Assembly (NCBI RefSeq): GCF_023195695.1
Contig: NZ_JALPQG010000001.1
Location: 124,001 to 188,000, forward strand
Direction of reading: 5' to 3'
DNA from: Aliiroseovarius sp. S1339
GTDB taxonomy: Bacteria; Pseudomonadota; Alphaproteobacteria; Rhodobacterales; Rhodobacteraceae
DNA: 64,000 nucleotides
Shown here: piece by piece, positions 1-64,000 of the stretch
Position numbering within the stretch: position 1 is the first letter of the stretch
Layout: each line of letters opens with the position of its first letter
Program-made: the position numbers and the translations under genes
Notes under the pieces: model-generated
Database searches by the model: none
What the model saw: only the letters and a program-made list of their open reading frames with translations
Told to the model about the DNA's origin: nothing

Positions 1-636
1 CGCATCCGCCTGGATCAACAGGACATTCCCGCTGACCTGTCCCTAACAAATTACTCCGGCGTGATTGTCGGCGGCGGGCCCGGTTGTGTTTCGGATGCCC
101 CCGAAAAAAAACAGCCGGTCGAGGCCAAGATCGAGGCGGAGTGTCTGGCGCTCATGCCCGAAATCACCGCCCGCGACCTGCCGTTTTTGGGGTGCTGCTA
201 TGGGATCGGCATCCTTGGTCATCATCTGGAGCCCGGTTCCGTGTCGAAAAAAAGCTATGGCGAGCCGGTCAGCGCCAGCCCTTGCCGGGTGACTGCTGAG
301 GGGCGCAATGACCCGCTGCTGGCAAACATCCCCGACGCGTTCGAAGCCTTCGTTGGCCACAAAGAAGCGATGCAGCACCTGCCAGATGGCTGCACTCAAC
401 TCGTAACGTCGGCGCCTTGCCCGTTCCAGATGATCCGCTATGGACAAAACGTCTATGCCACGCAGTTTCATCCCGAAGCGGACGCTGGAAATTTCGAAAC
501 CCGCATTGGAATCTACAAACATCACGGGTATTTTCCACCCGAGGAAGCCGAGGCTCTTGTGGATATGGTCCATGCTGCGAACGTGCACGCGCCTGCACAG
601 ATTCTAAGGAATTTCGTGAAACGGTATCGGGATTGA
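1..636 (+). CDS. Class I glutamine amidotransferase, 5' end outside window
   Basis: The frame is open from the first base, so the N-terminus lies outside the window; 211 codons are visible. It reads as a stand-alone triad (class I) glutamine amidotransferase domain, which takes ammonia from glutamine for a partner or acceptor. The nucleophile is one of the cysteines of the GCCYG elbow (codons at 193-198), and the His-Glu pair is in QFHPEAD (His codon at 469-471). The first glycine-rich loop is VGGGPG. The usual GxCxGxQ elbow is replaced by GCCYGIG, so it is a divergent member. It ends with no synthetase domain, so it is not a full GuaA. The substrate is unknown. Confidence 0.75.
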   Translation, partial: RIRLDQQDIPADLSLTNYSGVIVGGGPGCVSDAPEKKQPVEAKIEAECLALMPEITARDLPFLGCCYGIGILGHHLEPGSVSKKSYGEPVSASPCRVTAEGRNDPLLANIPDAFEAFVGHKEAMQHLPDGCTQLVTSAPCPFQMIRYGQNVYATQFHPEADAGNFETRIGIYKHHGYFPPEEAEALVDMVHAANVHAPAQILRNFVKRYRD

Positions 637-771
637 TCCTCCAACCTGTTTTTTGAAAAACAAATAAACCGTACACGCGAGAGGATACCAACCTCGCGCC
701 TTGTCCTTCGATTGGCTGCGCAAATGTGTGGTGCCCAGTGGTGCGAGATCCTTAGTCGGTCAACCTTTGAT

Positions 772-3213
772 CTACATGCGCGCCCGCGCGCTGGTTGGAT
801 CATACATACTGTCGCCAACCACCACGGCGTCGCGCATTTCGTTGTGGATCAGCACCTGAAGCCGCGCGCCTTCCACAGCATGTTCGGGTAGCACAAGAGC
901 CATCGCGATGTCATGGCTAAAAAAGTAAGAGAACCCGCCCGACGTCACCCGCCCGACAAGTGCGCCGTCTGCATAGACCCCTTCATCAGCGACGACAGAT
1001 GTGTCGCGCGACGGCAGTTTCAGGGTGACAAGAATGCGGCCCAATCCGGCCTTTTCTTGTTGTTGCAAAGCGTCCCGTCCGATGAACTCGCCCTTGTCCA
1101 GCTTTACAAACCGGCCAAGCCCCGCCTCTAGCGGCGAGATGTCCTGCCCTAACTCGCGGTGCAGCGCACGGTAGGATTTTTCCAGCCGCATCGATTCGAG
1201 GGCTTTCAGGCCAAAGGGCACCAGCCCATGCGCCGCGCCTGCGTTCAGCAAAGTCTCGACCAAATGGCGGTTATAGGCGACCGGGTGGTGCAACTCCCAC
1301 CCCAGCTCGCCGGTATAGCTGACCCGGATAAGATGCACGTCGCGCGCATAGCCGACTTCGCCCATCTGGGCTGATAACCAAGGAAAGGCATCGTTTGACA
1401 GGTCGTTATCGGTCAGCGGTTGAAGGATGTCGCGCGATTTGGGGCCCGCAATCGCAACAACCCCCATCTGTTCGGATACATTTTCCAGCGTCACACTGCC
1501 ATCTTGCGGCAGAAGGCGGGAAAGCTGGTCAAAATTATAGGCCTCGCCATTTGGGGTGCTGACCAGATAGAACGCGTTCTGCGCATACCTGATGACGGTG
1601 TATTCGCCGTCAACGCCACCCGCCGGGTTACACACAACGCTCAGCACCAGACTCCCGATTTTTGGCAGAGAATTGGCGATGATCCCGTCCAGCCAGCGCG
1701 CCGCGCCCTCTCCTTTCACCCAGAATTTTGTCATTGGCGACATTTCAATCAGGCCCGCGGCGGTGCGGGTCGCGCGCACCTCATTCTCCACGAATTTCAT
1801 GTGGTCTGTCTTGCGAAAGCTGTATTCCGGCACAGCCAGTTCAATCGTTGGCGCGAACCAGCTTGGCAATTCATAGCCGTCCAGACTGGTCCAAACCGCG
1901 CCCTTGGCCGTCAAAAGGTCGTATGATCCGACGGTTTTCAGGGGCCGCGCACCGGGAAAGTCTTCGCCGGGCACGCGGGCATGCATATGGCGACCCCAAG
2001 TCTCGCGCACCTTGTCAGCGGTCCAGCGTTTGGAGACGAAACTGCCAAACCGGCGCGGATCAATTGGCGACATATCAATGCCGGGATCCCCGTTCAATAT
2101 CCACCGCGACAGCCTTTCGCCCAAAGTGCCACCCCACAGGATGCCGCCGGGAACACCTTCCGCCAGCCACAACCCGTCAAGGCCGGGGGCCGGGCCGCAA
2201 AGCGGCAGCTCGTCCGGGGTCATCTGAAACGGGCCACGGGTGTTGGATTTGATCCCGACTTCGCCCAAAGCAGGCACGCGCGCCACCGCTTGTTCCCATT
2301 GGGTTTCGACCGCCTCAAAATCCTCGGGCAGCAGGTCAGCGCCAAAATCTTTCGGCACGCCATCCACGGCAAACAGCTTCAGGTCTTTTTCAAACTCATA
2401 GGGGCCAAACTGAAATGCCCCCACATCTTCACGCAGGTAGGCACCGTAATCTTCATCACGCAGGATCGGGAATTCGGGCAGACCAGCGGCTTTGCGGTCC
2501 TTCAGTTCTTGGATAACTTCGGTCGTCCAGTATTGGTGGACTATCGGTATACACGGCAGGTCCAAACCCACGCGTTTGGCATTTTCGCGGGCATAATTGC
2601 CCGTTGCAAACACCAGATGGTCGCAGGTGATATCCCCTTGCGACGTGACAACCCGCCAGCCGCCCTCTGCACGTTTTTCATATGACTGCGCTTCGGTATT
2701 CTGGTAAACTTTTGCACCCTGTTCACGCGCCAACCGCGTCATGCCCTGCGTGATGTCGGCGGGATTGATATAGCCATCTTCGGGATGCAGCAGGCCACCT
2801 TTGATATTGGCATTCGGTGACAGGAATGGGTGCTTTTCCTGAAGCTGTTCGGGCGTCAGCAACTCGGCGGGTACACCGGCGGCCTCAGCAATGCCGATAT
2901 AGCTTTGAAACTCGTCCCAGCGTTCTTGCGTGTTGGCAACACGCAGTTGGCCGACTTGGCGCAACCCGCATGACGTGCCAAGTTTTTCTTCAACCTCGCG
3001 GTAGATGCGTAGCGTGTCCATCGTCAACTGACTGATGATCTTAGACCGTGAGAAGGTCACCAATAGCCCGGCCGCGTGCCACGTTGACCCGGCAGTCAGT
3101 TGGCTGCGTTCCAGCAGTACGGCATCGGAACATCCGTTTTGGGTCAGGCCGTATAGGATGGATGCGCCGACGCATCCCCCGCCGACGACAACAACTTTCG
3201 CATGAGCCTGCAT
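772..3213 (-). CDS. FAD-dependent dimethylglycine/sarcosine dehydrogenase-like protein (GcvT family)
   Basis: This is an 813-residue two-part enzyme. The N-terminal DAO-type flavin domain has the dinucleotide loop VVVVGGGCVGAS (residues 7-18) and the STWHAAGL motif, whose His46 is at the place of the covalent FAD histidine in dimethylglycine dehydrogenases. The C-terminal half (about 440-810) is a GcvT-like folate domain that would capture the oxidised methyl group as methylene-tetrahydrofolate. The full two-domain length matches the DMGDH/SARDH family. The likely role is oxidative demethylation of dimethylglycine or sarcosine during betaine breakdown, which fits the homocysteine methyltransferase at 52.4 kb. 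Substrate choice within this large roseobacter family cannot be read from the sequence. Confidence 0.85.
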   Translation of the reverse strand: MQAHAKVVVVGGGCVGASILYGLTQNGCSDAVLLERSQLTAGSTWHAAGLLVTFSRSKIISQLTMDTLRIYREVEEKLGTSCGLRQVGQLRVANTQERWDEFQSYIGIAEAAGVPAELLTPEQLQEKHPFLSPNANIKGGLLHPEDGYINPADITQGMTRLAREQGAKVYQNTEAQSYEKRAEGGWRVVTSQGDITCDHLVFATGNYARENAKRVGLDLPCIPIVHQYWTTEVIQELKDRKAAGLPEFPILRDEDYGAYLREDVGAFQFGPYEFEKDLKLFAVDGVPKDFGADLLPEDFEAVETQWEQAVARVPALGEVGIKSNTRGPFQMTPDELPLCGPAPGLDGLWLAEGVPGGILWGGTLGERLSRWILNGDPGIDMSPIDPRRFGSFVSKRWTADKVRETWGRHMHARVPGEDFPGARPLKTVGSYDLLTAKGAVWTSLDGYELPSWFAPTIELAVPEYSFRKTDHMKFVENEVRATRTAAGLIEMSPMTKFWVKGEGAARWLDGIIANSLPKIGSLVLSVVCNPAGGVDGEYTVIRYAQNAFYLVSTPNGEAYNFDQLSRLLPQDGSVTLENVSEQMGVVAIAGPKSRDILQPLTDNDLSNDAFPWLSAQMGEVGYARDVHLIRVSYTGELGWELHHPVAYNRHLVETLLNAGAAHGLVPFGLKALESMRLEKSYRALHRELGQDISPLEAGLGRFVKLDKGEFIGRDALQQQEKAGLGRILVTLKLPSRDTSVVADEGVYADGALVGRVTSGGFSYFFSHDIAMALVLPEHAVEGARLQVLIHNEMRDAVVVGDSMYDPTSARARM

Positions 3214-3526
3214 GACATTTCCTTCACGTATAGCGACACGCGAAGCCTAGATGGAAACCGCCATGTTGTGACCCCAAAAAATCCAAGACCCAGAGAGCCC
3301 GACGACAAGCCTAACGTCAACGCCGTCACGGTTCGCCCGCGTTGTCCATCGTTACGCGTTCAAATGCTTTGCGTGGAAGCGTAGGCGTTGTCTTTTTTAC
3401 CTGTGTCAGCCGGCGACCATACGACGGATAAAACATCGGCTAGCGACAGCCCGCGAAACGGAAACGCAATCGAGACGCATCAATTGCTCGTCAAACGGTC
3501 AAAGCTGCGGAGGTTGATCAATAAGG
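3214..3526. other. Intergenic region without a recognisable gene
   Basis: These 313 bases separate the start of the dehydrogenase gene from the 3' end of tRNA-Arg. I see no convincing reading frame with a ribosome binding site and no strong hairpin with a T-run. It must hold the promoter of the dehydrogenase gene, but no clear -35/-10 pair stands out. Confidence 0.5.
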
Positions 3527-3603
3527 TGGTGGTCCCGGCGCGATTCGAACGCGCGACCTCTCGCTTCGGAGGCGAGCACTCTATCCAGCTGAGCTACGGG
3601 ACC
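3527..3603 (-). tRNA. tRNA-Arg (anticodon CCG)
   Basis: The gene gives a full cloverleaf on the minus strand. The acceptor stem GGTCCCG pairs perfectly with CGGGACC; the anticodon stem CTCGC/GCGAG encloses the loop CTCCGAA, giving anticodon CCG, which reads CGG; the T-arm is GCGCG-TTCGAAT-CGCGC. Discriminator A and an encoded CCA complete the 77-nt gene. Confidence 0.96.
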
Positions 3604-3680
3604 ATTTCTGCGGCGCGCCCCAACCATTCAGACAGGACGCATCATTTTTTTCCTGAACCAATTGCTTGCTGGAAAAGACA

Positions 3681-3724
3681 TTTGCCATCGGAGGCAGCGC
3701 TCTATCCAGTTGAGCAACGGGTAT
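3681..3724 (-). pseudogene. 5' half of a tRNA-Arg-like gene (tRNA remnant)
   Basis: This stretch aligns without gaps to the first 30 or so bases of the intact tRNA-Arg just downstream: acceptor side ATACCCG, then the D-arm block GCTCAACTGGATAGAG, nearly identical. It continues into an anticodon arm (TGCC/GGCA stem around TCCGAT) that has lost one base. After that the homology stops: there is no T-arm, no 3' acceptor strand and no CCA. It lies in the same orientation, about 80 bp upstream of the intact gene. It is a degenerate fragment, left either by tandem tRNA duplication or by an old integration event. Confidence 0.75.
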
Positions 3725-3803
3725 CAGCGACACAAGGTCTGGCGGGGATATAGGCCATCGCCCTGCCCCTCGCAACATGAAAAGCCACCAAACGATAGGC
3801 GCA

Positions 3804-3838
3804 AAAAGAAAAGGGCCACCCGAAGGCAGCCCTTTTCG
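3804..3838 (-). terminator. Rho-independent terminator of rplM-rpsI
   Basis: Read on the minus strand, AAAAGGGC and GCCCTTTT form a stem around a TTCG-containing loop, followed by CTTTTT. It sits about 20 bp past the rpsI stop codon and is a textbook intrinsic terminator. Confidence 0.9.
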
Positions 3839-3856
3839 AAAACACGTTCGCAGCGA

Positions 3857-4345
3857 TTAACGCTTCGAGAACTGGAAGCTCTTACGGGCTTTGGCTTTGC
3901 CGTATTTCTTCCGTTCCACGACGCGGCTGTCGCGGGTCAGGAAGCCAGCGGCTTTCAGGGCGCCACGCAAGGAGGGTTCGTAAAGCTGCAGGGCTTTCGA
4001 AATCCCGTGCTTCACGGCACCGGCTTGACCGGACAGACCGCCACCTTTGACGGTGGCAACCACGTCAAATTCGCCTTCGACACCGGCAATTTGCTCGGGC
4101 TGGCGCACAATCAGCTGCAGAACGGGACGTGCGAAGTAGACGCCCATTTCCTTGCCGTTCACGGTAACCTTGCCGGAACCCGGTTTGATCCATACGCGGG
4201 CGACTGCGTCTTTACGCTTGCCGGTCGCATAGGAACGTCCCAGATCGTCGCGGACGGGTTCGCGGGGGGCGGCAATCTCGACCACTGCTTCGGTGCCTTC
4301 GGCAACTTCGTTCAGGTCTTCGAGTGTTTTGATCTCTTCAGCCAT
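3857..4345 (-). CDS. rpsI: 30S ribosomal protein S9
   Basis: The 162-residue product carries the S9 core ([13 protein letters not shown] near residues 39-51) and the basic C-terminal tail ending in RKSFQFSKR, which reaches the decoding site in the ribosome. A roughly 35-residue acidic N-terminal extension precedes the core, as is usual in alphaproteobacteria. It is the second gene of the rplM-rpsI operon, two bases after the rplM stop codon, and is followed by a strong intrinsic terminator. Confidence 0.98.
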
Positions 4346-4347
4346 GA

Positions 4348-4812
4348 TCAGCCCTCACGCGTGTTTTTGGAGTTCATGGATTTGACATCCAGCACTTCGG
4401 GGCTTTGCGCCTCGTGGGGGTGCTCGGTGCCAGCATAGACGCGCAGATTGGTCATCTGCTGACGGCTCAGCGGACCGCCCGGCAGCATGCGCTGCACGGC
4501 TTTGGTCAGCAGACGCTCGGGGTGTTTACCCTCAAGGATCTGACCGGCGGTGCGCGACTTGATGCCGCCCGGATAACCGGTGTGCCAGTAGTGCACTTTG
4601 TCGGTGCGCTTCTTGCCGGTCATTTGAACTTTGTCCGCGTTGATCACGATGACATTGTCACCCATGTCCATATGCGGTGTGAAAGTGGCTTTGTGCTTGC
4701 CACGAAGACGCGTTGCGATAATCGACGCCAGACGGCCCAGAACAACGCCTTCGGCGTCGATCAGGATCCACTTTTTGTCGATATCTGCAGGCGTTGCAGA
4801 GAAGGTTTTCAT
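4348..4812 (-). CDS. rplM: 50S ribosomal protein L13
   Basis: The 154-residue product matches L13 over its full length: [15 protein letters not shown] at the N-terminus, then GRLAS, a basic stretch, and HWHTGYPGG-like and LPGGPL segments in the expected order. L13 is an early-assembly protein of the large subunit. It is the first gene of a two-gene operon with rpsI (2-bp gap). A plausible sigma-70-type promoter lies about 35 bp upstream. Confidence 0.98.
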
Positions 4813-4845
4813 TGATTCAGCCCTAACTGGGTTTCGGATGGGCTG

Positions 4846-4873
4846 TTTCTAGTGGTTTTGGGCGCGCGGTCAA
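4846..4873 (-). promoter_or_regulatory. Candidate promoter of rplM-rpsI
   Basis: On the minus strand TTGACC (-35) and TAGAAA (-10) are spaced by 16 bases, with the -10 ending 34 bases before the rplM start codon. CTTGAC is the favoured -35 form in alphaproteobacteria; the -10 is weaker. This is an inference from sequence only. Confidence 0.4.
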
Positions 4874-4959
4874 GCGAAGTTTACGCATTATCTGTGCGTT
4901 AAAACAACGGGTTACAAATAAGGTATTATTATACCCCATGCCTTCAATCCAATAGCACC

Positions 4960-5958
4960 CTATTCCGGCAAGCAAATCTCGCCCCGCATGATGGCTTTGC
5001 CGGTGCGATAGACCAGCCCCACGACAACCACGACCAGAACCGCCAACACAATCACACCGATGGTTTGATGCACCCGCGACCCGTCCAACTGGGAAAACCG
5101 GAACGACGCGATCGACAAAGACGCCAATGGGAAGCTAAGCGCCCACCAACTCAGCGCGAAGGGCAGCTTTGCCAGTCGCGGCAACTGCGCCACCACCAAG
5201 GCTGCAAAGATATAGCCAGCGTACAGAAGGATGCGCGCGAAGCCGTCAACCTCTCCGGTCATGCTTACATAGGCCAGAAACGCGACCGAGGGCGGCGCGA
5301 TCAGGATCACCATGGTGGGAAACAGACGCGCGACAATCGGGTCATGAAAAATCAACCGGTTCATAACAAGCGTCAACAGCACGATCCAAAAAATCATCCC
5401 GCCTGAGAAAAACAGCCAAGACGTTTCGATATAACCAAGACGTGCGCCCAGAACCGGCACAATCACATTGCCCACAGCGGGGATGAACCATGCGGGCGTG
5501 AGGTGGCCGACCTGAAAGCTGCGGTGACTGATCCAACCGGTGACCACAGCGATGGTCAAAACACCCTGCCCCGCGACTCCGGCCAGCCAAATCCATTCCG
5601 CCAGCAGCGGGCTGTAGGTATAGATTGCGGTTGCCAGCAAAAGCAGCGAGACAGTGATGGTCGGAAAAAACGCGATCTTTACCGGATGGTGCCATTCCTC
5701 GGCCACCATCGCGGGATAGCGCATTGCTTTGGCGATATAGAAGCCCGCAATCACCAACAAGACGGCCGCCCCAATCAACAGTGCAAGCGATGATGCGTGC
5801 AATAGCCAAGGATAAGCGGGCGCGCCCGCGTGCAGCGCCAGCGTCAGCCCCATGAGGCCCATCACGATGGCAAAGAAGGTCACCGGAAAATGGGCAAGGC
5901 GACTAAGCTCAACCGGTGGCGTGATCGGGTCGGGGGTATCGGTCAGTTGCTCGGACAT
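4960..5958 (-). CDS. TDT/SLAC1 (TehA-like) family membrane channel or transporter
   Basis: The 332-residue, highly hydrophobic protein has about ten membrane segments arranged as in the tellurite-resistance/dicarboxylate transporter (TehA, SLAC1) family. Family signs are the N-terminal PVTFFAIVMGLMGL helix, HLTPAWFIPAVGN in the middle, and a FALSWWALSFPLAS segment late in the chain. Members conduct anions or export weak acids; the substrate here is unknown. It stands alone on the minus strand between rplM and the PaaI gene. A second protein of the same family and exactly the same length is encoded at 42.7 kb. Confidence 0.85.
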   Translation of the reverse strand: MSEQLTDTPDPITPPVELSRLAHFPVTFFAIVMGLMGLTLALHAGAPAYPWLLHASSLALLIGAAVLLVIAGFYIAKAMRYPAMVAEEWHHPVKIAFFPTITVSLLLLATAIYTYSPLLAEWIWLAGVAGQGVLTIAVVTGWISHRSFQVGHLTPAWFIPAVGNVIVPVLGARLGYIETSWLFFSGGMIFWIVLLTLVMNRLIFHDPIVARLFPTMVILIAPPSVAFLAYVSMTGEVDGFARILLYAGYIFAALVVAQLPRLAKLPFALSWWALSFPLASLSIASFRFSQLDGSRVHQTIGVIVLAVLVVVVVGLVYRTGKAIMRGEICLPE

Positions 5959-6010
5959 CGGAACCTCGTGTCATGGTTGCAGCTTTTGGTGCGCCAATCC
6001 TTTGCGACGG

Positions 6011-6436
6011 TCAAGCCCGTTCAGGTGGAATTGAGTAGGTCAAACTGGCGCGGGCAACCGGGCTGTCATTGCCTTCGGAATGGATCAGCACGTCGCCAAC
6101 GGCCAGAACGCGGCCCAATTTGTGCAGCCGCGCATGGGCCACCAGATCGGTATTGGCGGCGGGCTTGCGCATGAAGTCGATCGAGCAATTGGTGGTCACT
6201 GCCAGCGCCTTCGGCCCGATCATCGCAAGGATCGCCAGATAGATCGAAACATCTGCCAGCGCGAACATGGTCGGACCTGATACCGTGCCGCCGGGGCGCA
6301 GATGTTTGTCGCCAATCCGTGTGCGCACGGTGACCTGCAAAGGGGCCACGTCTGCGATCTCAAAATCAGGCGCAACTTGCGGAAACTCGGCCTCCATGAA
6401 GGATTGAAGCTCGTCGCGCGTCATTTTCAACTGCAT
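6011..6436 (-). CDS. PaaI-family thioesterase (hotdog fold)
   Basis: The 141-residue protein has the single hotdog domain of PaaI-type acyl-CoA thioesterases. The core helix GTVSGPTMFALADVSIYL (near residue 48) carries the GxxxxxxxD arrangement around the catalytic acid, and a MRKPAANTDLVAHARL strand follows. Such enzymes hydrolyse aryl- or acyl-CoA, often as a safety valve in aromatic or fatty-acid breakdown. The start is supported by GGGGGG a few bases upstream. The gene is divergent from the enoyl-CoA hydratase homologue with only 57 bp between, which suggests a shared CoA-thioester role. Confidence 0.8.
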   Translation of the reverse strand: MQLKMTRDELQSFMEAEFPQVAPDFEIADVAPLQVTVRTRIGDKHLRPGGTVSGPTMFALADVSIYLAILAMIGPKALAVTTNCSIDFMRKPAANTDLVAHARLHKLGRVLAVGDVLIHSEGNDSPVARASLTYSIPPERA

Positions 6437-6493
6437 GGTTTCCCCCCGTGATTTTCCCGCCTATCGTGTGCCAGAACACCACGCGAGGACAAG

Positions 6494-7291
6494 ATGGCAG
6501 ACCCAATACTGATCCGAGAGGACGCAGCGTCAGTTGCGCGATTGACCCTGAACAACCCCGGCGCGCTGAATGCGCTGTCGGATGCGATGCTTGCGGCCCT
6601 GAAGGCCGAGTTCGAGGCGCTTGCGCAAGACAGCTCGATCCGCGCTGTCGTGATTGCGGGCGCGGGCAAGGTTTTCTGCGCCGGTCACGACCTGAAAGAA
6701 ATGACCGCCGGGCGGCACGCCGAGGATGGTGGGGCGGACTATTTCAAAGACCTGTTCGATCGCTGCGCCGAGGTCATGTGCATGATCCCCCGCCTGCCTC
6801 AACCGGTGATCGCCGAGGCCCACGGGATCGCCACCGCCGCAGGCTGCCAGCTTCTGGCGACCTGTGACATGGCCGTCGCCGCCGAAGGCACGCGGTTTGG
6901 GGTGAATGGCGTCAATATCGGGCTGTTTTGCTCGACGCCGATGGTGGCGCTGACCCGAAACGTGCCGCGCAAGGTCGCGTTTGAAATGCTGACCACCGGC
7001 GAGTTCATCGACGCCACCCGCGCGCGTGAAGTCGGGCTGGTCAACCGTGTCGTCCCGCATGGTCAGTTGCGCGCGGCAACCGACGAACTGGCGCAGACCG
7101 TGGCCTCGAAGCTCGGGGCGGCGGTCAAGATCGGCAAGGCGAGCTTTTACGATCAGGCCGATATGTCGCTTGAGGCTGCCTATGCCTTCGCCGGTGCCGC
7201 CATGGTCGAGAACATGATGCTGCGCGACACCGAAGAAGGCATCAGCGCCTTTATAGAGAAACGCAAACCGGACTGGGATCAGTCCCAGTAA
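6494..7291 (+). CDS. Enoyl-CoA hydratase/isomerase family protein (ECHDC3-like, catalytic glutamates absent)
   Basis: The 265-residue crotonase-fold protein has the oxyanion-hole segment FCAGHDLKEM (near residue 58) and the second glycine-rich stretch ATAAGCQLLATCD. The two glutamates that activate water in classical crotonase are not there: the first position is Gln in GCQL and the second falls on Gly in FGVNGVNIG. The FGVNGVNIGLFCSTPMVAL block is typical of the ECHDC3-like subgroup. It probably binds a CoA thioester but may not hydrate enoyl-CoA. It is followed after 21 bp by the SMR pump gene on the same strand. Confidence 0.8.
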   Translation: MADPILIREDAASVARLTLNNPGALNALSDAMLAALKAEFEALAQDSSIRAVVIAGAGKVFCAGHDLKEMTAGRHAEDGGADYFKDLFDRCAEVMCMIPRLPQPVIAEAHGIATAAGCQLLATCDMAVAAEGTRFGVNGVNIGLFCSTPMVALTRNVPRKVAFEMLTTGEFIDATRAREVGLVNRVVPHGQLRAATDELAQTVASKLGAAVKIGKASFYDQADMSLEAAYAFAGAAMVENMMLRDTEEGISAFIEKRKPDWDQSQ

Positions 7292-7312
7292 TCCCTGGAC
7301 CACGAGGTCGCC

Positions 7313-7642
7313 ATGCCATACCTGATCCTGTTTTTCGCCGTGGTTGCCGAAACCATTGGCACGACCGCCTTGCAGGCCAGCCAGCAGTTCAGTCGGCTGT
7401 GGCCATCCGTGACGGTGGTCGTTGCCTATGGGATCAGCTTCGTGCTTCTGGGCTGGGCGCTGAAATACATGGCCGTAGGCGTCGCCTACGCCATCTGGTC
7501 CGGGCTGGGCATCGTGCTGATCGCCTGCATTGGGTATGCGCTGTTTGGGCAACGGCTCGATCTGCCTGCGCTGATCGGCCTGGCTATGATCCTTGGCGGG
7601 ATTCTGATCATCCATCTGTTTTCACAATCCGCCCAGCATTGA
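7313..7642 (+). CDS. SMR family small multidrug-resistance pump
   Basis: The 109-residue protein has four membrane helices and the family hallmarks: the membrane-embedded glutamate in FFAVVAETIGTTAL (Glu14, which couples protons and substrate), the YAIWSGLG loop before helix 3, and a final helix ending ILIIHL. SMR proteins work as dimers that exchange protons for cationic compounds or guanidinium. As a single gene it would form a homodimer. It follows the enoyl-CoA hydratase homologue by 21 bp and may be read from the same transcript. Confidence 0.9.
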   Translation: MPYLILFFAVVAETIGTTALQASQQFSRLWPSVTVVVAYGISFVLLGWALKYMAVGVAYAIWSGLGIVLIACIGYALFGQRLDLPALIGLAMILGGILIIHLFSQSAQH

Positions 7643-7767
7643 TCCCCAGGCTGAAGCGGCGCGAAATTTAACAAGATTGGTTTTTAGGGTGGCTTTCGCA
7701 TCCCAACCGGGCTATGCGCGCCCCTAACTTCTAACATATTTACACGTTTCCCCCACAAGGTGGCCCT

Positions 7768-9591
7768 ATGGACCTGCGCAATATCGCGATCATCGCACAC
7801 GTTGACCACGGCAAGACAACTCTGGTTGACGAGCTTTTGAAACAATCCGGCGCGTTCCGGGAAAACCAGGCCGTGGCCGAACGCGCCATGGACTCGAACG
7901 ATCTGGAGCGTGAACGCGGGATCACCATTTTCGCCAAGCCCACGTCAGTCGAGTATAAAGGCACGCGGATCAACATCGTCGACACACCCGGCCACGCCGA
8001 TTTCGGGGGCGAGGTTGAGCGGATCCTGTCGATGGTCGATGGTGTTGTGTTGCTGGTGGACGCCGCCGAAGGCCCGATGCCGCAGACGAAATTCGTGACC
8101 TCGAAAGCGCTGGCTTTGGGGCTGCGCCCCATCGTGGTGCTGAACAAGGTCGACAAGCCCGACGCCGAACCCGACCGCGCGCTGGACGAGTGTTTCGACC
8201 TGTTCGCCAACCTTGGCGCCGATGACGACCAGCTGGATTTCCCGCACATGTATGCTTCGGGCCGCAACGGCTGGGCGGATGCGGAACTGGACGGGCCGCG
8301 CAAGGATCTGCATGCGCTCTTTAATCTGATCGTGAACCACGTCCCCGCCCCGCGCCAATTGGCCCATCAGAACGAGGATTTCTCGATGCTGGCCACCACG
8401 CTGGGCGCGGACCCATTTGTGGGCCGTCTGCTGACCGGGCGGGTCGAAACCGGACGCCTTAAAGTGGGTGCAACCGTGCAAGCCCTGTCGCGCATCGGCC
8501 AAAAGATCGAGCAGTTCCGCGTCACCCGCATTCAGGCCTTCCGCGGCCTTGGACAGCAGGATATCGACGAAGCCATCGCAGGCGACATCGTGTCGCTTGC
8601 GGGCATGTCAAAAGCCACAGTGGCCGACACGATTTGCGCGCTGGCAGTTGACACGCCGCTGCCCGCGCAGCCGATTGACCCGCCCACCATCACCGTGACC
8701 TTCGGCATCAATGACAGCCCGCTCGCCGGCCGTGACGGCAAGAAGGTGCAGTCGCGTGTCATCCGCGAACGCCTGATGAAAGAGGCTGAAAGCAACGTCG
8801 CCATCAAGATCGCGGACACCCCCGGCGGTGAAGCCTTCGAAGTGTCGGGCCGTGGCGAATTGCAGATGGGCGTTCTGATTGAAAACATGCGCCGCGAAGG
8901 GTTCGAGCTGTCAATCTCGCGCCCGCAGGTGATCATGCGCGAAGTCGATGGTGAGACGGTCGAGCCGATCGAAGAAGTTACCATCGACGTGGATGACGAA
9001 TATTCCGGCGCCGTGATTGAAAAAATCACCGGCACGCGCAAAGGCGAAATGACCGAGATGAAGCCCGCAGGCGCTGGCAAAACCAGGATCATCGCCCATG
9101 TGCCGTCGCGCGGCCTGATCGGTTATCACGGCGAGTTTCTGACAGACACCCGCGGCACCGGCGTTCTGAACCGCGTGTTCCACGGCTGGGCCCCCCACAA
9201 GGGCAATATTCCCGGTCGTCGCGCGGGCGTTCTGATCTCGATGGAAAACGGCACCTCGGTCGCCTATGCGCTGTGGAACCTCGAAGATCGCGGTCGCATG
9301 TTCATCGGTGCGCAGGAAGAGATCTATCAAGGCATGATCATCGGCGAACACAGCCGCGAGAACGATCTTGAGGTGAACCCGCTGAAGGGCAAGAAGCTAA
9401 CCAACGTGCGCGCATCGGGCACGGACGAGGCCGTGCGCCTGACCACGCCGATCACCATGTCGCTGGAAGAGGCGATCGCCTATATCGACAATGACGAATT
9501 GGTCGAGGTCACGCCGAACAACATCCGCCTGCGTAAACGCTTCCTCGATCCGCATGAACGCAAGCGGCAAGCACGGTCATCGGATCAGTAA
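7768..9591 (+). CDS. typA: Ribosome-associated GTPase TypA/BipA
   Basis: The 607-residue translational GTPase has G1 AHVDHGKTT (residues 10-18), G2 with RERGITI, G3 [14 protein letters not shown] and G4 NKVDKPDA, then an EF-G-like domain 2, domains III and V, and the BipA-specific C-terminal domain containing [17 protein letters not shown]. BipA binds the 70S ribosome and assists 50S assembly, mainly under cold and other stress. The length is normal for the family. Its transcript ends in a strong terminator right after the stop codon. Confidence 0.98.
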
Positions 9592-9610
9592 GGCGATCCA
9601 TCTAAAACAC

Positions 9611-9642
9611 GAAAGCCCCGGATTAACGCCGGGGCTTTCTTC
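9611..9642 (+). terminator. Intrinsic terminator after typA
   Basis: AAAGCCCCGG and CCGGGGCTTT form a 10-bp stem with a 7-base loop followed by CTTCATTTT. It lies 20 bp past the typA stop codon. Confidence 0.88.
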
Positions 9643-9658
9643 ATTTTATATCAGCGGT

Positions 9659-9946
9659 TTATTCATCGGTCTCAACCACCAGCAAATCCCGCTCGGATGC
9701 ATTGCGCGCATGGCTTAACGCCTCTTGATACTCGGGCGAGTGATAGCATGTCTCAGCGGCCTCAACGCTTGGGAACTTCGCCACGACGTTGCGCGGACGG
9801 TCCTTGCCTTCCAGCTGAACATAGCGTCCGCCGCGGGCGATGAAATGTCCGCCATGTTTGGCAATGGCAGGGCCGGCGAGCTTAGCATATTTGCCGTAAG
9901 CCTCTTCATCTGTGACGGTCACATGAGCAATCCAAAGGGCGGGCAT
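9659..9946 (-). CDS. DUF1330 family protein
   Basis: This 95-residue protein of the DUF1330 dimeric ferredoxin-like fold has the expected order: LWIAHVTVTDEEAYGKYAK at the start, GGHFIARGGRYVQLEG in the middle and a FPSVEAAETCYHSPEYQ helix. It is cytoplasmic with no signal peptide. The function of the family is unknown; structures resemble antibiotic-biosynthesis monooxygenase-like folds. It lies downstream of alaS on the same strand, but a strong terminator stands between, so it is probably transcribed alone. Confidence 0.85.
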   Translation of the reverse strand: MPALWIAHVTVTDEEAYGKYAKLAGPAIAKHGGHFIARGGRYVQLEGKDRPRNVVAKFPSVEAAETCYHSPEYQEALSHARNASERDLLVVETDE

Positions 9947-9964
9947 ATTGTGTCTCCTGCATGA

Positions 9965-10004
9965 AAAAGGCCGCGTATGTCAGGTGACGATACGCGGCCG
10001 TTCA
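9965..10004 (-). terminator. Intrinsic terminator after alaS
   Basis: GGCCGCGTAT and ATACGCGGCC form a perfect 10-bp stem around an 11-base loop. On the minus strand the stem is followed by TTTTTC. It lies 20 bp past the alaS stop codon. Confidence 0.88.
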
Positions 10005-10024
10005 AAATTTGCAATGGGCGTTGG

Positions 10025-12670
10025 TCAACCGGCGATGACGGCCTCGGCCGCGGCCACGGCGGCGTCAGCTTTGGTGATGTCCTGACCTCCGCCCTGCGCC
10101 AGTTCCGGGCGACCTCCGCCACCCTTACCACCGAGTTCGGGGACAGCGGCCTTAACCAGGTCAAGAGCCGACACACGGTCGGTCATATCGGTCGTCACAC
10201 CAGCAGCAACAGCGACTTTTCCGTCGTTCTCCGAGATGATCAGAACCGCGCCAGAGCCAAGCGCATCCTTCTGCTCATTCACCAGCGTTTGCAGGTCTTT
10301 GCCTGCAACACCCGAGATGGTCATGGCAAGGAACTTCACGCCATTGATGTCCTTGGCTTCCGCCCCGGCCCCCGCGGCCTTTGCCAATTCGCGTTTCAAC
10401 GCCGAAATCTCGTTGTTCAGCGCCTTGCGTTCGTCCAGCATGGCCTTGACGCGGTCAACAACCTCGTCCGGTTTGGCTTTCAGCATGCCTTGCAATTCCG
10501 AGGCACGCGCGGCTTCATCTTCGATATAGGCGACAGCAGCCTTGCCCGTCAGCGCCTCGATCCGGCGAATGCCCGCCGCGCTGGCCCCTTCAGACAGGAT
10601 CACGCAAACGCCAATGTCGCCGGTCTGCTTCACATGGGTGCCGCCGCACAGCTCGATCGAATAGGTCTGGCCGTCGGTGCCTTTACCGGTCGGTGAATGT
10701 CCCATCGACACCACGCGGACCTCGTCGCCGTATTTCTCGCCAAACAGCGCCTGCGCCCCGATCTCGCGCGCATCATCCGGCGTCATGATCCGGGTTTCAA
10801 CCGGCGTGTTCTGGCGGATATAGGTGTTCACCTCACGCGAAATATTGCCCAATTCCTGCGCCGACACCGCGTTGTTATGGCTAAAATCAAACCGCAGCCT
10901 GTCGGGCGCGTTCAACGACCCGCGCTGCGCGACGTGATCGCCCAATTCGTTGCGCAACGCTTCGTGCAGCAAGTGCGTGGCCGAATGGTTGGCGCGGATT
11001 GCCGTGCGGCGCAGGTGATCCACCGCCAATTCAGCGCCCTGCCCTTTGGCAATCTCGCCCTCATCAACCTTGGCGAAGTGAATGAACACATCCGCCACCT
11101 TTTTCGTATCGGCGATACGGGCCGACCCGGTGTCGGTGCGGATCAGGCCGGTATCGCCCACTTGACCGCCCGCCTCGGCATAAAACGGCGTCTGGTTGAC
11201 CACGATTTGAACCTCGTCGCCCGACTTGGCACTGTCCACAACCGCACCGTCTGAGACAATTGCCAGCACCTGACCTTCGGCATGTTCGGCGTCATAGCCC
11301 AAGAACTCCGTCACGCCGTGCTGTTCTGCCAGATCAAACCAGATGGTGGCATCCGCCGCCTCACCCGATCCCGACCACGCGGCACGGGCCCGCGACTTTT
11401 GTTCTTCCATCGCCGAGTCAAATCCGGGCTGGTCCACGCCAAGCCCTTTTTCGCGCAACGCGTCCTGCGTCAGGTCCAGCGGGAACCCGTAGGTGTCATA
11501 AAGTTTGAACGCTGCCTCACCCGGCAGGTCCGCCCCGTCGGGAAGGCTCGACACTTCGTCGTCCAACAGCCTCAAGCCTCGATCGAGTGTTTTCTTGAAC
11601 CGGGTTTCTTCGTTCAATAGTGTTTCTTCGATCATCGACTGGGCACGCCCCAACTCGGGGTAAGCCTGCCCCATCTGCGCCACCAGTTCGGGCACAAGAC
11701 GATGCATGACAGGGTCTTGCGCCCCAAGAAGGTGGGCGTGGCGCATTGCACGGCGCATAATCCGACGTAGCACATAGCCCCGCCCTTCGTTCGACGGCAT
11801 CACCCCATCCGCCATCAGGAACGAGGTCGAGCGCAAATGATCCGCAATCACCCGGTGATGCACGTTTTGGTCGCCATAGGGGTCGACATTGGTCGCATGT
11901 GCCGAGGCTTCGATCAGCGCTTTGAACAGGTCGGTATCATAGTTGTCATGGCTACCTTGCAACAACGCACCAATCCGCTCCAACCCCATCCCGGTGTCGA
12001 TCGACTGCATGTCCAGCGCCTTCATCGAGCCGTCTTCGAACTGCTCGTTCTGCATGAAAACGATGTTCCAGATCTCGATGAAACGGTCGCCATCTTCCTC
12101 AGCGCTGCCCGGAGGGCCGCCCCAGATATGATCGCCGTGGTCATAGAAAATCTCGGTGCACGGACCGCAGGGGCCGGTCGGTCCCATCTGCCAGAAATTG
12201 TCCGCCGTATCGATCCGGATGATCCGATCTTCGGGCACACCGACCTTTTTCCAGATCTCGAATGCCTCGTCATCGGTGTGATAGATGGTAGTGAGAAGGC
12301 GCTTGGGATCAACCCCAAATTCCTTGGTGATCAGGTTCCACGCAAAGGGGATTGCTTCATCTTTGAAATAATCGCCGAAACTGAAGTTTCCGAGCATTTC
12401 GAAGAAGGTGTGGTGGCGTGCTGTATAGCCGACATTGTCAAGATCGTTGTGCTTGCCGCCCGCCCGCACACATTTTTGCGCCGTCGTCGCGCGGGTATAG
12501 TCGCGTGTCTCGATACCTGTAAACAGGTTCTTAAACTGCACCATGCCCGAATTGACGAACATAAGCGTCGGGTCATTGCGCGGCACCAGCGGCGAGCTGT
12601 CGACCACTTCGTGCCCGCTATCTTCGAAATACTTCAGGAAGGTCGAGCGGATATCGTTAAGGCTGGCCAT
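10025..12670 (-). CDS. alaS: Alanyl-tRNA synthetase
   Basis: The 881-residue enzyme charges tRNA-Ala. Visible parts are the class II catalytic core (FEDSGHEVV and [15 protein letters not shown] near the N-terminus, then TGMGLERI), the tRNA-recognition region, the editing domain with the zinc ligands HSATHLLH and ELCGGTH, a coiled linker around residues 730-760, and the C-terminal C-Ala domain ending in [13 protein letters not shown]. The length is typical. It is the last gene before a strong terminator and is separated from recA by the recA terminator, so it is transcribed alone. Confidence 0.98.
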
Positions 12671-12743
12671 GATATATAGTCTCTGAAAGGGCGTTCACAT
12701 CCGTTTACCTTTGCCAGCCCCCCCTGTCCACAGGCTGGCGGCG

Positions 12744-12776
12744 CAAAAAGAAAAGGCCGGACAATGCCCGGCCTTC
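12744..12776 (-). terminator. Intrinsic terminator after recA
   Basis: AAGGCCGG and CCGGCCTT pair around a short loop; on the minus strand the stem is followed by TTCTTTTT. It lies 20 bp past the recA stop codon. Confidence 0.88.
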
Positions 12777-12795
12777 TATACGTCTGTTGTTTGGG

Positions 12796-13884
12796 TCAGG
12801 CTTCCAGCAGCCCGTCATCATCGGCATCTTTTTCGCCCGCTGGCTTGCCCTGAGGCATGTCAAAATCCAACCCATGGGCGGCACGAATCTTATCTTCGAT
12901 TTCTAATGCCGTGCGGCTGTTTTCGCGCAGATATGTCTTTGCGTTTTCACGCCCCTGCCCGATCCGTTCGTCCCCATAGCTGAACCAAGAGCCCGACTTT
13001 TCGACCACGCCGGCCTTGACACCAAGGTCCAACAGCTCGCCCATTTTGGAAATGCCTTCACCATACATGATGTCGAACTCGACCTGTTTGAACGGCGGGG
13101 CGACCTTGTTCTTCACGACCTTCACGCGGGTGGCGTTGCCCACCACCTCGTCGCGGTCCTTGATCGCGCCGATGCGGCGGATATCCAGGCGCACCGAGCT
13201 GTAGAACTTCAAAGCGTTTCCGCCCGATGTGGTTTCAGGGCTACCGAACATAACGCCGATTTTCATTCGGATCTGGTTGATGAAGATCACCATGCAATTC
13301 GAACGAGAGATCGAGCCGGTCAGCTTGCGCATCGCCTGGCTCATCAAACGAGCCTGCACGCCGACGCTGCTGTCGCCCATTTCGCCTTCCAGCTCTGATC
13401 GCGGGGTCAGTGCAGCGACCGAGTCGACGACAACCATGTTCACAGCCCCCGACCGCACCAAGGTGTCCACGATTTCCAACGCCTGTTCGCCGGTGTCAGG
13501 CTGGCTGATCAGCAGTTCTTCCAGATCAACGCCCAATTTCCGCGCGTAGAGGGGGTCAAGCGCATGCTCAGCATCCACGAACGCGCAAACACCACCCTTT
13601 TTCTGTTCTTCGGCAACGCAGTGAAGCGTCAAGGTGGTTTTGCCTGAACTTTCCGGGCCATAGACCTCAATGATACGACCTTTGGGCAGGCCGCCAATTC
13701 CCAGCGCGATATCCAGACCAAGCGACCCGGTCGACGTCGATTCAATCTCAGCTACGGGGTTATCGCCACCCAGTTTCATGATCGACCCTTTGCCAAACTG
13801 CCGTTCGATCTGCGCCAATGCGCTGTCGAGCGCCTTTTGTTTGTCACCGTCACGTTTCATGTCGAAGATATCCGCCGTTGCCAT
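12796..13884 (-). CDS. recA: Recombinase RecA
   Basis: The 362-residue protein is a full RecA: Walker [10 protein letters not shown] (near residue 75), the Walker B strand [14 protein letters not shown]-binding loops L1 and L2 (the latter around [20 protein letters not shown], read by eye) and an acidic C-terminus. It polymerises on single-stranded DNA, drives strand exchange and triggers LexA self-cleavage. The gene is controlled by a consensus LexA box and promoter just upstream. It is followed by its own terminator. Confidence 0.99.
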
Positions 13885-13935
13885 TTCTTATCATCCCTTA
13901 TTTCACACCCGCGAGCGGGCAGCAATCATGGTCAT

Positions 13936-13950
13936 GTTCTGCTCTTGTTC
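13936..13950. promoter_or_regulatory. LexA (SOS) box of recA
   Basis: GTTC-TGCTCTT-GTTC is an exact match to the alphaproteobacterial LexA operator GTTC-N7-GTTC. It lies 52 bp before the recA start codon and just downstream of the predicted -10 element, where bound LexA would block initiation. Confidence 0.92.
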
Positions 13951-13959
13951 TCTTTTTCG

Positions 13960-13987
13960 TTATGAGCACAAAATAAGAACATTTCAA
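13960..13987 (-). promoter_or_regulatory. Candidate recA promoter
   Basis: On the minus strand TTGAAA (-35) and TCATAA (-10) are 16 bases apart, and the LexA box begins 9 bases downstream of the -10. The arrangement supports a LexA-repressed sigma-70 promoter. Confidence 0.55.
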
Positions 13988-14089
13988 GTCATGTTTTCAA
14001 TATTGATATTGCGGCAGAATGGTAACTGAAGGGTTAACGGTAATTAATAACCGGAAATTATGGGGAAATCCCGACCCAGAAGCCCGTGG

Positions 14090-16699
14090 TCAATGAAACT
14101 GCCGCTGCACCGTCGCGGTAAGATCTGTCAACGAAAACGGCTTGGGCAAGAATACCGAATTCGGGATGCGGGCTTGATGTTCAGAGACCGAATCCTCTGC
14201 ATAGCCCGAAACGAAGACAACCTTGACGCCCGGCCGATCCTCCAACGCTTTGGCGACCCAAGTGGGGCCGTCCATGCCAGGCATGATCACGTCTGTTACA
14301 AAAACATCGACAGACAGCGACGTATCTTCCAGGGTTTTCAAGGCCTCTTCCGCGTTTTCAGCCTCCAACACAGTATAGCCGCGCATACGCAAGGCACGCG
14401 ACGCAAAGGCACGAACGGGGGCTTCGTCCTCGACCAGCAAGACAATTCCGTCATCGTTACCGTCTAAGTCGTGGGTTGGTATTGGCACCGGATCAGATGG
14501 CGTTGTATGTAGCGTTGCACCATCTTTCGCGCCCGGCGGCCCCGCGTTAGCGATGTCTGGCGTTGGTGCGGATGGGCCTCTTACCGTCACGGTCGCACCA
14601 TCCAACATCAGTTGGTCATCCGTGCCCAAAGCGTCCAAAGTCGATTGAATATGAGCCGCCATTTGGTCATCTGGCAGAGCATCAGCGGGCAACGTGTGCT
14701 TCTCGGTGCCATCTGTCAAATTGGTCATCATATCCCCGTTGTGCCGCGGCGAGGCAGATGAAATCCCGGCCAAATCGCTGATCTCAGCTATATCAGCTAC
14801 ATCAGGGTCAGCGCCCTGACAGGCCGGGAAATACAGGGAGAAAGTCGAACCGGTGCCGGGAATGGAATCCACAAAGATGAAGCCGCCCATCTGCTTCACG
14901 ATACCGTAAGCCATGGACAACCCAAGCCCTGTGCCTTTCCCCGCGCCTTTGGTTGTAAAGAACGGCTCAAAGATTTTGGTGATCTTTTCTGACGCGATCC
15001 CGGTACCCTGGTCAATCACCCTGATCGTGACATAGTCCCCCGCAGGCACCGTCGCGCGGTCGCGATGCAAGGCCTGTTCGATGCTGACATTTCGGGTTTC
15101 TACCCGGATCTGGCCGCCCTGTTCCATGGCATCACGTGCATTGACGACCAGATTCATGATAACCTGATCCAACTGACGGCGATCCGCGCGGATGGGTTTC
15201 AGATCGCGATCGTGATCCAGATCCAGTGACACAGTCTCTCCGACCAATCGATTAAGAAGGTGGGTTAAGTCGGATAGCGATTCCGTCAATACCAGCTTTT
15301 CAGGGCACAGTGTCTGTTTGCGCGAAAACGCCAGTAGCTGGCGCACGAGCGCCGCCGCCCGATTCGAGTTCTGATGAATCTGGGACAAATCAGAGTATTC
15401 TGGATCTTTTTCATCGCGACCAAGCAACAGCAGGTCGCAATGGCCCGAAATAGCGGTCAGCAAATTATTGAAATCATGGGCCACGCCGCCTGCGAGTTGA
15501 CCAATCGCTTCCATTTTTTGGCTTTGAACGAACTGTGCCTCAAGTGTCTTAAGCTCGGTCGCGTCTTGCAGAACAGCGACCAGCGCCTGCCCGGTCTCAT
15601 CCGCGACCTGCCCCAGTGAAATTTGCAAGAACACATCTTCTTCGGGTTTTACGGCGCGCACAACTTCTGCCCGACCCAGATGGCGACCGACATGAGCTTC
15701 ACGCAACCATTCCGAAACCGGACGACCCAGACCTTCGACCTGATCGGCAAGCAGAGAGCCAATGGCATTTTCATCGCCCAGCAATGACCGCGCGCGCCGG
15801 TTGGCCATGGTGATCGCGCCCGTCGTATCCAATTTGATCAGCGGCACGGGCAGCCGGTCGATGAACGCCCACTCCTCGCTTGTGATGACGGGTCCGGACG
15901 GCGGCGGCAGCAAGTAGATTTCACGCCGCCCTGCGCTGATTTCAAGGTCGCAGATAAAGGCGGGAACAGGGCCACCCTTTGCGGACACTTGCGCCACGGC
16001 ACCGGCTTGTACTGGCAGGTCGGTGAAGACGCGATCCAATGTTGTTTCGCGCCCCCCCAAAAGGCGGCGCGCGGCTTCATTCATGAACAGGATAGTGCCG
16101 GTCTTCGACACTGTCATCATCGGCAGGCTGATATGTTCGCCAGTTCGCCCACCCTGCCCGCGTTCACCAAAATCTTCCAGCCGCCAGAGATACCCGCCGT
16201 CACCTACAACGTGCACTGACAGGCGCACATGTCCGCGCCGCAACACCACGTCTTCACGCGCCGCGCCCCTGGCCTGGGCCTTGTTTTGCAGTCGAAAAAG
16301 CACCGAGGCCGGCGCGGCAAACATATCCTTCACTGCACTTGCCAGAGGTGCGCCCGTTTGATCGCCGAATTCCGCAACTGCAGCGGCGTTCTGATACCGG
16401 ATCATCCCATCCGCATCTGTCGCAAACGAGACCGCCGCATCCTTGCCGACAAACCGTTGCACGGTGTGGAACAGCGCTTTCTGCTGGCGACGATGATGCA
16501 TCGACAAGACGCTTACGGTTAACGCAAGTGACAGGAAGGTCAGCCCGATCAGCAAGAGGACCAGCCCGGGCACCGGGAACCCGACAAACCAGGCCGAGCC
16601 AACAAACAGCGCAGCCAAGGCCAGCAGATATCCGATCCGTTGTGACATCCGTATGGCGATATCGGTCAATGGGTTCGGCAACAGTTCGGCTTGCGACAC
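14090..16699 (-). CDS. cckA: Hybrid histidine kinase CckA (cell-cycle phosphorelay)
   Basis: The 869-residue hybrid kinase has two membrane helices (about 22-64), PAS-like sensor segments (about 85-170, 190-260 and 280-380), a dimerisation/phosphoacceptor helix with GGVAHDFNNLLTAI (His408), an ATPase domain with NLVVNARDAM, GTGIA and GTGLGLSM boxes (500-625), and a C-terminal receiver with phospho-Asp803 in FVTDVIMPGMDG. The HDFNN H-box and domain order are those of CckA, which feeds ChpT and CtrA; in Rhodobacterales the relay controls motility, gene transfer and quorum-linked traits rather than viability. The roughly 120-residue low-complexity linker between ATPase and receiver (630-750) is long. 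A CtrA-type box lies 49 bp upstream of the start codon. Confidence 0.9.
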   Translation of the reverse strand: MSQAELLPNPLTDIAIRMSQRIGYLLALAALFVGSAWFVGFPVPGLVLLLIGLTFLSLALTVSVLSMHHRRQQKALFHTVQRFVGKDAAVSFATDADGMIRYQNAAAVAEFGDQTGAPLASAVKDMFAAPASVLFRLQNKAQARGAAREDVVLRRGHVRLSVHVVGDGGYLWRLEDFGERGQGGRTGEHISLPMMTVSKTGTILFMNEAARRLLGGRETTLDRVFTDLPVQAGAVAQVSAKGGPVPAFICDLEISAGRREIYLLPPPSGPVITSEEWAFIDRLPVPLIKLDTTGAITMANRRARSLLGDENAIGSLLADQVEGLGRPVSEWLREAHVGRHLGRAEVVRAVKPEEDVFLQISLGQVADETGQALVAVLQDATELKTLEAQFVQSQKMEAIGQLAGGVAHDFNNLLTAISGHCDLLLLGRDEKDPEYSDLSQIHQNSNRAAALVRQLLAFSRKQTLCPEKLVLTESLSDLTHLLNRLVGETVSLDLDHDRDLKPIRADRRQLDQVIMNLVVNARDAMEQGGQIRVETRNVSIEQALHRDRATVPAGDYVTIRVIDQGTGIASEKITKIFEPFFTTKGAGKGTGLGLSMAYGIVKQMGGFIFVDSIPGTGSTFSLYFPACQGADPDVADIAEISDLAGISSASPRHNGDMMTNLTDGTEKHTLPADALPDDQMAAHIQSTLDALGTDDQLMLDGATVTVRGPSAPTPDIANAGPPGAKDGATLHTTPSDPVPIPTHDLDGNDDGIVLLVEDEAPVRAFASRALRMRGYTVLEAENAEEALKTLEDTSLSVDVFVTDVIMPGMDGPTWVAKALEDRPGVKVVFVSGYAEDSVSEHQARIPNSVFLPKPFSLTDLTATVQRQFH

Positions 16700-16747
16700 A
16701 GGGATCCCCTTTTACAGAATCGGCACCCTTTTATTGCAGTCACTGGG

Positions 16748-16763
16748 TTAAGCGCCGATTAAC
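16748..16763. promoter_or_regulatory. Candidate CtrA-binding site upstream of cckA
   Basis: TTAA-GCGCCGA-TTAAC fits the CtrA consensus TTAA-N7-TTAA(C) exactly. It sits 49 bp before the cckA start codon and 40 bp past the rsmB stop codon, in a gap of only 104 bp. Binding is inferred. Confidence 0.6.
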
Positions 16764-16803
16764 GGGGATAAGGTTAGCAACCTTAGATTGTTTTTGCCAA
16801 GTC

Positions 16804-17964
16804 TTACATTCTTTTTAATCGTGCGACATAGAATCCATCGCCACCATCCAACGGTGAAAAACTGTGATCATAGTCACACGCGTAGTCGGTATTTTCGGGT
16901 AAGAAATCATCGACTTGAGCACGGTTTTCGGCGGTCAAAACCGAACAGGTTGCATAGGCGATTTCCCCAGCGGACGTGGCCATGGTCGGAAGCTGTGACA
17001 GCACCTCTTTTTGTGTGGCGAGAAGTGCGGCGAGTCGTTCTGGCGTCATCAACCACTTGCCTTGCGGTGCGCGGCGCCAAGACCCACTGCCCGAACAGGG
17101 CGCATCGGCAAAGACCAAGTCGAACTGCCCCATCTCGGCCAAGGTGTCAGGTGTTGCGATTTGGATATGGCACCCAGCCCGCTCTGCACGCGCGGGGATG
17201 TCCTTCATGCGGGCGGGCGCGATATCATGGGCCACGACGTTTGCCCCCAGCGCGGCCATTGCCAACGCTTTGCCACCACCGCCTGCGCAATAGTCAAGAA
17301 CCCGCATGCCCGGCGTGATCTCCAGTGCCTCAACCACTGCCTGCGATGCGGCGTCCTGAAGCTCCACAAACCCTTTAAGAAAGGCTTGTGATCCGTTGAT
17401 CTTGCGGGGGTTTTCCATGACCTCTAGTGCCGTGGCGGCCAAAGAATGCGGGCGGGTTGCAATCCCATCGGACGCCAAGGCGGATTGTGCTTCCCCGACT
17501 GTCGCGCGTGCGGTGTTGACCCGCAGAAAAACGGGGGCGCGGTGACGAAGGGCCGCCAATACATCGTCAGCGTTTGCGCCGAGGCTTTCGTCGAAAAGCG
17601 GCAGCAACCAATCGGGACAATCCAGGCGCTGTGCGCGGGTTGGTGCCGCGCTGGGTTGACGTTCATCTTCTGTTAAAATGTCGGGCGCGTGGCCTTCTCC
17701 GGTAAACAGTATGTCAGGATCAATGCCCTGCCCACGTAACAGGCCGATCATGATCGCGCGCCCGTTTTCACCGCCGCCCAGAGCGGCTGAGGATCTAAGC
17801 CGCCTTAGCGCGTCGAATACGTGGTCACGAATGGCCGCCCGGTCTTTGGACCCGGCAAATCGGTGGCTGCGTCCCCAACCTGTCAACACTTGCTCAGCCG
17901 GGGTGCCGGACAGATAGGGGTCAAGGATCTCGATCGCTGCGGCGATGCGGGCGCCGGGCGTCAC
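16804..17964 (-). CDS. rsmB: RsmB/NOP family RNA (cytosine-C5) methyltransferase
   Basis: The 386-residue protein has an N-terminal NusB-like region, then a SAM-binding fold with RVLDYCAGGGGKALAMA (near residue 228), motif IV DAPCSGSGSWRR and motif VI YATCSVL. The cysteines in motifs IV and VI are the release and nucleophile residues of RNA m5C methyltransferases. The family member RsmB modifies C967 of 16S rRNA; this copy is shorter and more divergent than the enterobacterial enzyme, so the exact target is inferred. The start codon is GTG. It follows guaB by 48 bp on the same strand. Confidence 0.8.
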   Translation of the reverse strand: MTPGARIAAAIEILDPYLSGTPAEQVLTGWGRSHRFAGSKDRAAIRDHVFDALRRLRSSAALGGGENGRAIMIGLLRGQGIDPDILFTGEGHAPDILTEDERQPSAAPTRAQRLDCPDWLLPLFDESLGANADDVLAALRHRAPVFLRVNTARATVGEAQSALASDGIATRPHSLAATALEVMENPRKINGSQAFLKGFVELQDAASQAVVEALEITPGMRVLDYCAGGGGKALAMAALGANVVAHDIAPARMKDIPARAERAGCHIQIATPDTLAEMGQFDLVFADAPCSGSGSWRRAPQGKWLMTPERLAALLATQKEVLSQLPTMATSAGEIAYATCSVLTAENRAQVDDFLPENTDYACDYDHSFSPLDGGDGFYVARLKRM

Positions 17965-18012
17965 TGCCCGACTCCTCCGGCATTAGATTCACCCGCTAAC
18001 CACATGTTTTAC

Positions 18013-19497
<1,485 letters not shown>

Positions 19498-19663
19498 CTA
19501 TCTCACGCTCTGGGTGTTTTGAAAAGGGCCAAGCGGGACATTTCTGCGAATTGGAGGAAATTGTGCGGCGGTCCTTCACGCACGCCGTGTTTGACAAAAC
19601 CCATGCGGCGCGGAAAGCTTCCGCTGCGCGCCATTGGCGCAGTTGAACTGGGGGATGATAAAA

Positions 19664-20482
19664 ATGAGCGACCAGAACCGAGGCGCGGCATTCCGTGCCC
19701 TGCACCAAAAGGGCAACCCATTCATTCTGGCCAACGCCTGGGATATTGGCAGCGCGAAGATGCTGGCAGGGCTTGGTGCACAGGCCATTGGCACCTCATC
19801 TGCCGCGCATGCCTTTACGTTGGGTCGCCCCGACATGGGCCATATCAGCCGGGACGAAGCGCTGGCCCATGCACAAGATCTGGTCGCGGCAGTGGGCGTT
19901 CCAATATCGGGTGATTTTGAAAACGGCTTTGGCGATGATCCAGATACCTGCGCCGAAACGGTGCGCTTGTCGTATGAGGCCGGACTTGCTGGGATTTCGA
20001 TCGAAGACACCGCATTGCCTGCCGCGACACCTTATGACCGCGCATTGGCGATCGAGCGCATCATGGCCGCCACAGCCTCGGCGCGCGCCCTGCCCGGAGA
20101 TTTCGTGCTGGTGGCACGCGCAGATGGGGTGATGAACGCGCAGTATGATCTTGAGGAGGCCTTGGCTCGGATCGCGGGCTATGAGGCTGCGGGCGCGGAT
20201 TGCGTCTATGTGCCCATGCCCGGCAGTTTGGCCGATCAGGCGCGGCTTTGTGCGGCGACCAATCTTCCCGTGAATGCCCTTGCGGCTGGCCCCTTGTCAA
20301 AGGTCAGCCGCGCTGAATTTGCGCAGGCGGGGGTGGCGCGCATCTCGCTTGGATCTGCGCTTGCGCGTGTCACCCATTGCGTGATCCGCGATGCGTCCGA
20401 GGCGATGTTTGGGGGAGGTGATTTTACAATGATGGGCACCGGCATGCCCGGCAGCGCGGTCGACGCGCTTCTTGAGGAATGA
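19664..20482 (+). CDS. Isocitrate lyase/PEP mutase family protein
   Basis: The 272-residue single TIM-barrel protein belongs to the ICL/PEPM superfamily. Markers are FILANAWDIGSAKML at the N-terminus, the metal-binding GDFENGFGDDP loop (around residue 88), EDTALP, and LVARADG. It lacks the KKCGH-type signature of true isocitrate lyase. Relatives act on methylisocitrate, oxaloacetate or phosphonates; the substrate here is unknown. The ATG at 19664 is preferred over in-frame upstream TTG codons because GGGGGA lies 8 bases before it. It converges with the flavin monooxygenase gene, with 6 bp between the stop codons. Confidence 0.85.
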   Translation: MSDQNRGAAFRALHQKGNPFILANAWDIGSAKMLAGLGAQAIGTSSAAHAFTLGRPDMGHISRDEALAHAQDLVAAVGVPISGDFENGFGDDPDTCAETVRLSYEAGLAGISIEDTALPAATPYDRALAIERIMAATASARALPGDFVLVARADGVMNAQYDLEEALARIAGYEAAGADCVYVPMPGSLADQARLCAATNLPVNALAAGPLSKVSRAEFAQAGVARISLGSALARVTHCVIRDASEAMFGGGDFTMMGTGMPGSAVDALLEE

Positions 20483-20488
20483 TACCGC

Positions 20489-21658
20489 CTAAAGCTGCGT
20501 CACATCCGCGTCATAGATCCAACTGAACCGTTTGAAGACCTGCTGCGGGGCCAGGCGTCCGGCAAGCCGCAACGCCCCATGACCTAACCGTCGCGCAAGC
20601 GGGTTGGCATAGTGATAATTACGCGCGTTTTTGTTGGCGGCCTCCACGATCCGTTCGCAACGCGCATGACGCAGCGCTTGATAGCGCGCTGGCCCCTCGT
20701 CCACGCCGTAGCGATCCAGACAGCTTGCCAGAACCCAAGCGTCTTCCATCGCCATCACCGCGCCCTGCGCCATAAAGGGTAACGTGGGATGGGCCGCATC
20801 GCCCAGCAAAACAGATTGGCCGTAATGCCAGTTCTGCGCAACCGGGTGGCGGAACAAGCCCCACAGATGAACGGTTTCGACCCGTTCCAGAAGCGCCTGC
20901 GCATCATCGCAAAAACCGGCAAAGGCCCGGCGCAGATTGTCCGGGTTGTCAGTGTGGTTCCAGCCCTCGTCCGCCCAAGTCGCGCGTTCCTCAACCGCGA
21001 CCAGATTGACCATCTTTCCCTGTCGCAAAGGATAGGTCACCATGTGCCGCCCCGGCCCCATGAACACGGTGGCCTCAGTTGGCTCGCGTCCGGTTGCAGG
21101 AACCGTTGCGCGCCACGCCACTTGGCCCGTGAAGAACGGCGCACGCGCACCGTTCAGCGCCGGACTCACCACGGAATGCAGACCATCTGCACCGATGATG
21201 AAACCCATTTCCCGCGCGGCCTCACCCGCGATTTTGACTGTCGCCGTGGTCAGGCTGGGGGTCACCGCCTCGACCGTCATGCCGCAGCGGATGTCGACGC
21301 CTGCTTCCCGCGCGGCCTCGGCCAGCAGATCAATCAGATCGGCGCGGTGAAACAGCAAGAAAGTCGCATCGGGTGCGACCTTGTCGAAATTGAAATCAAT
21401 AACCTCGTGGCCCGAGATCCCGTCACGCAGCCAAACGCCGTTGCCACGGGTGGCGCGCGCACGCGCCTCGTCGCCCAGACCCAACGCATCCAGAACCCGA
21501 ACGCCGTTGGGGCTGATTTGCAGCCCGGCACCCACCTCGGTGATCGCGGGGGCTTGTTCCAACACGGTAACCTTCGCGCCGCGCCGCGCCAGTGCCACCG
21601 CAGCCGTCAGCCCGCCAATCCCGGCCCCGAGGATGGTGAACTTCTGTCCTGCGATCAT
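20489..21658 (-). CDS. FAD-dependent aromatic-ring monooxygenase (salicylate hydroxylase-like)
   Basis: The 389-residue flavoprotein monooxygenase has the GAGIGGLTAAVALARRG dinucleotide loop at residue 10, a GADGLHS motif in the middle and the second FAD motif LLGDAAHPTLPFMAQGA. This is the group A class that includes salicylate 1-hydroxylase and 3-hydroxybenzoate 6-hydroxylase. The start ATG at 21658 has AAAAGGAG about 9 bases upstream; a longer frame to 21760 exists but runs through a terminator. No ring-cleavage genes lie nearby, so the substrate cannot be inferred from context. Confidence 0.85.
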   Translation of the reverse strand: MIAGQKFTILGAGIGGLTAAVALARRGAKVTVLEQAPAITEVGAGLQISPNGVRVLDALGLGDEARARATRGNGVWLRDGISGHEVIDFNFDKVAPDATFLLFHRADLIDLLAEAAREAGVDIRCGMTVEAVTPSLTTATVKIAGEAAREMGFIIGADGLHSVVSPALNGARAPFFTGQVAWRATVPATGREPTEATVFMGPGRHMVTYPLRQGKMVNLVAVEERATWADEGWNHTDNPDNLRRAFAGFCDDAQALLERVETVHLWGLFRHPVAQNWHYGQSVLLGDAAHPTLPFMAQGAVMAMEDAWVLASCLDRYGVDEGPARYQALRHARCERIVEAANKNARNYHYANPLARRLGHGALRLAGRLAPQQVFKRFSWIYDADVTQL

Positions 21659-21724
21659 GGCAGTACGCTCCTTTTGCGGTCTTTCACAAATGGGTTTTCC
21701 CGGCGCAATCCAAGACTGGGCGCA

Positions 21725-21756
21725 AAGAAAAGGCGCCGGATATCCAGCGCCTTTTG
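21725..21756 (-). terminator. Intrinsic terminator after dksA
   Basis: AAAGGCGC and GCGCCTTT pair around a 10-base loop, and on the minus strand the stem runs into CTTTCTTTG. It lies about 80 bp past the dksA stop codon and separates it from the monooxygenase gene. Confidence 0.7.
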
Positions 21757-21836
21757 TCATATTTCAGGACGTCATGCTACGCGACAAGTGCGCCCATCAA
21801 CGAGTTTCTCGCCCGTGTTTTCTGCACGGCCCGGCG

Positions 21837-22259
21837 TTAGTCGTCGCGGTGGACTTTTTCACGCCGCTCGTGACGCTCTTGCGCCTCAAGGCTCATGGTA
21901 GCAATCGGGCGCGCATCCAAACGTTTCAGCGAAATTGGCTCGCCGGTTTCCGAGCAATAGCCATATTCGCCTTCGTCAATCCGACGCAATGCCTGATCAA
22001 TTTTGCCAACCAGTTTGCGCGAGCGATCCCGCGTGCGTAATTCCAGCGACCGATCAGTTTCCTCTGAAGCGCGATCCGCGATGTCAGGAATATTGCGTGT
22101 GTTGTCTTGCAAGCCCTCAAGCGTGTGACGGCTTTCATCAAGCAGCTCTTCTTTCCAGGCAAGAAGTTTGCGACGGAAATATTCCGTCTGACGCTCGTTC
22201 ATGAACGGTTCGTCTTCAGCAGGCCTGTAATCGTCGGGCAGGAAAGTCTCTGCTTTCAT
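21837..22259 (-). CDS. dksA: RNA polymerase-binding regulator DksA
   Basis: The 140-residue protein has a long coiled coil with the DxxDxA tip (DIADRA, near residue 58) that enters the RNA polymerase secondary channel, and a degenerate C-terminal zinc-ribbon region. Of the four zinc cysteines of enterobacterial DksA only the first remains (YGYCSETGEP); the others are Thr, Ser and Ala (RPIATMSLEAQERHE). This pattern is known in Rhodobacteraceae DksA, which still works with ppGpp. The gene is monocistronic with its own terminator. Confidence 0.93.
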   Translation of the reverse strand: MKAETFLPDDYRPAEDEPFMNERQTEYFRRKLLAWKEELLDESRHTLEGLQDNTRNIPDIADRASEETDRSLELRTRDRSRKLVGKIDQALRRIDEGEYGYCSETGEPISLKRLDARPIATMSLEAQERHERREKVHRDD

Positions 22260-22582
22260 ACCAACTCCCTCACTTTTCCGGGCTGTAAATACGATGCAAC
22301 CATGTTGCCTTTTAGGAGCCCAGTTTCCTCAGCCGCTCGTTTACACCCGCTTTCGCGTGTTGTCACTAGCCAATAACCCAGATGCGGCAACGAATTCCTG
22401 TGCTTACGCTAAACATATGATATGCAACAAAAACACTTGGGAGTGCCCCGTCGAATAATGCCTGCCGGGTGATCTGGACAAGCGCGATGCGCACGACAGT
22501 AGCAACGCCAGACTTGCCAAATACAACCCGTCCCTTTACCTCGCCCGGTATTAAGGAGACCTGACCGTAAGGGGATGACACG
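22260..22582. other. Intergenic region between dksA and moxR
   Basis: These 323 bases lie between two divergently transcribed genes and must hold both promoters. I see no credible small gene. The sequence is less GC-rich around 22400-22440. TTAAGGAGA lies about 30 bp before the moxR start, and a closer AAGGGG serves as the likely ribosome binding site. Confidence 0.5.
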
Positions 22583-23443
22583 ATGACGAAGCGCTTTGAA
22601 GGCACCGAAAGCTATGTGGCGACCGACGACCTGAAGGTCGCTGTGAATGCTGCCGTCACCTTGCAGCGCCCCCTGCTGGTCAAGGGTGAGCCCGGCACCG
22701 GCAAGACGGAACTTGCCATGCAGGTTGCGGGCGCGCTTGGTGCACGGATGATCGAATGGAACATCAAATCGACCACCAAGGCGCAGCAGGGTTTGTATGA
22801 ATACGATGCCGTCAGCCGGTTGCGCGACAGCCAGTTGGGCGAAGAGCGTGTGCATGACGTGCGAAACTACATCAAACGCGGCAAGTTGTGGGAGGCGTTT
22901 GACGCTGACGAGCGCGTCGTTTTGCTGATTGATGAGATCGACAAGGCCGATATCGAGTTTCCGAACGACTTGCTGCAAGAGCTTGATAAGATGGAGTTTC
23001 ACGTCTACGAAACCGGCGAAACAATTCGCGCGAAACACCGCCCGATCATCATCATCACCTCTAACAATGAAAAAGAGCTGCCGGACGCCTTTCTGCGCCG
23101 CTGTTTCTTTCATTATATCCGCTTCCCGGACGCTGATACGCTGGCCAAGATCGTCGAGGTGCACCATCCCGGCATCAAACCGCGCCTGCTGACCGAGGCA
23201 CTGACCCAGTTTTATGAAATCCGCGAGCAACCGGGGCTGAAGAAAAAGCCCTCGACGTCGGAGGTCTTGGACTGGCTGAAGCTGCTTCTGGCCGAAGATA
23301 TCGACCCTGAAGTGCTGAAACGCGATGGAGCGTCAGCGCTGCCGACCCTGCACGGCGCGCTTTTGAAAAACGAACAGGACGTGCATTTGTTTGAGCGTCT
23401 GGCCTTCTTGGCCCGTCGAGAGGGGCGCGGCGGGCGCCAATAA
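22583..23443 (+). CDS. MoxR family AAA+ ATPase
   Basis: The 286-residue MoxR-type ATPase has Walker A GEPGTGKT (residues 35-42), Walker B VVLLIDEIDKAD (near 112-123), a sensor-1 segment IIIITSNNEKELPDAF and the arginine-finger-like FLRRCFFHY. Such ATPases pair with a VWA-domain protein to insert metals or assemble complexes. The expected CoxE-like VWA partner is on the same strand but 3.4 kb downstream, at 26.9 kb, with a toxin-antitoxin pair and three other genes in between. The function is inferred from the family; the client is unknown. Confidence 0.9.
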   Translation: MTKRFEGTESYVATDDLKVAVNAAVTLQRPLLVKGEPGTGKTELAMQVAGALGARMIEWNIKSTTKAQQGLYEYDAVSRLRDSQLGEERVHDVRNYIKRGKLWEAFDADERVVLLIDEIDKADIEFPNDLLQELDKMEFHVYETGETIRAKHRPIIIITSNNEKELPDAFLRRCFFHYIRFPDADTLAKIVEVHHPGIKPRLLTEALTQFYEIREQPGLKKKPSTSEVLDWLKLLLAEDIDPEVLKRDGASALPTLHGALLKNEQDVHLFERLAFLARREGRGGRQ

Positions 23444-23455
23444 GCCCATCTGATC

Positions 23456-23484
23456 TTGACATTTGGACCATATGACCCTATCTT
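23456..23484 (+). promoter_or_regulatory. Promoter of the Xre-RES toxin-antitoxin operon
   Basis: A perfect TTGACA (-35), a 17-base spacer and TATCTT (-10) end 26 bp before the antitoxin start codon. The spacer holds two GACC units six bases apart, where the Xre-type antitoxin could bind for self-repression. The promoter starts only 13 bp past the moxR stop codon, so the module brings its own promoter. Confidence 0.7.
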
Positions 23485-23510
23485 CTGTTCAACATGACAG
23501 GAGATGCACC

Positions 23511-23918
23511 ATGCACGCCGCCCCACAACCAATCACCCCGCCCCCGGCCCGTCCGACCTCGGACCACGCGGCCGTGGCGCTCAAGGCCTATGGTCGCATT
23601 GCCGAGGCTTGGGGGCTGAAACTGGACGAGGCTGCGGCGCTGGCTGACATGTCCACATCAACGTGGAAACGTGCCCGCAACCCCGGCTTCAAGGGCGATC
23701 TGACCCGCGACCAGATGCTGCGGCTGTCCGCGCTGGTGGGGATCTACAAATCCTTGCACCTCTATTTCGACGAGGCGATTGCCGACCAATGGATCACCCT
23801 TGCCAACACCGGCCCGCTGTTTGATGGCGCCCGCCCGATTGCCACGATGATCGAGGATGGATTGCCCCAGTTCCTGCGCGTGCGCAGCTATGTCGACGCC
23901 TTGCGGGGGGGCATGTGA
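23511..23918 (+). CDS. Xre/ParS-type antitoxin of a RES toxin-antitoxin pair (DUF2384)
   Basis: The 135-residue protein has an N-terminal helix-turn-helix region (about 25-75, with LDEAAALADMSTSTWKR) and a C-terminal toxin-binding domain of the MbcA/ParS/Xre type (about 80-135). The region DEAIADQWITLANTGPLFDGARPIATMIEDG, read by eye, is the DUF2384 signature. It should bind and neutralise the RES protein encoded next to it and repress the operon. The ATG at 23511 has AGGAG 7 bases upstream. Its TGA overlaps the GTG start of the toxin gene by 4 bases, so translation is coupled. Confidence 0.9.
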   Translation: MHAAPQPITPPPARPTSDHAAVALKAYGRIAEAWGLKLDEAAALADMSTSTWKRARNPGFKGDLTRDQMLRLSALVGIYKSLHLYFDEAIADQWITLANTGPLFDGARPIATMIEDGLPQFLRVRSYVDALRGGM

Positions 23919-24619
23919 TCGACGCCCTGCCCCTAAGGGCCGTCAGCGACCGGGCGTTGGTCCGGCTGATCCCGGCCACCTATCACAAGCCGCCCGCCTT
24001 GCGTGGGTTGGTGGATAATGACGACGAAATGGCCCTGCTGGCCGAGGTAGAGGCGATGACATCCGCCCGCCAAACCGCCGAACGCGGGCGCGATCCGGGG
24101 ATCGACCGGCGCGAATTGGCGTGGGCGCGGCGCGAGGCTGATCTGCGCCTTTATGGCATGACCCATGTGAACGCGGCCTTCACCTATCGGCGCTCAGGCG
24201 GCAACCGGTTCAACGACGAACATCGCGGCGCGTGGTATTGCAGTTGGAGCGCCATGACCTCGGTCGCTGAAGTCGGCTATCACTACACACGCGAGCTGTC
24301 TTACATCGGCGTTTTCGACACCAAAGCCTGCTATGTCGAGCTTCTGGCTGACTTCATCGGTGATTTCCCGGACCTGAGCCACCAGACCGACCATCCGTCG
24401 CTGCACGCTGACCCCGCTGTCGGGTATCCGCGTGGCCAAGCCTTGGCCAACAAGCTGCGGGCCGAGGGTCATCGCGGCCTCGTCTATCCATCCGTTCGCC
24501 ATCCCGGCGGCACCTGTCTGGTCGCCTTCGACCCCGCTGCCGTGCAGAACGTGAGACCGGGTGCAAAATGGGAGATCACGTGGTCCGGCTCGCCCGATTA
24601 TGACGTGATAGGGCTGTAG
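23915..24619 (+). CDS. RES-domain toxin (NAD+-degrading family)
   Basis: The 234-residue RES-family protein has the conserved active-site set visible: Arg98 in GGNRFN, Tyr108 in AWYCS, Glu119 in SVAEVGYH and Ser193 in YPSVR. RES toxins such as MbcT cleave NAD+ and stop growth unless the antitoxin is bound. All key residues are present, so the toxin looks intact. It starts with GTG overlapping the antitoxin stop codon (GTGA). The pair sits between moxR and its VWA partner, which suggests insertion into a conserved locus. Confidence 0.92.
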   Translation: MIDALPLRAVSDRALVRLIPATYHKPPALRGLVDNDDEMALLAEVEAMTSARQTAERGRDPGIDRRELAWARREADLRLYGMTHVNAAFTYRRSGGNRFNDEHRGAWYCSWSAMTSVAEVGYHYTRELSYIGVFDTKACYVELLADFIGDFPDLSHQTDHPSLHADPAVGYPRGQALANKLRAEGHRGLVYPSVRHPGGTCLVAFDPAAVQNVRPGAKWEITWSGSPDYDVIGL

Positions 24620-24819
24620 CAAACGATTCGCCAAGCCAGCACGTTTCGATCAAATCAACCTAGTGTTGCGTGAGGTAGTTCACACAACATATTGTTTTTC
24701 CTATCGGCTTTCCGACCAATCCTTCGCGAAAACCACCGTTTTGCTTGGTGAAACCCGCCCCACACCCTAAGGTCGACCCCTTGCCTGGGGGGGCACAAAA
24801 TAGGTGTGCGTGTATTGTT

Positions 24820-25275
24820 ATGGGAAACAATGCTCACATTACCGTTCGACCACTGACGGCGTCTGATAGGGCCGCGTGGGATCGCCTGTGGGAAGGCTAT
24901 CTGCGCTACTATGAGACCGAACTGGACGCGAAGGTCTATGAAACCACCTTCGCCCGACTTCTGTCAGAGGACCCGAACGAGTTCCACGGCCTGTTGGCAT
25001 GCGTGGATGGGCAGCCTGTCGGGCTGGTCCATTACCTGTTCCATCGCCACGCGTGGAAGGTTGAGAATGTGTGCTACCTGCAAGACCTTTACGCGGACCC
25101 GTCGGTTCGGGGCAAAGGTGTCGGGCGGGCCTTGATCGAAGCGGTGTATGATGCCGCTGATCGCAACGGCACGCCGTCCGTCTATTGGCTGACGCAGGAT
25201 TTCAACCATACCGCACGTGCACTCTATGACCGGATTGGCGTCAAAACGCCCTTCATCCGGTATGGGAGGGCTTGA
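24820..25275 (+). CDS. GNAT family N-acetyltransferase
   Basis: The 151-residue acetyltransferase has the acetyl-CoA pyrophosphate loop RGKGVGRALIEAVY (near residue 95) preceded by the strand CYLQDLYADP, and a C-terminal FNHTARALYDRIG helix usual in the family. Substrates of such proteins are small amines or protein N-termini; none can be read here. The start ATG is the first of MGNNAHITVRPL; the in-frame extension upstream lacks a ribosome binding site. It ends two bases before the DUF2927 lipoprotein start, so the two genes are co-transcribed. Confidence 0.85.
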   Translation: MGNNAHITVRPLTASDRAAWDRLWEGYLRYYETELDAKVYETTFARLLSEDPNEFHGLLACVDGQPVGLVHYLFHRHAWKVENVCYLQDLYADPSVRGKGVGRALIEAVYDAADRNGTPSVYWLTQDFNHTARALYDRIGVKTPFIRYGRA

Positions 25276-25277
25276 CG

Positions 25278-26678
25278 ATGCGACCGATCACAAAAACCGC
25301 GGCCTTGGCCCTGACCTGTCTGGCATTTGTCAGCTGCGCGGTGCCGGACGGATCACGCACGCGCGCCGAACAGACCGCTGGGGGCGACGAGGTCACCGCA
25401 CGCCGCGTCGGTCTGCCGACCACCCTGCCCCCGATGAAAGCCTTCAGTGGCACACAGATCACCCGCCCCACGCGGGCCAACAGTGTGATTGCCGGGGATT
25501 TTCTGGACCTGTCCTTCCAATTGGAAAGCGGTCGTCCCCTGCCCGTTCTGACCCGGTTCGACGGCCCTGTGACCCTGCGCGTCACTGGCAATGCGCCCAC
25601 TTACATGATGGCCGACCTGACCCGCCTGTTGGCGCGACTGCGCATTGAGGCCGGGATCAACATCCGGCAAGTGTCCGGGTCTGAAACGGCGTCCATTACG
25701 CTTGAGGTCATTCCGAAACGCCAGCTTCAGCGCCTTGTGCCCCATGCGGCCTGTTTCGTGGCGCCCAATGTGTCCAGTTGGCAAGACTACAAGGCCGCGC
25801 GCGGCACAGCACAGCTGGATTGGGTAAAGATGCGCACCCGCACCAAGATGGCCGTGTTCCTGCCCGGCGATGTCAGCCCACAAGAGCTGCGCGATTGCCT
25901 GCATGAAGAAGTCGCACAGGCGCTGGGGCCGGTGAATGATCTGTATCGCCTGCATGACAGCGTCTTCAACGACGATAACTTCCACACCGTTCTAACCGGC
26001 TTTGATATGCTGATCTTGCGGGCGTATTACGCGCCCGAACTGGCCTCGGGCATGAGCCGTGGCGATGTCGCTGCCCGTCTGCCGCAGGTGTTGGCGCGAC
26101 TGAACCCGGCAGGCGGCACTGGTGCGCCGCGTATGGGCGGTGCGTCACCCGAAGCATGGAAGGTCGCGATAGAGGTCGCGCTGGGCGGCGGACAGTCCAA
26201 AACCCGCCGTCGTGAGGCGTCTGCGCAAGCCGTCACAATCGCGCGCAATATGGGCTGGCGAGACACGCGACTGGCGTTCAGCTTGTTTGCCTATGGTCGC
26301 CTGAACATGCGCCAGGACAGCAAAGGGGCGTTCGCCGCCTTCCGCGAGGCCGAAGCGATCTACCGCGCCAATCCCGAAACCGCGCTGCACGCGGCCCATA
26401 TGGGCGTGCAACTGGCGGCCTATGCCCTGTCTGCCGGCCGCGCGAACGAGGCGATTGCCATCGTCAACTCCCACATCTCCCCCGTCATGCGCGCCGAAAA
26501 CGCGGCGCTTCTGGCGACGCTGATGATGATCAAAGCCGAAGCTCTTGACCTTGCTGGCCGCGGCGCTGAGGCGCAGCTTGTCAGGCTCGACAGTCTGGGC
26601 TGGGCGCGGTATGGCTTCGGCTCGAACGAGCAGGTCGGCGCGCGGCTCAGCGAAATCGCTGCCATCTCGCCGGGCTAA
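25278..26678 (+). CDS. DUF2927 domain lipoprotein
   Basis: The 466-residue protein begins with a signal peptide and a lipobox ending FVSCA (Cys near residue 19), so it should be a membrane-anchored lipoprotein facing the periplasm. The middle (about 60-250) is the DUF2927 region, with HEEVAQALGPVNDLY and HTVLTGFDMLILRAYY, which resembles a protease-like fold of unknown activity. The C-terminal third (about 300-460) is helical and tetratricopeptide-like. It follows the GNAT gene by 2 bp and precedes a small membrane protein and the VWA gene, so it may be part of the same transcript. Confidence 0.8.
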   Translation: MRPITKTAALALTCLAFVSCAVPDGSRTRAEQTAGGDEVTARRVGLPTTLPPMKAFSGTQITRPTRANSVIAGDFLDLSFQLESGRPLPVLTRFDGPVTLRVTGNAPTYMMADLTRLLARLRIEAGINIRQVSGSETASITLEVIPKRQLQRLVPHAACFVAPNVSSWQDYKAARGTAQLDWVKMRTRTKMAVFLPGDVSPQELRDCLHEEVAQALGPVNDLYRLHDSVFNDDNFHTVLTGFDMLILRAYYAPELASGMSRGDVAARLPQVLARLNPAGGTGAPRMGGASPEAWKVAIEVALGGGQSKTRRREASAQAVTIARNMGWRDTRLAFSLFAYGRLNMRQDSKGAFAAFREAEAIYRANPETALHAAHMGVQLAAYALSAGRANEAIAIVNSHISPVMRAENAALLATLMMIKAEALDLAGRGAEAQLVRLDSLGWARYGFGSNEQVGARLSEIAAISPG

Positions 26679-26728
26679 AGGGAACGGGGGCCGTCCAAGA
26701 CCGCCCTTTTTGAAGGGTAGAGGCAGAT

Positions 26729-26887
26729 ATGCTGGTCATCGCGGCGCTTATCTTCGGGGCATTAGTTGGCGTTATGCGCGCCCGCAAACGGGGCGGCAAT
26801 CGGCTGGACATCGCGCAATACGCCGCCGTTCATGCCCTTGGGTTTGCCCTGATCGCCCTCTTCGCCTCGATCTTCATCAGCCGCTAG
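26729..26887 (+). CDS. Small membrane protein, 52 residues
   Basis: A 53-codon frame starts MLVIAALIFGALVGVM and ends FASIFISR. It has two hydrophobic stretches (residues 2-16 and about 35-49) with a basic loop RARKRGGNR between, so it should span the inner membrane twice. GAGG lies 8 bases before the ATG. It ends 9 bp before the VWA gene and sits 50 bp after the DUF2927 gene, all on the same strand, so it is probably a real member of this operon. I do not recognise the family. Confidence 0.65.
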   Translation: MLVIAALIFGALVGVMRARKRGGNRLDIAQYAAVHALGFALIALFASIFISR

Positions 26888-26896
26888 GTCCGACCG

Positions 26897-28081
26897 ATGT
26901 TCCTGCCCTTCTTCGAAAACCTGCGCGCAAGCAAAGTGCCGGTCTCGCTGCGCGAATTTCTCGCGTTTCTGGAAGCGATGAAGGCCGGGCTGGTCACCTA
27001 TGACATCGAGGGGTTTTATTACCTTGCCCGCGTTGCGATGGTGAAGGACGAACGCAACCTCGACAAATTCGACCGCGCGTTTTCGATGACATTTGAAGGG
27101 CTTGAAGCGATTTCCGCCGAGCAAATGCTGGAAGCCGTGGATATCCCGCAGGAATGGCTGGACAAGATGGCCGAGAAATTCCTGACCGATGAGGAAAAGG
27201 CCGAGATCGAGGCGCTTGGCGGGTTCGACAAGCTGATGGAAACCCTGAAAGAGCGTCTGAAGGAACAGGAAGGGCGTCATCAGGGCGGTAACAAATGGAT
27301 CGGGACCGCCGGCACCTCGCCCTTCGGCGCTTACGGCTACAACCCCGAAGGCGTGCGGATCGGGCAGGACAAATCTCGCCATCAACGCGCGGTGAAGGTC
27401 TGGGACAAACGCGAGTTTCGCAATCTGGACGACTCGGTCGAGCTGGGCACGCGCAACATCAAGGTCGCCCTGAAACGCCTGCGCAACTGGGCGCGCGACG
27501 GGGCGCATGAAGTGCTTGATCTGGACGGCACCATTCGCGCCACCGCCGAACACGGCTATCTCGACGTGAAAACCCGGCCCGAGCGGCACAATGCGGTAAA
27601 AGTCCTGTTGTTTCTGGATGTTGGCGGATCAATGGACCCGCATATCAAGGTCGTCGAAGAGTTGTTTTCCGCCGCCCGCGCGGAGTTCAAGCATCTGGAA
27701 TACTACTATTTCCACAACTGCCTTTACGAAGGTGTATGGCGCAACAATGCCCGACGCTGGACCGATCAGATCCCCACATGGGAGGTGCTGCGCACCTATG
27801 GCTCGGATTACAAATGCATCTTCGTCGGTGATGCGTCGATGAGCCCCTACGAGGTCGCCTATCGCGGTGGCGCCAACGAACATTGGAATGATGAGCCCGG
27901 TCAGGTCTGGCTGGAGCGCGCGCGTGAGCAATGGCCCGACAACCTGTGGATCAACCCGCTGCCGGAGCATCACTGGCGCTATACCCAGTCAGTGCAAATG
28001 ATCAGCCAGATTTTTGAGGGTCGCATGGTCCCAATGACGCTTGAGGGGATCGAGCGCGGGATGAAAGAATTGGGCCGCTAA
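26897..28081 (+). CDS. VWA-domain protein, CoxE-like partner of MoxR
   Basis: The 394-residue protein has the N-terminal CoxE-like region MFLPFFENLRASKVPVSLREF, an acidic helical middle and a C-terminal von Willebrand A domain. The metal site reads FLDVGGSMD (near residue 242): the canonical DxSxS has Gly in place of the first Ser. Later VWA positions include VGDASMSPYE. Proteins of this type act with a MoxR ATPase as a chaperone or metal-insertion machine; the ATPase is at 22.6 kb. The full length is intact. Confidence 0.88.
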   Translation: MFLPFFENLRASKVPVSLREFLAFLEAMKAGLVTYDIEGFYYLARVAMVKDERNLDKFDRAFSMTFEGLEAISAEQMLEAVDIPQEWLDKMAEKFLTDEEKAEIEALGGFDKLMETLKERLKEQEGRHQGGNKWIGTAGTSPFGAYGYNPEGVRIGQDKSRHQRAVKVWDKREFRNLDDSVELGTRNIKVALKRLRNWARDGAHEVLDLDGTIRATAEHGYLDVKTRPERHNAVKVLLFLDVGGSMDPHIKVVEELFSAARAEFKHLEYYYFHNCLYEGVWRNNARRWTDQIPTWEVLRTYGSDYKCIFVGDASMSPYEVAYRGGANEHWNDEPGQVWLERAREQWPDNLWINPLPEHHWRYTQSVQMISQIFEGRMVPMTLEGIERGMKELGR

Positions 28082-28135
28082 ACGACGGAAGTTCTGCGCC
28101 CACGCGTTCAAGACCCAACCGGCAAGGAAACCGCG

Positions 28136-28510
28136 ATGTTTTCATTTATCAAACGCATCTGGGGCGCGGCCCCAATTGCGACGCTTATTCTGGCGGTCGC
28201 CTTGGCAATGAGCGTCTTTTTTGCCGTCCGAACAACCGCCAGCTGGATATACTGGAACGATCCCGCCCATATCGACCAACCGATCGAGGGATGGATGACC
28301 GCAAGATACGTTGCCTATTCGTGGGATGTCCCGCGACAGGTGATGTTTGAGGCATTGCAACTGGGCCAACCGGGTGATGGCCCAAGCAGTCTGCGCCGAC
28401 TTGCCGAGGCTCGCGGTATCCCGCTGGACGTTATGATCGCCGATCTGGAAGCCGCCATTGCCGCGCACCGCGCCTCTCAAGCTGACAGCGAAACCGGTGG
28501 GGGCCAATGA
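28136..28510 (+). CDS. Hypothetical single-pass membrane protein
   Basis: The 124-residue protein has an N-terminal membrane helix (about 12-32, ATLILAVALAMSVFFAV) and a soluble C-terminal part with SSLRRLAEARGIPLDVMIADLEAAI, which looks helix-rich. I do not recognise a family. The stop codon overlaps the DedA start by 4 bases (ATGA), so the two are translationally coupled and probably work in the same membrane process. Confidence 0.7.
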   Translation: MFSFIKRIWGAAPIATLILAVALAMSVFFAVRTTASWIYWNDPAHIDQPIEGWMTARYVAYSWDVPRQVMFEALQLGQPGDGPSSLRRLAEARGIPLDVMIADLEAAIAAHRASQADSETGGGQ

Positions 28511-29142
28511 TCACCACCGAAGCCGTCTTTGCCCTGCTCTTGGACTATGGCCCTATCGTGGTTTTCCTCTCGGCCTTTCTGTCGTGTCTCGCGCTTCCCA
28601 TCCCCACCTCTCTGATGATGCTGGCAGGCGGCGCGTTTGCGGCGGCGGGGGATCTTTCGCTGGTTAATGTCATGTTTTCTGCCTTTGTGGGCGCGGTCAT
28701 AGGGGATCAGACAGGCTATGCGATTGGCCGATTTGGTGGGGCAAGCGCCCTGCAATGGCTGGCGCGCACGCCCGCAAAACGAACCATATTGGAAAGGGCG
28801 CGCGCCTTCGTGGACAAATACGGCGGCACTGGCGTTTTTCTGTCGACATGGGCTGTTGCCCCCTTGGGGCCATGGGTCAATTTCGTGGCTGGCGCAACCG
28901 GGCTGGGTTGGGTGCGATTTGCGGTCTGGGATATTCTTGGGGAAACAATCTGGGTCAGCCTTTATGTCGGGCTTGGCTATGGGTTTGCATCCCGCATCGA
29001 AAGTCTGGCAGCCCTTCTTGGCAATATCGCGGGGCTTTTGGTCGCTGTGATCGTCGCGGTGGTGATGTTGGTCTGGATCCGCGCTGTCCTGAAAGCGAAA
29101 GACGCGCAAGAGGCGCTGAAATCCGACGCCTTGTCGCGTTAA
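28507..29142 (+). CDS. DedA family membrane protein
   Basis: The 211-residue inner-membrane protein of the DedA/VTT family has the N-terminal re-entrant region FLSCLALPIPTSLMMLAGGAFA, then GDQTGYAIGRFGG, a YGGTGVFLSTWAVAPLGPWVNFVAGATG segment (read by eye) with the conserved Arg/Gly pattern partly changed, and a final long helix. DedA proteins move lipid carriers such as undecaprenyl phosphate across the membrane and support proton-motive-force balance. It overlaps the preceding hypothetical gene by 4 bases. Confidence 0.88.
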   Translation: MITTEAVFALLLDYGPIVVFLSAFLSCLALPIPTSLMMLAGGAFAAAGDLSLVNVMFSAFVGAVIGDQTGYAIGRFGGASALQWLARTPAKRTILERARAFVDKYGGTGVFLSTWAVAPLGPWVNFVAGATGLGWVRFAVWDILGETIWVSLYVGLGYGFASRIESLAALLGNIAGLLVAVIVAVVMLVWIRAVLKAKDAQEALKSDALSR

Positions 29143-29181
29143 TCCCTTTCCAGCGGATAAAATAGCACCCATATAACGCCT

Positions 29182-29865
29182 ATGTTGAAGCTGATCCCCA
29201 TTCTTCTGCCGATCGCGTATGGCCTTTTGCTCTACCATTTCTCGGTCTGGCGCACCCATCGCGAGTTGGACGCCCAATCGACGCGGTTGGCCGATCCGAA
29301 GCTGAAGGCGCTGACGGACCGGATGGCGGCGTCACTGGAGATCGCAGACATTCCGGTTCATATCTACGAGATTGACCCGGTGAACGGGCTGGCCGCGCCG
29401 GACGGTCGGATTTTCATCACCCGCGGGTTTTTCAACGAATATCGGCAAGGGCGCGTTACGGCCGAAGAACTGGCCAGCGTGATTGCGCACGAGCTTGGCC
29501 ACGTGGCATTGGGACATGCGCGCAAGCGGATGATCGACTTTTCCGGTCAAAATGCCCTGCGCACGGTCCTGTCGATGATGATCTCGCGCTTTCTGCCCGG
29601 CGCGGGTGTCTATATCGCGCGGTTTCTGACACGGCTTGTTGCCGCAGGTCTGAGCCGCGGCGATGAATACGAGGCGGACGCCTATGCGACCGCATTGCTG
29701 ATCAAATCGGGGATCGGGGCCGAGGCGCAAAAGTCACTGTTTGGCAAATTGGATGCGCTGACGAAAAATCGGTCCGGCGTCATGCCCGCCTGGTTGATGA
29801 GCCACCCCAAAACAGCCGAGCGCATTGCCGCAATTGAAAAGAACGAAGCCAAGTGGGTGACCTGA
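29182..29865 (+). CDS. M48 family metalloprotease
   Basis: The 227-residue protease has the zinc motif HELGHVALGH (HExxH near residue 102) and the third ligand region RGDEYEADAYA. A hydrophobic N-terminal segment (ILLPIAYGLLLYHFSVW) anchors it in the membrane. M48 enzymes such as HtpX and BepA remove damaged membrane or envelope proteins; this short form lacks the TPR domain of BepA. It is the last gene of the plus-strand run and converges with the PIN gene with 20 bp between. Confidence 0.9.
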   Translation: MLKLIPILLPIAYGLLLYHFSVWRTHRELDAQSTRLADPKLKALTDRMAASLEIADIPVHIYEIDPVNGLAAPDGRIFITRGFFNEYRQGRVTAEELASVIAHELGHVALGHARKRMIDFSGQNALRTVLSMMISRFLPGAGVYIARFLTRLVAAGLSRGDEYEADAYATALLIKSGIGAEAQKSLFGKLDALTKNRSGVMPAWLMSHPKTAERIAAIEKNEAKWVT

Positions 29866-29884
29866 CCGCAACCGCAGGAAACGG

Positions 29885-30433
29885 TTAGAGGAGCGCGTCA
29901 AGCGCCTTGCCCAACCGTGGCAGGCGCGCCTTTTTCATCAGCCGGCGGATGGTCCAATCCTCGCCTGATAGTGTTCTTGCTTGGGTCAAAACGCGGGTTG
30001 CGATGCGCGTCATCGTCTCGGCGTCTTGATCCAGAAACTCGCGCAGGAACAAGTCAGGGCTTTCACGGCGCAGTCCTTCCTCGGCCAGCGTATGGCGGGG
30101 GAAATCGGCGTTGTTCATGGTCAACAGCACATCCGCCCCGCCTGCAATGGCGGCGGCCAGCACGTGAATGTCGTTCTCGTCGGGCAGCCAGAGGCGACGC
30201 AAATCGCCGTCATGGGGCAAAACGCTGGCTTTGGGCCAGTGAGCCGTCAAGAGCGCGATCTCGGCACGCGCGACACTCTCCTGATCGGGGCCAAGCTTGG
30301 CCGCGGCGCGCGCCCATTCTTCCAGAATGCGGGGCGACCACAGAGGGGTGAAAAACCCCTCCTGCGCCGTGCTCAACACCATCTCGCGCATCACCGTCGG
30401 GTAAAGCACGCAGGCGTCGATCAGGACTTTCAT
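29885..30433 (-). CDS. PIN-domain protein without a partner antitoxin gene
   Basis: The 182-residue PIN-fold protein has the acidic metal-binding residues in place: Asp6 in MKVLIDACVLYP, Glu38/Glu39 in ILEEWARA, Asp88 in ENDIHVLAAA and Asp110 in MNNADFP. PIN proteins are Mg2+-dependent ribonucleases; many are VapC toxins. No small antitoxin gene is adjacent. Its ATG overlaps the stop codon of the RlmI-type methyltransferase by 4 bases, so it is translated after it. The start is chosen because the longer upstream frame lies wholly inside the methyltransferase gene. Confidence 0.82.
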   Translation of the reverse strand: MKVLIDACVLYPTVMREMVLSTAQEGFFTPLWSPRILEEWARAAAKLGPDQESVARAEIALLTAHWPKASVLPHDGDLRRLWLPDENDIHVLAAAIAGGADVLLTMNNADFPRHTLAEEGLRRESPDLFLREFLDQDAETMTRIATRVLTQARTLSGEDWTIRRLMKKARLPRLGKALDALL

Positions 30434-31644
30434 GGCAGCAGCCGGAAGAACAGCGCCTTCAGGTAGCCACTTTCGGCCAGTTGCGGGTGCATCGGGTGAT
30501 CTGCGCCCGCAAAGCCGGTGTGGATCAACTGGCTGGCCCGCCCGGCCCGGCCGATGCCCCGGATGGACGAGGCGCGAAACTTGTCGATTGTCGCGGCGTG
30601 CGAACACGAACACAGGGCGAGGTATCCACCGGGGGCCACCAGTGGTGCTGCCAATCGCGCAAGACGCTCATAGGCGCGCAATCCGGGTTCCAGCGCCTTC
30701 TTTGACGGCGCGAAAGCTGGCGGGTCGCAGATCACCACGTCGAACTGCGCGCCTTCTTCACCGAGGGCAGTCAGCACGTCAAACGCGTCGCCTTGTCGGA
30801 TCGAGAAACGGTCACCTGCCGCCATTTGGCGTGCACCTTCCTCGGCCAAAGCCAAAGCAGGCGCTGATCCGTCGACCGCCAAAGCCGAGGTCGCACCCCC
30901 TGCAAGCGCAGCAAGGCCAAACCCGCCCACGTGGGAAAACACATCCAGCACCCGCGCGCCTTTGGACAGGTTTGCGGCAAAGGCATGGTTGGGCCGTTGG
31001 TCAAAGAACAGCCCGGTTTTCTGTCCGCCTGTCAGGTCTGCCATATAGGTGGCGCCATTCATTGGCACCGCAATCGGTGCGTCGGGCGCTTGGCCCAGCA
31101 ACACGCTGCTTTGCTCGTCCAGCCCTTCAAGCGCCCGGGCGCGACCTGCCGCGTTTTTCAGGATCGTGGTCACGCCCGTGACATCCGCCAGCGCTGCCGC
31201 CAGATCGTTGATCAGCACATCGGCCCACGCCGCATTGGGTTGGATAACGGCAGTATCGCCGAACCGGTCGATGATCACGCCGGGAAGCCCGTCGGCCTCG
31301 GCGTGGATCAGGCGGTAGAATGGCGCATCATAAAGGGTTTCACGGTGATCCAGCGCCGCTTTCAGCCGGGCGGCCAGCCAGGCGCGGTCAATCACGGCCT
31401 CGGGATTTCGATCGAGCATACGCGCGATGATCCGCGAATTGAGGTTCACGGCGACCAAACCCATGGGATCGCGCGCACTGTCTTCCAAACGAGCAATGGC
31501 TCCAACCGCGATTTTCTTGGTGCGCCGGTCGGTGACCACCTCATTGTCAAAAACCCAAGGCGCGCCATGTCGGATGGCGCGTGCATTCGCCTTGGGGTTC
31601 AGTCGGATCGTTGGCCGGTGGTTGGTGTTTTCAGCTTCATCCAT
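30430..31644 (-). CDS. Class I SAM-dependent rRNA methyltransferase, RlmI-like
   Basis: The 404-residue protein has an N-terminal PUA domain (about 10-75), an EEHEE-like middle, and a Rossmann SAM domain with VLDVFSHVGGFGLAAL (near residue 248), a VDGSAPAL acidic loop and the catalytic CDPPAFAPSK. This order fits RlmI, which makes m5C1962 in 23S rRNA. Two cysteines near the end (LCSCSH) match the nucleophile motif. It is divergent from edd with 260 bp between and is followed by an overlapping PIN gene. Confidence 0.88.
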   Translation of the reverse strand: MDEAENTNHRPTIRLNPKANARAIRHGAPWVFDNEVVTDRRTKKIAVGAIARLEDSARDPMGLVAVNLNSRIIARMLDRNPEAVIDRAWLAARLKAALDHRETLYDAPFYRLIHAEADGLPGVIIDRFGDTAVIQPNAAWADVLINDLAAALADVTGVTTILKNAAGRARALEGLDEQSSVLLGQAPDAPIAVPMNGATYMADLTGGQKTGLFFDQRPNHAFAANLSKGARVLDVFSHVGGFGLAALAGGATSALAVDGSAPALALAEEGARQMAAGDRFSIRQGDAFDVLTALGEEGAQFDVVICDPPAFAPSKKALEPGLRAYERLARLAAPLVAPGGYLALCSCSHAATIDKFRASSIRGIGRAGRASQLIHTGFAGADHPMHPQLAESGYLKALFFRLLP

Positions 31645-31776
31645 AAATTTGGTCTTCCGATATCTGGCGTCGCGTCTTGCCTATCTTGTAGGGCAGTTGT
31701 TGGGAACCCGTAATGCTTGTCGCGATCAAACTTCGCTTTTCAACTGGCCAAATTCGCTTGAAAAATAATTTTAGTT

Positions 31777-31790
31777 TGTTAGCGCTATCA
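31777..31790. promoter_or_regulatory. LacI-family-type operator upstream of edd-eda
   Basis: TGTTAGCGCTATCA is a near-perfect 14-bp palindrome around a central CG pair, the pattern bound by LacI/GalR-family regulators of sugar and gluconate genes. It lies 115 bp before the edd start in an AT-rich stretch, between edd and the divergent methyltransferase gene. No LacI-type regulator gene is in the window. Confidence 0.6.
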
Positions 31791-31904
31791 TATCCTGCTA
31801 TGAACACGCGTAATGGCTGGCTGGCAAATGTGTTAAACCGGCTTTCAACAGATATCCTTTCGGCATACCGCATAATTGCGGGGATAAATCACAGGACACG
31901 AGCC

Positions 31905-33710
31905 ATGACCCTGAGCAACGATCTTCTGACGGTAACCGACCGGATCATCGCGCGATCCAAGGACACCCGCCAGACTTATCTGGACAAGATCAACCGCGCA
32001 GCCGAGGACGGACCGCGCCGCGCGCATCTTAGCTGCTCGGGTCAGGCGCATGCCTATGCCGGGGCCGGACCCGATCAGGACCGGCTGGCCGAAGGGCGCG
32101 CGCCAAACCTGGGCATCGTGACGGCCTATAACGACATGCTGTCGGCCCATGCGCCTTTCGCGACCTTCCCCGACCTGATCAAGCGCATTGCCCGCGACGA
32201 AGGTGCAACCGCGCAGGTGGCCGGCGGTGTGCCTGCGATGTGCGACGGGGTCACGCAGGGCGAAACCGGAATGGAACTGAGCCTGTTTTCGCGCGACGTG
32301 ATCGCGCTCGCCTCGGCTGTTGCACTCAGCCACAACACCTTTGACGCGGCGCTGTTTCTGGGCGTCTGTGACAAGATCGTGCCCGGCCTGGTGATCGCGG
32401 CGGCAAGTTTCGGGCATATCCCGACGGTGTTCTTGCCAGCCGGGCCGATGACCTCGGGCCTGTCAAACGACGAAAAAGCCAAGGTGCGTACGCAATTCGC
32501 CACCGGCGAAGTGGGCCGCAAAGAGCTGATGGCGGCCGAGATGGCGGCCTATCACGGTCCCGGCACCTGCACGTTCTATGGCACCGCAAACACCAACCAG
32601 ATGCTGATGGAATTCATGGGGCTGCACCTTCCCGGCGCGTCCTTTGTCACGCCACATACCGACATGCGCGAGGCCTTGACCGCAGAAGGGACGCGACGCG
32701 CGCTGGCGATCACAAAAGACGGCAGCGCTGGCTTCACCCCCGCCGGGCACGTTCTGGACGAAAAAGCATTCGTGAATGGACTGGTTGGGCTGATGGCCAC
32801 GGGTGGGTCGACCAACCTTGTCCTGCATCTGCCTGCCATGGCGCGCGCTGCGGGGATCATTCTGACGCTGGAGGATTTCGCCGATATCTCGGCCATCGTG
32901 CCCCTGATGGCGCGGGTCTATCCCAACGGGCTGGCAGATGTGAACCACTTCCATGCCGCAGGCGGTCTTGGCTACATGATCGGCGAGCTGCTGGACGCCG
33001 GGCTTCTGCACCCCGATGCAAAGACCATCATGGGCGATCTGACCGCCTATACGCAGGAGCCGAAACTAGACGGCGACCGGGTGCGTTGGGAACCCGGCCC
33101 GCGTGAAAGCCTGAACGACAAGATTCTGCGTCCTGCCTCTGACCCTTTCGCACAATCCGGCGGGTTGGTGCAATTGTCGGGCAACCTTGGCAGCGGTGTC
33201 ATCAAGGTCTCGGCCGTTGATCCCAAGCACCACCTGATCGAAGCCCCTGCCCGCGTGTTTCACGACCAAGACAGCGTCAAGGCCGCCTTCAAGGCAGGCG
33301 AGCTTGTGGGCGACCTGATCGTCGTCGTGCGCTTTCAGGGACCGCGCGCCAACGGGATGCCTGAACTACACAGCCTGACACCAACGCTTTCGGTTTTGCA
33401 ACAGCGCGGTCAGCGGGTGGCACTGGTGACGGACGGGCGGATGTCAGGGGCGTCGGGCAAGGTGCCCGCTGCGATCCATGTGGCCCCCGAAGCCGCCAGC
33501 GGCGGACCTATCGCCCGTATCCGCGACGGTGACATGATCCGGCTGGACGCCGAGAATGGCACGCTTGAAGTTCTGACCGAAGGCGCCATGGACCGGCCCG
33601 CCGTGCAGATCGACCTGAGCGACAATACCGATGGCATGGGCCGTGAGCTTTTCGAAACCTTCCGACGCGCAGCCAGCTCTGCGACCGAAGGCGCATCCTC
33701 GATTTCCTGA
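31905..33710 (+). CDS. edd: Phosphogluconate dehydratase
   Basis: The 601-residue IlvD/Edd-family enzyme makes 2-keto-3-deoxy-6-phosphogluconate. The Fe-S cluster cysteines are visible in HLSCSGQ-, AMCDGVTQG- and GVCDKIVPG-type motifs, with LVTDGRMSGASGK near the C-terminus. The eda gene 11 bp downstream decides Edd over dihydroxyacid dehydratase. Together they form the Entner-Doudoroff route, the main sugar pathway in roseobacters. The ATG at 31905 has ACAGGA about 10 bases upstream; the longer in-frame region upstream covers the operator and promoter and is not coding. Confidence 0.95.
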   Translation: MTLSNDLLTVTDRIIARSKDTRQTYLDKINRAAEDGPRRAHLSCSGQAHAYAGAGPDQDRLAEGRAPNLGIVTAYNDMLSAHAPFATFPDLIKRIARDEGATAQVAGGVPAMCDGVTQGETGMELSLFSRDVIALASAVALSHNTFDAALFLGVCDKIVPGLVIAAASFGHIPTVFLPAGPMTSGLSNDEKAKVRTQFATGEVGRKELMAAEMAAYHGPGTCTFYGTANTNQMLMEFMGLHLPGASFVTPHTDMREALTAEGTRRALAITKDGSAGFTPAGHVLDEKAFVNGLVGLMATGGSTNLVLHLPAMARAAGIILTLEDFADISAIVPLMARVYPNGLADVNHFHAAGGLGYMIGELLDAGLLHPDAKTIMGDLTAYTQEPKLDGDRVRWEPGPRESLNDKILRPASDPFAQSGGLVQLSGNLGSGVIKVSAVDPKHHLIEAPARVFHDQDSVKAAFKAGELVGDLIVVVRFQGPRANGMPELHSLTPTLSVLQQRGQRVALVTDGRMSGASGKVPAAIHVAPEAASGGPIARIRDGDMIRLDAENGTLEVLTEGAMDRPAVQIDLSDNTDGMGRELFETFRRAASSATEGASSIS

Positions 33711-33721
33711 AGGAGACAATC

Positions 33722-34363
33722 ATGACCCCGCAAGAGGCAAGCATCGCCGCTGAGAAAATCTGTCGATTGGCCCCGGTCATTCCGGTTCTGGTCGTGGATG
33801 ACGTTGCCCACGCGGCGCCATTGGCTGCGGCCTTGGTGGCAGGCGGCCTGCCTGCGTTGGAAGTCACCCTGCGCACGCCCGTGGCGCTTGAGGTCATCGC
33901 CGAAATGGCGCGCGTGGAGGGTGGGGCTGTCGGGGCTGGCACATTGCTGACCGCCAAGGACGTGGAAAACGCCAAGAAGGCGGGTGCAACCTTTGGCGTT
34001 TCGCCCGGCGCAACGGATCGTCTGCTAGATGCGTGCGAGGCCAACGATCTGCCACTGCTGCCCGGTGCAAGTTCCGCGTCCGAGGCTATGCGCCTTCTGG
34101 AACGCGGCTATACCGTGCAAAAGTTCTTTCCGGCAGAAGCCGCAGGTGGCGCGCCCTTCTTGAAATCTCTGTCCTCGCCCCTGCCCCAGATCCGCTTATG
34201 CCCGACCGGCGGTGTCAGCTTGTCGAATGCAAGTGACTACTTGTCCCTGCCCAACACGCTGTGCGTCGGGGGGTCATGGGTCGCACCCGGCGATCTGGTC
34301 CAAGCTGGCGACTGGGCGGCAATCACGGCCTTGGCCAAAACTGCCGCCGCATTGCCGCGTTAA
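33722..34363 (+). CDS. eda: KDPG/KHG aldolase
   Basis: The 213-residue class I aldolase cleaves KDPG to pyruvate and glyceraldehyde 3-phosphate. Visible parts are PVIPVLVVDD, the GGLPALEVTLRTP strand with its catalytic Glu, GAGTLL, and the Schiff-base Lys in VQKFFPAEAAGG followed by RLCPTGGV. It is the second gene of the edd-eda operon (11-bp gap). It ends two bases before the convergent stop codon of the aminotransferase gene. Confidence 0.97.
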   Translation: MTPQEASIAAEKICRLAPVIPVLVVDDVAHAAPLAAALVAGGLPALEVTLRTPVALEVIAEMARVEGGAVGAGTLLTAKDVENAKKAGATFGVSPGATDRLLDACEANDLPLLPGASSASEAMRLLERGYTVQKFFPAEAAGGAPFLKSLSSPLPQIRLCPTGGVSLSNASDYLSLPNTLCVGGSWVAPGDLVQAGDWAAITALAKTAAALPR

Positions 34364-34365
34364 GA

Positions 34366-35739
34366 TCAGCCCAGCACCGTTTTCACAGCCCGCGCGGTTG
34401 CGGCGATCACCGTGTCGGCCTCATCCCGCGTTAAGCAGAACGGCGGCGCAAACCCCAAGATGTCGCCTTGCGGCATGGCGCGAGCGATCACTTTGCTTTG
34501 CTCAAGCAGCTTGGCAGATATCTGCGGGCCGATCTTGTCGGCCGCGTCGAAGAAGGTTCGACTGTCGCGATCTTTTACGAACTCGACGGCGCAGAGCATC
34601 CCTTCACCGCGGATATCGCCGACATGGGCGTGATCTGACAGGGCGTCTTTCATCCCTTGCTGCAAATACTTGCCCACCTCACCTGCGTTCTCAATCAGGT
34701 TGAGATCATCAATCAGCTTCAGGTTCGCCACCCCAGCTGCCGCTCCGATCGGATGCGCGGAATAGGTCCAACCATGGCCGATGGGGCCGTTTTCGTCCGT
34801 GCCCTGCTCCAACACTTTCCACACCTTGTCGGAAACGATCGACCCGGACAGCGGCGCATAGGCCGAGGTCAGACCCTTCGCGATGGTGATGATATCGGGC
34901 GTCATTCCGTAATGGTCCGACCCGAACATGGTGCCCAGCCGTCCAAACCCGGTCACGACCTCGTCCGCGATCAAAAGGATGTCGTGTTTTTTCAGAACCG
35001 CCTGAATGGCTGCCCAATAGCCTTCCGGTGGGGGAACGATACCACCGGTGCCTAAAACGGGCTCGCCAATGAAGCCCGCGATGGTGTCGGCCCCTTCGCG
35101 TTCGATCAGCGCCTCAAGCTCGGCCACGCAATGGGCGACGAAATCCGCCTCGCTCTGGTTCAGATCGTCGCGGCGGAAGTAATAAGGAGCCTCGGTGTGG
35201 ATCACCTGTGCCAGTGGCAGATCGAATTTCTTGTGAAACAGCTCAAGCCCCGTCAGCGATCCGGTGACAAGCCCCGACCCGTGATAGCCCCGCCAGCGCG
35301 AGATGATCTTCTTCTTCTCGGGTCGCCCAAGGATATTGTTGTAATACCACAGCAATTTCACGTTGGTTTCATTCGCGTCCGACCCACCCAGCCCGAAATA
35401 GACCTTGGACATATTCGCAGGCGCGCGATCCAGGATCATCTTGGACAGGGTGATCGACGCCTCGGTGCCGTGACCGACATAGGAATGGTAATAAGCCAGT
35501 TCGCGCGCCTGATCGGCGATGGCATCCGCGATCTCGGACCGACCATAGCCGACATTCACACAATAGAGCCCGGCAAAAGCGTCCAACAGCTTGTTGCCGT
35601 CACGATCCTCGATATGCACACCGGATGCAGTGCGGATGACGCGGGTCGGGCTTTCGCCGCGTGCGTGTTGGGCCAGATGGGTTGAAGGATGGAAAAAGTT
35701 TTCGCGATCCCACTGGTCAAGTTGGTCGTTGTGAAGCAT
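34366..35739 (-). CDS. Class III aminotransferase, probable ectoine-pathway transaminase (DoeD-like)
   Basis: The 457-residue PLP enzyme of the omega-aminotransferase family has FAGLYCVNVGYG, the catalytic Lys in TIAKGLTSAYAPL (near residue 288), LLIADEVVTGFGR and WTYSAHPIGAAA. It follows doeB on the same strand after 192 bp, and the same neighbourhood is used for conversion of diaminobutyrate to aspartate semialdehyde in ectoine users. That substrate is an inference; relatives act on taurine, beta-alanine or putrescine. It converges with eda. Confidence 0.75.
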   Translation of the reverse strand: MLHNDQLDQWDRENFFHPSTHLAQHARGESPTRVIRTASGVHIEDRDGNKLLDAFAGLYCVNVGYGRSEIADAIADQARELAYYHSYVGHGTEASITLSKMILDRAPANMSKVYFGLGGSDANETNVKLLWYYNNILGRPEKKKIISRWRGYHGSGLVTGSLTGLELFHKKFDLPLAQVIHTEAPYYFRRDDLNQSEADFVAHCVAELEALIEREGADTIAGFIGEPVLGTGGIVPPPEGYWAAIQAVLKKHDILLIADEVVTGFGRLGTMFGSDHYGMTPDIITIAKGLTSAYAPLSGSIVSDKVWKVLEQGTDENGPIGHGWTYSAHPIGAAAGVANLKLIDDLNLIENAGEVGKYLQQGMKDALSDHAHVGDIRGEGMLCAVEFVKDRDSRTFFDAADKIGPQISAKLLEQSKVIARAMPQGDILGFAPPFCLTRDEADTVIAATARAVKTVLG

Positions 35740-35931
35740 GGCTTACCTCAATCGTTAGGCGGCGCGCCGCCGGGTTCAAAGACGATAGGAGCTTTAGCGC
35801 ATGGACCCTTGGCGTCGTGCGGCTTTGGGTCGGGCGGGTCAGCTCCGCTCAGCCCCAGCAGCAGCGCGCAATGCCTTTATTGCTTGGGTCAAGGTCTGGA
35901 TAGCGCAAGACCGGAGTGAAATCCAGTATTC

Positions 35932-36924
35932 TCAGCGCTCGGCCACACCGATCACCGCCACGCAGTCCCCTGCCTTGATTAGCCCGGGATGGTGGCGGCT
36001 GATCAGAATACCGTCGCGCCGCGCGTGATAGTCCACCGGCAACTGCCCGGTGCGGTCCAGCGGCCAGCGACGCGCCACGACATCGCCCTTGTTGACCGGA
36101 TCGCCCAGATCCACCATGGCCTCGTACATTCCGTCGTCTTCGCTGAACAGATAGCAGTCATCGTCGGGCATGGTCAGTTTTACAGTTTCGTCAATCTGCA
36201 TCTCGCCTTGTAGAATGCCGCAATGGATCAACACGTTGCGCACGCCCTTCTTGGCGATCGCGTTGGAGCGCGCGGTGGAGGTGCCCCCGCCGCCCAATTC
36301 CGTCGTGACCAGCACCTTGCCCATGTCTTCGACGGCGGTGTCATACATCCCGACATTGTCGATCTCTAGAAGTTGCACCGAAAAAGGTGCGTTGAACGCC
36401 TGCATGGCGCGCGCGCAATCAGCCTCAAGCACCTTGTCGTCCAGTATATGCACCGCAGCGAAGGGCACGAAATCCAGCGTTTTACCACCGGAGTGAAAAT
36501 CAACCGCGATATCGGCCATCGGTAGCAGCACGCGCTGGAAATAATCCGCGATCTTCTCCGTTGGCGTGCCATCCGGGCGGCCGGGAAAAGACCGGTTCAT
36601 ATTTCCTTTGTCGATCGGCGACGTGCGGGTGCCCGCGCGGAAGGCGGGATAGTTGAAGGCAGGCACGATGATCACCCGCCCTGTGACCTCTTCCGCCTTC
36701 AGGGTCACGGTCAGTTCCTGCAGAGCAATCGGCCCTTCATATTCGTCGCCATGATTGGCCCCTGTCAGAAGCGCCGTGGGACCGGGGCCGTTCTGAATGA
36801 CCGTGATCGGGATCATGATCGACCCCCAGGCGCTGTCATCGCGGCTATAGGGCAGCCTCAGAAAGCCGTGATGCTCGCCGTCTTGATCCAGCGGGATGGT
36901 GGGCGTGATCGGGTTCTTGATCAT
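35932..36924 (-). CDS. doeB: N-alpha-acetyl-L-2,4-diaminobutyrate deacetylase
   Basis: The 330-residue zinc deacylase belongs to the succinylglutamate desuccinylase/aspartoacylase family. Metal ligands are seen in TGANHGDEYEGP (His and Glu near residues 58-61) and VDFHSGGKTLD (His near 142), and the catalytic Glu is in VTTELGGGG. The C-terminal extension of about 60 residues is typical of DoeB. The family member DoeB removes acetate from N-acetyl-diaminobutyrate, the product of ectoine hydrolase. It follows doeA by 3 bp, so the two are one operon. Confidence 0.88.
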   Translation of the reverse strand: MIKNPITPTIPLDQDGEHHGFLRLPYSRDDSAWGSIMIPITVIQNGPGPTALLTGANHGDEYEGPIALQELTVTLKAEEVTGRVIIVPAFNYPAFRAGTRTSPIDKGNMNRSFPGRPDGTPTEKIADYFQRVLLPMADIAVDFHSGGKTLDFVPFAAVHILDDKVLEADCARAMQAFNAPFSVQLLEIDNVGMYDTAVEDMGKVLVTTELGGGGTSTARSNAIAKKGVRNVLIHCGILQGEMQIDETVKLTMPDDDCYLFSEDDGMYEAMVDLGDPVNKGDVVARRWPLDRTGQLPVDYHARRDGILISRHHPGLIKAGDCVAVIGVAER

Positions 36925-36927
36925 GGC

Positions 36928-38115
36928 TCAATCCTTCACGAACATACGGCGGGGTACGTTGGACAGACATTCCGGTCCGTCCATACTAATGCGTATGCTT
37001 TCAGTGATCTCAAACCCCCAATCCTCCATCCATAGACCAGTCATGAAGTGAAAGGTCATGTTTTCCTCAAGCACCGTCTTGTCGCCGGGCCGCAGTGACA
37101 TGGTCCGCTCGCCCCAATCGGGGGGATAGGACAGGCCGATGGGATAGCCGGTGCGGTTATCTTTCTCGATCCCGTATTTTTTCAACACACCAAAGAAAGC
37201 AAGCGCGATGTCCTCGCAGGTGTTGCCCACGCGCGCCTTGTCCAACCCGGCCTCCATCCCTTCCAGCACCGCTTTTTCGGCGTCCAGAAAGGTTTGTGTG
37301 GGCTTGCCCAGAAACACGGTGCGCGACAGAGGGCAGTGATAACGGTGGACGACGCCCGCGATCTCGAAAAACGTGCCTTCGCCGGATTTCATTGGCTGAT
37401 CGTCCCAGGTCAGATGCGGGGCCGCGGCATCTGCGCCCGAGGGCAGCAGAGGCACGATGGCCGGATAGTCGCCACCATACCCAAGCGTATTGTCATATCG
37501 CAGGCCAGCATTATAAATCTCGGCCACCAGATCGCATTTGCGTAGGCCGGGTTCCACCTTGTCGAAGATCCGCTGGTGCATCTTGCCGACGATCTGCCCG
37601 GCCTGACGCATATAGGTGATCTCGGCCTCGGATTTCACCGCGCGTTGCCAGTTCACCAAGGCGGTGACGTCGGTGAATTTCGCGTTGGGCAGGTGCATTT
37701 GCAGCGACGCGAAGGCGGCGGCGGTGAACCAGTAATTGTCCATCTCGACCCCTACCCGGCCTTTATCAAGCCCGCGATCTACCAGTTGTGCGGATAGGTA
37801 GTCCATCGGGTGACGCTCGGTGGATTGCACGTAATGATCGGGATAGCCGATGATGTGTTCAGGGGACATGTAACAGGTGCGCAGTGCGCCTGCTGCGTCC
37901 TGCCCACGTCCGAACCAGATCGGCAGGCCGTCCATCGTGACAACCACGCATTGGTGGACATAGAAGGACCAGCCGTCATAGCCAGTCAGCCAGTTCATGT
38001 TGGACGGGTCGGTGACGATCAGAAGGTCAAGGTCATGCCGCGCCATCTCTCGGCGCGTCTTTGCCAGCCGGTCCTGATATTCGTCCCGTGCAAACCAGAG
38101 CTTCGGTGCGTCCAT
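36928..38115 (-). CDS. doeA: Ectoine hydrolase (M24 family)
   Basis: The 395-residue protein has a creatinase-type N-terminal domain (DLLIVTDPSNMNWLTGYDGW) and a pita-bread M24 domain in which several canonical metal ligands are altered, as in DoeA/EutD. The family opens the ectoine ring to N-acetyl-diaminobutyrate. The start is placed at MDAPKLWF because GGGGGG lies 9 bases upstream; an ATG three codons earlier is the alternative. It is the first gene of doeA-doeB. Transporter (ueh/teh) and regulator genes of the usual ectoine clusters are missing here. Confidence 0.88.
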   Translation of the reverse strand: MDAPKLWFARDEYQDRLAKTRREMARHDLDLLIVTDPSNMNWLTGYDGWSFYVHQCVVVTMDGLPIWFGRGQDAAGALRTCYMSPEHIIGYPDHYVQSTERHPMDYLSAQLVDRGLDKGRVGVEMDNYWFTAAAFASLQMHLPNAKFTDVTALVNWQRAVKSEAEITYMRQAGQIVGKMHQRIFDKVEPGLRKCDLVAEIYNAGLRYDNTLGYGGDYPAIVPLLPSGADAAAPHLTWDDQPMKSGEGTFFEIAGVVHRYHCPLSRTVFLGKPTQTFLDAEKAVLEGMEAGLDKARVGNTCEDIALAFFGVLKKYGIEKDNRTGYPIGLSYPPDWGERTMSLRPGDKTVLEENMTFHFMTGLWMEDWGFEITESIRISMDGPECLSNVPRRMFVKD

Positions 38116-38231
38116 CCTGTTCATCCCCCCGCAAGACATGACATCGTAATCCCGCCTACCTGACGCAAGGATGTGATTCTTGGCAAGTGTTGTGATGATG
38201 GCGCGATGCCCGAGGTCGCGCAGGGGATCAG

Positions 38232-39029
38232 CTACCACTGCCCCGAAAGGCTACGCCAGAGCAATGCGCCACGGCGGGCAAATTCGGACTGGCCCAAAGC
38301 GCCGTCCGCAACCGCAGTTGGCGACTTCCGAGCCTGCTGCAAGATTGGTTTGGCGCGCCACGCGCTGCGCAACGCGGCATTGCCATCCTTGATCAGAACA
38401 GCGTGCGCGTGTTCAACCGCCTGAAGCCCCGTTTCGGACAGTTCGCGAATTGTGCCCTCGTCAGGCGGGACATGCCCCCGTCCTGCCGCTTTCAGCGCGG
38501 GTTGGGACATCAGCCAATTGGCAATGCCCAATGCCTCACCCAGCCCTTCCAAAGCTTGATCCTTTGCGTAATCGCCTTCGAAGTCGGTCAGCCCTGTGGC
38601 CTGCGCCGCCGCCAGCATCAACGCCCCCGAGGTGCCACGTAGATAGCCCCGGATCTGGTCGGTCGTGCGGCGCGGCTCGCCCTGCGTGTCGCCTTCGCGC
38701 GCTTCGAGCATCGCCAAAAGAGGTGCTGCGCGCACGTCGCCCCAGATCACCAGTTGCGACAGCGGGGTCGCAACATCGTGCTTCGGAGCCTCTCGCCCCT
38801 CAACCGCCGCTTCGATCACGTCGCGCCAGAATTGCAGGCGGATCATCGCGACCATCGGTTCCTGCGACATGTAAGGCGCGCGCGCGATCTCCAGATTGAA
38901 GGCATAGAGCGGGAAGAGGCGTTTACGTTCCTCCACGTCGCCCGTCATGGTTGCCAGAAACCGGTCGGGGTCGCCTTTCTGGACCATCTCGGCGCAGGCG
39001 GCGATGGGGTCACGTGGGGTGTCGGTCAT
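38232..39029 (-). CDS. Squalene/phytoene synthase-like protein, catalytic motifs degenerate
   Basis: The 265-residue all-alpha protein keeps the family start (RKRLFPLYAFNLEIAR, near residue 35) and GDVRAAPLL, but the two Asp-rich diphosphate-binding motifs (DxxxD) are not evident. In this it resembles the mitochondrial assembly factor NDUFAF6 more than true phytoene synthases. It is the third gene of cysS-cimA-this gene, joined by 4-base overlaps. No carotenoid genes are near. I infer a non-catalytic or assembly role, without proof. Confidence 0.7.
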   Translation of the reverse strand: MTDTPRDPIAACAEMVQKGDPDRFLATMTGDVEERKRLFPLYAFNLEIARAPYMSQEPMVAMIRLQFWRDVIEAAVEGREAPKHDVATPLSQLVIWGDVRAAPLLAMLEAREGDTQGEPRRTTDQIRGYLRGTSGALMLAAAQATGLTDFEGDYAKDQALEGLGEALGIANWLMSQPALKAAGRGHVPPDEGTIRELSETGLQAVEHAHAVLIKDGNAALRSAWRAKPILQQARKSPTAVADGALGQSEFARRGALLWRSLSGQW

Positions 39030-40645
39030 GCGGGCTTGGCTCCGTCGCGCAAGAGCTTCCAGGTGATCGCGTCCAAAAGCGCCTCGAACGAGGCATCGAC
39101 GATGTTGGGGCTGACGCCCACGGTCGACCAGCGGTGGCCGTCACGGTCTTCGCTGTCGATGATCACGCGTGTCTGCGCCTCGGTCCCGCCTTGGGTGATG
39201 CGCACCTTAAAATCCACCAGCCGCAGATCGTCGATGATATCCTGATAGGGTCCAAGGTCTTTCGCCAAAGCCTTGGCCAGCGCGTTGACCGGGCCACGAT
39301 CGGTACCGGACGCGTCCATGCTTTCGGACACGGACAGCTTCTTTTCATCGCCAATTTTCACCACCACGATAGCCTCGGACAGGCTGACGGTCTGGTTGCG
39401 CTTGTTCTTGCGCCGCTCGATCGTGACCTTGTAGCGCTTTACCTCGAAAAATCGGGGCAATTGCCCCAGCACGTCGCGCGCAACCAACTCGAACGAGGCT
39501 TGCGCGCTGTCATAGGCATAACCCTGATCTTCGCGCTCTTTCACCCGATCAAGGATTTGCCCCAGACGCGGATCGCCCGGTTCGACGTCGATCCCGGCAT
39601 CCGCCAGCCGCGCGCGCAGGTTCGACTGCCCCGCTTGATTGGACATCGGCACGATACGGGCGTTGCCGACGGTTTCAGGCGGGATGTGTTCATAGGTCGT
39701 TGGGTCTTTCAGAATGGCAGACGCGTGCAACCCCGCCTTATGCGCAAAGGCTGATGAGCCGACAAAGGGCGACGCTTTATTCGGAACGCGGTTCAGGATG
39801 TCATCCAATTTGCGAGATATGCGGGTCAGACCTTGAAGGGCATCCCGTTCGACGCCGGTCTCAAACTGGCTGGCATAGGGCTCTTTCAACAACAGCACCG
39901 GGATCAGCGTGGTCAGATTGGCGTTGCCGCAACGTTCGCCCAGCCCGTTCAGCGTGCCCTGCACCTGCCGCGCGCCCGCGTCGATGGCGGCCAGTGAACA
40001 GGCCACCGCGTTGCCGGTGTCATCATGGGTGTGGATGCCCAAATGGTCGCCGGGAATGCCCGTCGCGATCACGGCTTTGGTGATCTGGAGCACCTCGTGG
40101 GGCAACGTGCCGCCATTGGTGTCACACAGGACGATCCAGCGCGCACCAGCATCGTAAGCGGCTTTCAGGCAGTCCAGCGCGTAATCCGGATTGGCCTTGT
40201 AGCCGTCAAAGAAATGCTCGGCGTCATACAGCGCCTCGCGCCCCTGCGCGACCAGATGAGCGACCGAGGCGCGGATGTTCTCCACATTCTCGTCCAACTC
40301 GATCCCCAACGCGGTGGTGACGTGGAAATCATGGCTTTTGCCGACCAGACAGACCGCAGGTGTGCCCGCGTTCATCACGCCCGCCAGCACCTCGTCATTC
40401 TCGGCCGAGCGCCCTGCCCGCTTGGTCATCCCGAACGCCGTGAAGGTCGCGCGGGTTTTTGGGGCGGCTGCGAAAAAGTCGCTGTCGGTCGGGTTTGCAC
40501 CAGGCCAGCCGCCTTCGATATAGTCGATCCCCAGCGCATCAAGCGCCTCGGCGATCTGCTGCTTTTCGGTCAGAGAGAACTGCACACCTTGGGTCTGCTG
40601 CCCGTCACGCAACGTGGTGTCGTAGAGGTAGAGGCGTTCGGTCAT
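39026..40645 (-). CDS. cimA: (R)-citramalate synthase
   Basis: The 539-residue enzyme condenses pyruvate and acetyl-CoA, opening a threonine-independent route to isoleucine. The HMGL-like TIM barrel has [15 protein letters not shown] at the N-terminus and the metal motif [11 protein letters not shown]; the C-terminal LeuA dimer domain (about 390-535) carries allosteric control. The length and the DGQQTQGV form fit the long CimA type rather than LeuA. It overlaps cysS upstream and the squalene-synthase-like gene downstream by 4 bases each. Confidence 0.9.
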
Positions 40646-42102
40646 TTAAGGACCTCAAGCTTCGAGGCATCGAAGTCGGGACCCGGTTCTAGCTCAACCC
40701 CTTCTTTGGACATACGAACCTGCACGCCAGCTTCGGTAAGGATAGATTTCAACGCATCGACAGTGGAGAAATCCTTGGTTTCCATGGCGACGGTGCGGGC
40801 GTAGTGCAATCTTTTAGCAAGGGATGGAAGTTCGATACTATGTGAGAAGATACCGGCACCAAACTGGTCCTCACTGGAAAAAGAAGAGCCAACGATCACC
40901 TGGGTTCTCCAATTCCAGCCCCCCAACTCATCTGTCAGAATTCCAAGAAATCTAGCGGAAGCCAGCAACAGAGGAAGCTCATTTCGCTTAGCCAACTTGT
41001 GCAACTCTGCCAAAGCGCCCGCAGTATTCAGATCATCCGCCAATGCTGCCACCACCTCGACCGACGCGCTAGACGCTGGCTCGACACTATCGGTCAAAAT
41101 ACGCCACTTGCGCAACGTCGCTTCAGCCTCAGCCCGCTTCTTCTCGGTCCAATCCATCGGCTTGCGATAATGCGTGCCAAGGAACACGAAGCGGATCACC
41201 TCGCCCGGCACGCCTTGGTCCAGCAAATCATGCACAGTGAAGAAGTTGCCCAAGGACTTGGACATCTTCTTGCCCTCGACCTGCAACATCTCGTTATGCA
41301 GCCAGTAATTCGCGAACCCCGCGTCGGGATGGGCGCATTTCGACTGGGCGATCTCGTTTTCATGATGCGGGAACTGAAGGTCGTTGCCGCCGCCGTGAAT
41401 GTCGAAGGTTGCCCCCAACAATTCATAGCTCATGGCCGAGCACTCAATATGCCAGCCAGGACGCCCCCGGCCCCACGGGCTGTCCCACCCCGGCAGATCA
41501 TCGGTCGAGGGCTTCCACAGCACAAAATCCATCGGGTTGCGCTTGTAAGGCGCCACCTCGACACGTGCCCCCGCTATCATGTCATCAACAGACCGACCCG
41601 ACAGGCGTCCGTATTTCTTGTAGCTTTCGACCGCGAACAGCACATGCCCCTCGGCTTCATAGGCGTGGCCCTTGTCGATCAAATCCTCGATCATGGCAAT
41701 CATCGGCCCGATGAACTCAGTCGCGCGGGGCATCTCGTCCGGCTCCAGCGCGCCCAGAGCGCCCATGTCTTGCAGATACCAGCCGATGGTCTCGTCCGAG
41801 CGTTCGTGGACCAGTTCCTCCAACGTGCCCTCGGCCCCCGCTTCCTTGCGCTGAAGCGCGGTCGCGTTGATCTTGTCATCCACGTCGGTGAAATTGCGCA
41901 CATAAGTCACGTGATCCACGCCATAGACATGACGCAGCAGGCGATAGAGCACATCGAACACTACCACGGGTCGCGCGTTGCCCAGATGGGCTCGGTCATA
42001 GACGGTCGGCCCGCAGACATACATGCGGACGTTTTTCGGGTCGATCGGGGTAAAGACCTGCTTTTCCCGCGCCATCGTGTTGTAAAGCTTGATGTCCGTC
42101 AT
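40642..42102 (-). CDS. cysS: Cysteinyl-tRNA synthetase
   Basis: The 486-residue class I synthetase has the zinc-binding CGPTVYD, the HIGH-equivalent HLGNARP (near residue 40), [13 protein letters not shown] and KKMSKSLGN, followed by a helical anticodon-binding region. Its length is normal. It is the first gene of an overlapping three-gene operon with cimA and the squalene-synthase-like gene. The C-terminal 150 residues (about 350-486) use codons and residues less typical of the window and are more divergent, but the frame is intact. Confidence 0.97.
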
Positions 42103-42306
42103 AATGTCCTCGCAAGTCTGCGCACAGGTATTCCCACAGAATTATCCCGAGCGGGCTTACCAAGTTCCTGACATGTATGGAATAGAAGAACGGCCCGCCT
42201 GAGTGTCTCAGCAGGTAATGCAGCAAATAATGTTGATGCTTTTCCGTTTCATGGCCTGCACGCTAGCACCCTTCCCTGCGCCTGCCAAGCGGGTTATCGT
42301 GGTCTT

Positions 42307-42660
42307 ATGACCCGTAAAGCTGTGAACAAGATATGCGAAGCCCTGCCCGGCGCGGAATGGTCCGAGCCGTTTGGGCCGGGGCATGATATCTGGAAAGTGG
42401 GCGGCAAGATATTCGCTGCGATGGGAGCCGTCACTGATGGCGTATCGGTCAAAACGCCGGATATCGAAACCGCGTCCATGCTAATCGAGGCCGGCGTGGG
42501 CAGCAAAGCCCCCTATTTCCATCGCTCATGGGTGTTGATGCCGTTTGACGCGGGCCAGGACGAGTTGACCCACCGCATCCACCGGTCCTATGCGCTAATC
42601 CGGGCGAGCCTGACGAAAAAGGCGCAAGCCGCGCTCGCGCCCTTTGATTCTGACGCTTAG
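42307..42660 (+). CDS. MmcQ/YjbR family protein
   Basis: The 117-residue single-domain protein of the MmcQ/YjbR (CyaY-like fold) family has the usual order: an N-terminal helix with ALPGAEWSEPFGPGHDIWKVGGKIFA, read by eye, then APYFHRSWVLMPFD and HRIHRSYALIRASL. The family is called DNA-binding from its fold, but no function is established. It overlaps the stop codon of the convergent TDT gene by 4 bases. A 200-bp gap upstream separates it from the divergent cysS start. Confidence 0.85.
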   Translation: MTRKAVNKICEALPGAEWSEPFGPGHDIWKVGGKIFAAMGAVTDGVSVKTPDIETASMLIEAGVGSKAPYFHRSWVLMPFDAGQDELTHRIHRSYALIRASLTKKAQAALAPFDSDA

Positions 42661-43655
42661 GCGATAGCCGCGTTGGTTTTCACCGCCAAAACGCCCTTGG
42701 TCCACATCTGCACGATCTTATAGGCAATCGGCAAAATGATCAGCGTCGCTGCGACAAGGCTCAGCCCGGCCACGATCCGTAACACATCGCTGCCCGTGAC
42801 CACCGCCGCCATCTGCATCAATGTCGAAAAGGCCGCGAGAGGGAATGTGAGCGCGCCCCAAAGGGGACTGAATCCAGCCTTGAGCAGCCACCGGACCCGG
42901 CCAACAAGTATGCTCAGGATCACAATTGCTGTGACACAAAAGACCAGTGCCAATTGCGTCTCACCCAAGAAATAGGCACCCGTACCCAGCACGCTTGCCG
43001 GGGCAAGGTGGATCCCCAGAAGTGGGCGCAGCGGGGCTGGAATGCGGGTGCGGAAAAATTGCGCGGCACTGGCCCCCCAAATAAGCGCGGCTGCGAAAAA
43101 TCCACCCCAGAAGGCGGCGGTTGCGAAACTCGTCAGCCCTATTGGCACGGCGGCAAGCGGGATCAGCACGAAGCCCGCAAAAAGCAAGTGCCAGACGGGT
43201 GTTACGATCCGCGCCTCGGCGGGGCCGGTAATCAGCAGGTGGATGACCCGAGCGGCCAGAAACACATGAATCGCAAAGGCCAGCAGCAACAGCGCCCCGG
43301 CCAGAACGGTCGAAAACGGCTCGATTGTCGCGGACAGCAGATAACCTGACAACACCATTGCGGCGAGGCCAGCGCGGCCCGGCAGCACGCGCAAGTCATC
43401 TACAAACGTGCCGGGTCGTTGGATGAGCTTCATGGCGTAGGCCGCGAGGCTGAAAAGATAAAGCAGCGTCACAGCGCCAAGGATCATATCCCCGATTGCC
43501 GCCGGGGCCGACAGCGCATCCGCCCCGCGCCGCCAAGCCAGACCCAGCCCAAAGACCCCCATGATCGGTGTGAACACCGCAGGCGGCATCCGCTGAAACA
43601 TGCGTGTTTTCGGCGGAATGGGCGGCGGCGGTGGAAAATACGGAGCTTTTGCCAT
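42657..43655 (-). CDS. TDT/SLAC1 family membrane channel or transporter, second copy
   Basis: The 332-residue protein has about ten membrane helices and a proline-rich cytoplasmic N-terminus (YFPPPPPIPPKTRMFQRMPP). Family marks are PAVFTPIMGVFGLGLAW, ARIVTPVWHLLFAGFVLIPLA and LKAGFSPLWGALTFPLAAFS. It is only distantly similar to the protein at 5 kb although the lengths are equal. Anion conductance or weak-acid export is the family role; the substrate is unknown. It is transcribed towards the MmcQ gene and overlaps it by 4 bases at the stop codons. Confidence 0.85.
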   Translation of the reverse strand: MAKAPYFPPPPPIPPKTRMFQRMPPAVFTPIMGVFGLGLAWRRGADALSAPAAIGDMILGAVTLLYLFSLAAYAMKLIQRPGTFVDDLRVLPGRAGLAAMVLSGYLLSATIEPFSTVLAGALLLLAFAIHVFLAARVIHLLITGPAEARIVTPVWHLLFAGFVLIPLAAVPIGLTSFATAAFWGGFFAAALIWGASAAQFFRTRIPAPLRPLLGIHLAPASVLGTGAYFLGETQLALVFCVTAIVILSILVGRVRWLLKAGFSPLWGALTFPLAAFSTLMQMAAVVTGSDVLRIVAGLSLVAATLIILPIAYKIVQMWTKGVLAVKTNAAIA

Positions 43656-43703
43656 GGGGCGATCCTTGAACGATTCATCGCTCGTTTAACCCGAGTAGAG
43701 ACG

Positions 43704-43744
43704 CAAAAAAAGCCCTAGCGCCCAACACCATTGCCGCAGGGCGC
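43704..43744 (-). terminator. Intrinsic terminator after the HpaI-type aldolase gene
   Basis: On the minus strand GCCCTGCG...GCGCTAGGGC-type arms pair around a roughly 20-base loop and run straight into TTTTTTT. It lies about 35 bp past the aldolase stop codon and just before the start of the TDT gene. Confidence 0.65.
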
Positions 43745-43778
43745 AAAGATGCCGCTTTATTGCTGATGATTGTGTAGT

Positions 43779-44558
43779 TTAGCCGGAGGTGGCAGCACGC
43801 GCGTCGCGCAGATTGTCGCCAAGCGCGACCCGCAGCAAAGTGGCGTCCGATCCAACGCCCAGAAAGGTCACGCCGAGCTTGGCGTAATAGGCGAAATCGG
43901 CGTGGTCATAATGCAGGATGCCAGCCGCCTTTCCAGCCGCGCGGATGCGGGCGACGGTGTGCGCGATAGCTTCTTTCACCTCCGCATGGCCGGGGTTGCC
44001 GCGATGACCCATGTCGGCCGACAGGTCGGCAGGCCCGATGAACACGCAATCCACGCCATCCGTGCCCGCAATCTCGTCAATGTTCTCAACGGCAAGGCGG
44101 GTTTCGGCCTGTACAATCAGGCACACCTCGTCATTGGCGTTGTCCAGATAGCCGTCGATCTGCCCAAAGCGGGCGGCGCGGGCAACCCCTGCCCCCATGC
44201 CCCGGCGGCCTTCAGGGGCATAGCGGGTGGCGGCGACCATCTGCGCGGCGTGCGCGCCGGTGTCGACCATTGGCACCAGCAAGTTTTGTGCGCCAAGGTC
44301 CATCACCTGTTTGATTACCCAGTCTTCGCCGATGGGCACGCGTACGATGGGCGAGATGTCGAATTGCCCCAGCACGCGCAGCTGTGTTTGGATGGCAGTC
44401 GGATCATAGGGCGCGTGTTCGCCGTCGATCAGCGCCCAGTCATACCCGGTACCGCCGACAAGCTCGGTCGCAGACGGGCTCGCAAGGTTCAGCCACAGGC
44501 CAATCTGCATCTGCCCCGCCGCAAGTGCGCGTTTGAGTTTGTTTTCGGGTGCGGTCAT
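43779..44558 (-). CDS. HpcH/HpaI family aldolase
   Basis: The 259-residue class II pyruvate aldolase has IGLWLNLASP, WALIDGEHAPYD with its catalytic His, RVPIGEDWVIKQVMDLGAQ with the conserved Arg, the metal Glu in IVQAETRLAVENI and FIGPADLSADMG. Members split 4-hydroxy-2-oxo acids such as 4-hydroxy-2-oxoheptanedioate to pyruvate and an aldehyde. No aromatic-degradation genes are near, so the acceptor is unknown. The ATG at 44558 has GGAGG 4-8 bases upstream. It is a single-gene unit with its own terminator. Confidence 0.9.
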   Translation of the reverse strand: MTAPENKLKRALAAGQMQIGLWLNLASPSATELVGGTGYDWALIDGEHAPYDPTAIQTQLRVLGQFDISPIVRVPIGEDWVIKQVMDLGAQNLLVPMVDTGAHAAQMVAATRYAPEGRRGMGAGVARAARFGQIDGYLDNANDEVCLIVQAETRLAVENIDEIAGTDGVDCVFIGPADLSADMGHRGNPGHAEVKEAIAHTVARIRAAGKAAGILHYDHADFAYYAKLGVTFLGVGSDATLLRVALGDNLRDARAATSG

Positions 44559-44667
44559 CACGGCCTCCGGTTATTTAACATGTAAACAACTTAGGGGTAA
44601 TCGACCCCCGCCCGCCAATCAAGCAAGGATCGGCGCGGCCGAATATATTTCCGCCACGCCGTATCAC

Positions 44668-46002
44668 TTATTGAAGGTAGTCGGACCGCTGCAGCCCGTA
44701 TTTCGCCATCTTTTCGTTCAAGGTCCGGCGCGGCAGGCACAATTCGTCCATTACCCCAACGATCGAGCCTTTGTGGCGGCGCATCGTGTTGTCGATCAGC
44801 ATCCGCTCGAACGCTTCCACGTATTCTTTCAGGGGTTTGCCCTCGGTCGTCATGACCGGCTGCACCTCGTCGTGATCGGACATCAGAAGCGACGAAATTG
44901 TGCCGGTGCCACGACGCGACTGCAACACGGCGCGCTCGGCGATGTTGATCAACTGGCGGATGTTGCCGGGCCATGGCGCTTGCAACAACTGGGCGGCTTC
45001 CTGCGCGCTGACCGTGGGCGCCGCACAGCCGTATTCGTCGGCGAACTGGTCCGCAAAGCCTGTGAACAGCATCAAGATATCTTCGCCGCGTTGGCGCAGA
45101 GGCGGCAGGGTGATCTTCATTGCAGCAAGGCGATAGAACAGATCGGGGCGCAGGCAATCTTCGCAGGTCTTGCCCTGTTCTTGCAGGTTGCAGATCGCGA
45201 CGACACGGGTTTCAGCCGGGCTGCCCTGATCATTCATCCAGGTTAACAGGCGGGCCTGAAGCCCCATCGGAAGCGCTTCGATGTCTTCCAGAACCAACGT
45301 GCCACCGCGGGCTTCTTCGACCAAAGGCTGCGCGCCGCCATCTTCCATCGGCCCAAACAGCCGGCGGGTCAGGTCATCTTCGTCCTGTCCGGCGCAGGTG
45401 GTCACGACGAATTTCTTGCCGGCTTTCGCACCGACCGCGTGCATCGCATGGGCAACCAAGGTCTTGCCGGTGCCGGTTTCGCCTTCGATCAGCACATGGC
45501 CATCAGACTGGCCGATATCCAGAATATCTTCGCGCAGCCGCGACATAACCGGCGACGCCCCGATCAGCTTTTTCATGATGGTCGAGCCATCCGACAACTC
45601 GCGCCGCAAAGCACGCGCATCCATGGCCATACGCCGTTTATGCGTCGCCTTTTTTGCCAGATCGGTCAGTTGATCCGGGTTGAACGGTTTTTCAAGGAAA
45701 TCATAGGCCCCCACCCGCATCGCCTCGACTGCCATCGGCACATCGCCATGACCCGTGATCATGATCACGGGAAGCGAGCTATCAAGGCTCATCAGCTTTT
45801 TCAAGAAGCCCATACCATCGATGCCCGGCATCCGAATGTCCGAGATGATAACCCCCGGATAATCTTGCCCGATCACCTTCAAGGCGTCTTCGGCAGAGGG
45901 ATAGGTTTCCGTCTCGAACCCAGACAAGGACAACCATTGGGAAATGGATTGCCTCATGTCCTGTTCGTCATCGACGATCGCGATCTTCATTGCCTGCGCC
46001 AT
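44668..46002 (-). CDS. dctD: DctD-type response regulator lacking the sigma-54 contact loop
   Basis: The 444-residue regulator has a receiver domain (phospho-Asp55 in ISDIRMPG), an AAA+ domain with Walker A GETGTGKT (174-181), and a C-terminal Fis-type helix-turn-helix. Between RLFGP (about 214-218) and RGGTL (about 232-236) the GAFTGA loop, which touches sigma-54, is missing: only 15 residues remain where about 21 are usual. Walker B reads LVLED rather than LFLDE. The start is set at MAQAMKIAI because CAGGAGG lies 7 bases upstream. It follows dctB by 35 bp. It probably controls C4-dicarboxylate uptake, perhaps without sigma-54. Confidence 0.85.
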   Translation of the reverse strand: MAQAMKIAIVDDEQDMRQSISQWLSLSGFETETYPSAEDALKVIGQDYPGVIISDIRMPGIDGMGFLKKLMSLDSSLPVIMITGHGDVPMAVEAMRVGAYDFLEKPFNPDQLTDLAKKATHKRRMAMDARALRRELSDGSTIMKKLIGASPVMSRLREDILDIGQSDGHVLIEGETGTGKTLVAHAMHAVGAKAGKKFVVTTCAGQDEDDLTRRLFGPMEDGGAQPLVEEARGGTLVLEDIEALPMGLQARLLTWMNDQGSPAETRVVAICNLQEQGKTCEDCLRPDLFYRLAAMKITLPPLRQRGEDILMLFTGFADQFADEYGCAAPTVSAQEAAQLLQAPWPGNIRQLINIAERAVLQSRRGTGTISSLLMSDHDEVQPVMTTEGKPLKEYVEAFERMLIDNTMRRHKGSIVGVMDELCLPRRTLNEKMAKYGLQRSDYLQ

Positions 46003-46037
46003 GGCAGCCTCCTGCGTCATTTTCAGCATTGTCCCCG

Positions 46038-47807
46038 CTATTCGGCGGCTTCAACGTCCAATTCTTTTTCATCCAGCGCGGGCAATTCGACCTCGAATAC
46101 CGCGCCGCCATCCTGACCGTTACGGGCCGTCAGACGACCACCAAGATCGGTGACGATCCCGGACGAGATTGCCAACCCAAGCCCAACGCCGTCACCCGGC
46201 GCTTTGGTGGTGTAGAAGGGCTCGAACAAGTTATCCAGATCTTCAACCCCGTTTCCATTGTCGCGCACTGTGATCAACACGTAATCGCCACGACTGACGA
46301 TGATATCAACCTGCGGCAAATCAACAGTTTTTGTCGCATCCAGCGCATTACGCAGCAAGTTGATCAACACTTGCTCCAGACGCAAGCGATCACCTATTAC
46401 CATAACAGGTTCGCGCGGAATGTTGCGCGTTATACGGACCTCGCGGACTTTTAACTGTGGCTCCATCATCGAAAGAGCGGCCGAAACGCTTTGGCGCACG
46501 TCCATCGGCTCGAACGCGTCGCCGCCTTTGCGGGCATAGCTTTTCAACTGGCGGGTGATGGCACCCATCCGTTCAATCAGGTCGTCGATCCGCTGAAAGC
46601 TCGACATCGCCTCATCTGGACGTTTGCGTTGCAACAAAAGTTTCGCGCCTGCGAGATAGGTTTTCATCGCGGCAAGCGGCTGGTTCAGCTCGTGGCTGAC
46701 GGCTGCCGACATCTCTCCCAATGCGGCCAGTTTCGAGCTTTGCGCCAAGGTCTGTTCGGCCACTTGCAGGTTTTCCTCGGCGCGTTTGCGTTCGGCAATT
46801 TCACGTTGCAGCGCGACGTTCAACTGCCGCAGATCCGCCGATTCCTGCGCAAACAGGACCGAGCGCCACTGGGCGCGGCGGCTGATCAGATAGAACAGCA
46901 GCGACAAAAGCATCGCGAAGGCCATGATTTCCAGCGCCAGAACGGCGTTCACCTTTTCACGCACCGACGCGTATGAGGTGAAAGAGGCGATCCGCCAGCC
47001 CTGAAATGGCACGCGGCTTTCGTGGCGCATAACGGCTTCGCCCAGAAACAGAACGTCCGAGGGCAAGCCCGACCAGTCCGCGACATCACGCACACTGCGC
47101 CGGATGGCATCGGTGGCAGACACGGTGGCCAGTGCCTCGCCTTCGGGTTTGCCACGCCAGCGCGGCTCGGTTGCAAGGATTACGTTGCCTTCGCTGTTGG
47201 TGACCAGCACCGCATCCGAAATGCCTGACCAACTGCTTTCAAACTTTCGCAGGTCCACGTTGACGACAATCACACCGATCACGCCATCGCTGTCTTCAAT
47301 CTTGCGAGAATAGGCAAATTCGTAGGATCCCGCTTCGGTTGGGACGGTGGTGAACACGGTTTCAGAACTGCGCAACGCATCAACGAAATAAGGGTTCGTG
47401 CGGTGTTGCGAGCCAAGCTCTTCGCGGGTGGTGGCGGCAACGGCGCGCCCGTCCCCGTCCAGCAGCATAAGCGATGCCGCCTCGATCTCGTCACGATAGG
47501 AAATGAGGCGCGCGGTGCTTTGGGAATAATCCGCCGAATTCAGCGCGTTGATCAGGGCAGGATCGCGTGACAGCAAAAGCGGCACCACCGAATTTCGCTG
47601 TAACTCGCTTAAAAGGTTACCGGAATACAGCGCCACCCGAAGCTCGGCGCGGTTGCGCGTGGTTTCGGTATAGCGTTCGGTCAGCCAACGGTTTGAAAAG
47701 AAGACGACCGACACGGCAAGCGAAATCAGCGCCACCAAGACGAGGCGCGCGCGAAGACTTACCCCGGGGCGCGGGGGCAGGACTGGTCGTGTCTTGTAGT
47801 TGGCCAT
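46038..47807 (-). CDS. dctB: DctB-type sensor histidine kinase
   Basis: The 589-residue kinase has a first membrane helix (about 22-40), a large periplasmic double-Cache sensor domain (about 45-285), a second membrane helix (288-310), a short coiled coil, the phosphoacceptor motif AAVSHELNQPLAAMKTY (His373) and an ATPase domain with NLLRNALDA, DNGNGV and GVGLGLAIS. This layout is that of DctB, which senses C4-dicarboxylates and phosphorylates DctD. The ATG at 47807 is preferred to the GTG one codon earlier. It forms a pair with dctD; no DctPQM transporter gene is adjacent. Confidence 0.9.
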   Translation of the reverse strand: MANYKTRPVLPPRPGVSLRARLVLVALISLAVSVVFFSNRWLTERYTETTRNRAELRVALYSGNLLSELQRNSVVPLLLSRDPALINALNSADYSQSTARLISYRDEIEAASLMLLDGDGRAVAATTREELGSQHRTNPYFVDALRSSETVFTTVPTEAGSYEFAYSRKIEDSDGVIGVIVVNVDLRKFESSWSGISDAVLVTNSEGNVILATEPRWRGKPEGEALATVSATDAIRRSVRDVADWSGLPSDVLFLGEAVMRHESRVPFQGWRIASFTSYASVREKVNAVLALEIMAFAMLLSLLFYLISRRAQWRSVLFAQESADLRQLNVALQREIAERKRAEENLQVAEQTLAQSSKLAALGEMSAAVSHELNQPLAAMKTYLAGAKLLLQRKRPDEAMSSFQRIDDLIERMGAITRQLKSYARKGGDAFEPMDVRQSVSAALSMMEPQLKVREVRITRNIPREPVMVIGDRLRLEQVLINLLRNALDATKTVDLPQVDIIVSRGDYVLITVRDNGNGVEDLDNLFEPFYTTKAPGDGVGLGLAISSGIVTDLGGRLTARNGQDGGAVFEVELPALDEKELDVEAAE

Positions 47808-47842
47808 CACCTAAAGATAAGCCCGTAGGGCTTGCTTCGCAA

Positions 47843-48514
47843 TCACGCAGCGACGACGCTGTCGACCAACGAGCGGAACATCGCCACGCCGTCAGTGCCG
47901 CCATGACGGTCGTCCACGCAGCGTTCCGGGTGCGGCATCATGCCAAGCACGCGGCGGTTCTTGCTGATCACGCCCGCAATATCCCCGGTCGAGCCATTGG
48001 GATTGTCGCAATAGGTGAACGCGATCCGGCCTTCGTCGCGCAGCTGGGCCAGCTTTTCATCCGTGACGTTGTAGTTGCCATCATGATGGGCAATCGGAAC
48101 AGTGATTTCTTGCCCTTGGCTATAGCCGGACAGAAAAGCGCAATCAGTATTTTCGACTTTTAGTTCAATAGGTTTACAGATGAACTTAAGGTTTGCATTG
48201 CGCATCAAAGCGCCCGGTAAAATGCCGGTTTCGGTCAGCACCTGAAACCCGTTGCAAATGCCCATTGCATAACCGCCGCGTTCGGTGTGACGGATCAGCG
48301 ACCGGGTGATCGGCGACTGCGCCGCGATGGCCCCACAGCGCAGATAATCTCCGAAGGAAAACCCGCCCGGTATGCCCACGATATCCAGATCATCCGGCAG
48401 CTCGGTTTCCTTGTGCCAGATCATCGAGACCTGAGCCCCCGCCCGTTCAAACGCCACCGCCAGATCGCGGTCGCAGTTCGAACCCGGAAAGACGATTACA
48501 CCGGCCTTCATCAC
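47843..48514 (-). CDS. purQ: Phosphoribosylformylglycinamidine synthase, glutaminase subunit
   Basis: The 223-residue class I amidotransferase provides ammonia to PurL in step 4 of purine synthesis. The N-terminus AGVIVFPGSNCDRD, the nucleophile Cys in AMGICNGFQVL (near residue 87) and the His-Glu pair in MMPHPERC are all present. The small-type PurQ needs PurS and a separate PurL. purS overlaps upstream by 4 bases; purL is not in the window. Confidence 0.97.
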   Translation of the reverse strand: MMKAGVIVFPGSNCDRDLAVAFERAGAQVSMIWHKETELPDDLDIVGIPGGFSFGDYLRCGAIAAQSPITRSLIRHTERGGYAMGICNGFQVLTETGILPGALMRNANLKFICKPIELKVENTDCAFLSGYSQGQEITVPIAHHDGNYNVTDEKLAQLRDEGRIAFTYCDNPNGSTGDIAGVISKNRRVLGMMPHPERCVDDRHGGTDGVAMFRSLVDSVVAA

Positions 48515-48741
48515 AGCACCTCGATCACGTAGTTTTCAATGACCGTGTTGGCCAGCAGCTTTTCACACATCTTTTTGACGTCGGCCTCTTTGGTGCCGTC
48601 GGCCAGGTCCAACTCGATCACCTTGCCCTGACGCACACCTTCGACACCGCTAAAGCCAAGGTTGCCAAGCGCGTGGCGCACGGCCTCGCCCTGCGGGTCC
48701 AGAACGCCGGTTTTCAACATCACATCAACACGTACTTTCAT
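48511..48741 (-). CDS. purS: Phosphoribosylformylglycinamidine synthase subunit PurS
   Basis: The 76-residue small subunit holds PurL and PurQ together in the three-part FGAM synthase. It has the family sequence order: MKVRVDVMLKTGVLDPQG, then ALGNLGFSGVEGVRQGKVIELDL. The ribosomal start is normal and the stop codon overlaps purQ by 4 bases. It follows purC by 12 bp, so purC-purS-purQ are co-transcribed. Confidence 0.97.
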   Translation of the reverse strand: MKVRVDVMLKTGVLDPQGEAVRHALGNLGFSGVEGVRQGKVIELDLADGTKEADVKKMCEKLLANTVIENYVIEVL

Positions 48742-48753
48742 CGGGGCAATTCC

Positions 48754-49518
48754 TCAGTTGATCAGGGTCGGTTTGGTGGGCGCATGGGTCACGTTTGACG
48801 GCAGAACGCCAAGACGGCGCGCCACTTCGGTATAGGCATCGGCCAGATCCCCAAGGTCACGGCGAAACACGTCTTTGTCGAGCTTTTGGCCGGTTTCCAT
48901 ATCCCACAAGCGGCAGCTGTCGGGGCTGATTTCGTCGGCAACGATCAGGCGCGGAAAATCGCCTTCATACACGCGCCCCATCTCGATCTTGAAGTCGACC
49001 AGTTTGATGCCGACCCCATACATGACGCCCGATAAATAGTCGTTTACACGCAGTGCCATCGAAACGATTTCATCCATTTCCTGCTGACTGGCCCAGCCGA
49101 ACGCGGCGATATATTCTTCCGGCACCAGCGGGTCGCCAAGGCTGTCATCTTTGTACGAGAATTCGACGATTGGGCGCGGCAGTGGTGTGCCTTCTTCCAT
49201 GCCCATACGCTTGGCCATCGAGCCAGCCGCGACATTGCGCACAATGACTTCCAGTGGCACGATCTCGGCCGCGCGCACGAGCTGTTCGCGCATGTTCAGT
49301 CGCTTGATGAAATGATTGGGGATACCAAGCTGCGTAAGCCCTTTCATGAAGAACTCGGACAGGCGGTTGTTCAGAACGCCTTTTCCATCGATCACACCCC
49401 GTTTTTCAGCGTTAAAGGCGGTCGCATCGTCTTTGAAATACTGCACGATCGTGCCGGGCTCGGTCCCTTCGTACAGGATCTTAGCTTTGCCTTCATAGAG
49501 TTTCTTGCGCCGTGCCAT
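48754..49518 (-). CDS. purC: SAICAR synthase
   Basis: The 254-residue enzyme joins aspartate to CAIR in purine synthesis. Visible markers are [18 protein letters not shown] at the start, the [18 protein letters not shown] nucleotide-binding part, and DFKIEMGR / [16 protein letters not shown] near the C-terminus. The ATG at 49518 has GGAGG a few bases upstream; the open frame continues another 73 codons but has no family match there. It is the first gene of purC-purS-purQ and is divergent from the zeta subunit gene. Confidence 0.97.
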
Positions 49519-49760
49519 AAGACCTCCGTCGGTCAGTGCGGGTCGAAGCCGTTGGGCGGGCCCCCTGCCCGCGCGACTCCCGCCGTTGCCCGCCCTATAC
49601 GTGAAAGCCTGACGCTGGGCAAGAATATCGCCCATCTGGCACGATTTCCTGTGTTTGAGAGCGCTAGCGCAGTTGCAATAGCAGCCCGCCGTTGGCATAT
49701 CTGTATCGAACATCGCCATTCGGCCCGCCGAAGGCACCAGTCCATGAACAAGGGAACGCC

Positions 49761-50072
49761 ATGACCACCTTTGATGATCGCGAAAACGCTTTTGAGGCCA
49801 AATTTGCCCATGATGAAGAGATGATCTTCAAGGCAGAAGCCCGAGCCAACAAGAAACTGGGCCTTTGGGCGGCCGAGAAGATGGGAAAGACCGGAAGCGA
49901 GGCGGACGCCTATGCCCATGAAGTCATCAAGTCTGATTTCGAAGAGCCCGGGCACGAAGACGTTGTGCGCAAGGTCACGGGCGATCTGAACACCGTCAGT
50001 GCCGATGAGGTGCGCGCCAAACGCGCCGAGCTGCTGGCCATCGCCAAAGGCGAGATCATCTCTGAGGTCTAA
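49761..50072 (+). CDS. ATP synthase inhibitor subunit zeta (DUF1476)
   Basis: The 103-residue, all-helical, charged protein matches the alphaproteobacterial zeta subunit (DUF1476): [21 protein letters not shown], where the N-terminal helix enters and blocks the F1-ATPase, then [14 protein letters not shown] and a four-helix core. In Paracoccus it prevents ATP hydrolysis when the proton gradient falls. It is a single-gene unit, divergent from purC and closed by a terminator; ATP synthase genes are elsewhere. The ATG at 49761 fits the family start. Confidence 0.92.
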
Positions 50073-50105
50073 CCGCCGCCGCCGATCTAGCTTGGCATTG
50101 TATCA

Positions 50106-50137
50106 AGGGCGCACCCGTCGGGGCTGCGCCCTTTTGC
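50106..50137 (+). terminator. Intrinsic terminator after the zeta subunit gene
   Basis: AAGGGCGCA and TGCGCCCTT form a 9-bp stem closed by further C-G pairs, followed by TTG. The T-run is short, but the stem is strong and lies 35 bp past the stop codon. Confidence 0.7.
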
Positions 50138-50247
50138 GATTCACACCGGATATCATGCTGCGGTCGCACCAATTGCATAAAAATTGATCTGTTAACGCGG
50201 TCTTCTTGTCTTTGCCGAATTCTGGTGGCGGGACAAGATGGGGCGTG

Positions 50248-52272
50248 ATGATGCAAAAACCAACCAACACTGGGAACGAAAACTCCAAACCCCTGCCGCG
50301 GGCACAAAGCCCGTTCGCCGATCGGGACGGGCTATCGCAGACGGGTCAGGGGGGTCCGCACGCGCGCCCAAATATGGCGCAGGTCCTGACATGGCCTGCC
50401 GAAAACGGGCTGAATTTGCGCAAAGCGGCCTTGCGTCAGCTACTGCCCATCATCCTTATGTTTGGGTTGATTGTTCTGATGTGGGACAAGATTGCCCAAC
50501 TTGATGTCGCCCATATTCAGGCGTCACTGAAAACCGTTGCACCATGGCAATGGTTTGCGGCCGCCGGGTTCACCGCCGTCTCGTTTTGGGCATTGGGGCG
50601 ATATGATGGCGTGGTGCACCGTTTATTGGGCTCCTGTGTGACCGATACGCAGGCCGAACGAGCGGGAATCACAGCAATCGCGATATCGCAGACGGTTGGT
50701 ATGGGCGTCATCTCGTCGGCCTTGGTTCGGTGGCGGATGTTGCCCGATGTCAGTTTCGCGCAGGCGGCGCGGATTTCCGTGATTGTTACGGCTTCGTTCC
50801 TGACGGCATGGGCGGTCGTCACGGCGATGGTTGTCGTCGTCATCTCAGTGGCATTGCCATGGGATGGCTTGGCCACCAGAATCGCTTGGATCGTGTTGGC
50901 CGCGGCGGGCGTGATGGCGATTGCATCGGTTTTGCGCCCAAAGTTCCTGTCACATGTTTACCTGCCACCGCTGCGTGCCGTTTTGGCCTTTCTGATGTTG
51001 GCCTTGCTGGATATGGCTGCCGCCGGGACCGCCCTTTGGGTGCTGTTGCCCGACGGGTGCGAGGTGTCACTGGTCGTGCTGATCGCGGCCTATATGCTGG
51101 CGTTGGGCGTTGGCCTGGTTTCCGGCACACCTGGTGGGATGGGCGGGTTCGAAATCACCCTGCTCGCCACCCTGCCGCAGATCGGGCAGGAACCGCTTCT
51201 TGCGGCCATACTGGCGTTTCGCGCGGTCTATTACGCCCTTCCTGCCGGGATGGCGGCGCTGTTGACCATACGCGGCCCGAAAGTCCTTAAGAGGGCGACC
51301 CAACCACAGCGCGACCTCCGTTTGTCTAGATTGCCCAAACATCCATTGCCCACCAAATTGACGCTATCCCTTCACACAGCACCACGCGCCGAGGTGGGAT
51401 TGCTGCGCCATGGCCGACTATCTTTGATCGAGGCGGGCGACGGCACGCCCCTCGCCATAGGTTCGGCTTGCGGGCAAAGCCTGATCATGGTGTCCGACCC
51501 CATCGACACGAACATGCGGTTAGAGACAACACTTGCTCAGCTCAGCACACTTGCTGGTCGCTGTTTTCGTGCTCCGTTTCTGTATAAAATTGGCGGACGG
51601 CTCGCTTGCGCCGCGCGGCGCGCGGGCTGGTGCGTGTTGCCTATCGCACGCGAAGCATGGCTGAACCCGCAATGTTTTACACTGGACGGATCGAACAAAC
51701 GCCAGCTCAGACGCAAGCTAAGACATGCAGACAGTGCAGGTGTTGTAGTCCAGAACGCTGGCGCTCGCCTGCCGCTGCGTGAAATGGAACAGATCGCGAC
51801 GCGTTGGGCGCAGGCGCGCGGAGGAGAGCGCGGCTTTTCCATGGGCGTATGGGACCCTGCCACCCTGCCCTTCGCGCAGGTATTTCTGGCCTATTATCAT
51901 GGACGCCTGATTGGTTTTCTGACCCTGCATGCAAATGCGAATGAGCACGCGCTGGACCTGATGCGCGTCGACACATCCGCACCGGGCGGGACGATGCAGG
52001 CTTTGGTCACCACCGCCATCGCCGCCGCAAAGGAACAGGGGCTGACCCGTTTGTCATTGGCGGCTGTACCACTTGGTGAACAGGCCGACGAGCCGCTGAT
52101 CTTTCGCAAAGCGCGTCTGGCAATTGATGCGGCAAGCGGCGCGGACGGCTTGCGCCAGTTCAAATCCGCCTTCGCCCCGCATTGGGAAACCCTATATGCA
52201 GCGGCCCCCGGATCGACGACACTGACCCTTGGCGCGCTGGATGTCGTACGCGAAATTCACCGCCCCCAATAG
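50248..52272 (+). CDS. MprF/LpiA-like phosphatidylglycerol aminoacyltransferase-flippase
   Basis: The protein of about 674 residues has an N-terminal half with roughly eight membrane helices (about 65-345, UPF0104-like flippase domain with LGVGLVSGTPGGMGGFE) and a soluble C-terminal DUF2156 domain (about 360-660, with LRRKLRHADSAGV and GGERGFSMGVWDP). MprF-type proteins transfer Lys or Ala from tRNA to phosphatidylglycerol and flip the product outward, lowering surface charge. The AcvB/AtvA lipase partner found with LpiA in rhizobia is not adjacent. The start is uncertain: ATG 50248 or 50251, or a TTG at 50206. Confidence 0.82.
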   Translation: MMQKPTNTGNENSKPLPRAQSPFADRDGLSQTGQGGPHARPNMAQVLTWPAENGLNLRKAALRQLLPIILMFGLIVLMWDKIAQLDVAHIQASLKTVAPWQWFAAAGFTAVSFWALGRYDGVVHRLLGSCVTDTQAERAGITAIAISQTVGMGVISSALVRWRMLPDVSFAQAARISVIVTASFLTAWAVVTAMVVVVISVALPWDGLATRIAWIVLAAAGVMAIASVLRPKFLSHVYLPPLRAVLAFLMLALLDMAAAGTALWVLLPDGCEVSLVVLIAAYMLALGVGLVSGTPGGMGGFEITLLATLPQIGQEPLLAAILAFRAVYYALPAGMAALLTIRGPKVLKRATQPQRDLRLSRLPKHPLPTKLTLSLHTAPRAEVGLLRHGRLSLIEAGDGTPLAIGSACGQSLIMVSDPIDTNMRLETTLAQLSTLAGRCFRAPFLYKIGGRLACAARRAGWCVLPIAREAWLNPQCFTLDGSNKRQLRRKLRHADSAGVVVQNAGARLPLREMEQIATRWAQARGGERGFSMGVWDPATLPFAQVFLAYYHGRLIGFLTLHANANEHALDLMRVDTSAPGGTMQALVTTAIAAAKEQGLTRLSLAAVPLGEQADEPLIFRKARLAIDAASGADGLRQFKSAFAPHWETLYAAAPGSTTLTLGALDVVREIHRPQ

Positions 52273-52345
52273 ACTGACGACCTTGTCGGACTGGCCCTGC
52301 GACCAGACGCGTGCGAAGAAACGCTGACAGACCCAAAGACATACG

Positions 52346-52379
52346 GCAAACCGCCCAAAGAGGGACGCAATGGGTTTGC
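52346..52379. repeat. Inverted repeat in the leader of the homocysteine methyltransferase gene
   Basis: GCAAACC (52346-52352) and GGTTTGC (52373-52379) are a perfect 7-bp inverted repeat around 20 bases that can pair further (CCC/GGG). It ends 62 bp before the bmt start and has no T-run, so it is not a terminator. It may be an RNA hairpin or a protein site. Confidence 0.4.
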
Positions 52380-52441
52380 GCCCGCGCGCAATCCGTGGCA
52401 GGTAGCGGCACAATTCGTTTCTCTATTCGCGGGGACCCCAG

Positions 52442-53461
52442 ATGACAGATGCGCTGACCCAACTTATGACCGAACGCGACTGGCTGATGGCCGACGGTGC
52501 AACCGGAACCACCCTGTTCAACATGGGTCTGACATCTGGCGACGCGCCCGAGCTTTGGAATGTCGACAAGCCCGACAACATCCGCGCGTTGTACAAGGGC
52601 GCGGTGGACGCCGGGTCGGATATTTTCCTGACCAATTCGTTCGGCGGCAATGCCTCGCGCCTGAAGTTGCACGGTGCACAAAACCGCGTGCGTGAATTAA
52701 ACCGAGCCGCCGCCGAACTGGGCCGCGAGGTCGCTGATGCCTCGGGTCGCAAAGTGGTCGTGGCAGGCTCGGTCGGACCAACCGGCGACATAATGGAGCC
52801 GATGGGCACCCTGACCTTCGACAGCGCGGTCGAGATGTTCCATGAACAAGCCGAGGGCTTGAAGGAAGGCGGCGCAGATGTGCTTTGGGTCGAAACGATT
52901 TCGGCGCCCGAAGAATACAAAGCCGCCGCCCGCGCGGCCGAACTGGCCGACATGCCGTGGTGCGGCACGATGAGCTTTGACACCGCCGGGCGCACCATGA
53001 TGGGCCTGACCTCGGCCGATCTGGCGAAACTGGTGGAAACCTTGGTAAAGCCGCCACTGGCCTTCGGTGCAAATTGCGGTGTCGGGGCGTCTGACCTGCT
53101 GCGCACCGTGCTTGGCTTTGCCGCACAGGGCAGCGAACGACCGGTCATTGCCAAAGGCAACGCAGGCATCCCGAAATATGTGGACGGGCATATTCACTAC
53201 GACGGCACGCCCGAACTGATGGCGGATTATGCCGTATTGGCGCGCGATTGCGGTGCCACGATCATTGGTGGCTGCTGCGGCACCACGCCCGAACACCTGC
53301 GCGCCATGCGGGAGGCGCTGGAGACCCGCCCGCGCAGCGACACGCGCCCCACATTGGACCAGATCACAACAGCACTTGGCGGGTTCTCGTCCGCGTATGA
53401 CGGCACCGGCGACGATGCTGGCCCCAAACCCGAACGCCGGTCGCGCCGCAGGCGCAGTTAA
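52442..53461 (+). CDS. bmt: Homocysteine S-methyltransferase (betaine- or corrinoid-linked)
   Basis: The 339-residue zinc methyltransferase has a TIM barrel like BHMT and the homocysteine domain of MetH: DGATGTTLFNMGL at the N-terminus, TNSFGGN, and zinc cysteines at Cys212 (ANCGVG) and Cys278/Cys279 (GGCCGTTP). It would methylate homocysteine to methionine. Roseobacter homologues are called betaine-homocysteine methyltransferase; a genetic study, as I recall, found such a protein to be one part of a split MetH in Phaeobacter. The corrinoid protein gene 1.3 kb downstream favours the second role. The basic tail ERRSRRRRS is unusual. Confidence 0.85.
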   Translation: MTDALTQLMTERDWLMADGATGTTLFNMGLTSGDAPELWNVDKPDNIRALYKGAVDAGSDIFLTNSFGGNASRLKLHGAQNRVRELNRAAAELGREVADASGRKVVVAGSVGPTGDIMEPMGTLTFDSAVEMFHEQAEGLKEGGADVLWVETISAPEEYKAAARAAELADMPWCGTMSFDTAGRTMMGLTSADLAKLVETLVKPPLAFGANCGVGASDLLRTVLGFAAQGSERPVIAKGNAGIPKYVDGHIHYDGTPELMADYAVLARDCGATIIGGCCGTTPEHLRAMREALETRPRSDTRPTLDQITTALGGFSSAYDGTGDDAGPKPERRSRRRRS

Positions 53462-53484
53462 CCGACACGGGACACGATCTGGAA

Positions 53485-53511
53485 ACGAGGGTGATTCAGC
53501 CCTCGTTTTTT
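53485..53511 (+). terminator. Intrinsic terminator after the homocysteine methyltransferase gene
   Basis: CGAGGG and CCCTCG form a 6-bp stem around an 8-base loop, followed by TTTTTTATT. It lies 24 bp past the stop codon and just before the convergent radical SAM gene. Confidence 0.88.
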
Positions 53512-53526
53512 ATTGATCGAAAGGCG

Positions 53527-54612
53527 TTAGAACAGAGACAACTGGTCGCCGGCTTTTGGGGGCACGGCAAACAGATCACTGCGCAGTTTTGGAAGGTCAC
53601 GCGGCAGATCAAGGCGTTTTCGGACAATCGCAAACCGGTGTCGCAGCAAATCGGCAAATTCGCCCTGCCCGACCATTCGCGCGCCAAAACTTGCGTCATA
53701 GTCATCGCCCCCTCGCATCTCGCGCATCCGGCCCATCACGCGGGCGGCACGGTCGGGTACATGTTCCAGAAGCCAATCCTGAAACAACTCCGCCACCTCG
53801 CCGGGCAGCCTGAGCAGAATGTAATCTGCGGCGTTCGCACCTGCATCTTTCGCGGCGCACATGATGGCCTCAAGCTCGTGATCTGTCAGACCGGGCACGA
53901 CCGGCGCGACCATGACACGCACGGGAATGCCCGCGGCCGCCAGCCGTTCGATCATCTGCATCCGCCGCTTTGGGCTGGGTACGCGCGGCTCCATCCTGCG
54001 CGAAATATCTGCATCCAGCGTGGTGATGGAAATTCCCACATGAGCCAGCCCCGCCTGCGCCATTTCAGCCAACAGATCAATGTCACGTTCGATCAGCGTG
54101 CCTTTGGTAACGATGGTGACGGGATGGCGAAAGCGCGACAGAACCTCCAGCACGCCGCGCATGACGCGATAGCGCGCCTCGATCGGCTGATAGGGGTCGG
54201 TATTGGTGCCAATGGCGATCGGCGCGACACTATAACGTGGGCGCGACAGCTCTTGTTCCAACCGTTTTGGGGCGTTGGGGCGGGCGATCAGGCGCGTTTC
54301 AAAATCCAGTCCGGCAGAATACCCCAGATAGGCGTGGGTCGGCCGCGCGAAACAATAGATGCAGCCATGTTCGCATCCCCGATAGGGGTTTATCGACCGG
54401 TCAAACGCGATATCGGGTGAGCTGTTGCGGGTAATCACACTGCGCGGATTTTCAATCGCCACATGGGTGGGACGCGCCCGCGGCATGTCCTGATGCCAGC
54501 CATCGTCGATCCCGACCCGCTCATACGGTTCAAACCGACCGGCGCAATTGCTGACCGCCCCGCGCCCGCGCCGCTCTTCGGCCCTGATTTTCTTGTCCAG
54601 CTCTGAAACCAT
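53527..54612 (-). CDS. PA0069-type radical SAM protein
   Basis: The 361-residue radical SAM enzyme of the PA0069/SplB-like group has the cluster motif CEHGCIYCFARP (CxxxCxxC near residue 78), preceded by SINPYRGC. It also has TKGTLIERDIDLLA and ISITTLDADISRRMEPR of the partial TIM barrel. The substrate of this family is not known. The gene is on the minus strand between bmt and the corrinoid gene, so it interrupts the methyltransferase set. It shares a 180-bp divergent control region with the corrinoid protein gene. Confidence 0.88.
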   Translation of the reverse strand: MVSELDKKIRAEERRGRGAVSNCAGRFEPYERVGIDDGWHQDMPRARPTHVAIENPRSVITRNSSPDIAFDRSINPYRGCEHGCIYCFARPTHAYLGYSAGLDFETRLIARPNAPKRLEQELSRPRYSVAPIAIGTNTDPYQPIEARYRVMRGVLEVLSRFRHPVTIVTKGTLIERDIDLLAEMAQAGLAHVGISITTLDADISRRMEPRVPSPKRRMQMIERLAAAGIPVRVMVAPVVPGLTDHELEAIMCAAKDAGANAADYILLRLPGEVAELFQDWLLEHVPDRAARVMGRMREMRGGDDYDASFGARMVGQGEFADLLRHRFAIVRKRLDLPRDLPKLRSDLFAVPPKAGDQLSLF

Positions 54613-54646
54613 GCCTCAGCATAAGGACATAGCAGGAACATATGAA

Positions 54647-54733
54647 GTGAATTCACCATTTCATAGCGAATTATTCATTTGCCATTTGGTCGGTCACAGC
54701 GCAATCAGTGTCGCAATCGGTCCAGACCAAATG
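54647..54733. promoter_or_regulatory. Palindrome and long inverted repeat in the radical SAM-corrinoid intergenic region
   Basis: GTGAATTCAC (54647-54656) is a perfect 10-bp palindrome, with TGAA/TTCA flanks extending it. Downstream, CATTTGGTC (54683-54691) and GACCAAATG (54725-54733) are a perfect 9-bp inverted repeat 33 bp apart, enclosing two similar CGCAATC units. The region lies between two divergent genes and may hold operators or a structured leader RNA for the corrinoid gene. I do not recognise a known riboswitch class. Confidence 0.5.
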
Positions 54734-54792
54734 TGCGAAATCGTCGCATGTGGAAATTAAGTAAGAAAACCTCCAACTAGGGAACGACAGCT

Positions 54793-55497
54793 ATGTCCGA
54801 CCAAGAAGACGAAATCATCCTGAGCGAGCTTAACGATGAAGAGCTTGTGCTGCAGATGCATGACGACCTGTATGATGGCCTTGCCGAAGAGATCACGGAA
54901 GGCGTGAACATCCTGCTAGAGCGTGACTGGGCCCCTTACAAAGTCCTGACCGAAGCACTTGTTGCAGGCATGACCATCGTCGGGCATGATTTCCGCGATG
55001 GCATCCTTTTTGTGCCCGAAGTGCTGTTGGCCGCCAACGCGATGAAGGCCGGCATGGCCATTCTGAAGCCGCTTCTGATCGCGACAGGTGCGCCGCGCAT
55101 GGGCAAGATGGTCATTGGCACCGTGAAGGGCGACATCCACGACATCGGCAAGAACCTCGTGTCGATGATGATGGAAGGTGCGGGTTTTGAAGTCGTCGAT
55201 CTGGGCATCAACAATGCCGTCGACAGCTATCTTGACGCGCTTGAGGCTGAACAGGCGGACATTCTGGGTATGTCGGCGCTGCTGACCACAACGATGCCGT
55301 ATATGAAGGTCGTGATCGACACGATGATCGAAAAAGGCATTCGCGACGACTATACCATTCTGGTTGGGGGCGCGCCGCTGAATGAGGAATTTGGCAAAGC
55401 GATTGGTGCGGACAGCTATTGCCGTGATGCAGCCGTCGCGGTTGAGACGGCGAAAGACTACATGCTGCGCAAACACAACCAACTTGCGGCTGGCTGA
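54793..55497 (+). CDS. Corrinoid (B12-binding) methyltransfer protein
   Basis: The 234-residue protein has the two domains of MetH/MtbC-type corrinoid proteins: a helical cap (about 15-95, VPEVLLAANAMKAGM) and a Rossmann cobalamin domain with the axial-ligand motif GDIHDIGKN (Asp114, His116, Gly119), GMSALLTTTM (Ser161) and ILVGGAPL. It carries a methyl group on cobalamin between a donor methyltransferase and an acceptor such as the homocysteine methyltransferase encoded 1.3 kb upstream. It may therefore be the B12 part of a split methionine synthase. A strong terminator follows. Confidence 0.93.
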   Translation: MSDQEDEIILSELNDEELVLQMHDDLYDGLAEEITEGVNILLERDWAPYKVLTEALVAGMTIVGHDFRDGILFVPEVLLAANAMKAGMAILKPLLIATGAPRMGKMVIGTVKGDIHDIGKNLVSMMMEGAGFEVVDLGINNAVDSYLDALEAEQADILGMSALLTTTMPYMKVVIDTMIEKGIRDDYTILVGGAPLNEEFGKAIGADSYCRDAAVAVETAKDYMLRKHNQLAAG

Positions 55498-55517
55498 TCC
55501 TTCTGAACAAGACGTAT

Positions 55518-55552
55518 CAAGGCCCTGCCCGCGCGGTGGGGCCTTTTCTTTT
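55518..55552 (+). terminator. Intrinsic terminator after the corrinoid protein gene
   Basis: AAGGCCC and GGGCCTT pair around a GC-rich loop, followed by TTCTTTT. It lies about 20 bp past the stop codon and 27 bp before the next gene, so read-through to the following pair may be partial. Confidence 0.8.
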
Positions 55553-55578
55553 GGCACGCCAGACCCCAGATTAATCAG

Positions 55579-55764
55579 ATGAGCAAAACGCGTTTCTTTT
55601 TTCTGATCACGCTGGTGATCCTGGCGGGCGGGCTAACAGTGCTGATCGCCAGCCTTGCGGTTGCCTCTGGCAAGCTGGATGGGCAGGTCGCGATGGCACT
55701 TTTGCCTTTGGTCATGTTGGCGTCCATCGGCATCAGGGCGTTATCAGGCAGGAACGGCCAATGA
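55579..55764 (+). CDS. Small membrane protein, 61 residues, ahead of DUF1638
   Basis: The protein has two hydrophobic segments (about 6-29 and 37-55) and short charged ends (MSKTR, SGRNGQ), so it is a small inner-membrane protein with two helices. I do not recognise a family. Its stop codon overlaps the DUF1638 start by 4 bases (ATGA), which shows that the two are translated together. Its place right after the corrinoid gene suggests a role in the same process. Confidence 0.7.
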   Translation: MSKTRFFFLITLVILAGGLTVLIASLAVASGKLDGQVAMALLPLVMLASIGIRALSGRNGQ

Positions 55765-56399
55765 AACTAAGTGATGAGCGCCTGACACAAGATGGGCTGG
55801 CCCCAACTGACGCCTCGGCGAAGGTTTTGATATTGGCGTGTGGCGCGCTGGCCAACGAAATTCTGGCGCTTATCCGGCTGAACGGTTGGCATCACATGAG
55901 CCTGACCTGCCTGCCCGCGATCCTGCACAACACGCCTGACCGTATCCCCGATGCGGTGCGCGCAGCCGTGAAGATCCACAGGTCCGATTTCGATCAGATA
56001 TTTCTGGCCTATGCTGATTGCGGCACGGGCGGGCAGTTGACCGCACTTTGTGACGAGTTGGGGATCGAAATGATCAAAGGGCCGCATTGTTACAGTTTTT
56101 TTGAAGGCAACGACGCCTTCGCCGTGCGCGCAGAAGACGAGATCGACGTTTTCTATCTGACCGATTTTTTGGCGCGGGGGTTTGAGAGCTTCGTGATCAA
56201 GCCCCTTGGCCTGGATCGCCATCCCGAATTGCGGGACATGTATTTTGGCCATTACACCCGTCTGATCTATCTGGCGCAGACCGACAATCCCGATCTGGAT
56301 CGCATGGCCGAAGCAGCGGCAGAGCGGATTGGGTTGCGTTATGAACGGAAGTTCACCGGGTTTGGCGATCTGGCCGCAGCGCTTCAGCCATTAGGGTAA
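55761..56399 (+). CDS. DUF1638 family protein
   Basis: The 212-residue DUF1638 protein has VLILACGALANEILAL at the N-terminus, LTCLPAILHNTPDRIPDAV, a YADCGTGGQL loop with conserved Cys and a GPHCYSFFEG segment with Cys and His. The Cys/His set hints at metal or corrinoid chemistry, but no activity is established. As I recall, genes of this family often sit next to corrinoid methyltransferase genes, as here. It ends exactly where the sufE stop codon begins on the other strand. Confidence 0.85.
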   Translation: MKLSDERLTQDGLAPTDASAKVLILACGALANEILALIRLNGWHHMSLTCLPAILHNTPDRIPDAVRAAVKIHRSDFDQIFLAYADCGTGGQLTALCDELGIEMIKGPHCYSFFEGNDAFAVRAEDEIDVFYLTDFLARGFESFVIKPLGLDRHPELRDMYFGHYTRLIYLAQTDNPDLDRMAEAAAERIGLRYERKFTGFGDLAAALQPLG

Positions 56400-56810
56400 T
56401 CAGACAGCTTCGGCGGCGTGAAGGCGAATGCGTTCGACCATCGCGCGCACGCCGTTCGACCGCTGCGATGAAAGATGTTCGTTCAGCCCAAGGCGCGCAA
56501 GTTCCGCCGGCGCATCGATTTTTGCAACATCGGACACGGGCACATCGTTATAAAGCGCGGCCAGCACTGCGATCAAACCTTTCACAATCATGGCATCACT
56601 GTCGCCGCGAAACCGGAATGTGGCGTTCTCAATTTCAGGATGCAGCCAGACCTGACTGGCGCAACCTTCAACCTTGGTGGCGGGCACTTTCAACGCGTCC
56701 TCCAATGGCTGCAGCGACTTTCCCATGTCGATGACCGTGGCATAGCGGTCTTCCCAATCGTCCAGAAACTCGAAATCTTCGACAATCTCTTCAAAAGCTG
56801 CACTGGCCAT
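56400..56810 (-). CDS. sufE: SufE family sulfur-transfer protein
   Basis: The 136-residue SufE-type protein has the acceptor cysteine in TKVEGCASQVW (Cys50), on a loop that takes persulfide from the cysteine desulfurase SufS for Fe-S cluster assembly. The flanking FRFRGDSDAMIVKGLIAVL and LGLNEHLSSQRSNGV segments match the family. It is a single gene here, away from any suf operon. Its stop codon abuts that of DUF1638. Confidence 0.95.
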   Translation of the reverse strand: MASAAFEEIVEDFEFLDDWEDRYATVIDMGKSLQPLEDALKVPATKVEGCASQVWLHPEIENATFRFRGDSDAMIVKGLIAVLAALYNDVPVSDVAKIDAPAELARLGLNEHLSSQRSNGVRAMVERIRLHAAEAV

Positions 56811-56949
56811 ACTGGCTGATCCTTCTTTTCCGTCGCCTTTCAGTTAGGGCGAACGACACCAAAGGTCCAGACCCTGACCTATGCGCAGTGTTCTCTTTTC
56901 AAATCTTCACACATGGGCTAACCCTTTGGTTAGAAGAAGAGGAGCGACC

Positions 56950-57429
56950 ATGACCCTGCGCCGTTTTGCCCTGCCCACCCTATTGATCGGTCTCGTTTTG
57001 GGGCTAAGCGCCTGTGGTGGCTCTGCGAACCTGAACCCAGTTAACTGGTTTCGGTCAGATGGCGTGAAAGAGGTCGCGGTGATCCCAGAAGGTGGTTTTC
57101 TTGAGGATCAGGAATTTCGTGGGCTGGTCACGCAAGTCGTCGAATTGCAGGTTTTGCGCAGCACAGGCGGCGCGATCATCCGCGCCAAAGGCCTGCCGCC
57201 GCGTCTGGGCTATTGGGATGCCGAGCTTGTGCCCGAAAACTTCGAGCGCCCGGTTGATGGCGTGCTGACCTATATGTTCCGCATCAGCGAGCCACCCTAT
57301 CGCACGAACGCTGGCCGCCCGAAACAACGCGAAGTGCTGGTCGGTCAGTTCGTATCCAACACCAAGCTGCAAGGTGTTCGGTCGATCCGCGTTGTGGGCG
57401 AGAGCAACAGCCGATCATCCAGCCGTTAA
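56950..57429 (+). CDS. Lipoprotein of unknown function
   Basis: The 159-residue protein has a signal peptide and a lipobox ending GLSAC (Cys near residue 23), followed by GGSANLNPVNWF. The mature part has no motif I recognise; it seems rich in beta strands and ends with a Ser/Arg tail (NSRSSSR). It should sit in the membrane on the periplasmic side. The ATG at 56950 has AAGAGGAG close upstream, whereas an earlier in-frame ATG would put the signal peptide inside the protein. It converges with rnd. Confidence 0.72.
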   Translation: MTLRRFALPTLLIGLVLGLSACGGSANLNPVNWFRSDGVKEVAVIPEGGFLEDQEFRGLVTQVVELQVLRSTGGAIIRAKGLPPRLGYWDAELVPENFERPVDGVLTYMFRISEPPYRTNAGRPKQREVLVGQFVSNTKLQGVRSIRVVGESNSRSSSR

Positions 57430-57434
57430 AGTTC

Positions 57435-57471
57435 AAAAACAATGTATTGAGGGGGTTTGTTAAACCTCAAA
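57435..57471. terminator. Weak hairpin between the lipoprotein gene and rnd
   Basis: TTGAGG and CCTCAA arms with inner GGTTT/AAACC pairs form a hairpin that overlaps the end of rnd. On the minus strand it is followed by TACATTGTTTTT. It could end transcription from either side, but the T-run is displaced. Confidence 0.35.
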
Positions 57472-58620
57472 CACCTCAACACGCTGACCTTTTGCCGCCA
57501 AACCAAGCTTGCCTTCACACAGGCGCAGCGCGTCATTTCCGAACACTTCTGCTCGCCAGCCGTGCAGCGATTGAACATCGCGTTTGCCAGCGGCCAGTGC
57601 GTCCAGATCCGCCGCAGAGGCTATCAGTTTCTGGGCGACCTTCTCTTGTTCGCACCGGGCTTTCAGCAGCACACGCAGCAGGTCCGCCAGTGCCGGGTTC
57701 ACCTGCAACTTGTCGCGCGACTTGTCAGACGCTTGCGGCAAATCTTCCTGCGCCATTTCGACGCCAGCGGTGACCGCATTCAGAATGCCTTCGGCAATCT
57801 CGCCCTTGCGGGCTTCGCGCAGCAGCAGGCGGGATCGGCCAAGGTCTTGCATGTTGCGTGGCTTGGTCGAGGCAAGCTCCATCAACGCATCGTCTTTCAT
57901 CACGCGGTTGCGCGGGATGTTTCGCGATTGAGCATAGGCCTCACGAAACCGCGCAAGTTCCTTGGCAATCCCCAGAAACCGCGCGGAATTTGTCCGGGTT
58001 TTCAAACGCTTCCAAGCGTCTTCGGGATGAATGGTATAGATCGCAGGATCAGTGAGCATGGACAATTCTTCTTCAACCCAAGGGCCGCGCCCGGATTTCT
58101 TCAGCTCTGCAGCCAGATGCTCATAGATTTGACGCAGATGGGTCACATCCCCGATCGCATAGGTCTTCTGCGCGTCGGTTAGCGGGCGGCGCGACCAGTC
58201 GGTAAAGCGGCTGGACTTGTCCATTGGCGCTTTTGCAATCTTGCGCACCAGCGTTTCATATCCCGCCTGATCACCAAACCCGCAGACCATCGCGGCCACT
58301 TGCGTGTCAAACAGCGGTTTCGGAAAGACGTCGGCCTCAACAAAGAAAATCTCTAGATCCTGACGGGCGGCGTGGAACACCTTGACCACGTTTTCGTCGC
58401 GAAACAGGTCATAGAGGGGCTCCAATGAAAGCCCATCGACCAGCGGGTCAACCAGCACGGCATCTTCGTCCGCTTCACCGGGCACAGCCAGCTGCACAAG
58501 GCAAAGCTTGGAATAATAGGTGCGTTCGCGCAGAAACTCGGTATCGACCGTCACATAAGGATGGGTGGCGGCGCGAGTGCAAAAATCAGCCAGCGCCTCG
58601 GTCGTGGTAATCGTGATCAT
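57460..58620 (-). CDS. rnd: Ribonuclease D
   Basis: The 386-residue DEDDy 3'-5' exonuclease has its acidic residues in YVTVDTEFLRE (Asp and Glu near residue 21-23), FHAARQDLE, and YAIGDVTHLRQIYE, followed by two HRDC-like helical domains (about 205-380). RNase D trims tRNA and other stable RNA precursors. The length is typical. It is transcribed alone; the intergenic gap to purN is about 100 bp. Confidence 0.97.
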   Translation of the reverse strand: MITITTTEALADFCTRAATHPYVTVDTEFLRERTYYSKLCLVQLAVPGEADEDAVLVDPLVDGLSLEPLYDLFRDENVVKVFHAARQDLEIFFVEADVFPKPLFDTQVAAMVCGFGDQAGYETLVRKIAKAPMDKSSRFTDWSRRPLTDAQKTYAIGDVTHLRQIYEHLAAELKKSGRGPWVEEELSMLTDPAIYTIHPEDAWKRLKTRTNSARFLGIAKELARFREAYAQSRNIPRNRVMKDDALMELASTKPRNMQDLGRSRLLLREARKGEIAEGILNAVTAGVEMAQEDLPQASDKSRDKLQVNPALADLLRVLLKARCEQEKVAQKLIASAADLDALAAGKRDVQSLHGWRAEVFGNDALRLCEGKLGLAAKGQRVEVFEV

Positions 58621-58685
58621 ACAGGGTCTTTCTGCTCGTTTCTGGTTCCCGTTAGGGTGTTTTGACGGGTTTAAGGCGAAAGCGC

Positions 58686-58724
58686 GAAAAAGAAAACCCT
58701 AGGGCGCATTGTGATGCTTAGGGC
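58686..58724 (-). terminator. Intrinsic terminator after purM-purN
   Basis: On the minus strand CCCTA and TAGGG form the outer arms and GCAT/ATGC an inner stem, followed by TTTTCTTTTT. It begins within the last bases of purN. Confidence 0.55.
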
Positions 58725-59329
58725 AGCCGAACCGGCGTTATGTCGCCGCTGGCAAAACGGTGCAGCACGGCGGGGTAGAGCAGATGTTCCTGCACCAAAA
58801 CCCGCGCGGCCAGCGTGTCGGCGCTGTCGCCCGGCTGGATCGGCACGTGGGCTTGTCCAAGGATCGGGCCGCCATCCAGTTCGGCCGTGACCTCATGCAC
58901 CGAACAGCCGCCTTCCGCGTCGCCCGCGTCGATGGCACGTTGATGGGTGTGCAGCCCTTTGTATTTTGGCAATAGCGACGGGTGGATGTTCAGGCAACGC
59001 CCAGACCATTTGGCGGTGAAGGTTTCGCTCAGGATGCGCATGAAGCCTGCCAGACAGATGATATCTGGCTGGGCGCTTTCCAGCACGGTATTCAACGCAG
59101 CCTCGAACCCTGCCCGGTCGCCTTTGAAGTTACGATGATCCACGACGGCGGTCGGCACGCCCAGATCGCGGGCTTTCCGCAAACCACCTGCGTCGGGCAC
59201 ATTGGACAGAACCAGACAGGGCCGCGCCGGGTGATCGCCGGTCATCGACTTGACCAGCGTCACCATATTCGAGCCGCTACCTGAAATCAGGATGGCGACC
59301 CGCTTATGCGCCCCGCCCGTGTCGCTCAC
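58718..59329 (-). CDS. purN: Phosphoribosylglycinamide formyltransferase
   Basis: The 203-residue enzyme transfers a formyl group from 10-formyl-tetrahydrofolate to GAR. The substrate loop [14 protein letters not shown], the catalytic [19 protein letters not shown] (Asn, His) and the Asp in [10 protein letters not shown] are all present. It overlaps purM by 4 bases (start codon within the purM stop), the usual purM-purN order. Confidence 0.97.
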
Positions 59330-60375
59330 AGAAGCGAGCCGAGGTAGCTCACGCCCTCACCGCTTTGGATGCGGCCCATTTGCGTGACGCGTTCGCCTGC
59401 TTGCGTTAGCTTTTCGGTCAGGGCGACAGCCTGTTTGGCGTCGACGACCAGCACCATGCCCTGCCCCGAATTGAACGTTTTCAGCAACTCCGCCTCGGAC
59501 ATCTGACCGGTTTGCGCCAGCCATTTAAATACTGGTGGCAAGTCCCATGCATCCAGATCGACCAACGCGCCCATGCCTTCGGGCAGAACGCGTGGTAGGT
59601 TTTCGGTCAGGCCACCGCCGGTGATATGGGCCAACGCATGAACGCCCCCTGCCCGCACCGCGTCCAGCGCTTGGCGCACATAAAGGCGCGTTGGGGCCAG
59701 CAATGCTTCGCCCAGCGTGACCTGCGCATCCCATGGGCAGTCCGCGTCCCAACCAAGGCCCGAGACCTCGACCAGTTTGCGCACCAGAGAATAGCCGTTT
59801 GAATGAACGCCGTCCGAGGCCAGCCCCAGAAGGACATCGCCTTCGCGCACGCCTTTCGGCAGGTCTGTGCCCCGCTCCATCGCGCCGACCGAGAACCCGG
59901 CCAGATCAAAATCGCCATCTTCGTACATGCCGGGCATTTCAGCGGTTTCGCCACCGATCAGCGCGCAGCCGGACAACTCGCAGCCTTTCGCGATACCTTC
60001 GATGATCCGCGCGGCCTTGTCGGTTTTCAGACGGCCTGTGGCGAAATAATCGAGGAAGAACAAAGGCTCGGCCCCCTGACACACAAGGTCATTCACGCAC
60101 ATGGCGACAAGATCAATGCCGATCGTGTCCACATTGCCTGTGTCAATCGCGATGCGCAGCTTGGTGCCGACGCCATCGGTGGCCGACACCAGCACCGGAT
60201 CCGTGAAGCCCGCACCCTTCAGGTCAAACAGCGCGCCGAAGCCACCCAGCCCCGCCATCACGCCCGGACGGTTGGTGCGTTTGGCGGCGGGTTTGATCCG
60301 TTCAACCAATGCGTTGCCCGCGTCAATATCCACGCCTGCGTCGGCATAGGTGATGCCCTTCGATGCGTCGCTCAT
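59326..60375 (-). CDS. purM: Phosphoribosylformylglycinamidine cyclo-ligase
   Basis: The 349-residue AIR synthase belongs to the PurM/SelD ATP-binding superfamily. It begins [22 protein letters not shown] and contains [18 protein letters not shown] and [11 protein letters not shown] in order. The ATG at 60375 has GGGGGA upstream; the longer open frame lacks family sequence. purN follows with a 4-base overlap. Upstream, 123 bp separate it from the divergent tRNA gene. Confidence 0.97.
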
Positions 60376-60498
60376 CTGGTCCCCCGATTGACCTGCATAA
60401 AAACTGCGCCTGCGATAGCTTAAGGGCGGCAAAGAGTCCACGCCTCGCTTGACGCCACGCGCCAGTTTGCTAGCAAGGGCGCACGATGAGAGTACAGT

Positions 60499-60574
60499 GG
60501 GCCTGTAGCTCAACGGTTAGAGCAGAGCGCTCATAACGCTTTGGTTGGGGGTTCAAATCCCTCCGGGCCTACCA
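60499..60574 (+). tRNA. tRNA with anticodon CAT, probably tRNA-Ile2
   Basis: The cloverleaf has acceptor GGGCCTG/CGGGCCT (with G-T pairs), anticodon stem GAGCG/CGCTT with loop CTCATAA, T-arm GGGGG-TTCAAAT-CCCTC and an encoded CCA. It is not the initiator (no three G-C pairs in the anticodon stem and a normal acceptor start). The GGTTAGAGCAG and GCTTTGGT segments resemble tRNA-Ile2, whose C34 is changed to lysidine by TilS, more than elongator tRNA-Met. Confidence 0.92.
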
Positions 60575-60582
60575 CCATCACG

Positions 60583-60614
60583 ACAAAGGCAGCACGCGGC
60601 ACCCTTTGTTTTAT
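60583..60614 (+). terminator. Intrinsic terminator after tRNA-Ile2
   Basis: ACAAAGG and CCTTTGT pair around a 13-base loop, followed by TTTATT. It lies 9 bp past the tRNA and overlaps the end of the convergent kinase gene. Confidence 0.65.
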
Positions 60615-61954
60615 TGCGGCAATACAAATTCAACCTTCAACCCGCCCAGATCGGCGCTTTCGCCCAGCCGCAAATGGCCGCCATGGCCGCGTGCGATGTC
60701 GCTGGCAATCGCCAATCCAAGCCCAACGCCAGAGCCTTTGTCCTGATTGCGCGCCTTATCCAGACGCGCAAAGGGCTTCAGCGCTTCTTCGCGGGCGTCA
60801 GGCGGAATGCCCGGCCCGTCATCTTCGACCACAAAGCGCAGATCGCCGCGCCCGGTGACAAGCGACAGGCGCGCATGGGTGCCGTAACGGGTCGCGTTGC
60901 CCAGAAGGTTCTCCAAAGCACGTTCTAACGCAGCCCGGCGCAGCGGGCGCATGCCGGGATCAGCCACTTCGCCCAACGTGACGTTCTGCCCGGCCCGCGC
61001 GGCATTGTCAGCCAAGTGGCGGGTCAGCGCGGCAAGGTCGACCGGTTCGGGATCATCCTCCAGCGCGTCAGAGCGGGCAAAGCTCAGGAAGCGATCCACC
61101 AGACGCTCCATATCATCGACATCGCGTTCCAGATCTTCGCGGCTGTCGTCGTCGATCATCGCCAGTCCAAGACGCAGGCGGGTCAGCGGCGTGCGCAAGT
61201 CGTGGCTGACACCAGACAGCATCAGGGTGCGCTGTTCGATCTGTCGCTCAAGGCGGGATCTCATATCCAGAAACGCTTTGCCAGCCGACCGAACCTCGGT
61301 AGCGCCAGCCAACTTATAGGGCACGACCTGCCCTTTACCGAAGGCCTCAGCGGCGCGGGCCAATCGTCGTATGGGCCTGAGCTGATTGCGTAGGAAAAGA
61401 TAGGCGATCAGCGTCATCAACACACCCGTCGCCACCATCAATACCAGCAATTGGTGGGGATTCGACGCCGACACGCGGTCGCGCGAAAACCCCACCCGCA
61501 TTGGGCCGTGTTTGGTATTGATGCCCACAACAACGCCCGCCCGCGAAGATTTGAGATCCACCCCCGTCAGCGTTGGCAAGCCTGCGCTCAGTGTTCTGGC
61601 AACCCACTGTCCGGTAAGATCAGTCAATCGAATTGACGTCTCAACCGGCGCGCCAGGCAAATCCAGTTGCATTGCAAGCGGAGCAATCACCTGCTCAACA
61701 CCTTGCACCGCGGCGGCAGGCGTGGCGGAGGCATTCACCTCGGCCAACAGGTATTCAAGCTCCAACACGACCGCCGACGTCATCTGAACGGTGATCCGGT
61801 TAAAATGCCGCTGTATGAACACGACGGAGACGACAAGCTGCAAGGCCACGATGGGTACAATCAGAATCAGAGCCGCCCGCCCATAAAGTCCGCGCGGCAT
61901 GAACTGCTTAAGCCAAGCAAAATCGAGAAACCGGTTTTTAGGCAACTGAACCAT
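60611..61954 (-). CDS. EnvZ-like sensor histidine kinase
   Basis: The 447-residue kinase has membrane helices at about 28-47 and 167-188, a periplasmic domain between them, a HAMP domain (about 190-240), the phosphoacceptor motif SGVSHDLRTPLTRLRL (His251) and an ATPase domain with NLLGNATRYG, DDGPGIP and GVGLGLAIA. The H-box and HAMP style match EnvZ. No response regulator gene is adjacent in the window, although its partner would normally be an OmpR-type regulator. It is divergent from the MBL-fold gene. Confidence 0.88.
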   Translation of the reverse strand: MVQLPKNRFLDFAWLKQFMPRGLYGRAALILIVPIVALQLVVSVVFIQRHFNRITVQMTSAVVLELEYLLAEVNASATPAAAVQGVEQVIAPLAMQLDLPGAPVETSIRLTDLTGQWVARTLSAGLPTLTGVDLKSSRAGVVVGINTKHGPMRVGFSRDRVSASNPHQLLVLMVATGVLMTLIAYLFLRNQLRPIRRLARAAEAFGKGQVVPYKLAGATEVRSAGKAFLDMRSRLERQIEQRTLMLSGVSHDLRTPLTRLRLGLAMIDDDSREDLERDVDDMERLVDRFLSFARSDALEDDPEPVDLAALTRHLADNAARAGQNVTLGEVADPGMRPLRRAALERALENLLGNATRYGTHARLSLVTGRGDLRFVVEDDGPGIPPDAREEALKPFARLDKARNQDKGSGVGLGLAIASDIARGHGGHLRLGESADLGGLKVEFVLPQ

Positions 61955-62043
61955 GGCCAGACCCTATGACGCAGCGCCGCGCTTGCCAAGCGGCGACCGC
62001 GCGGGGTTACTGTGACCTGAGATTCGACAGAAGTGAGGCCACA

Positions 62044-62967
62044 ATGGCAGACAACACTGGCGCTCCGGGCCGCCCGCCTGCAGGCGTTATGACGGCGTTG
62101 CATCCCGGCATCCGTCGGATCATCGCGCCCAACCCGTCGCCGATGACCTATTGGGGCACCAACACTTTCATTCTGGGTGAAGGCGACGTGGCGGTGATCG
62201 ACCCCGGCCCGGCTGATCGGGCGCACATGGACGCGATCCTATCGGGCCTTGCACGGGGCGAACGTGTGACAGAAATTCTGGTCACCCACGCCCATCTTGA
62301 CCACTCGCCACTGGCTCGGCATTTGTCCGAGGCGACGGGTGCACCCGTAATCGCCTTCGGCAATGCCCGTGCCGGGCGCAGCGCGGTTATGCAAGACCTT
62401 GTCGCGCGCGGGCTGAAGTCTGGCGGCGAAGGCGTGGACGCAGGGTTCACGCCGGACATCTGCGTTGCGGATGGCGAATTTTTTCAGGCCGGCGGTTTTG
62501 AAATCGAAGTTATCTGGACCCCGGGCCACTTCTCTAATCACCTCAGCTTTGCCACACAAGGTATTGTTTTTACGGGCGATCACGTCATGGGCTGGGCAAG
62601 CTCACTGGTTTCTCCACCCGACGGCGATCTGACCGCCTTCATGGCCTCTTGCGCAAAACTCGCCGCTCGGTGCGACCGCATCTACTACCCTGCACACGGA
62701 TTGGAGATCACAGATCCAGCCGCGCGCATGGCTTGGCTGATCGCCCACCGCAAGTCGCGCGAAAATGACATACTGGCGGCCCTGTCCCACGCCAGGCCGA
62801 TCGCCATCCCGGCCTTAACACGCGCGATCTATACCGACACTCCCGCCCCATTGATACCAGCCGCAGAACGCAATGTCTTCGCCCATCTGATCGACCTGTC
62901 GACCCGCAAAATCGTTGCTGCGGAGCCGCAACTTGAGGCCCACGCAGATTTTCGCAGGATCGGCTGA
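62044..62967 (+). CDS. MBL-fold metallohydrolase (LACTB2-like)
   Basis: The 307-residue metallo-beta-lactamase-fold protein has the zinc motif THAHLDHSPLARH (HxHxDH near residue 79), a later GDHVMGW (Asp/His) and a His in YPAHGLE. A C-terminal winged-helix-like part (about 240-300, with RKSRENDILAAL) matches the LACTB2/YqjG-type hydrolases, some of which act on RNA. The ATG at 62044 has GAGG upstream. The substrate is unknown. It is followed by tRNA-Asn. Confidence 0.87.
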   Translation: MADNTGAPGRPPAGVMTALHPGIRRIIAPNPSPMTYWGTNTFILGEGDVAVIDPGPADRAHMDAILSGLARGERVTEILVTHAHLDHSPLARHLSEATGAPVIAFGNARAGRSAVMQDLVARGLKSGGEGVDAGFTPDICVADGEFFQAGGFEIEVIWTPGHFSNHLSFATQGIVFTGDHVMGWASSLVSPPDGDLTAFMASCAKLAARCDRIYYPAHGLEITDPAARMAWLIAHRKSRENDILAALSHARPIAIPALTRAIYTDTPAPLIPAAERNVFAHLIDLSTRKIVAAEPQLEAHADFRRIG

Positions 62968-63023
62968 AAAAACGCTAATAGCTCTTGCGGCCCGGAATCG
63001 CACTTGTTATATCGCCCACGTGT

Positions 63024-63098
63024 TCCGGCGTAGCTCAGCGGTAGAGCAGTTGACTGTTAATCAATTGGTCGTAGGTTCGATCCCTACCGCCGGAGCCA
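63024..63098 (+). tRNA. tRNA-Asn (anticodon GTT)
   Basis: The cloverleaf is complete: acceptor TCCGGCG/CGCCGGA, anticodon loop CTGTTAA (anticodon GTT) in a TTGA/TCAA-type stem, T-arm GTAGG-TTCGATC-CCTAC, discriminator G and encoded CCA. It marks the junction between core genes and an AT-richer region that leads into a restriction gene. Confidence 0.96.
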
Positions 63099-63208
63099 AA
63101 TTTTCTTATAGATAACAATCCCGTAGAGATACAATTGCGGGGCGGTATTTTTCTGGATTTTAGCAAAAAGTACCGTAAATCGTGTGAAAATCTCCCTTTT
63201 GGCACATG

Positions 63209-63230
63209 AACGGGTGAATAACGGGTGAAT
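63209..63230 (+). repeat. Tandem 11-bp repeat downstream of tRNA-Asn
   Basis: AACGGGTGAAT occurs twice in tandem with no gap. Nearby, TGGCACATgAACG (63199-63211) recurs as TGGCACATcAACG (63286-63298), an imperfect direct repeat. The whole stretch 63099-63329 is AT-richer than the rest of the window and has no gene; it may hold recombination or control sites of an integrated element. Confidence 0.6.
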
Positions 63231-63329
63231 CCAATTCGGTGGAAGTGAACCGTTTTTTCTCCCTTGTCAGGGGATGATTCTAAAATGGCACATCAACGTA
63301 GCTGTCATGCGAGAGCACTGTCGAAAGCG

Positions 63330-64000
63330 TTAGTTTTTGGCGGAGCCAAGATACTCAGGAAGCTTCACAGGCCACTCGCTCATGAGGATCAAAGTACATG
63401 CAACAGTTTCGCCGCTGTCAGTGATCAGTTCCAACTCTCCACTTGGCTGGGTTTGATCCCATGCGAAGTTGTCGGACAGAACGGATAGAACCTCCCGCTT
63501 GTAGGCAGTGTCCGCATTGTCGAGTTGATCGCCCTTGGTTTCCAAAACAGTCAACCGCCGGTTCCCGTCACCTTTCGTCGCCGCGAAAATGAAGTCGGGG
63601 AAGATGCGGTTGCGTTTCCATCCTTGCAAGCCGTACTGCGCCTTTGCAACATTGCGATGCCACCACACGAGGGCGTCATCCGCGTCCAGATAGACCGCCA
63701 CGTCCCGTTCATCGCCGTTAAGTTCGGCTTGATAGACGGGTGCAAACAGGCTCTTCTCAAGCGCCCCTCCACCGCTTCCCAGAACTTGGTTGGCGTTCAG
63801 CGGCTCCGAAGTGTCCATTTCGAACGGCATAATCCAATTGCGCCCGTCGATACGCAGCCGAAACTGAATGCGCCCGTCAGCCACAGCTTTCTTGAAATAC
63901 GCCTCCGACAGTGCATTACGCTCCGCGTCCAAAGCCTTGCGCGCTTCTTCCACAATCATCGCTGCAAGCGAGCCGATCTTCTCCGGTGTAAATCCGCGAG
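63330..64000 (-). CDS. C-terminal part of a restriction endonuclease subunit (type III Res-like), 5' end outside window
   Basis: At least 223 codons are open to the window end on the minus strand, so only the C-terminus is visible. It holds a PD-(D/E)xK nuclease core: YLDADDALVWWHRN, then KRNRIFPDFIFAAT with its Asp and RLTVLETKGDQL with the ExK pair. This is the arrangement at the end of type III restriction (Res) subunits, which carry a helicase N-terminally. The helicase part is not visible, so the class is an inference. The gene points towards tRNA-Asn, and the AT-rich spacer between suggests transfer. Confidence 0.75.
   Translation of the reverse strand, partial: RGFTPEKIGSLAAMIVEEARKALDAERNALSEAYFKKAVADGRIQFRLRIDGRNWIMPFEMDTSEPLNANQVLGSGGGALEKSLFAPVYQAELNGDERDVAVYLDADDALVWWHRNVAKAQYGLQGWKRNRIFPDFIFAATKGDGNRRLTVLETKGDQLDNADTAYKREVLSVLSDNFAWDQTQPSGELELITDSGETVACTLILMSEWPVKLPEYLGSAKN

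Follow-up and report, generated by a model that had tools for sequence, protein, structure and literature searches.

A Rhodobacteraceae split methionine synthase locus in Aliiroseovarius: a DUF1638 protein inferred to act in corrinoid reactivation and a small membrane protein that is probably an independent neighbour

Introduction

In Phaeobacter inhibens, methionine synthase is split over PGA1_c13370, c13350 and c16040, and the system also includes the RamA-like protein c15200 and the DUF1638 protein c13340. According to the parts of the paper available to us, methionine rescues mutants of each of the three synthase genes, of the RamA-like gene and of DUF1638, the fitness of DUF1638 correlates with that of the RamA-like activase, and the radical SAM gene c13360 shows no phenotype; in these parts no function is proposed for DUF1638 (Price 2018, PMC5764234).

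Deletions of mtgC and mtgD in Ruegeria pomeroyi are methionine auxotrophs, and the DUF1638 protein is more abundant on N-osmolytes, as given in the accessible part of Mausz 2025 (PMC12478193). Further partial sources describe that purified P. inhibens Bmt (MtgE) alone uses DMSP and betaine in vitro (PMC12366255), and list DUF1638 as an S. meliloti protein in a table entry (PMC12542648). The first-pass annotation of the DNA studied here held that no role of DUF1638 in this system had been described. This does not hold: as P. inhibens DUF1638 mutants need methionine, a role is already in print in the excerpts of the two studies above (PMC5764234, PMC12478193).

Here, we describe a locus within 64,000 nucleotides of Aliiroseovarius sp. 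S1339; this whole stretch is referred to as the window. The locus is a Rhodobacteraceae split methionine synthase and glycine-betaine demethylase locus, see Table 1. As one more copy of a system whose genetics are published, it loses the main novelty claimed for it earlier. The locus is mostly known and the new leads are modest.

Locus layout and genome content

The genes named in the first-pass annotation are all found at positions 52442-56399, i.e., mtgE, a PA0069-type radical SAM gene on the opposite strand, mtgC, a 61-residue membrane ORF and DUF1638. The four-base overlap between the last two is ATGA, read directly in the sequence. Table 1 also contains two features that go beyond that annotation, a hairpin after mtgC and sufE just downstream of the locus.

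Table 1. Features of the split methionine synthase locus, in positions of the window.
Feature	Position	Strand	Remarks
mtgE/bmt, homocysteine methyltransferase module of split methionine synthase	52442..53461	+	339 aa; PF02574, E 9.9e-66
Radical SAM, PA0069 family	53527..54612	-	NCBIfam rSAM_PA0069, 509.3 bits (cut-off 360)
mtgC, stand-alone cobalamin-binding protein, cap and B12 domains	54793..55497	+	234 aa; PF02607, PF02310; GDIHDIG (DxHxxG)
Terminator-like hairpin between mtgC and small ORF	55519..55545	+	11 pairs, T-rich tail
61-aa two-helix membrane protein	55579..55764	+	4-base overlap with DUF1638; conserved positional neighbour
DUF1638	55761..56399	+	212 aa; PF07796, E 5.5e-30
sufE-like gene, end of locus	56400..56810	-	neighbour outside the system

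MtgE scores 606.9 bits against NCBIfam PRK07534 (cut-off 338) and is, from its family and the locus-tag order, the counterpart of PGA1_c13370. Its chain contains the cysteine motifs NCGVG and GGCCGT, which we take to be zinc-type cysteines. The putative role of mtgC is assigned by homology to SPO2160 and PGA1_c13350. Against the NCBIfam equivalog for the anaerobe-type MtgC/MtbC (NF047996) it obtains 190.1 bits and does not reach the cut-off of 370, i.e., it is related and filed elsewhere. The DUF1638 protein is a member of PF07796, with 104.8 bits at a gathering cut-off of 27.

The reading of the locus as a split MetH is borne out by the genome, in which a separate PF02574 chain, a separate chain with B12 cap and B12 domains, a RamA-like activase and DUF1638 are all present. 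The separate pterin-binding chain that this reading calls for was also found: MtgD, which matches PF00809 and PRK07535, is located at L128:3785-4858 on contig C14, unlinked to the locus, and the RamA-like activase with RACo domains lies on the same contig, also unlinked. The MetH activation domain PF02965 is absent from the source genome (0 of 1), and the same search run as a control was positive in 7 of 14. Regarding a full metH or metE, as an alternative to the split enzyme, PF02965 is missing and the metE side consists of a 374-aa core-MetE-like protein with the sole, partial PF01717 match (143-305 of 324, 28.5 bits). Judged by this PF01717 search, canonical MetE is absent from the genome. 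The core-MetE-like gene makes another methionine route possible in principle; P. inhibens has such a homologue yet stays a methionine auxotroph, according to the accessible text of Mausz 2025 (PMC12478193). Three MTTB-family genes, with a best E of 5.4e-235, are candidates for MtgB.

We suggest, with considerable confidence, that the locus encodes a split cobalamin methionine synthase that is reactivated by a RamA-like ATPase and DUF1638, and that the radical SAM, sufE and 61-residue proteins are not needed. The unlinked pterin-binding MtgD would move the methyl group from methyl-THF to the cobalamin on MtgC, and MtgE would then transfer it from the MtgC cobalamin to homocysteine. When the cobalt becomes oxidised to cob(II)alamin, the unlinked RamA-like ATPase and DUF1638 would reactivate it, standing in for the C-terminal activation domain of MetH, which is absent here. 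In a relative, this system also serves glycine betaine demethylation.

DUF1638 and reactivation of the corrinoid protein

From the 92 family genomes with DUF1638, 90 loci were fetched from 89 genomes (G064 twice); the window (G000) is added to these, and G021 and G032 are left out as their matches lie at contig ends. In 85 of the 91 loci, mtgC lies upstream of DUF1638 and in the same orientation, and among the 80 named loci 77 have mtgC inside the stretch that was fetched; some stretches are cut by contig ends, and a missing neighbour there is no proof of absence. The neighbourhoods are thus far from random, which agrees with the link between DUF1638 and the corrinoid protein proposed from the window. 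S. meliloti, Azoarcus and Paracoccus share the one-strand order mtgC, DUF1638, metF-like, mtgD and ASKHA/RamA, interrupted in places by other genes. Among viral contigs, 47 pattern matches to DUF1638 contain no true relative.

Across 100 family genomes, DUF1638 and PF14574 occur together in 89, DUF1638 alone in three (G054, G069 and G083), PF14574 alone in four and neither in four (Fisher p 5.6e-4). All four genomes that lack both carry PF02965, which is also co-present in 11 of the 92 DUF1638 genomes. RamA need not have DUF1638, as shown by G090, which has no DUF1638 yet keeps mtgC and the RamA-like protein.

The G090 genus is represented by 12 genomes, none with DUF1638 and 11 less than 90% complete. 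A stand-alone protein related to PF02965 is present in 11 of these 12 genomes and in 0 of 68 other genomes. Seven of nine members match PF02965 at E <= 0.001 (best 2.9e-6), with the first member scoring 21.5, below the gathering score of 25 bits. The alignment of this protein (A4) holds nine of the 11 proteins, one with an internal stop and one fragment being dropped; the motif R-x-APG-Y is present in eight of the nine rows, and the profile matches a PDB entry deposited as methionine synthase, 1j6r, with E 4.3e-7. We take 1j6r to be TM0269, the stand-alone activation protein with which Thermotoga MetH is said to work. It seems that one genus has swapped DUF1638 for a different B12-repair protein, and as the swap is confined to one genus it is perhaps a single event; retention of mtgC and RamA was looked at in G090 alone. 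Our literature search found nothing on a split activation domain in Rhodobacteraceae.

The DUF1638 protein has four invariant cysteines, C27, C50, C87 and C110; alignment A3 consists of the window and 69 of the 80 named loci. The predicted structure is confident (pLDDT 91.2) and shows a globular alpha/beta protein with the invariant residues at strand ends. A Foldseek search of this model against the PDB gives 0 matches at E <= 0.001, the best ones having low TM-scores, so no fold backs an Fe-S role. The best PDB match of the DUF1638 profile, EZH2 at E 0.038, is taken as chance. The four cysteines may make up a metal or Fe-S site for electron transfer to the corrinoid or for docking it, and we infer that DUF1638 takes part in corrinoid reactivation itself. 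Such a role is supported by these cysteines together with the PF02965-related protein in the DUF1638-less genus. Together with the co-absence of DUF1638, RamA and mtgC in the MetH genomes and the four cysteines, the swap genus makes the role of DUF1638 directly testable.

It can be speculated that DUF1638, with its four cysteines, is a metal or Fe-S protein and that it reactivates the free corrinoid protein reductively or gates this step. It would then correspond to the AdoMet-dependent activation domain of MetH and be functionally exchangeable with it; in one genus a stand-alone activator of the TM0269 kind would have taken the place of DUF1638, and the single best genome of that genus retains mtgC as well as the RamA-like protein. 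This full version is possible, if rather doubtful.

Unlikely in our view is the alternative that DUF1638 is not a reactivation protein and serves as a chaperone that loads or guards the cobalamin of MtgC. Its position next to mtgC in most loci, and the predicted globular fold with invariant residues at strand ends, would suit a chaperone. However, the fitness correlation between DUF1638 and the RamA-like activase, the methionine rescue, both from the part of Price 2018 at hand (PMC5764234), the joint absence of DUF1638 and RamA from four MetH genomes, and the PF02965-related activation protein in the DUF1638-less genus all argue against it.

It is quite improbable that MtgE is mainly a lone betaine or DMSP:homocysteine methyltransferase and that mtgC and DUF1638 mainly serve betaine catabolism. 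This reading agrees with the in vitro use of DMSP and betaine by P. inhibens Bmt (PMC12366255, seen in part), with the three MTTB genes, and with Azoarcus, where mtgC-DUF1638-mtgD-RamA adjoins betaine transport genes and no mtgE occurs in the stretch read. It is contradicted by the methionine auxotrophy of the R. pomeroyi mtgC and mtgD deletions (PMC12478193) and by the methionine rescue of the three synthase parts and DUF1638 in P. inhibens (PMC5764234), as far as the excerpts of these papers go. The methionine synthesis and betaine roles may both hold together.

Neighbours within the locus

The radical SAM gene was described in the first-pass annotation as inserted in the locus. It is instead a common neighbour: of the 91 stretches fetched, 55 contain it. 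As a part of the system it was rejected, since it belongs to the PA0069 family, c13360 has no phenotype, and in four genomes that lack mtgC the gene is still next to the small ORF. It is probably a syntenic neighbour outside the system.

A terminator-like hairpin follows mtgC in the window and in 14 of the 77 other loci tested, which weakens the idea of one operon. These 78 of the 91 loci remain after those whose gap exceeds 1500 or that have no mtgC on the strand of the next gene are dropped. The hairpin is about equally frequent in loci with the small ORF (8 of 39, with 0.2 expected from mononucleotide shuffles) and without it (7 of 39, 0.3 expected), so the small ORF is not explained by the terminator. 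Scanning the window region gives nine terminator-like sites against 5.0 (sd 2.1) in shuffles, and single sites therefore mean little. As to riboswitches, three tRNAs are all that Rfam finds in the window at gathering scores.

The 61-residue ORF represents a real family, located in the gap between mtgC and DUF1638 in 43 of the 91 DUF1638 loci, nine of which have the same four-base overlap. The 43rd ORF (L125) was added by eye to 42 profile matches and was later found by a profile search at E 1.8e-10. The window and 27 of the 29 named small ORFs make up alignment A6. Pairwise comparison with two Aliiroseovarius loci gives a dN/dS of 0.13-0.27 (three comparisons). The window's protein has no match in Pfam up to E 1 or in NCBIfam up to E 0.001; it is modelled, with moderate confidence (pLDDT 79.3, pTM 0.44), as a two-helix hairpin.

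The distribution of the small protein is independent of DUF1638: it is present in 46 of 92 genomes with DUF1638 and in four of eight without (odds ratio 1.0), in a genome-wide search that is partly circular, as 43 of its 50 matches are its own alignment rows. The seven new matches are G021, G022, G023, G032, G046, G088 and G094. Four MetH genomes without mtgC, DUF1638 and RamA keep the small ORF beside the radical SAM gene. On the radical SAM tree, built from the 58 of 95 stretches with a long enough match, the retention pattern needs three changes, at least two of them by supported branches; label changes are as low in 60 of 500 shuffles. The profile of the small protein finds nothing credible in the stretches from S. 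meliloti, Terrarubrum, Azoarcus and Paracoccus, where the best E is 0.3.

The inclusion of the membrane protein in the system, as first annotated, is not sustained by this independent presence and by its retention in the four genomes, and as a subunit it is rejected on distribution. It is highly improbable that it works as a subunit whose translation is coupled to that of DUF1638, e.g., as a membrane anchor of B12 reactivation or a conduit for its electrons, as its retention in the gap, the overlap and the low dN/dS are outweighed by the DUF1638-independent presence, the four genomes, the three changes on the tree, the absence from half of the genomes with DUF1638 and from all 11 Ruegeria loci examined, and the missing profile match in the four other stretches. 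Close linkage, a four-base overlap and purifying selection do not necessarily mean a common function, and genomes without the neighbours argue against it. The 61-residue protein is probably an independent neighbour of the corrinoid system; judged by their listings, none of the papers that our literature search returned deals with it.

Comparison with known systems

The P. inhibens system has the same gene families, and its tag order c13370-c13360 (radical SAM)-c13350-c13340 mirrors the window; the pterin and RamA-like genes are unlinked to the locus in both. In contrast, the window has the 61-residue ORF and the terminator-like hairpin between mtgC and DUF1638, where the papers, in the parts available, name no gene.

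R. pomeroyi DSS-3 MtgBCDE, with SPO2160 (mtgC), SPO1863 (mtgD), SPO1884 (mtgE), SPO2162 (DUF1638) and SPO2041 (RamA), consists of the same modules, and both genomes have more than one MTTB (MtgB-type) gene. Judged by locus tags, mtgE is far from mtgC there, while it is near in the window, and unlike the window all 11 Ruegeria loci lack the small protein. SPO2161 was not mentioned in the literature that our search returned.

Single-chain MetH (PF02965) uses the same homocysteine, pterin and cobalamin modules for the same reaction, whereas the modules are on separate chains here and PF02965 has no match in the genome. Thermotoga MetH with TM0269 is similar in that reactivation is split off, and a related protein exists in the DUF1638-less G090 genus; the window genome differs in having DUF1638 and a RamA-like protein instead of such a match.

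The locus and the remaining pathway genes

The five genes named by the first-pass annotation all lie where it placed them, and a sufE gene follows on the other strand, see the table below.

Genes of the split methionine synthase locus in the window, from the family scan
Gene	Position	Strand	Family
mtgE (homocysteine methyltransferase)	52442-53461		PF02574
Radical SAM gene	53527-54612	minus	Radical_SAM; NCBIfam PA0069 family
mtgC (corrinoid protein)	54793-55497		PF02607 + PF02310
Small ORF, 61 aa	55579-55764		without family
DUF1638 gene	55761-56399		PF07796
sufE	56400-56810	minus	SufE

The overlap between the small ORF and the DUF1638 gene is four bases, read from the sequence as ATGA. A terminator-like hairpin (55519-55545) separates mtgC from these two genes, so DUF1638 may at times use its own promoter; a similar hairpin is found in 14 of 77 other tested loci. 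No riboswitch was detected in the window by Rfam at gathering scores. Judged by DUF1638, Aliiroseovarius sp. Z3 (87% identity) comes closest among the named relatives, followed by A. halocynthiae (77%); the underlying listing possibly omits records very near the window.

The genome assembly comprises 3.54 Mb in 19 contigs and is 99.99% complete; PF02965, the MetH activation domain, has no match anywhere in it. It contains two PF00809 proteins. That on contig C14 scores above the PRK07535 cut-off and is a methyl-THF:corrinoid methyltransferase; its gene adjoins a weakly MetF-like gene, and a 699-aa protein with three RACo regions is encoded 1.9 kb further along. We take this trio as mtgD (the pterin-binding protein), metF2 and a RamA-like activase. 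The PF00809 protein on contig C2 is presumably a dihydropteroate synthase. Three MTTB genes are also present.

The sole MetE-like match is a 374-aa protein carrying part of PF01717. By eye, the gene of this core-MetE-like protein, on contig C15 (L129:1723-2847), adjoins a cupin-like gene. Phaeobacter inhibens has a core-MetE homologue, yet is auxotrophic once mtgCDE is mutated (Mausz 2025, PMC12478193), and deletion of its Mes-like gene left the DMSP-dependent lag shortening intact (PMC12366255); orthology of either gene to the 374-aa protein is not assumed.

Neighbourhood and distribution of DUF1638

DUF1638 is found in 92 of 100 Rhodobacteraceae genomes, each from a different genus. The first-pass annotation had named random neighbourhoods of DUF1638 as evidence against a link to the synthase; this possibility is refuted. 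Among 91 loci (90 from PF07796-bearing genomes and the window), 85 have mtgC upstream of DUF1638 in the same orientation, and 77 have it within 1500 bases. A second collection, of 80 named loci, gave 77 stretches with mtgC and 29 with the small protein. Anywhere in the 91 stretches, mtgE (>60% identity) is present in 63, the radical SAM gene in 55 and sufE in 56. Sinorhizobium meliloti, Azoarcus and Paracoccus aminovorans share the one-strand order mtgC, DUF1638, MetF pieces, mtgD and an ASKHA/RamA gene. The stretches of the first two also hold a virulence-factor-like gene, and S. meliloti has further genes, some on the opposite strand, e.g., an entericidin in the interval from mtgC to DUF1638. 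The mtgC and DUF1638 genes of Terrarubrum overlap.

Two stretches (L090 and L124) have ORFs of 152 and 142 aa in the gap between mtgC and the small ORF; these share MSQRLN.LN near the start and by eye have a four-helix, ferritin-like look.

DUF1638 co-occurs with PF14574, the marker used for the RamA-like activase: 89 of the 100 genomes have both, three DUF1638 alone, four PF14574 alone and four neither (Fisher p 5.6e-4). PF02965 matches 16 genomes, 15 above its cut-off, and is found in 11/92 genomes with DUF1638 vs 4/8 without (p 0.017), and in 10/93 with PF14574 vs 5/7 without (p 7e-4); all these p-values are only a guide, as the genomes share kinship. The four genomes with neither (G023, G046, G088 and G094) all have PF02965. 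Their sole MtgC match (E 2.5e-25 to 1.4e-23, 32–38% identity) lies close to it, in open frames of the same length, which we read as putative MetH. The three genomes with DUF1638 alone run contrary to a strict pairing, and three of the four with PF14574 alone are just 74–82% complete.

In stretch L126, from genome G083, the DUF1638 motifs are altered (YAECGAGW, GPNCY), with the four cysteines retained; mtgC is absent from the stretch, and the genome has PF02965 and no PF14574 match.

In DUF1638, Cys27, Cys50, Cys87, Cys110 and His56 show no variation across three alignments (28, 70 and 9 sequences), the last covering Rhizobiales, one betaproteobacterium and divergent family members; Cys97 (5/9) and His109 (8/9) vary. 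In the predicted model (pLDDT 91.2), Cys27 and Cys50 are at strand ends, Cys87 comes after a strand and a helix begins at Cys110. Since such positions often cluster along a single edge of an alpha/beta sheet, the model makes a four-cysteine site plausible. No solved fold matching it was found.

We suggest that the methyl group would pass from MtgD to MtgC-cobalamin, and through MtgE to homocysteine, a route supported by genetics in relatives. The RamA-like ATPase, partnered by DUF1638, would reactivate cob(II)alamin; here the role of RamA comes from its family and that of DUF1638 from genetics and distribution, and we infer the mechanism.

A genus without DUF1638

Genome G090 (97% complete) contains mtgC (80% identity) and PF14574. 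DUF1638 was not found in it, and its genus as a whole gave 0/12 genomes with DUF1638, only one of the 12 being >90% complete. G090 encodes a 234-aa protein (L235:4708-5412) with a sub-threshold PF02965 match and orthologs in stretches L238-L247; its gene lies behind a virulence-factor-like gene (PF13769) and, by eye, near a MetF-like gene. Such a stand-alone protein was found in 11/12 members of the genus and in 0/68 other genomes searched. PF02965 matches seven of nine aligned members at E <= 0.001 (best 2.9e-6), and the profile has a single PDB match at E <= 1, namely 1j6r (E 4.3e-7), an entry deposited under the name methionine synthase; we take it to be TM0269, which in Thermotoga is a separate activation protein. 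N-R-x-A-P-G (followed by Y in 8/9) and P-R-M-S-R-S-G are invariant in the nine members and presumably resemble motifs of the MetH activation domain. We read this protein as an AdoMet-type activator that is a non-orthologous replacement of DUF1638, or of its job, in one genus, with RamA and mtgC examined in G090 alone and genome reduction as a confounder.

The small membrane protein

The small membrane protein is a real family. A profile places it upstream of DUF1638 on the same strand in 42 of the 91 loci, and one more was added by eye; nine of these 43 have the exact 4-base overlap, and 25 lie at most 25 bases from the DUF1638 start. Comparing the window with two Aliiroseovarius loci gives it a dN/dS of 0.13–0.27, as against 0.02–0.11 for MtgC, MtgE and DUF1638. 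The 61-aa protein is predicted to be a two-helix hairpin (residues 3–29 and 35–60).

At 10 loci the small protein, always in its 69–73-aa form, is followed by a YbjQ-family gene (PF01906, assigned from a scan of L045 alone), and the two may be a pair working together. This gene lies between the small protein and DUF1638 in 10/10, e.g., L045:2618-2962 on the minus strand.

The small protein occurs in 50 of the 100 genomes, 46/92 with DUF1638 vs 4/8 without (odds ratio 1.0). The latter four are the MetH genomes G023, G046, G088 and G094, in which it still adjoins the radical SAM gene; stretch L224 has the order radical SAM, small ORF, sufE, i.e., that of the window minus mtgC and DUF1638. On the radical SAM protein tree, these four rows require three changes, of which at least two are by supported branches. 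The small protein is absent from all 11 Ruegeria loci, and four plasmid stretches from other groups gave no credible match. From its equal frequency with and without DUF1638, its retention in the MetH genomes and these absences, it seems to be maintained for a reason of its own. The small protein, the radical SAM gene and sufE are most likely mere neighbours of the split synthase.

Comparison with the described system

Earlier work on P. inhibens described a methionine synthase in three parts (Price 2018, PMC5764234), which are PGA1_c13370, c13350 and c16040 (locus tags via Mausz 2025, PMC12478193, and PMC12366255). A role for DUF1638, which the first-pass annotation held to be undescribed, is among the published results: both the DUF1638 protein c13340 and the RamA-like ferredoxin-DUF4445 protein c15200 have fitness correlated with the synthase and are rescued by methionine (PMC5764234). 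In Ruegeria pomeroyi, both methionine synthesis and growth on glycine betaine require mtgC and mtgD, and higher levels of DUF1638 and RamA protein are reported on N-osmolytes (Mausz 2025, PMC12478193). The earlier observation is confirmed and its interpretation supported in part, while its novelty is mostly pre-empted, with two new leads left. Given the genetics of P. inhibens and R. pomeroyi, the locus in the window is another copy of the described system.
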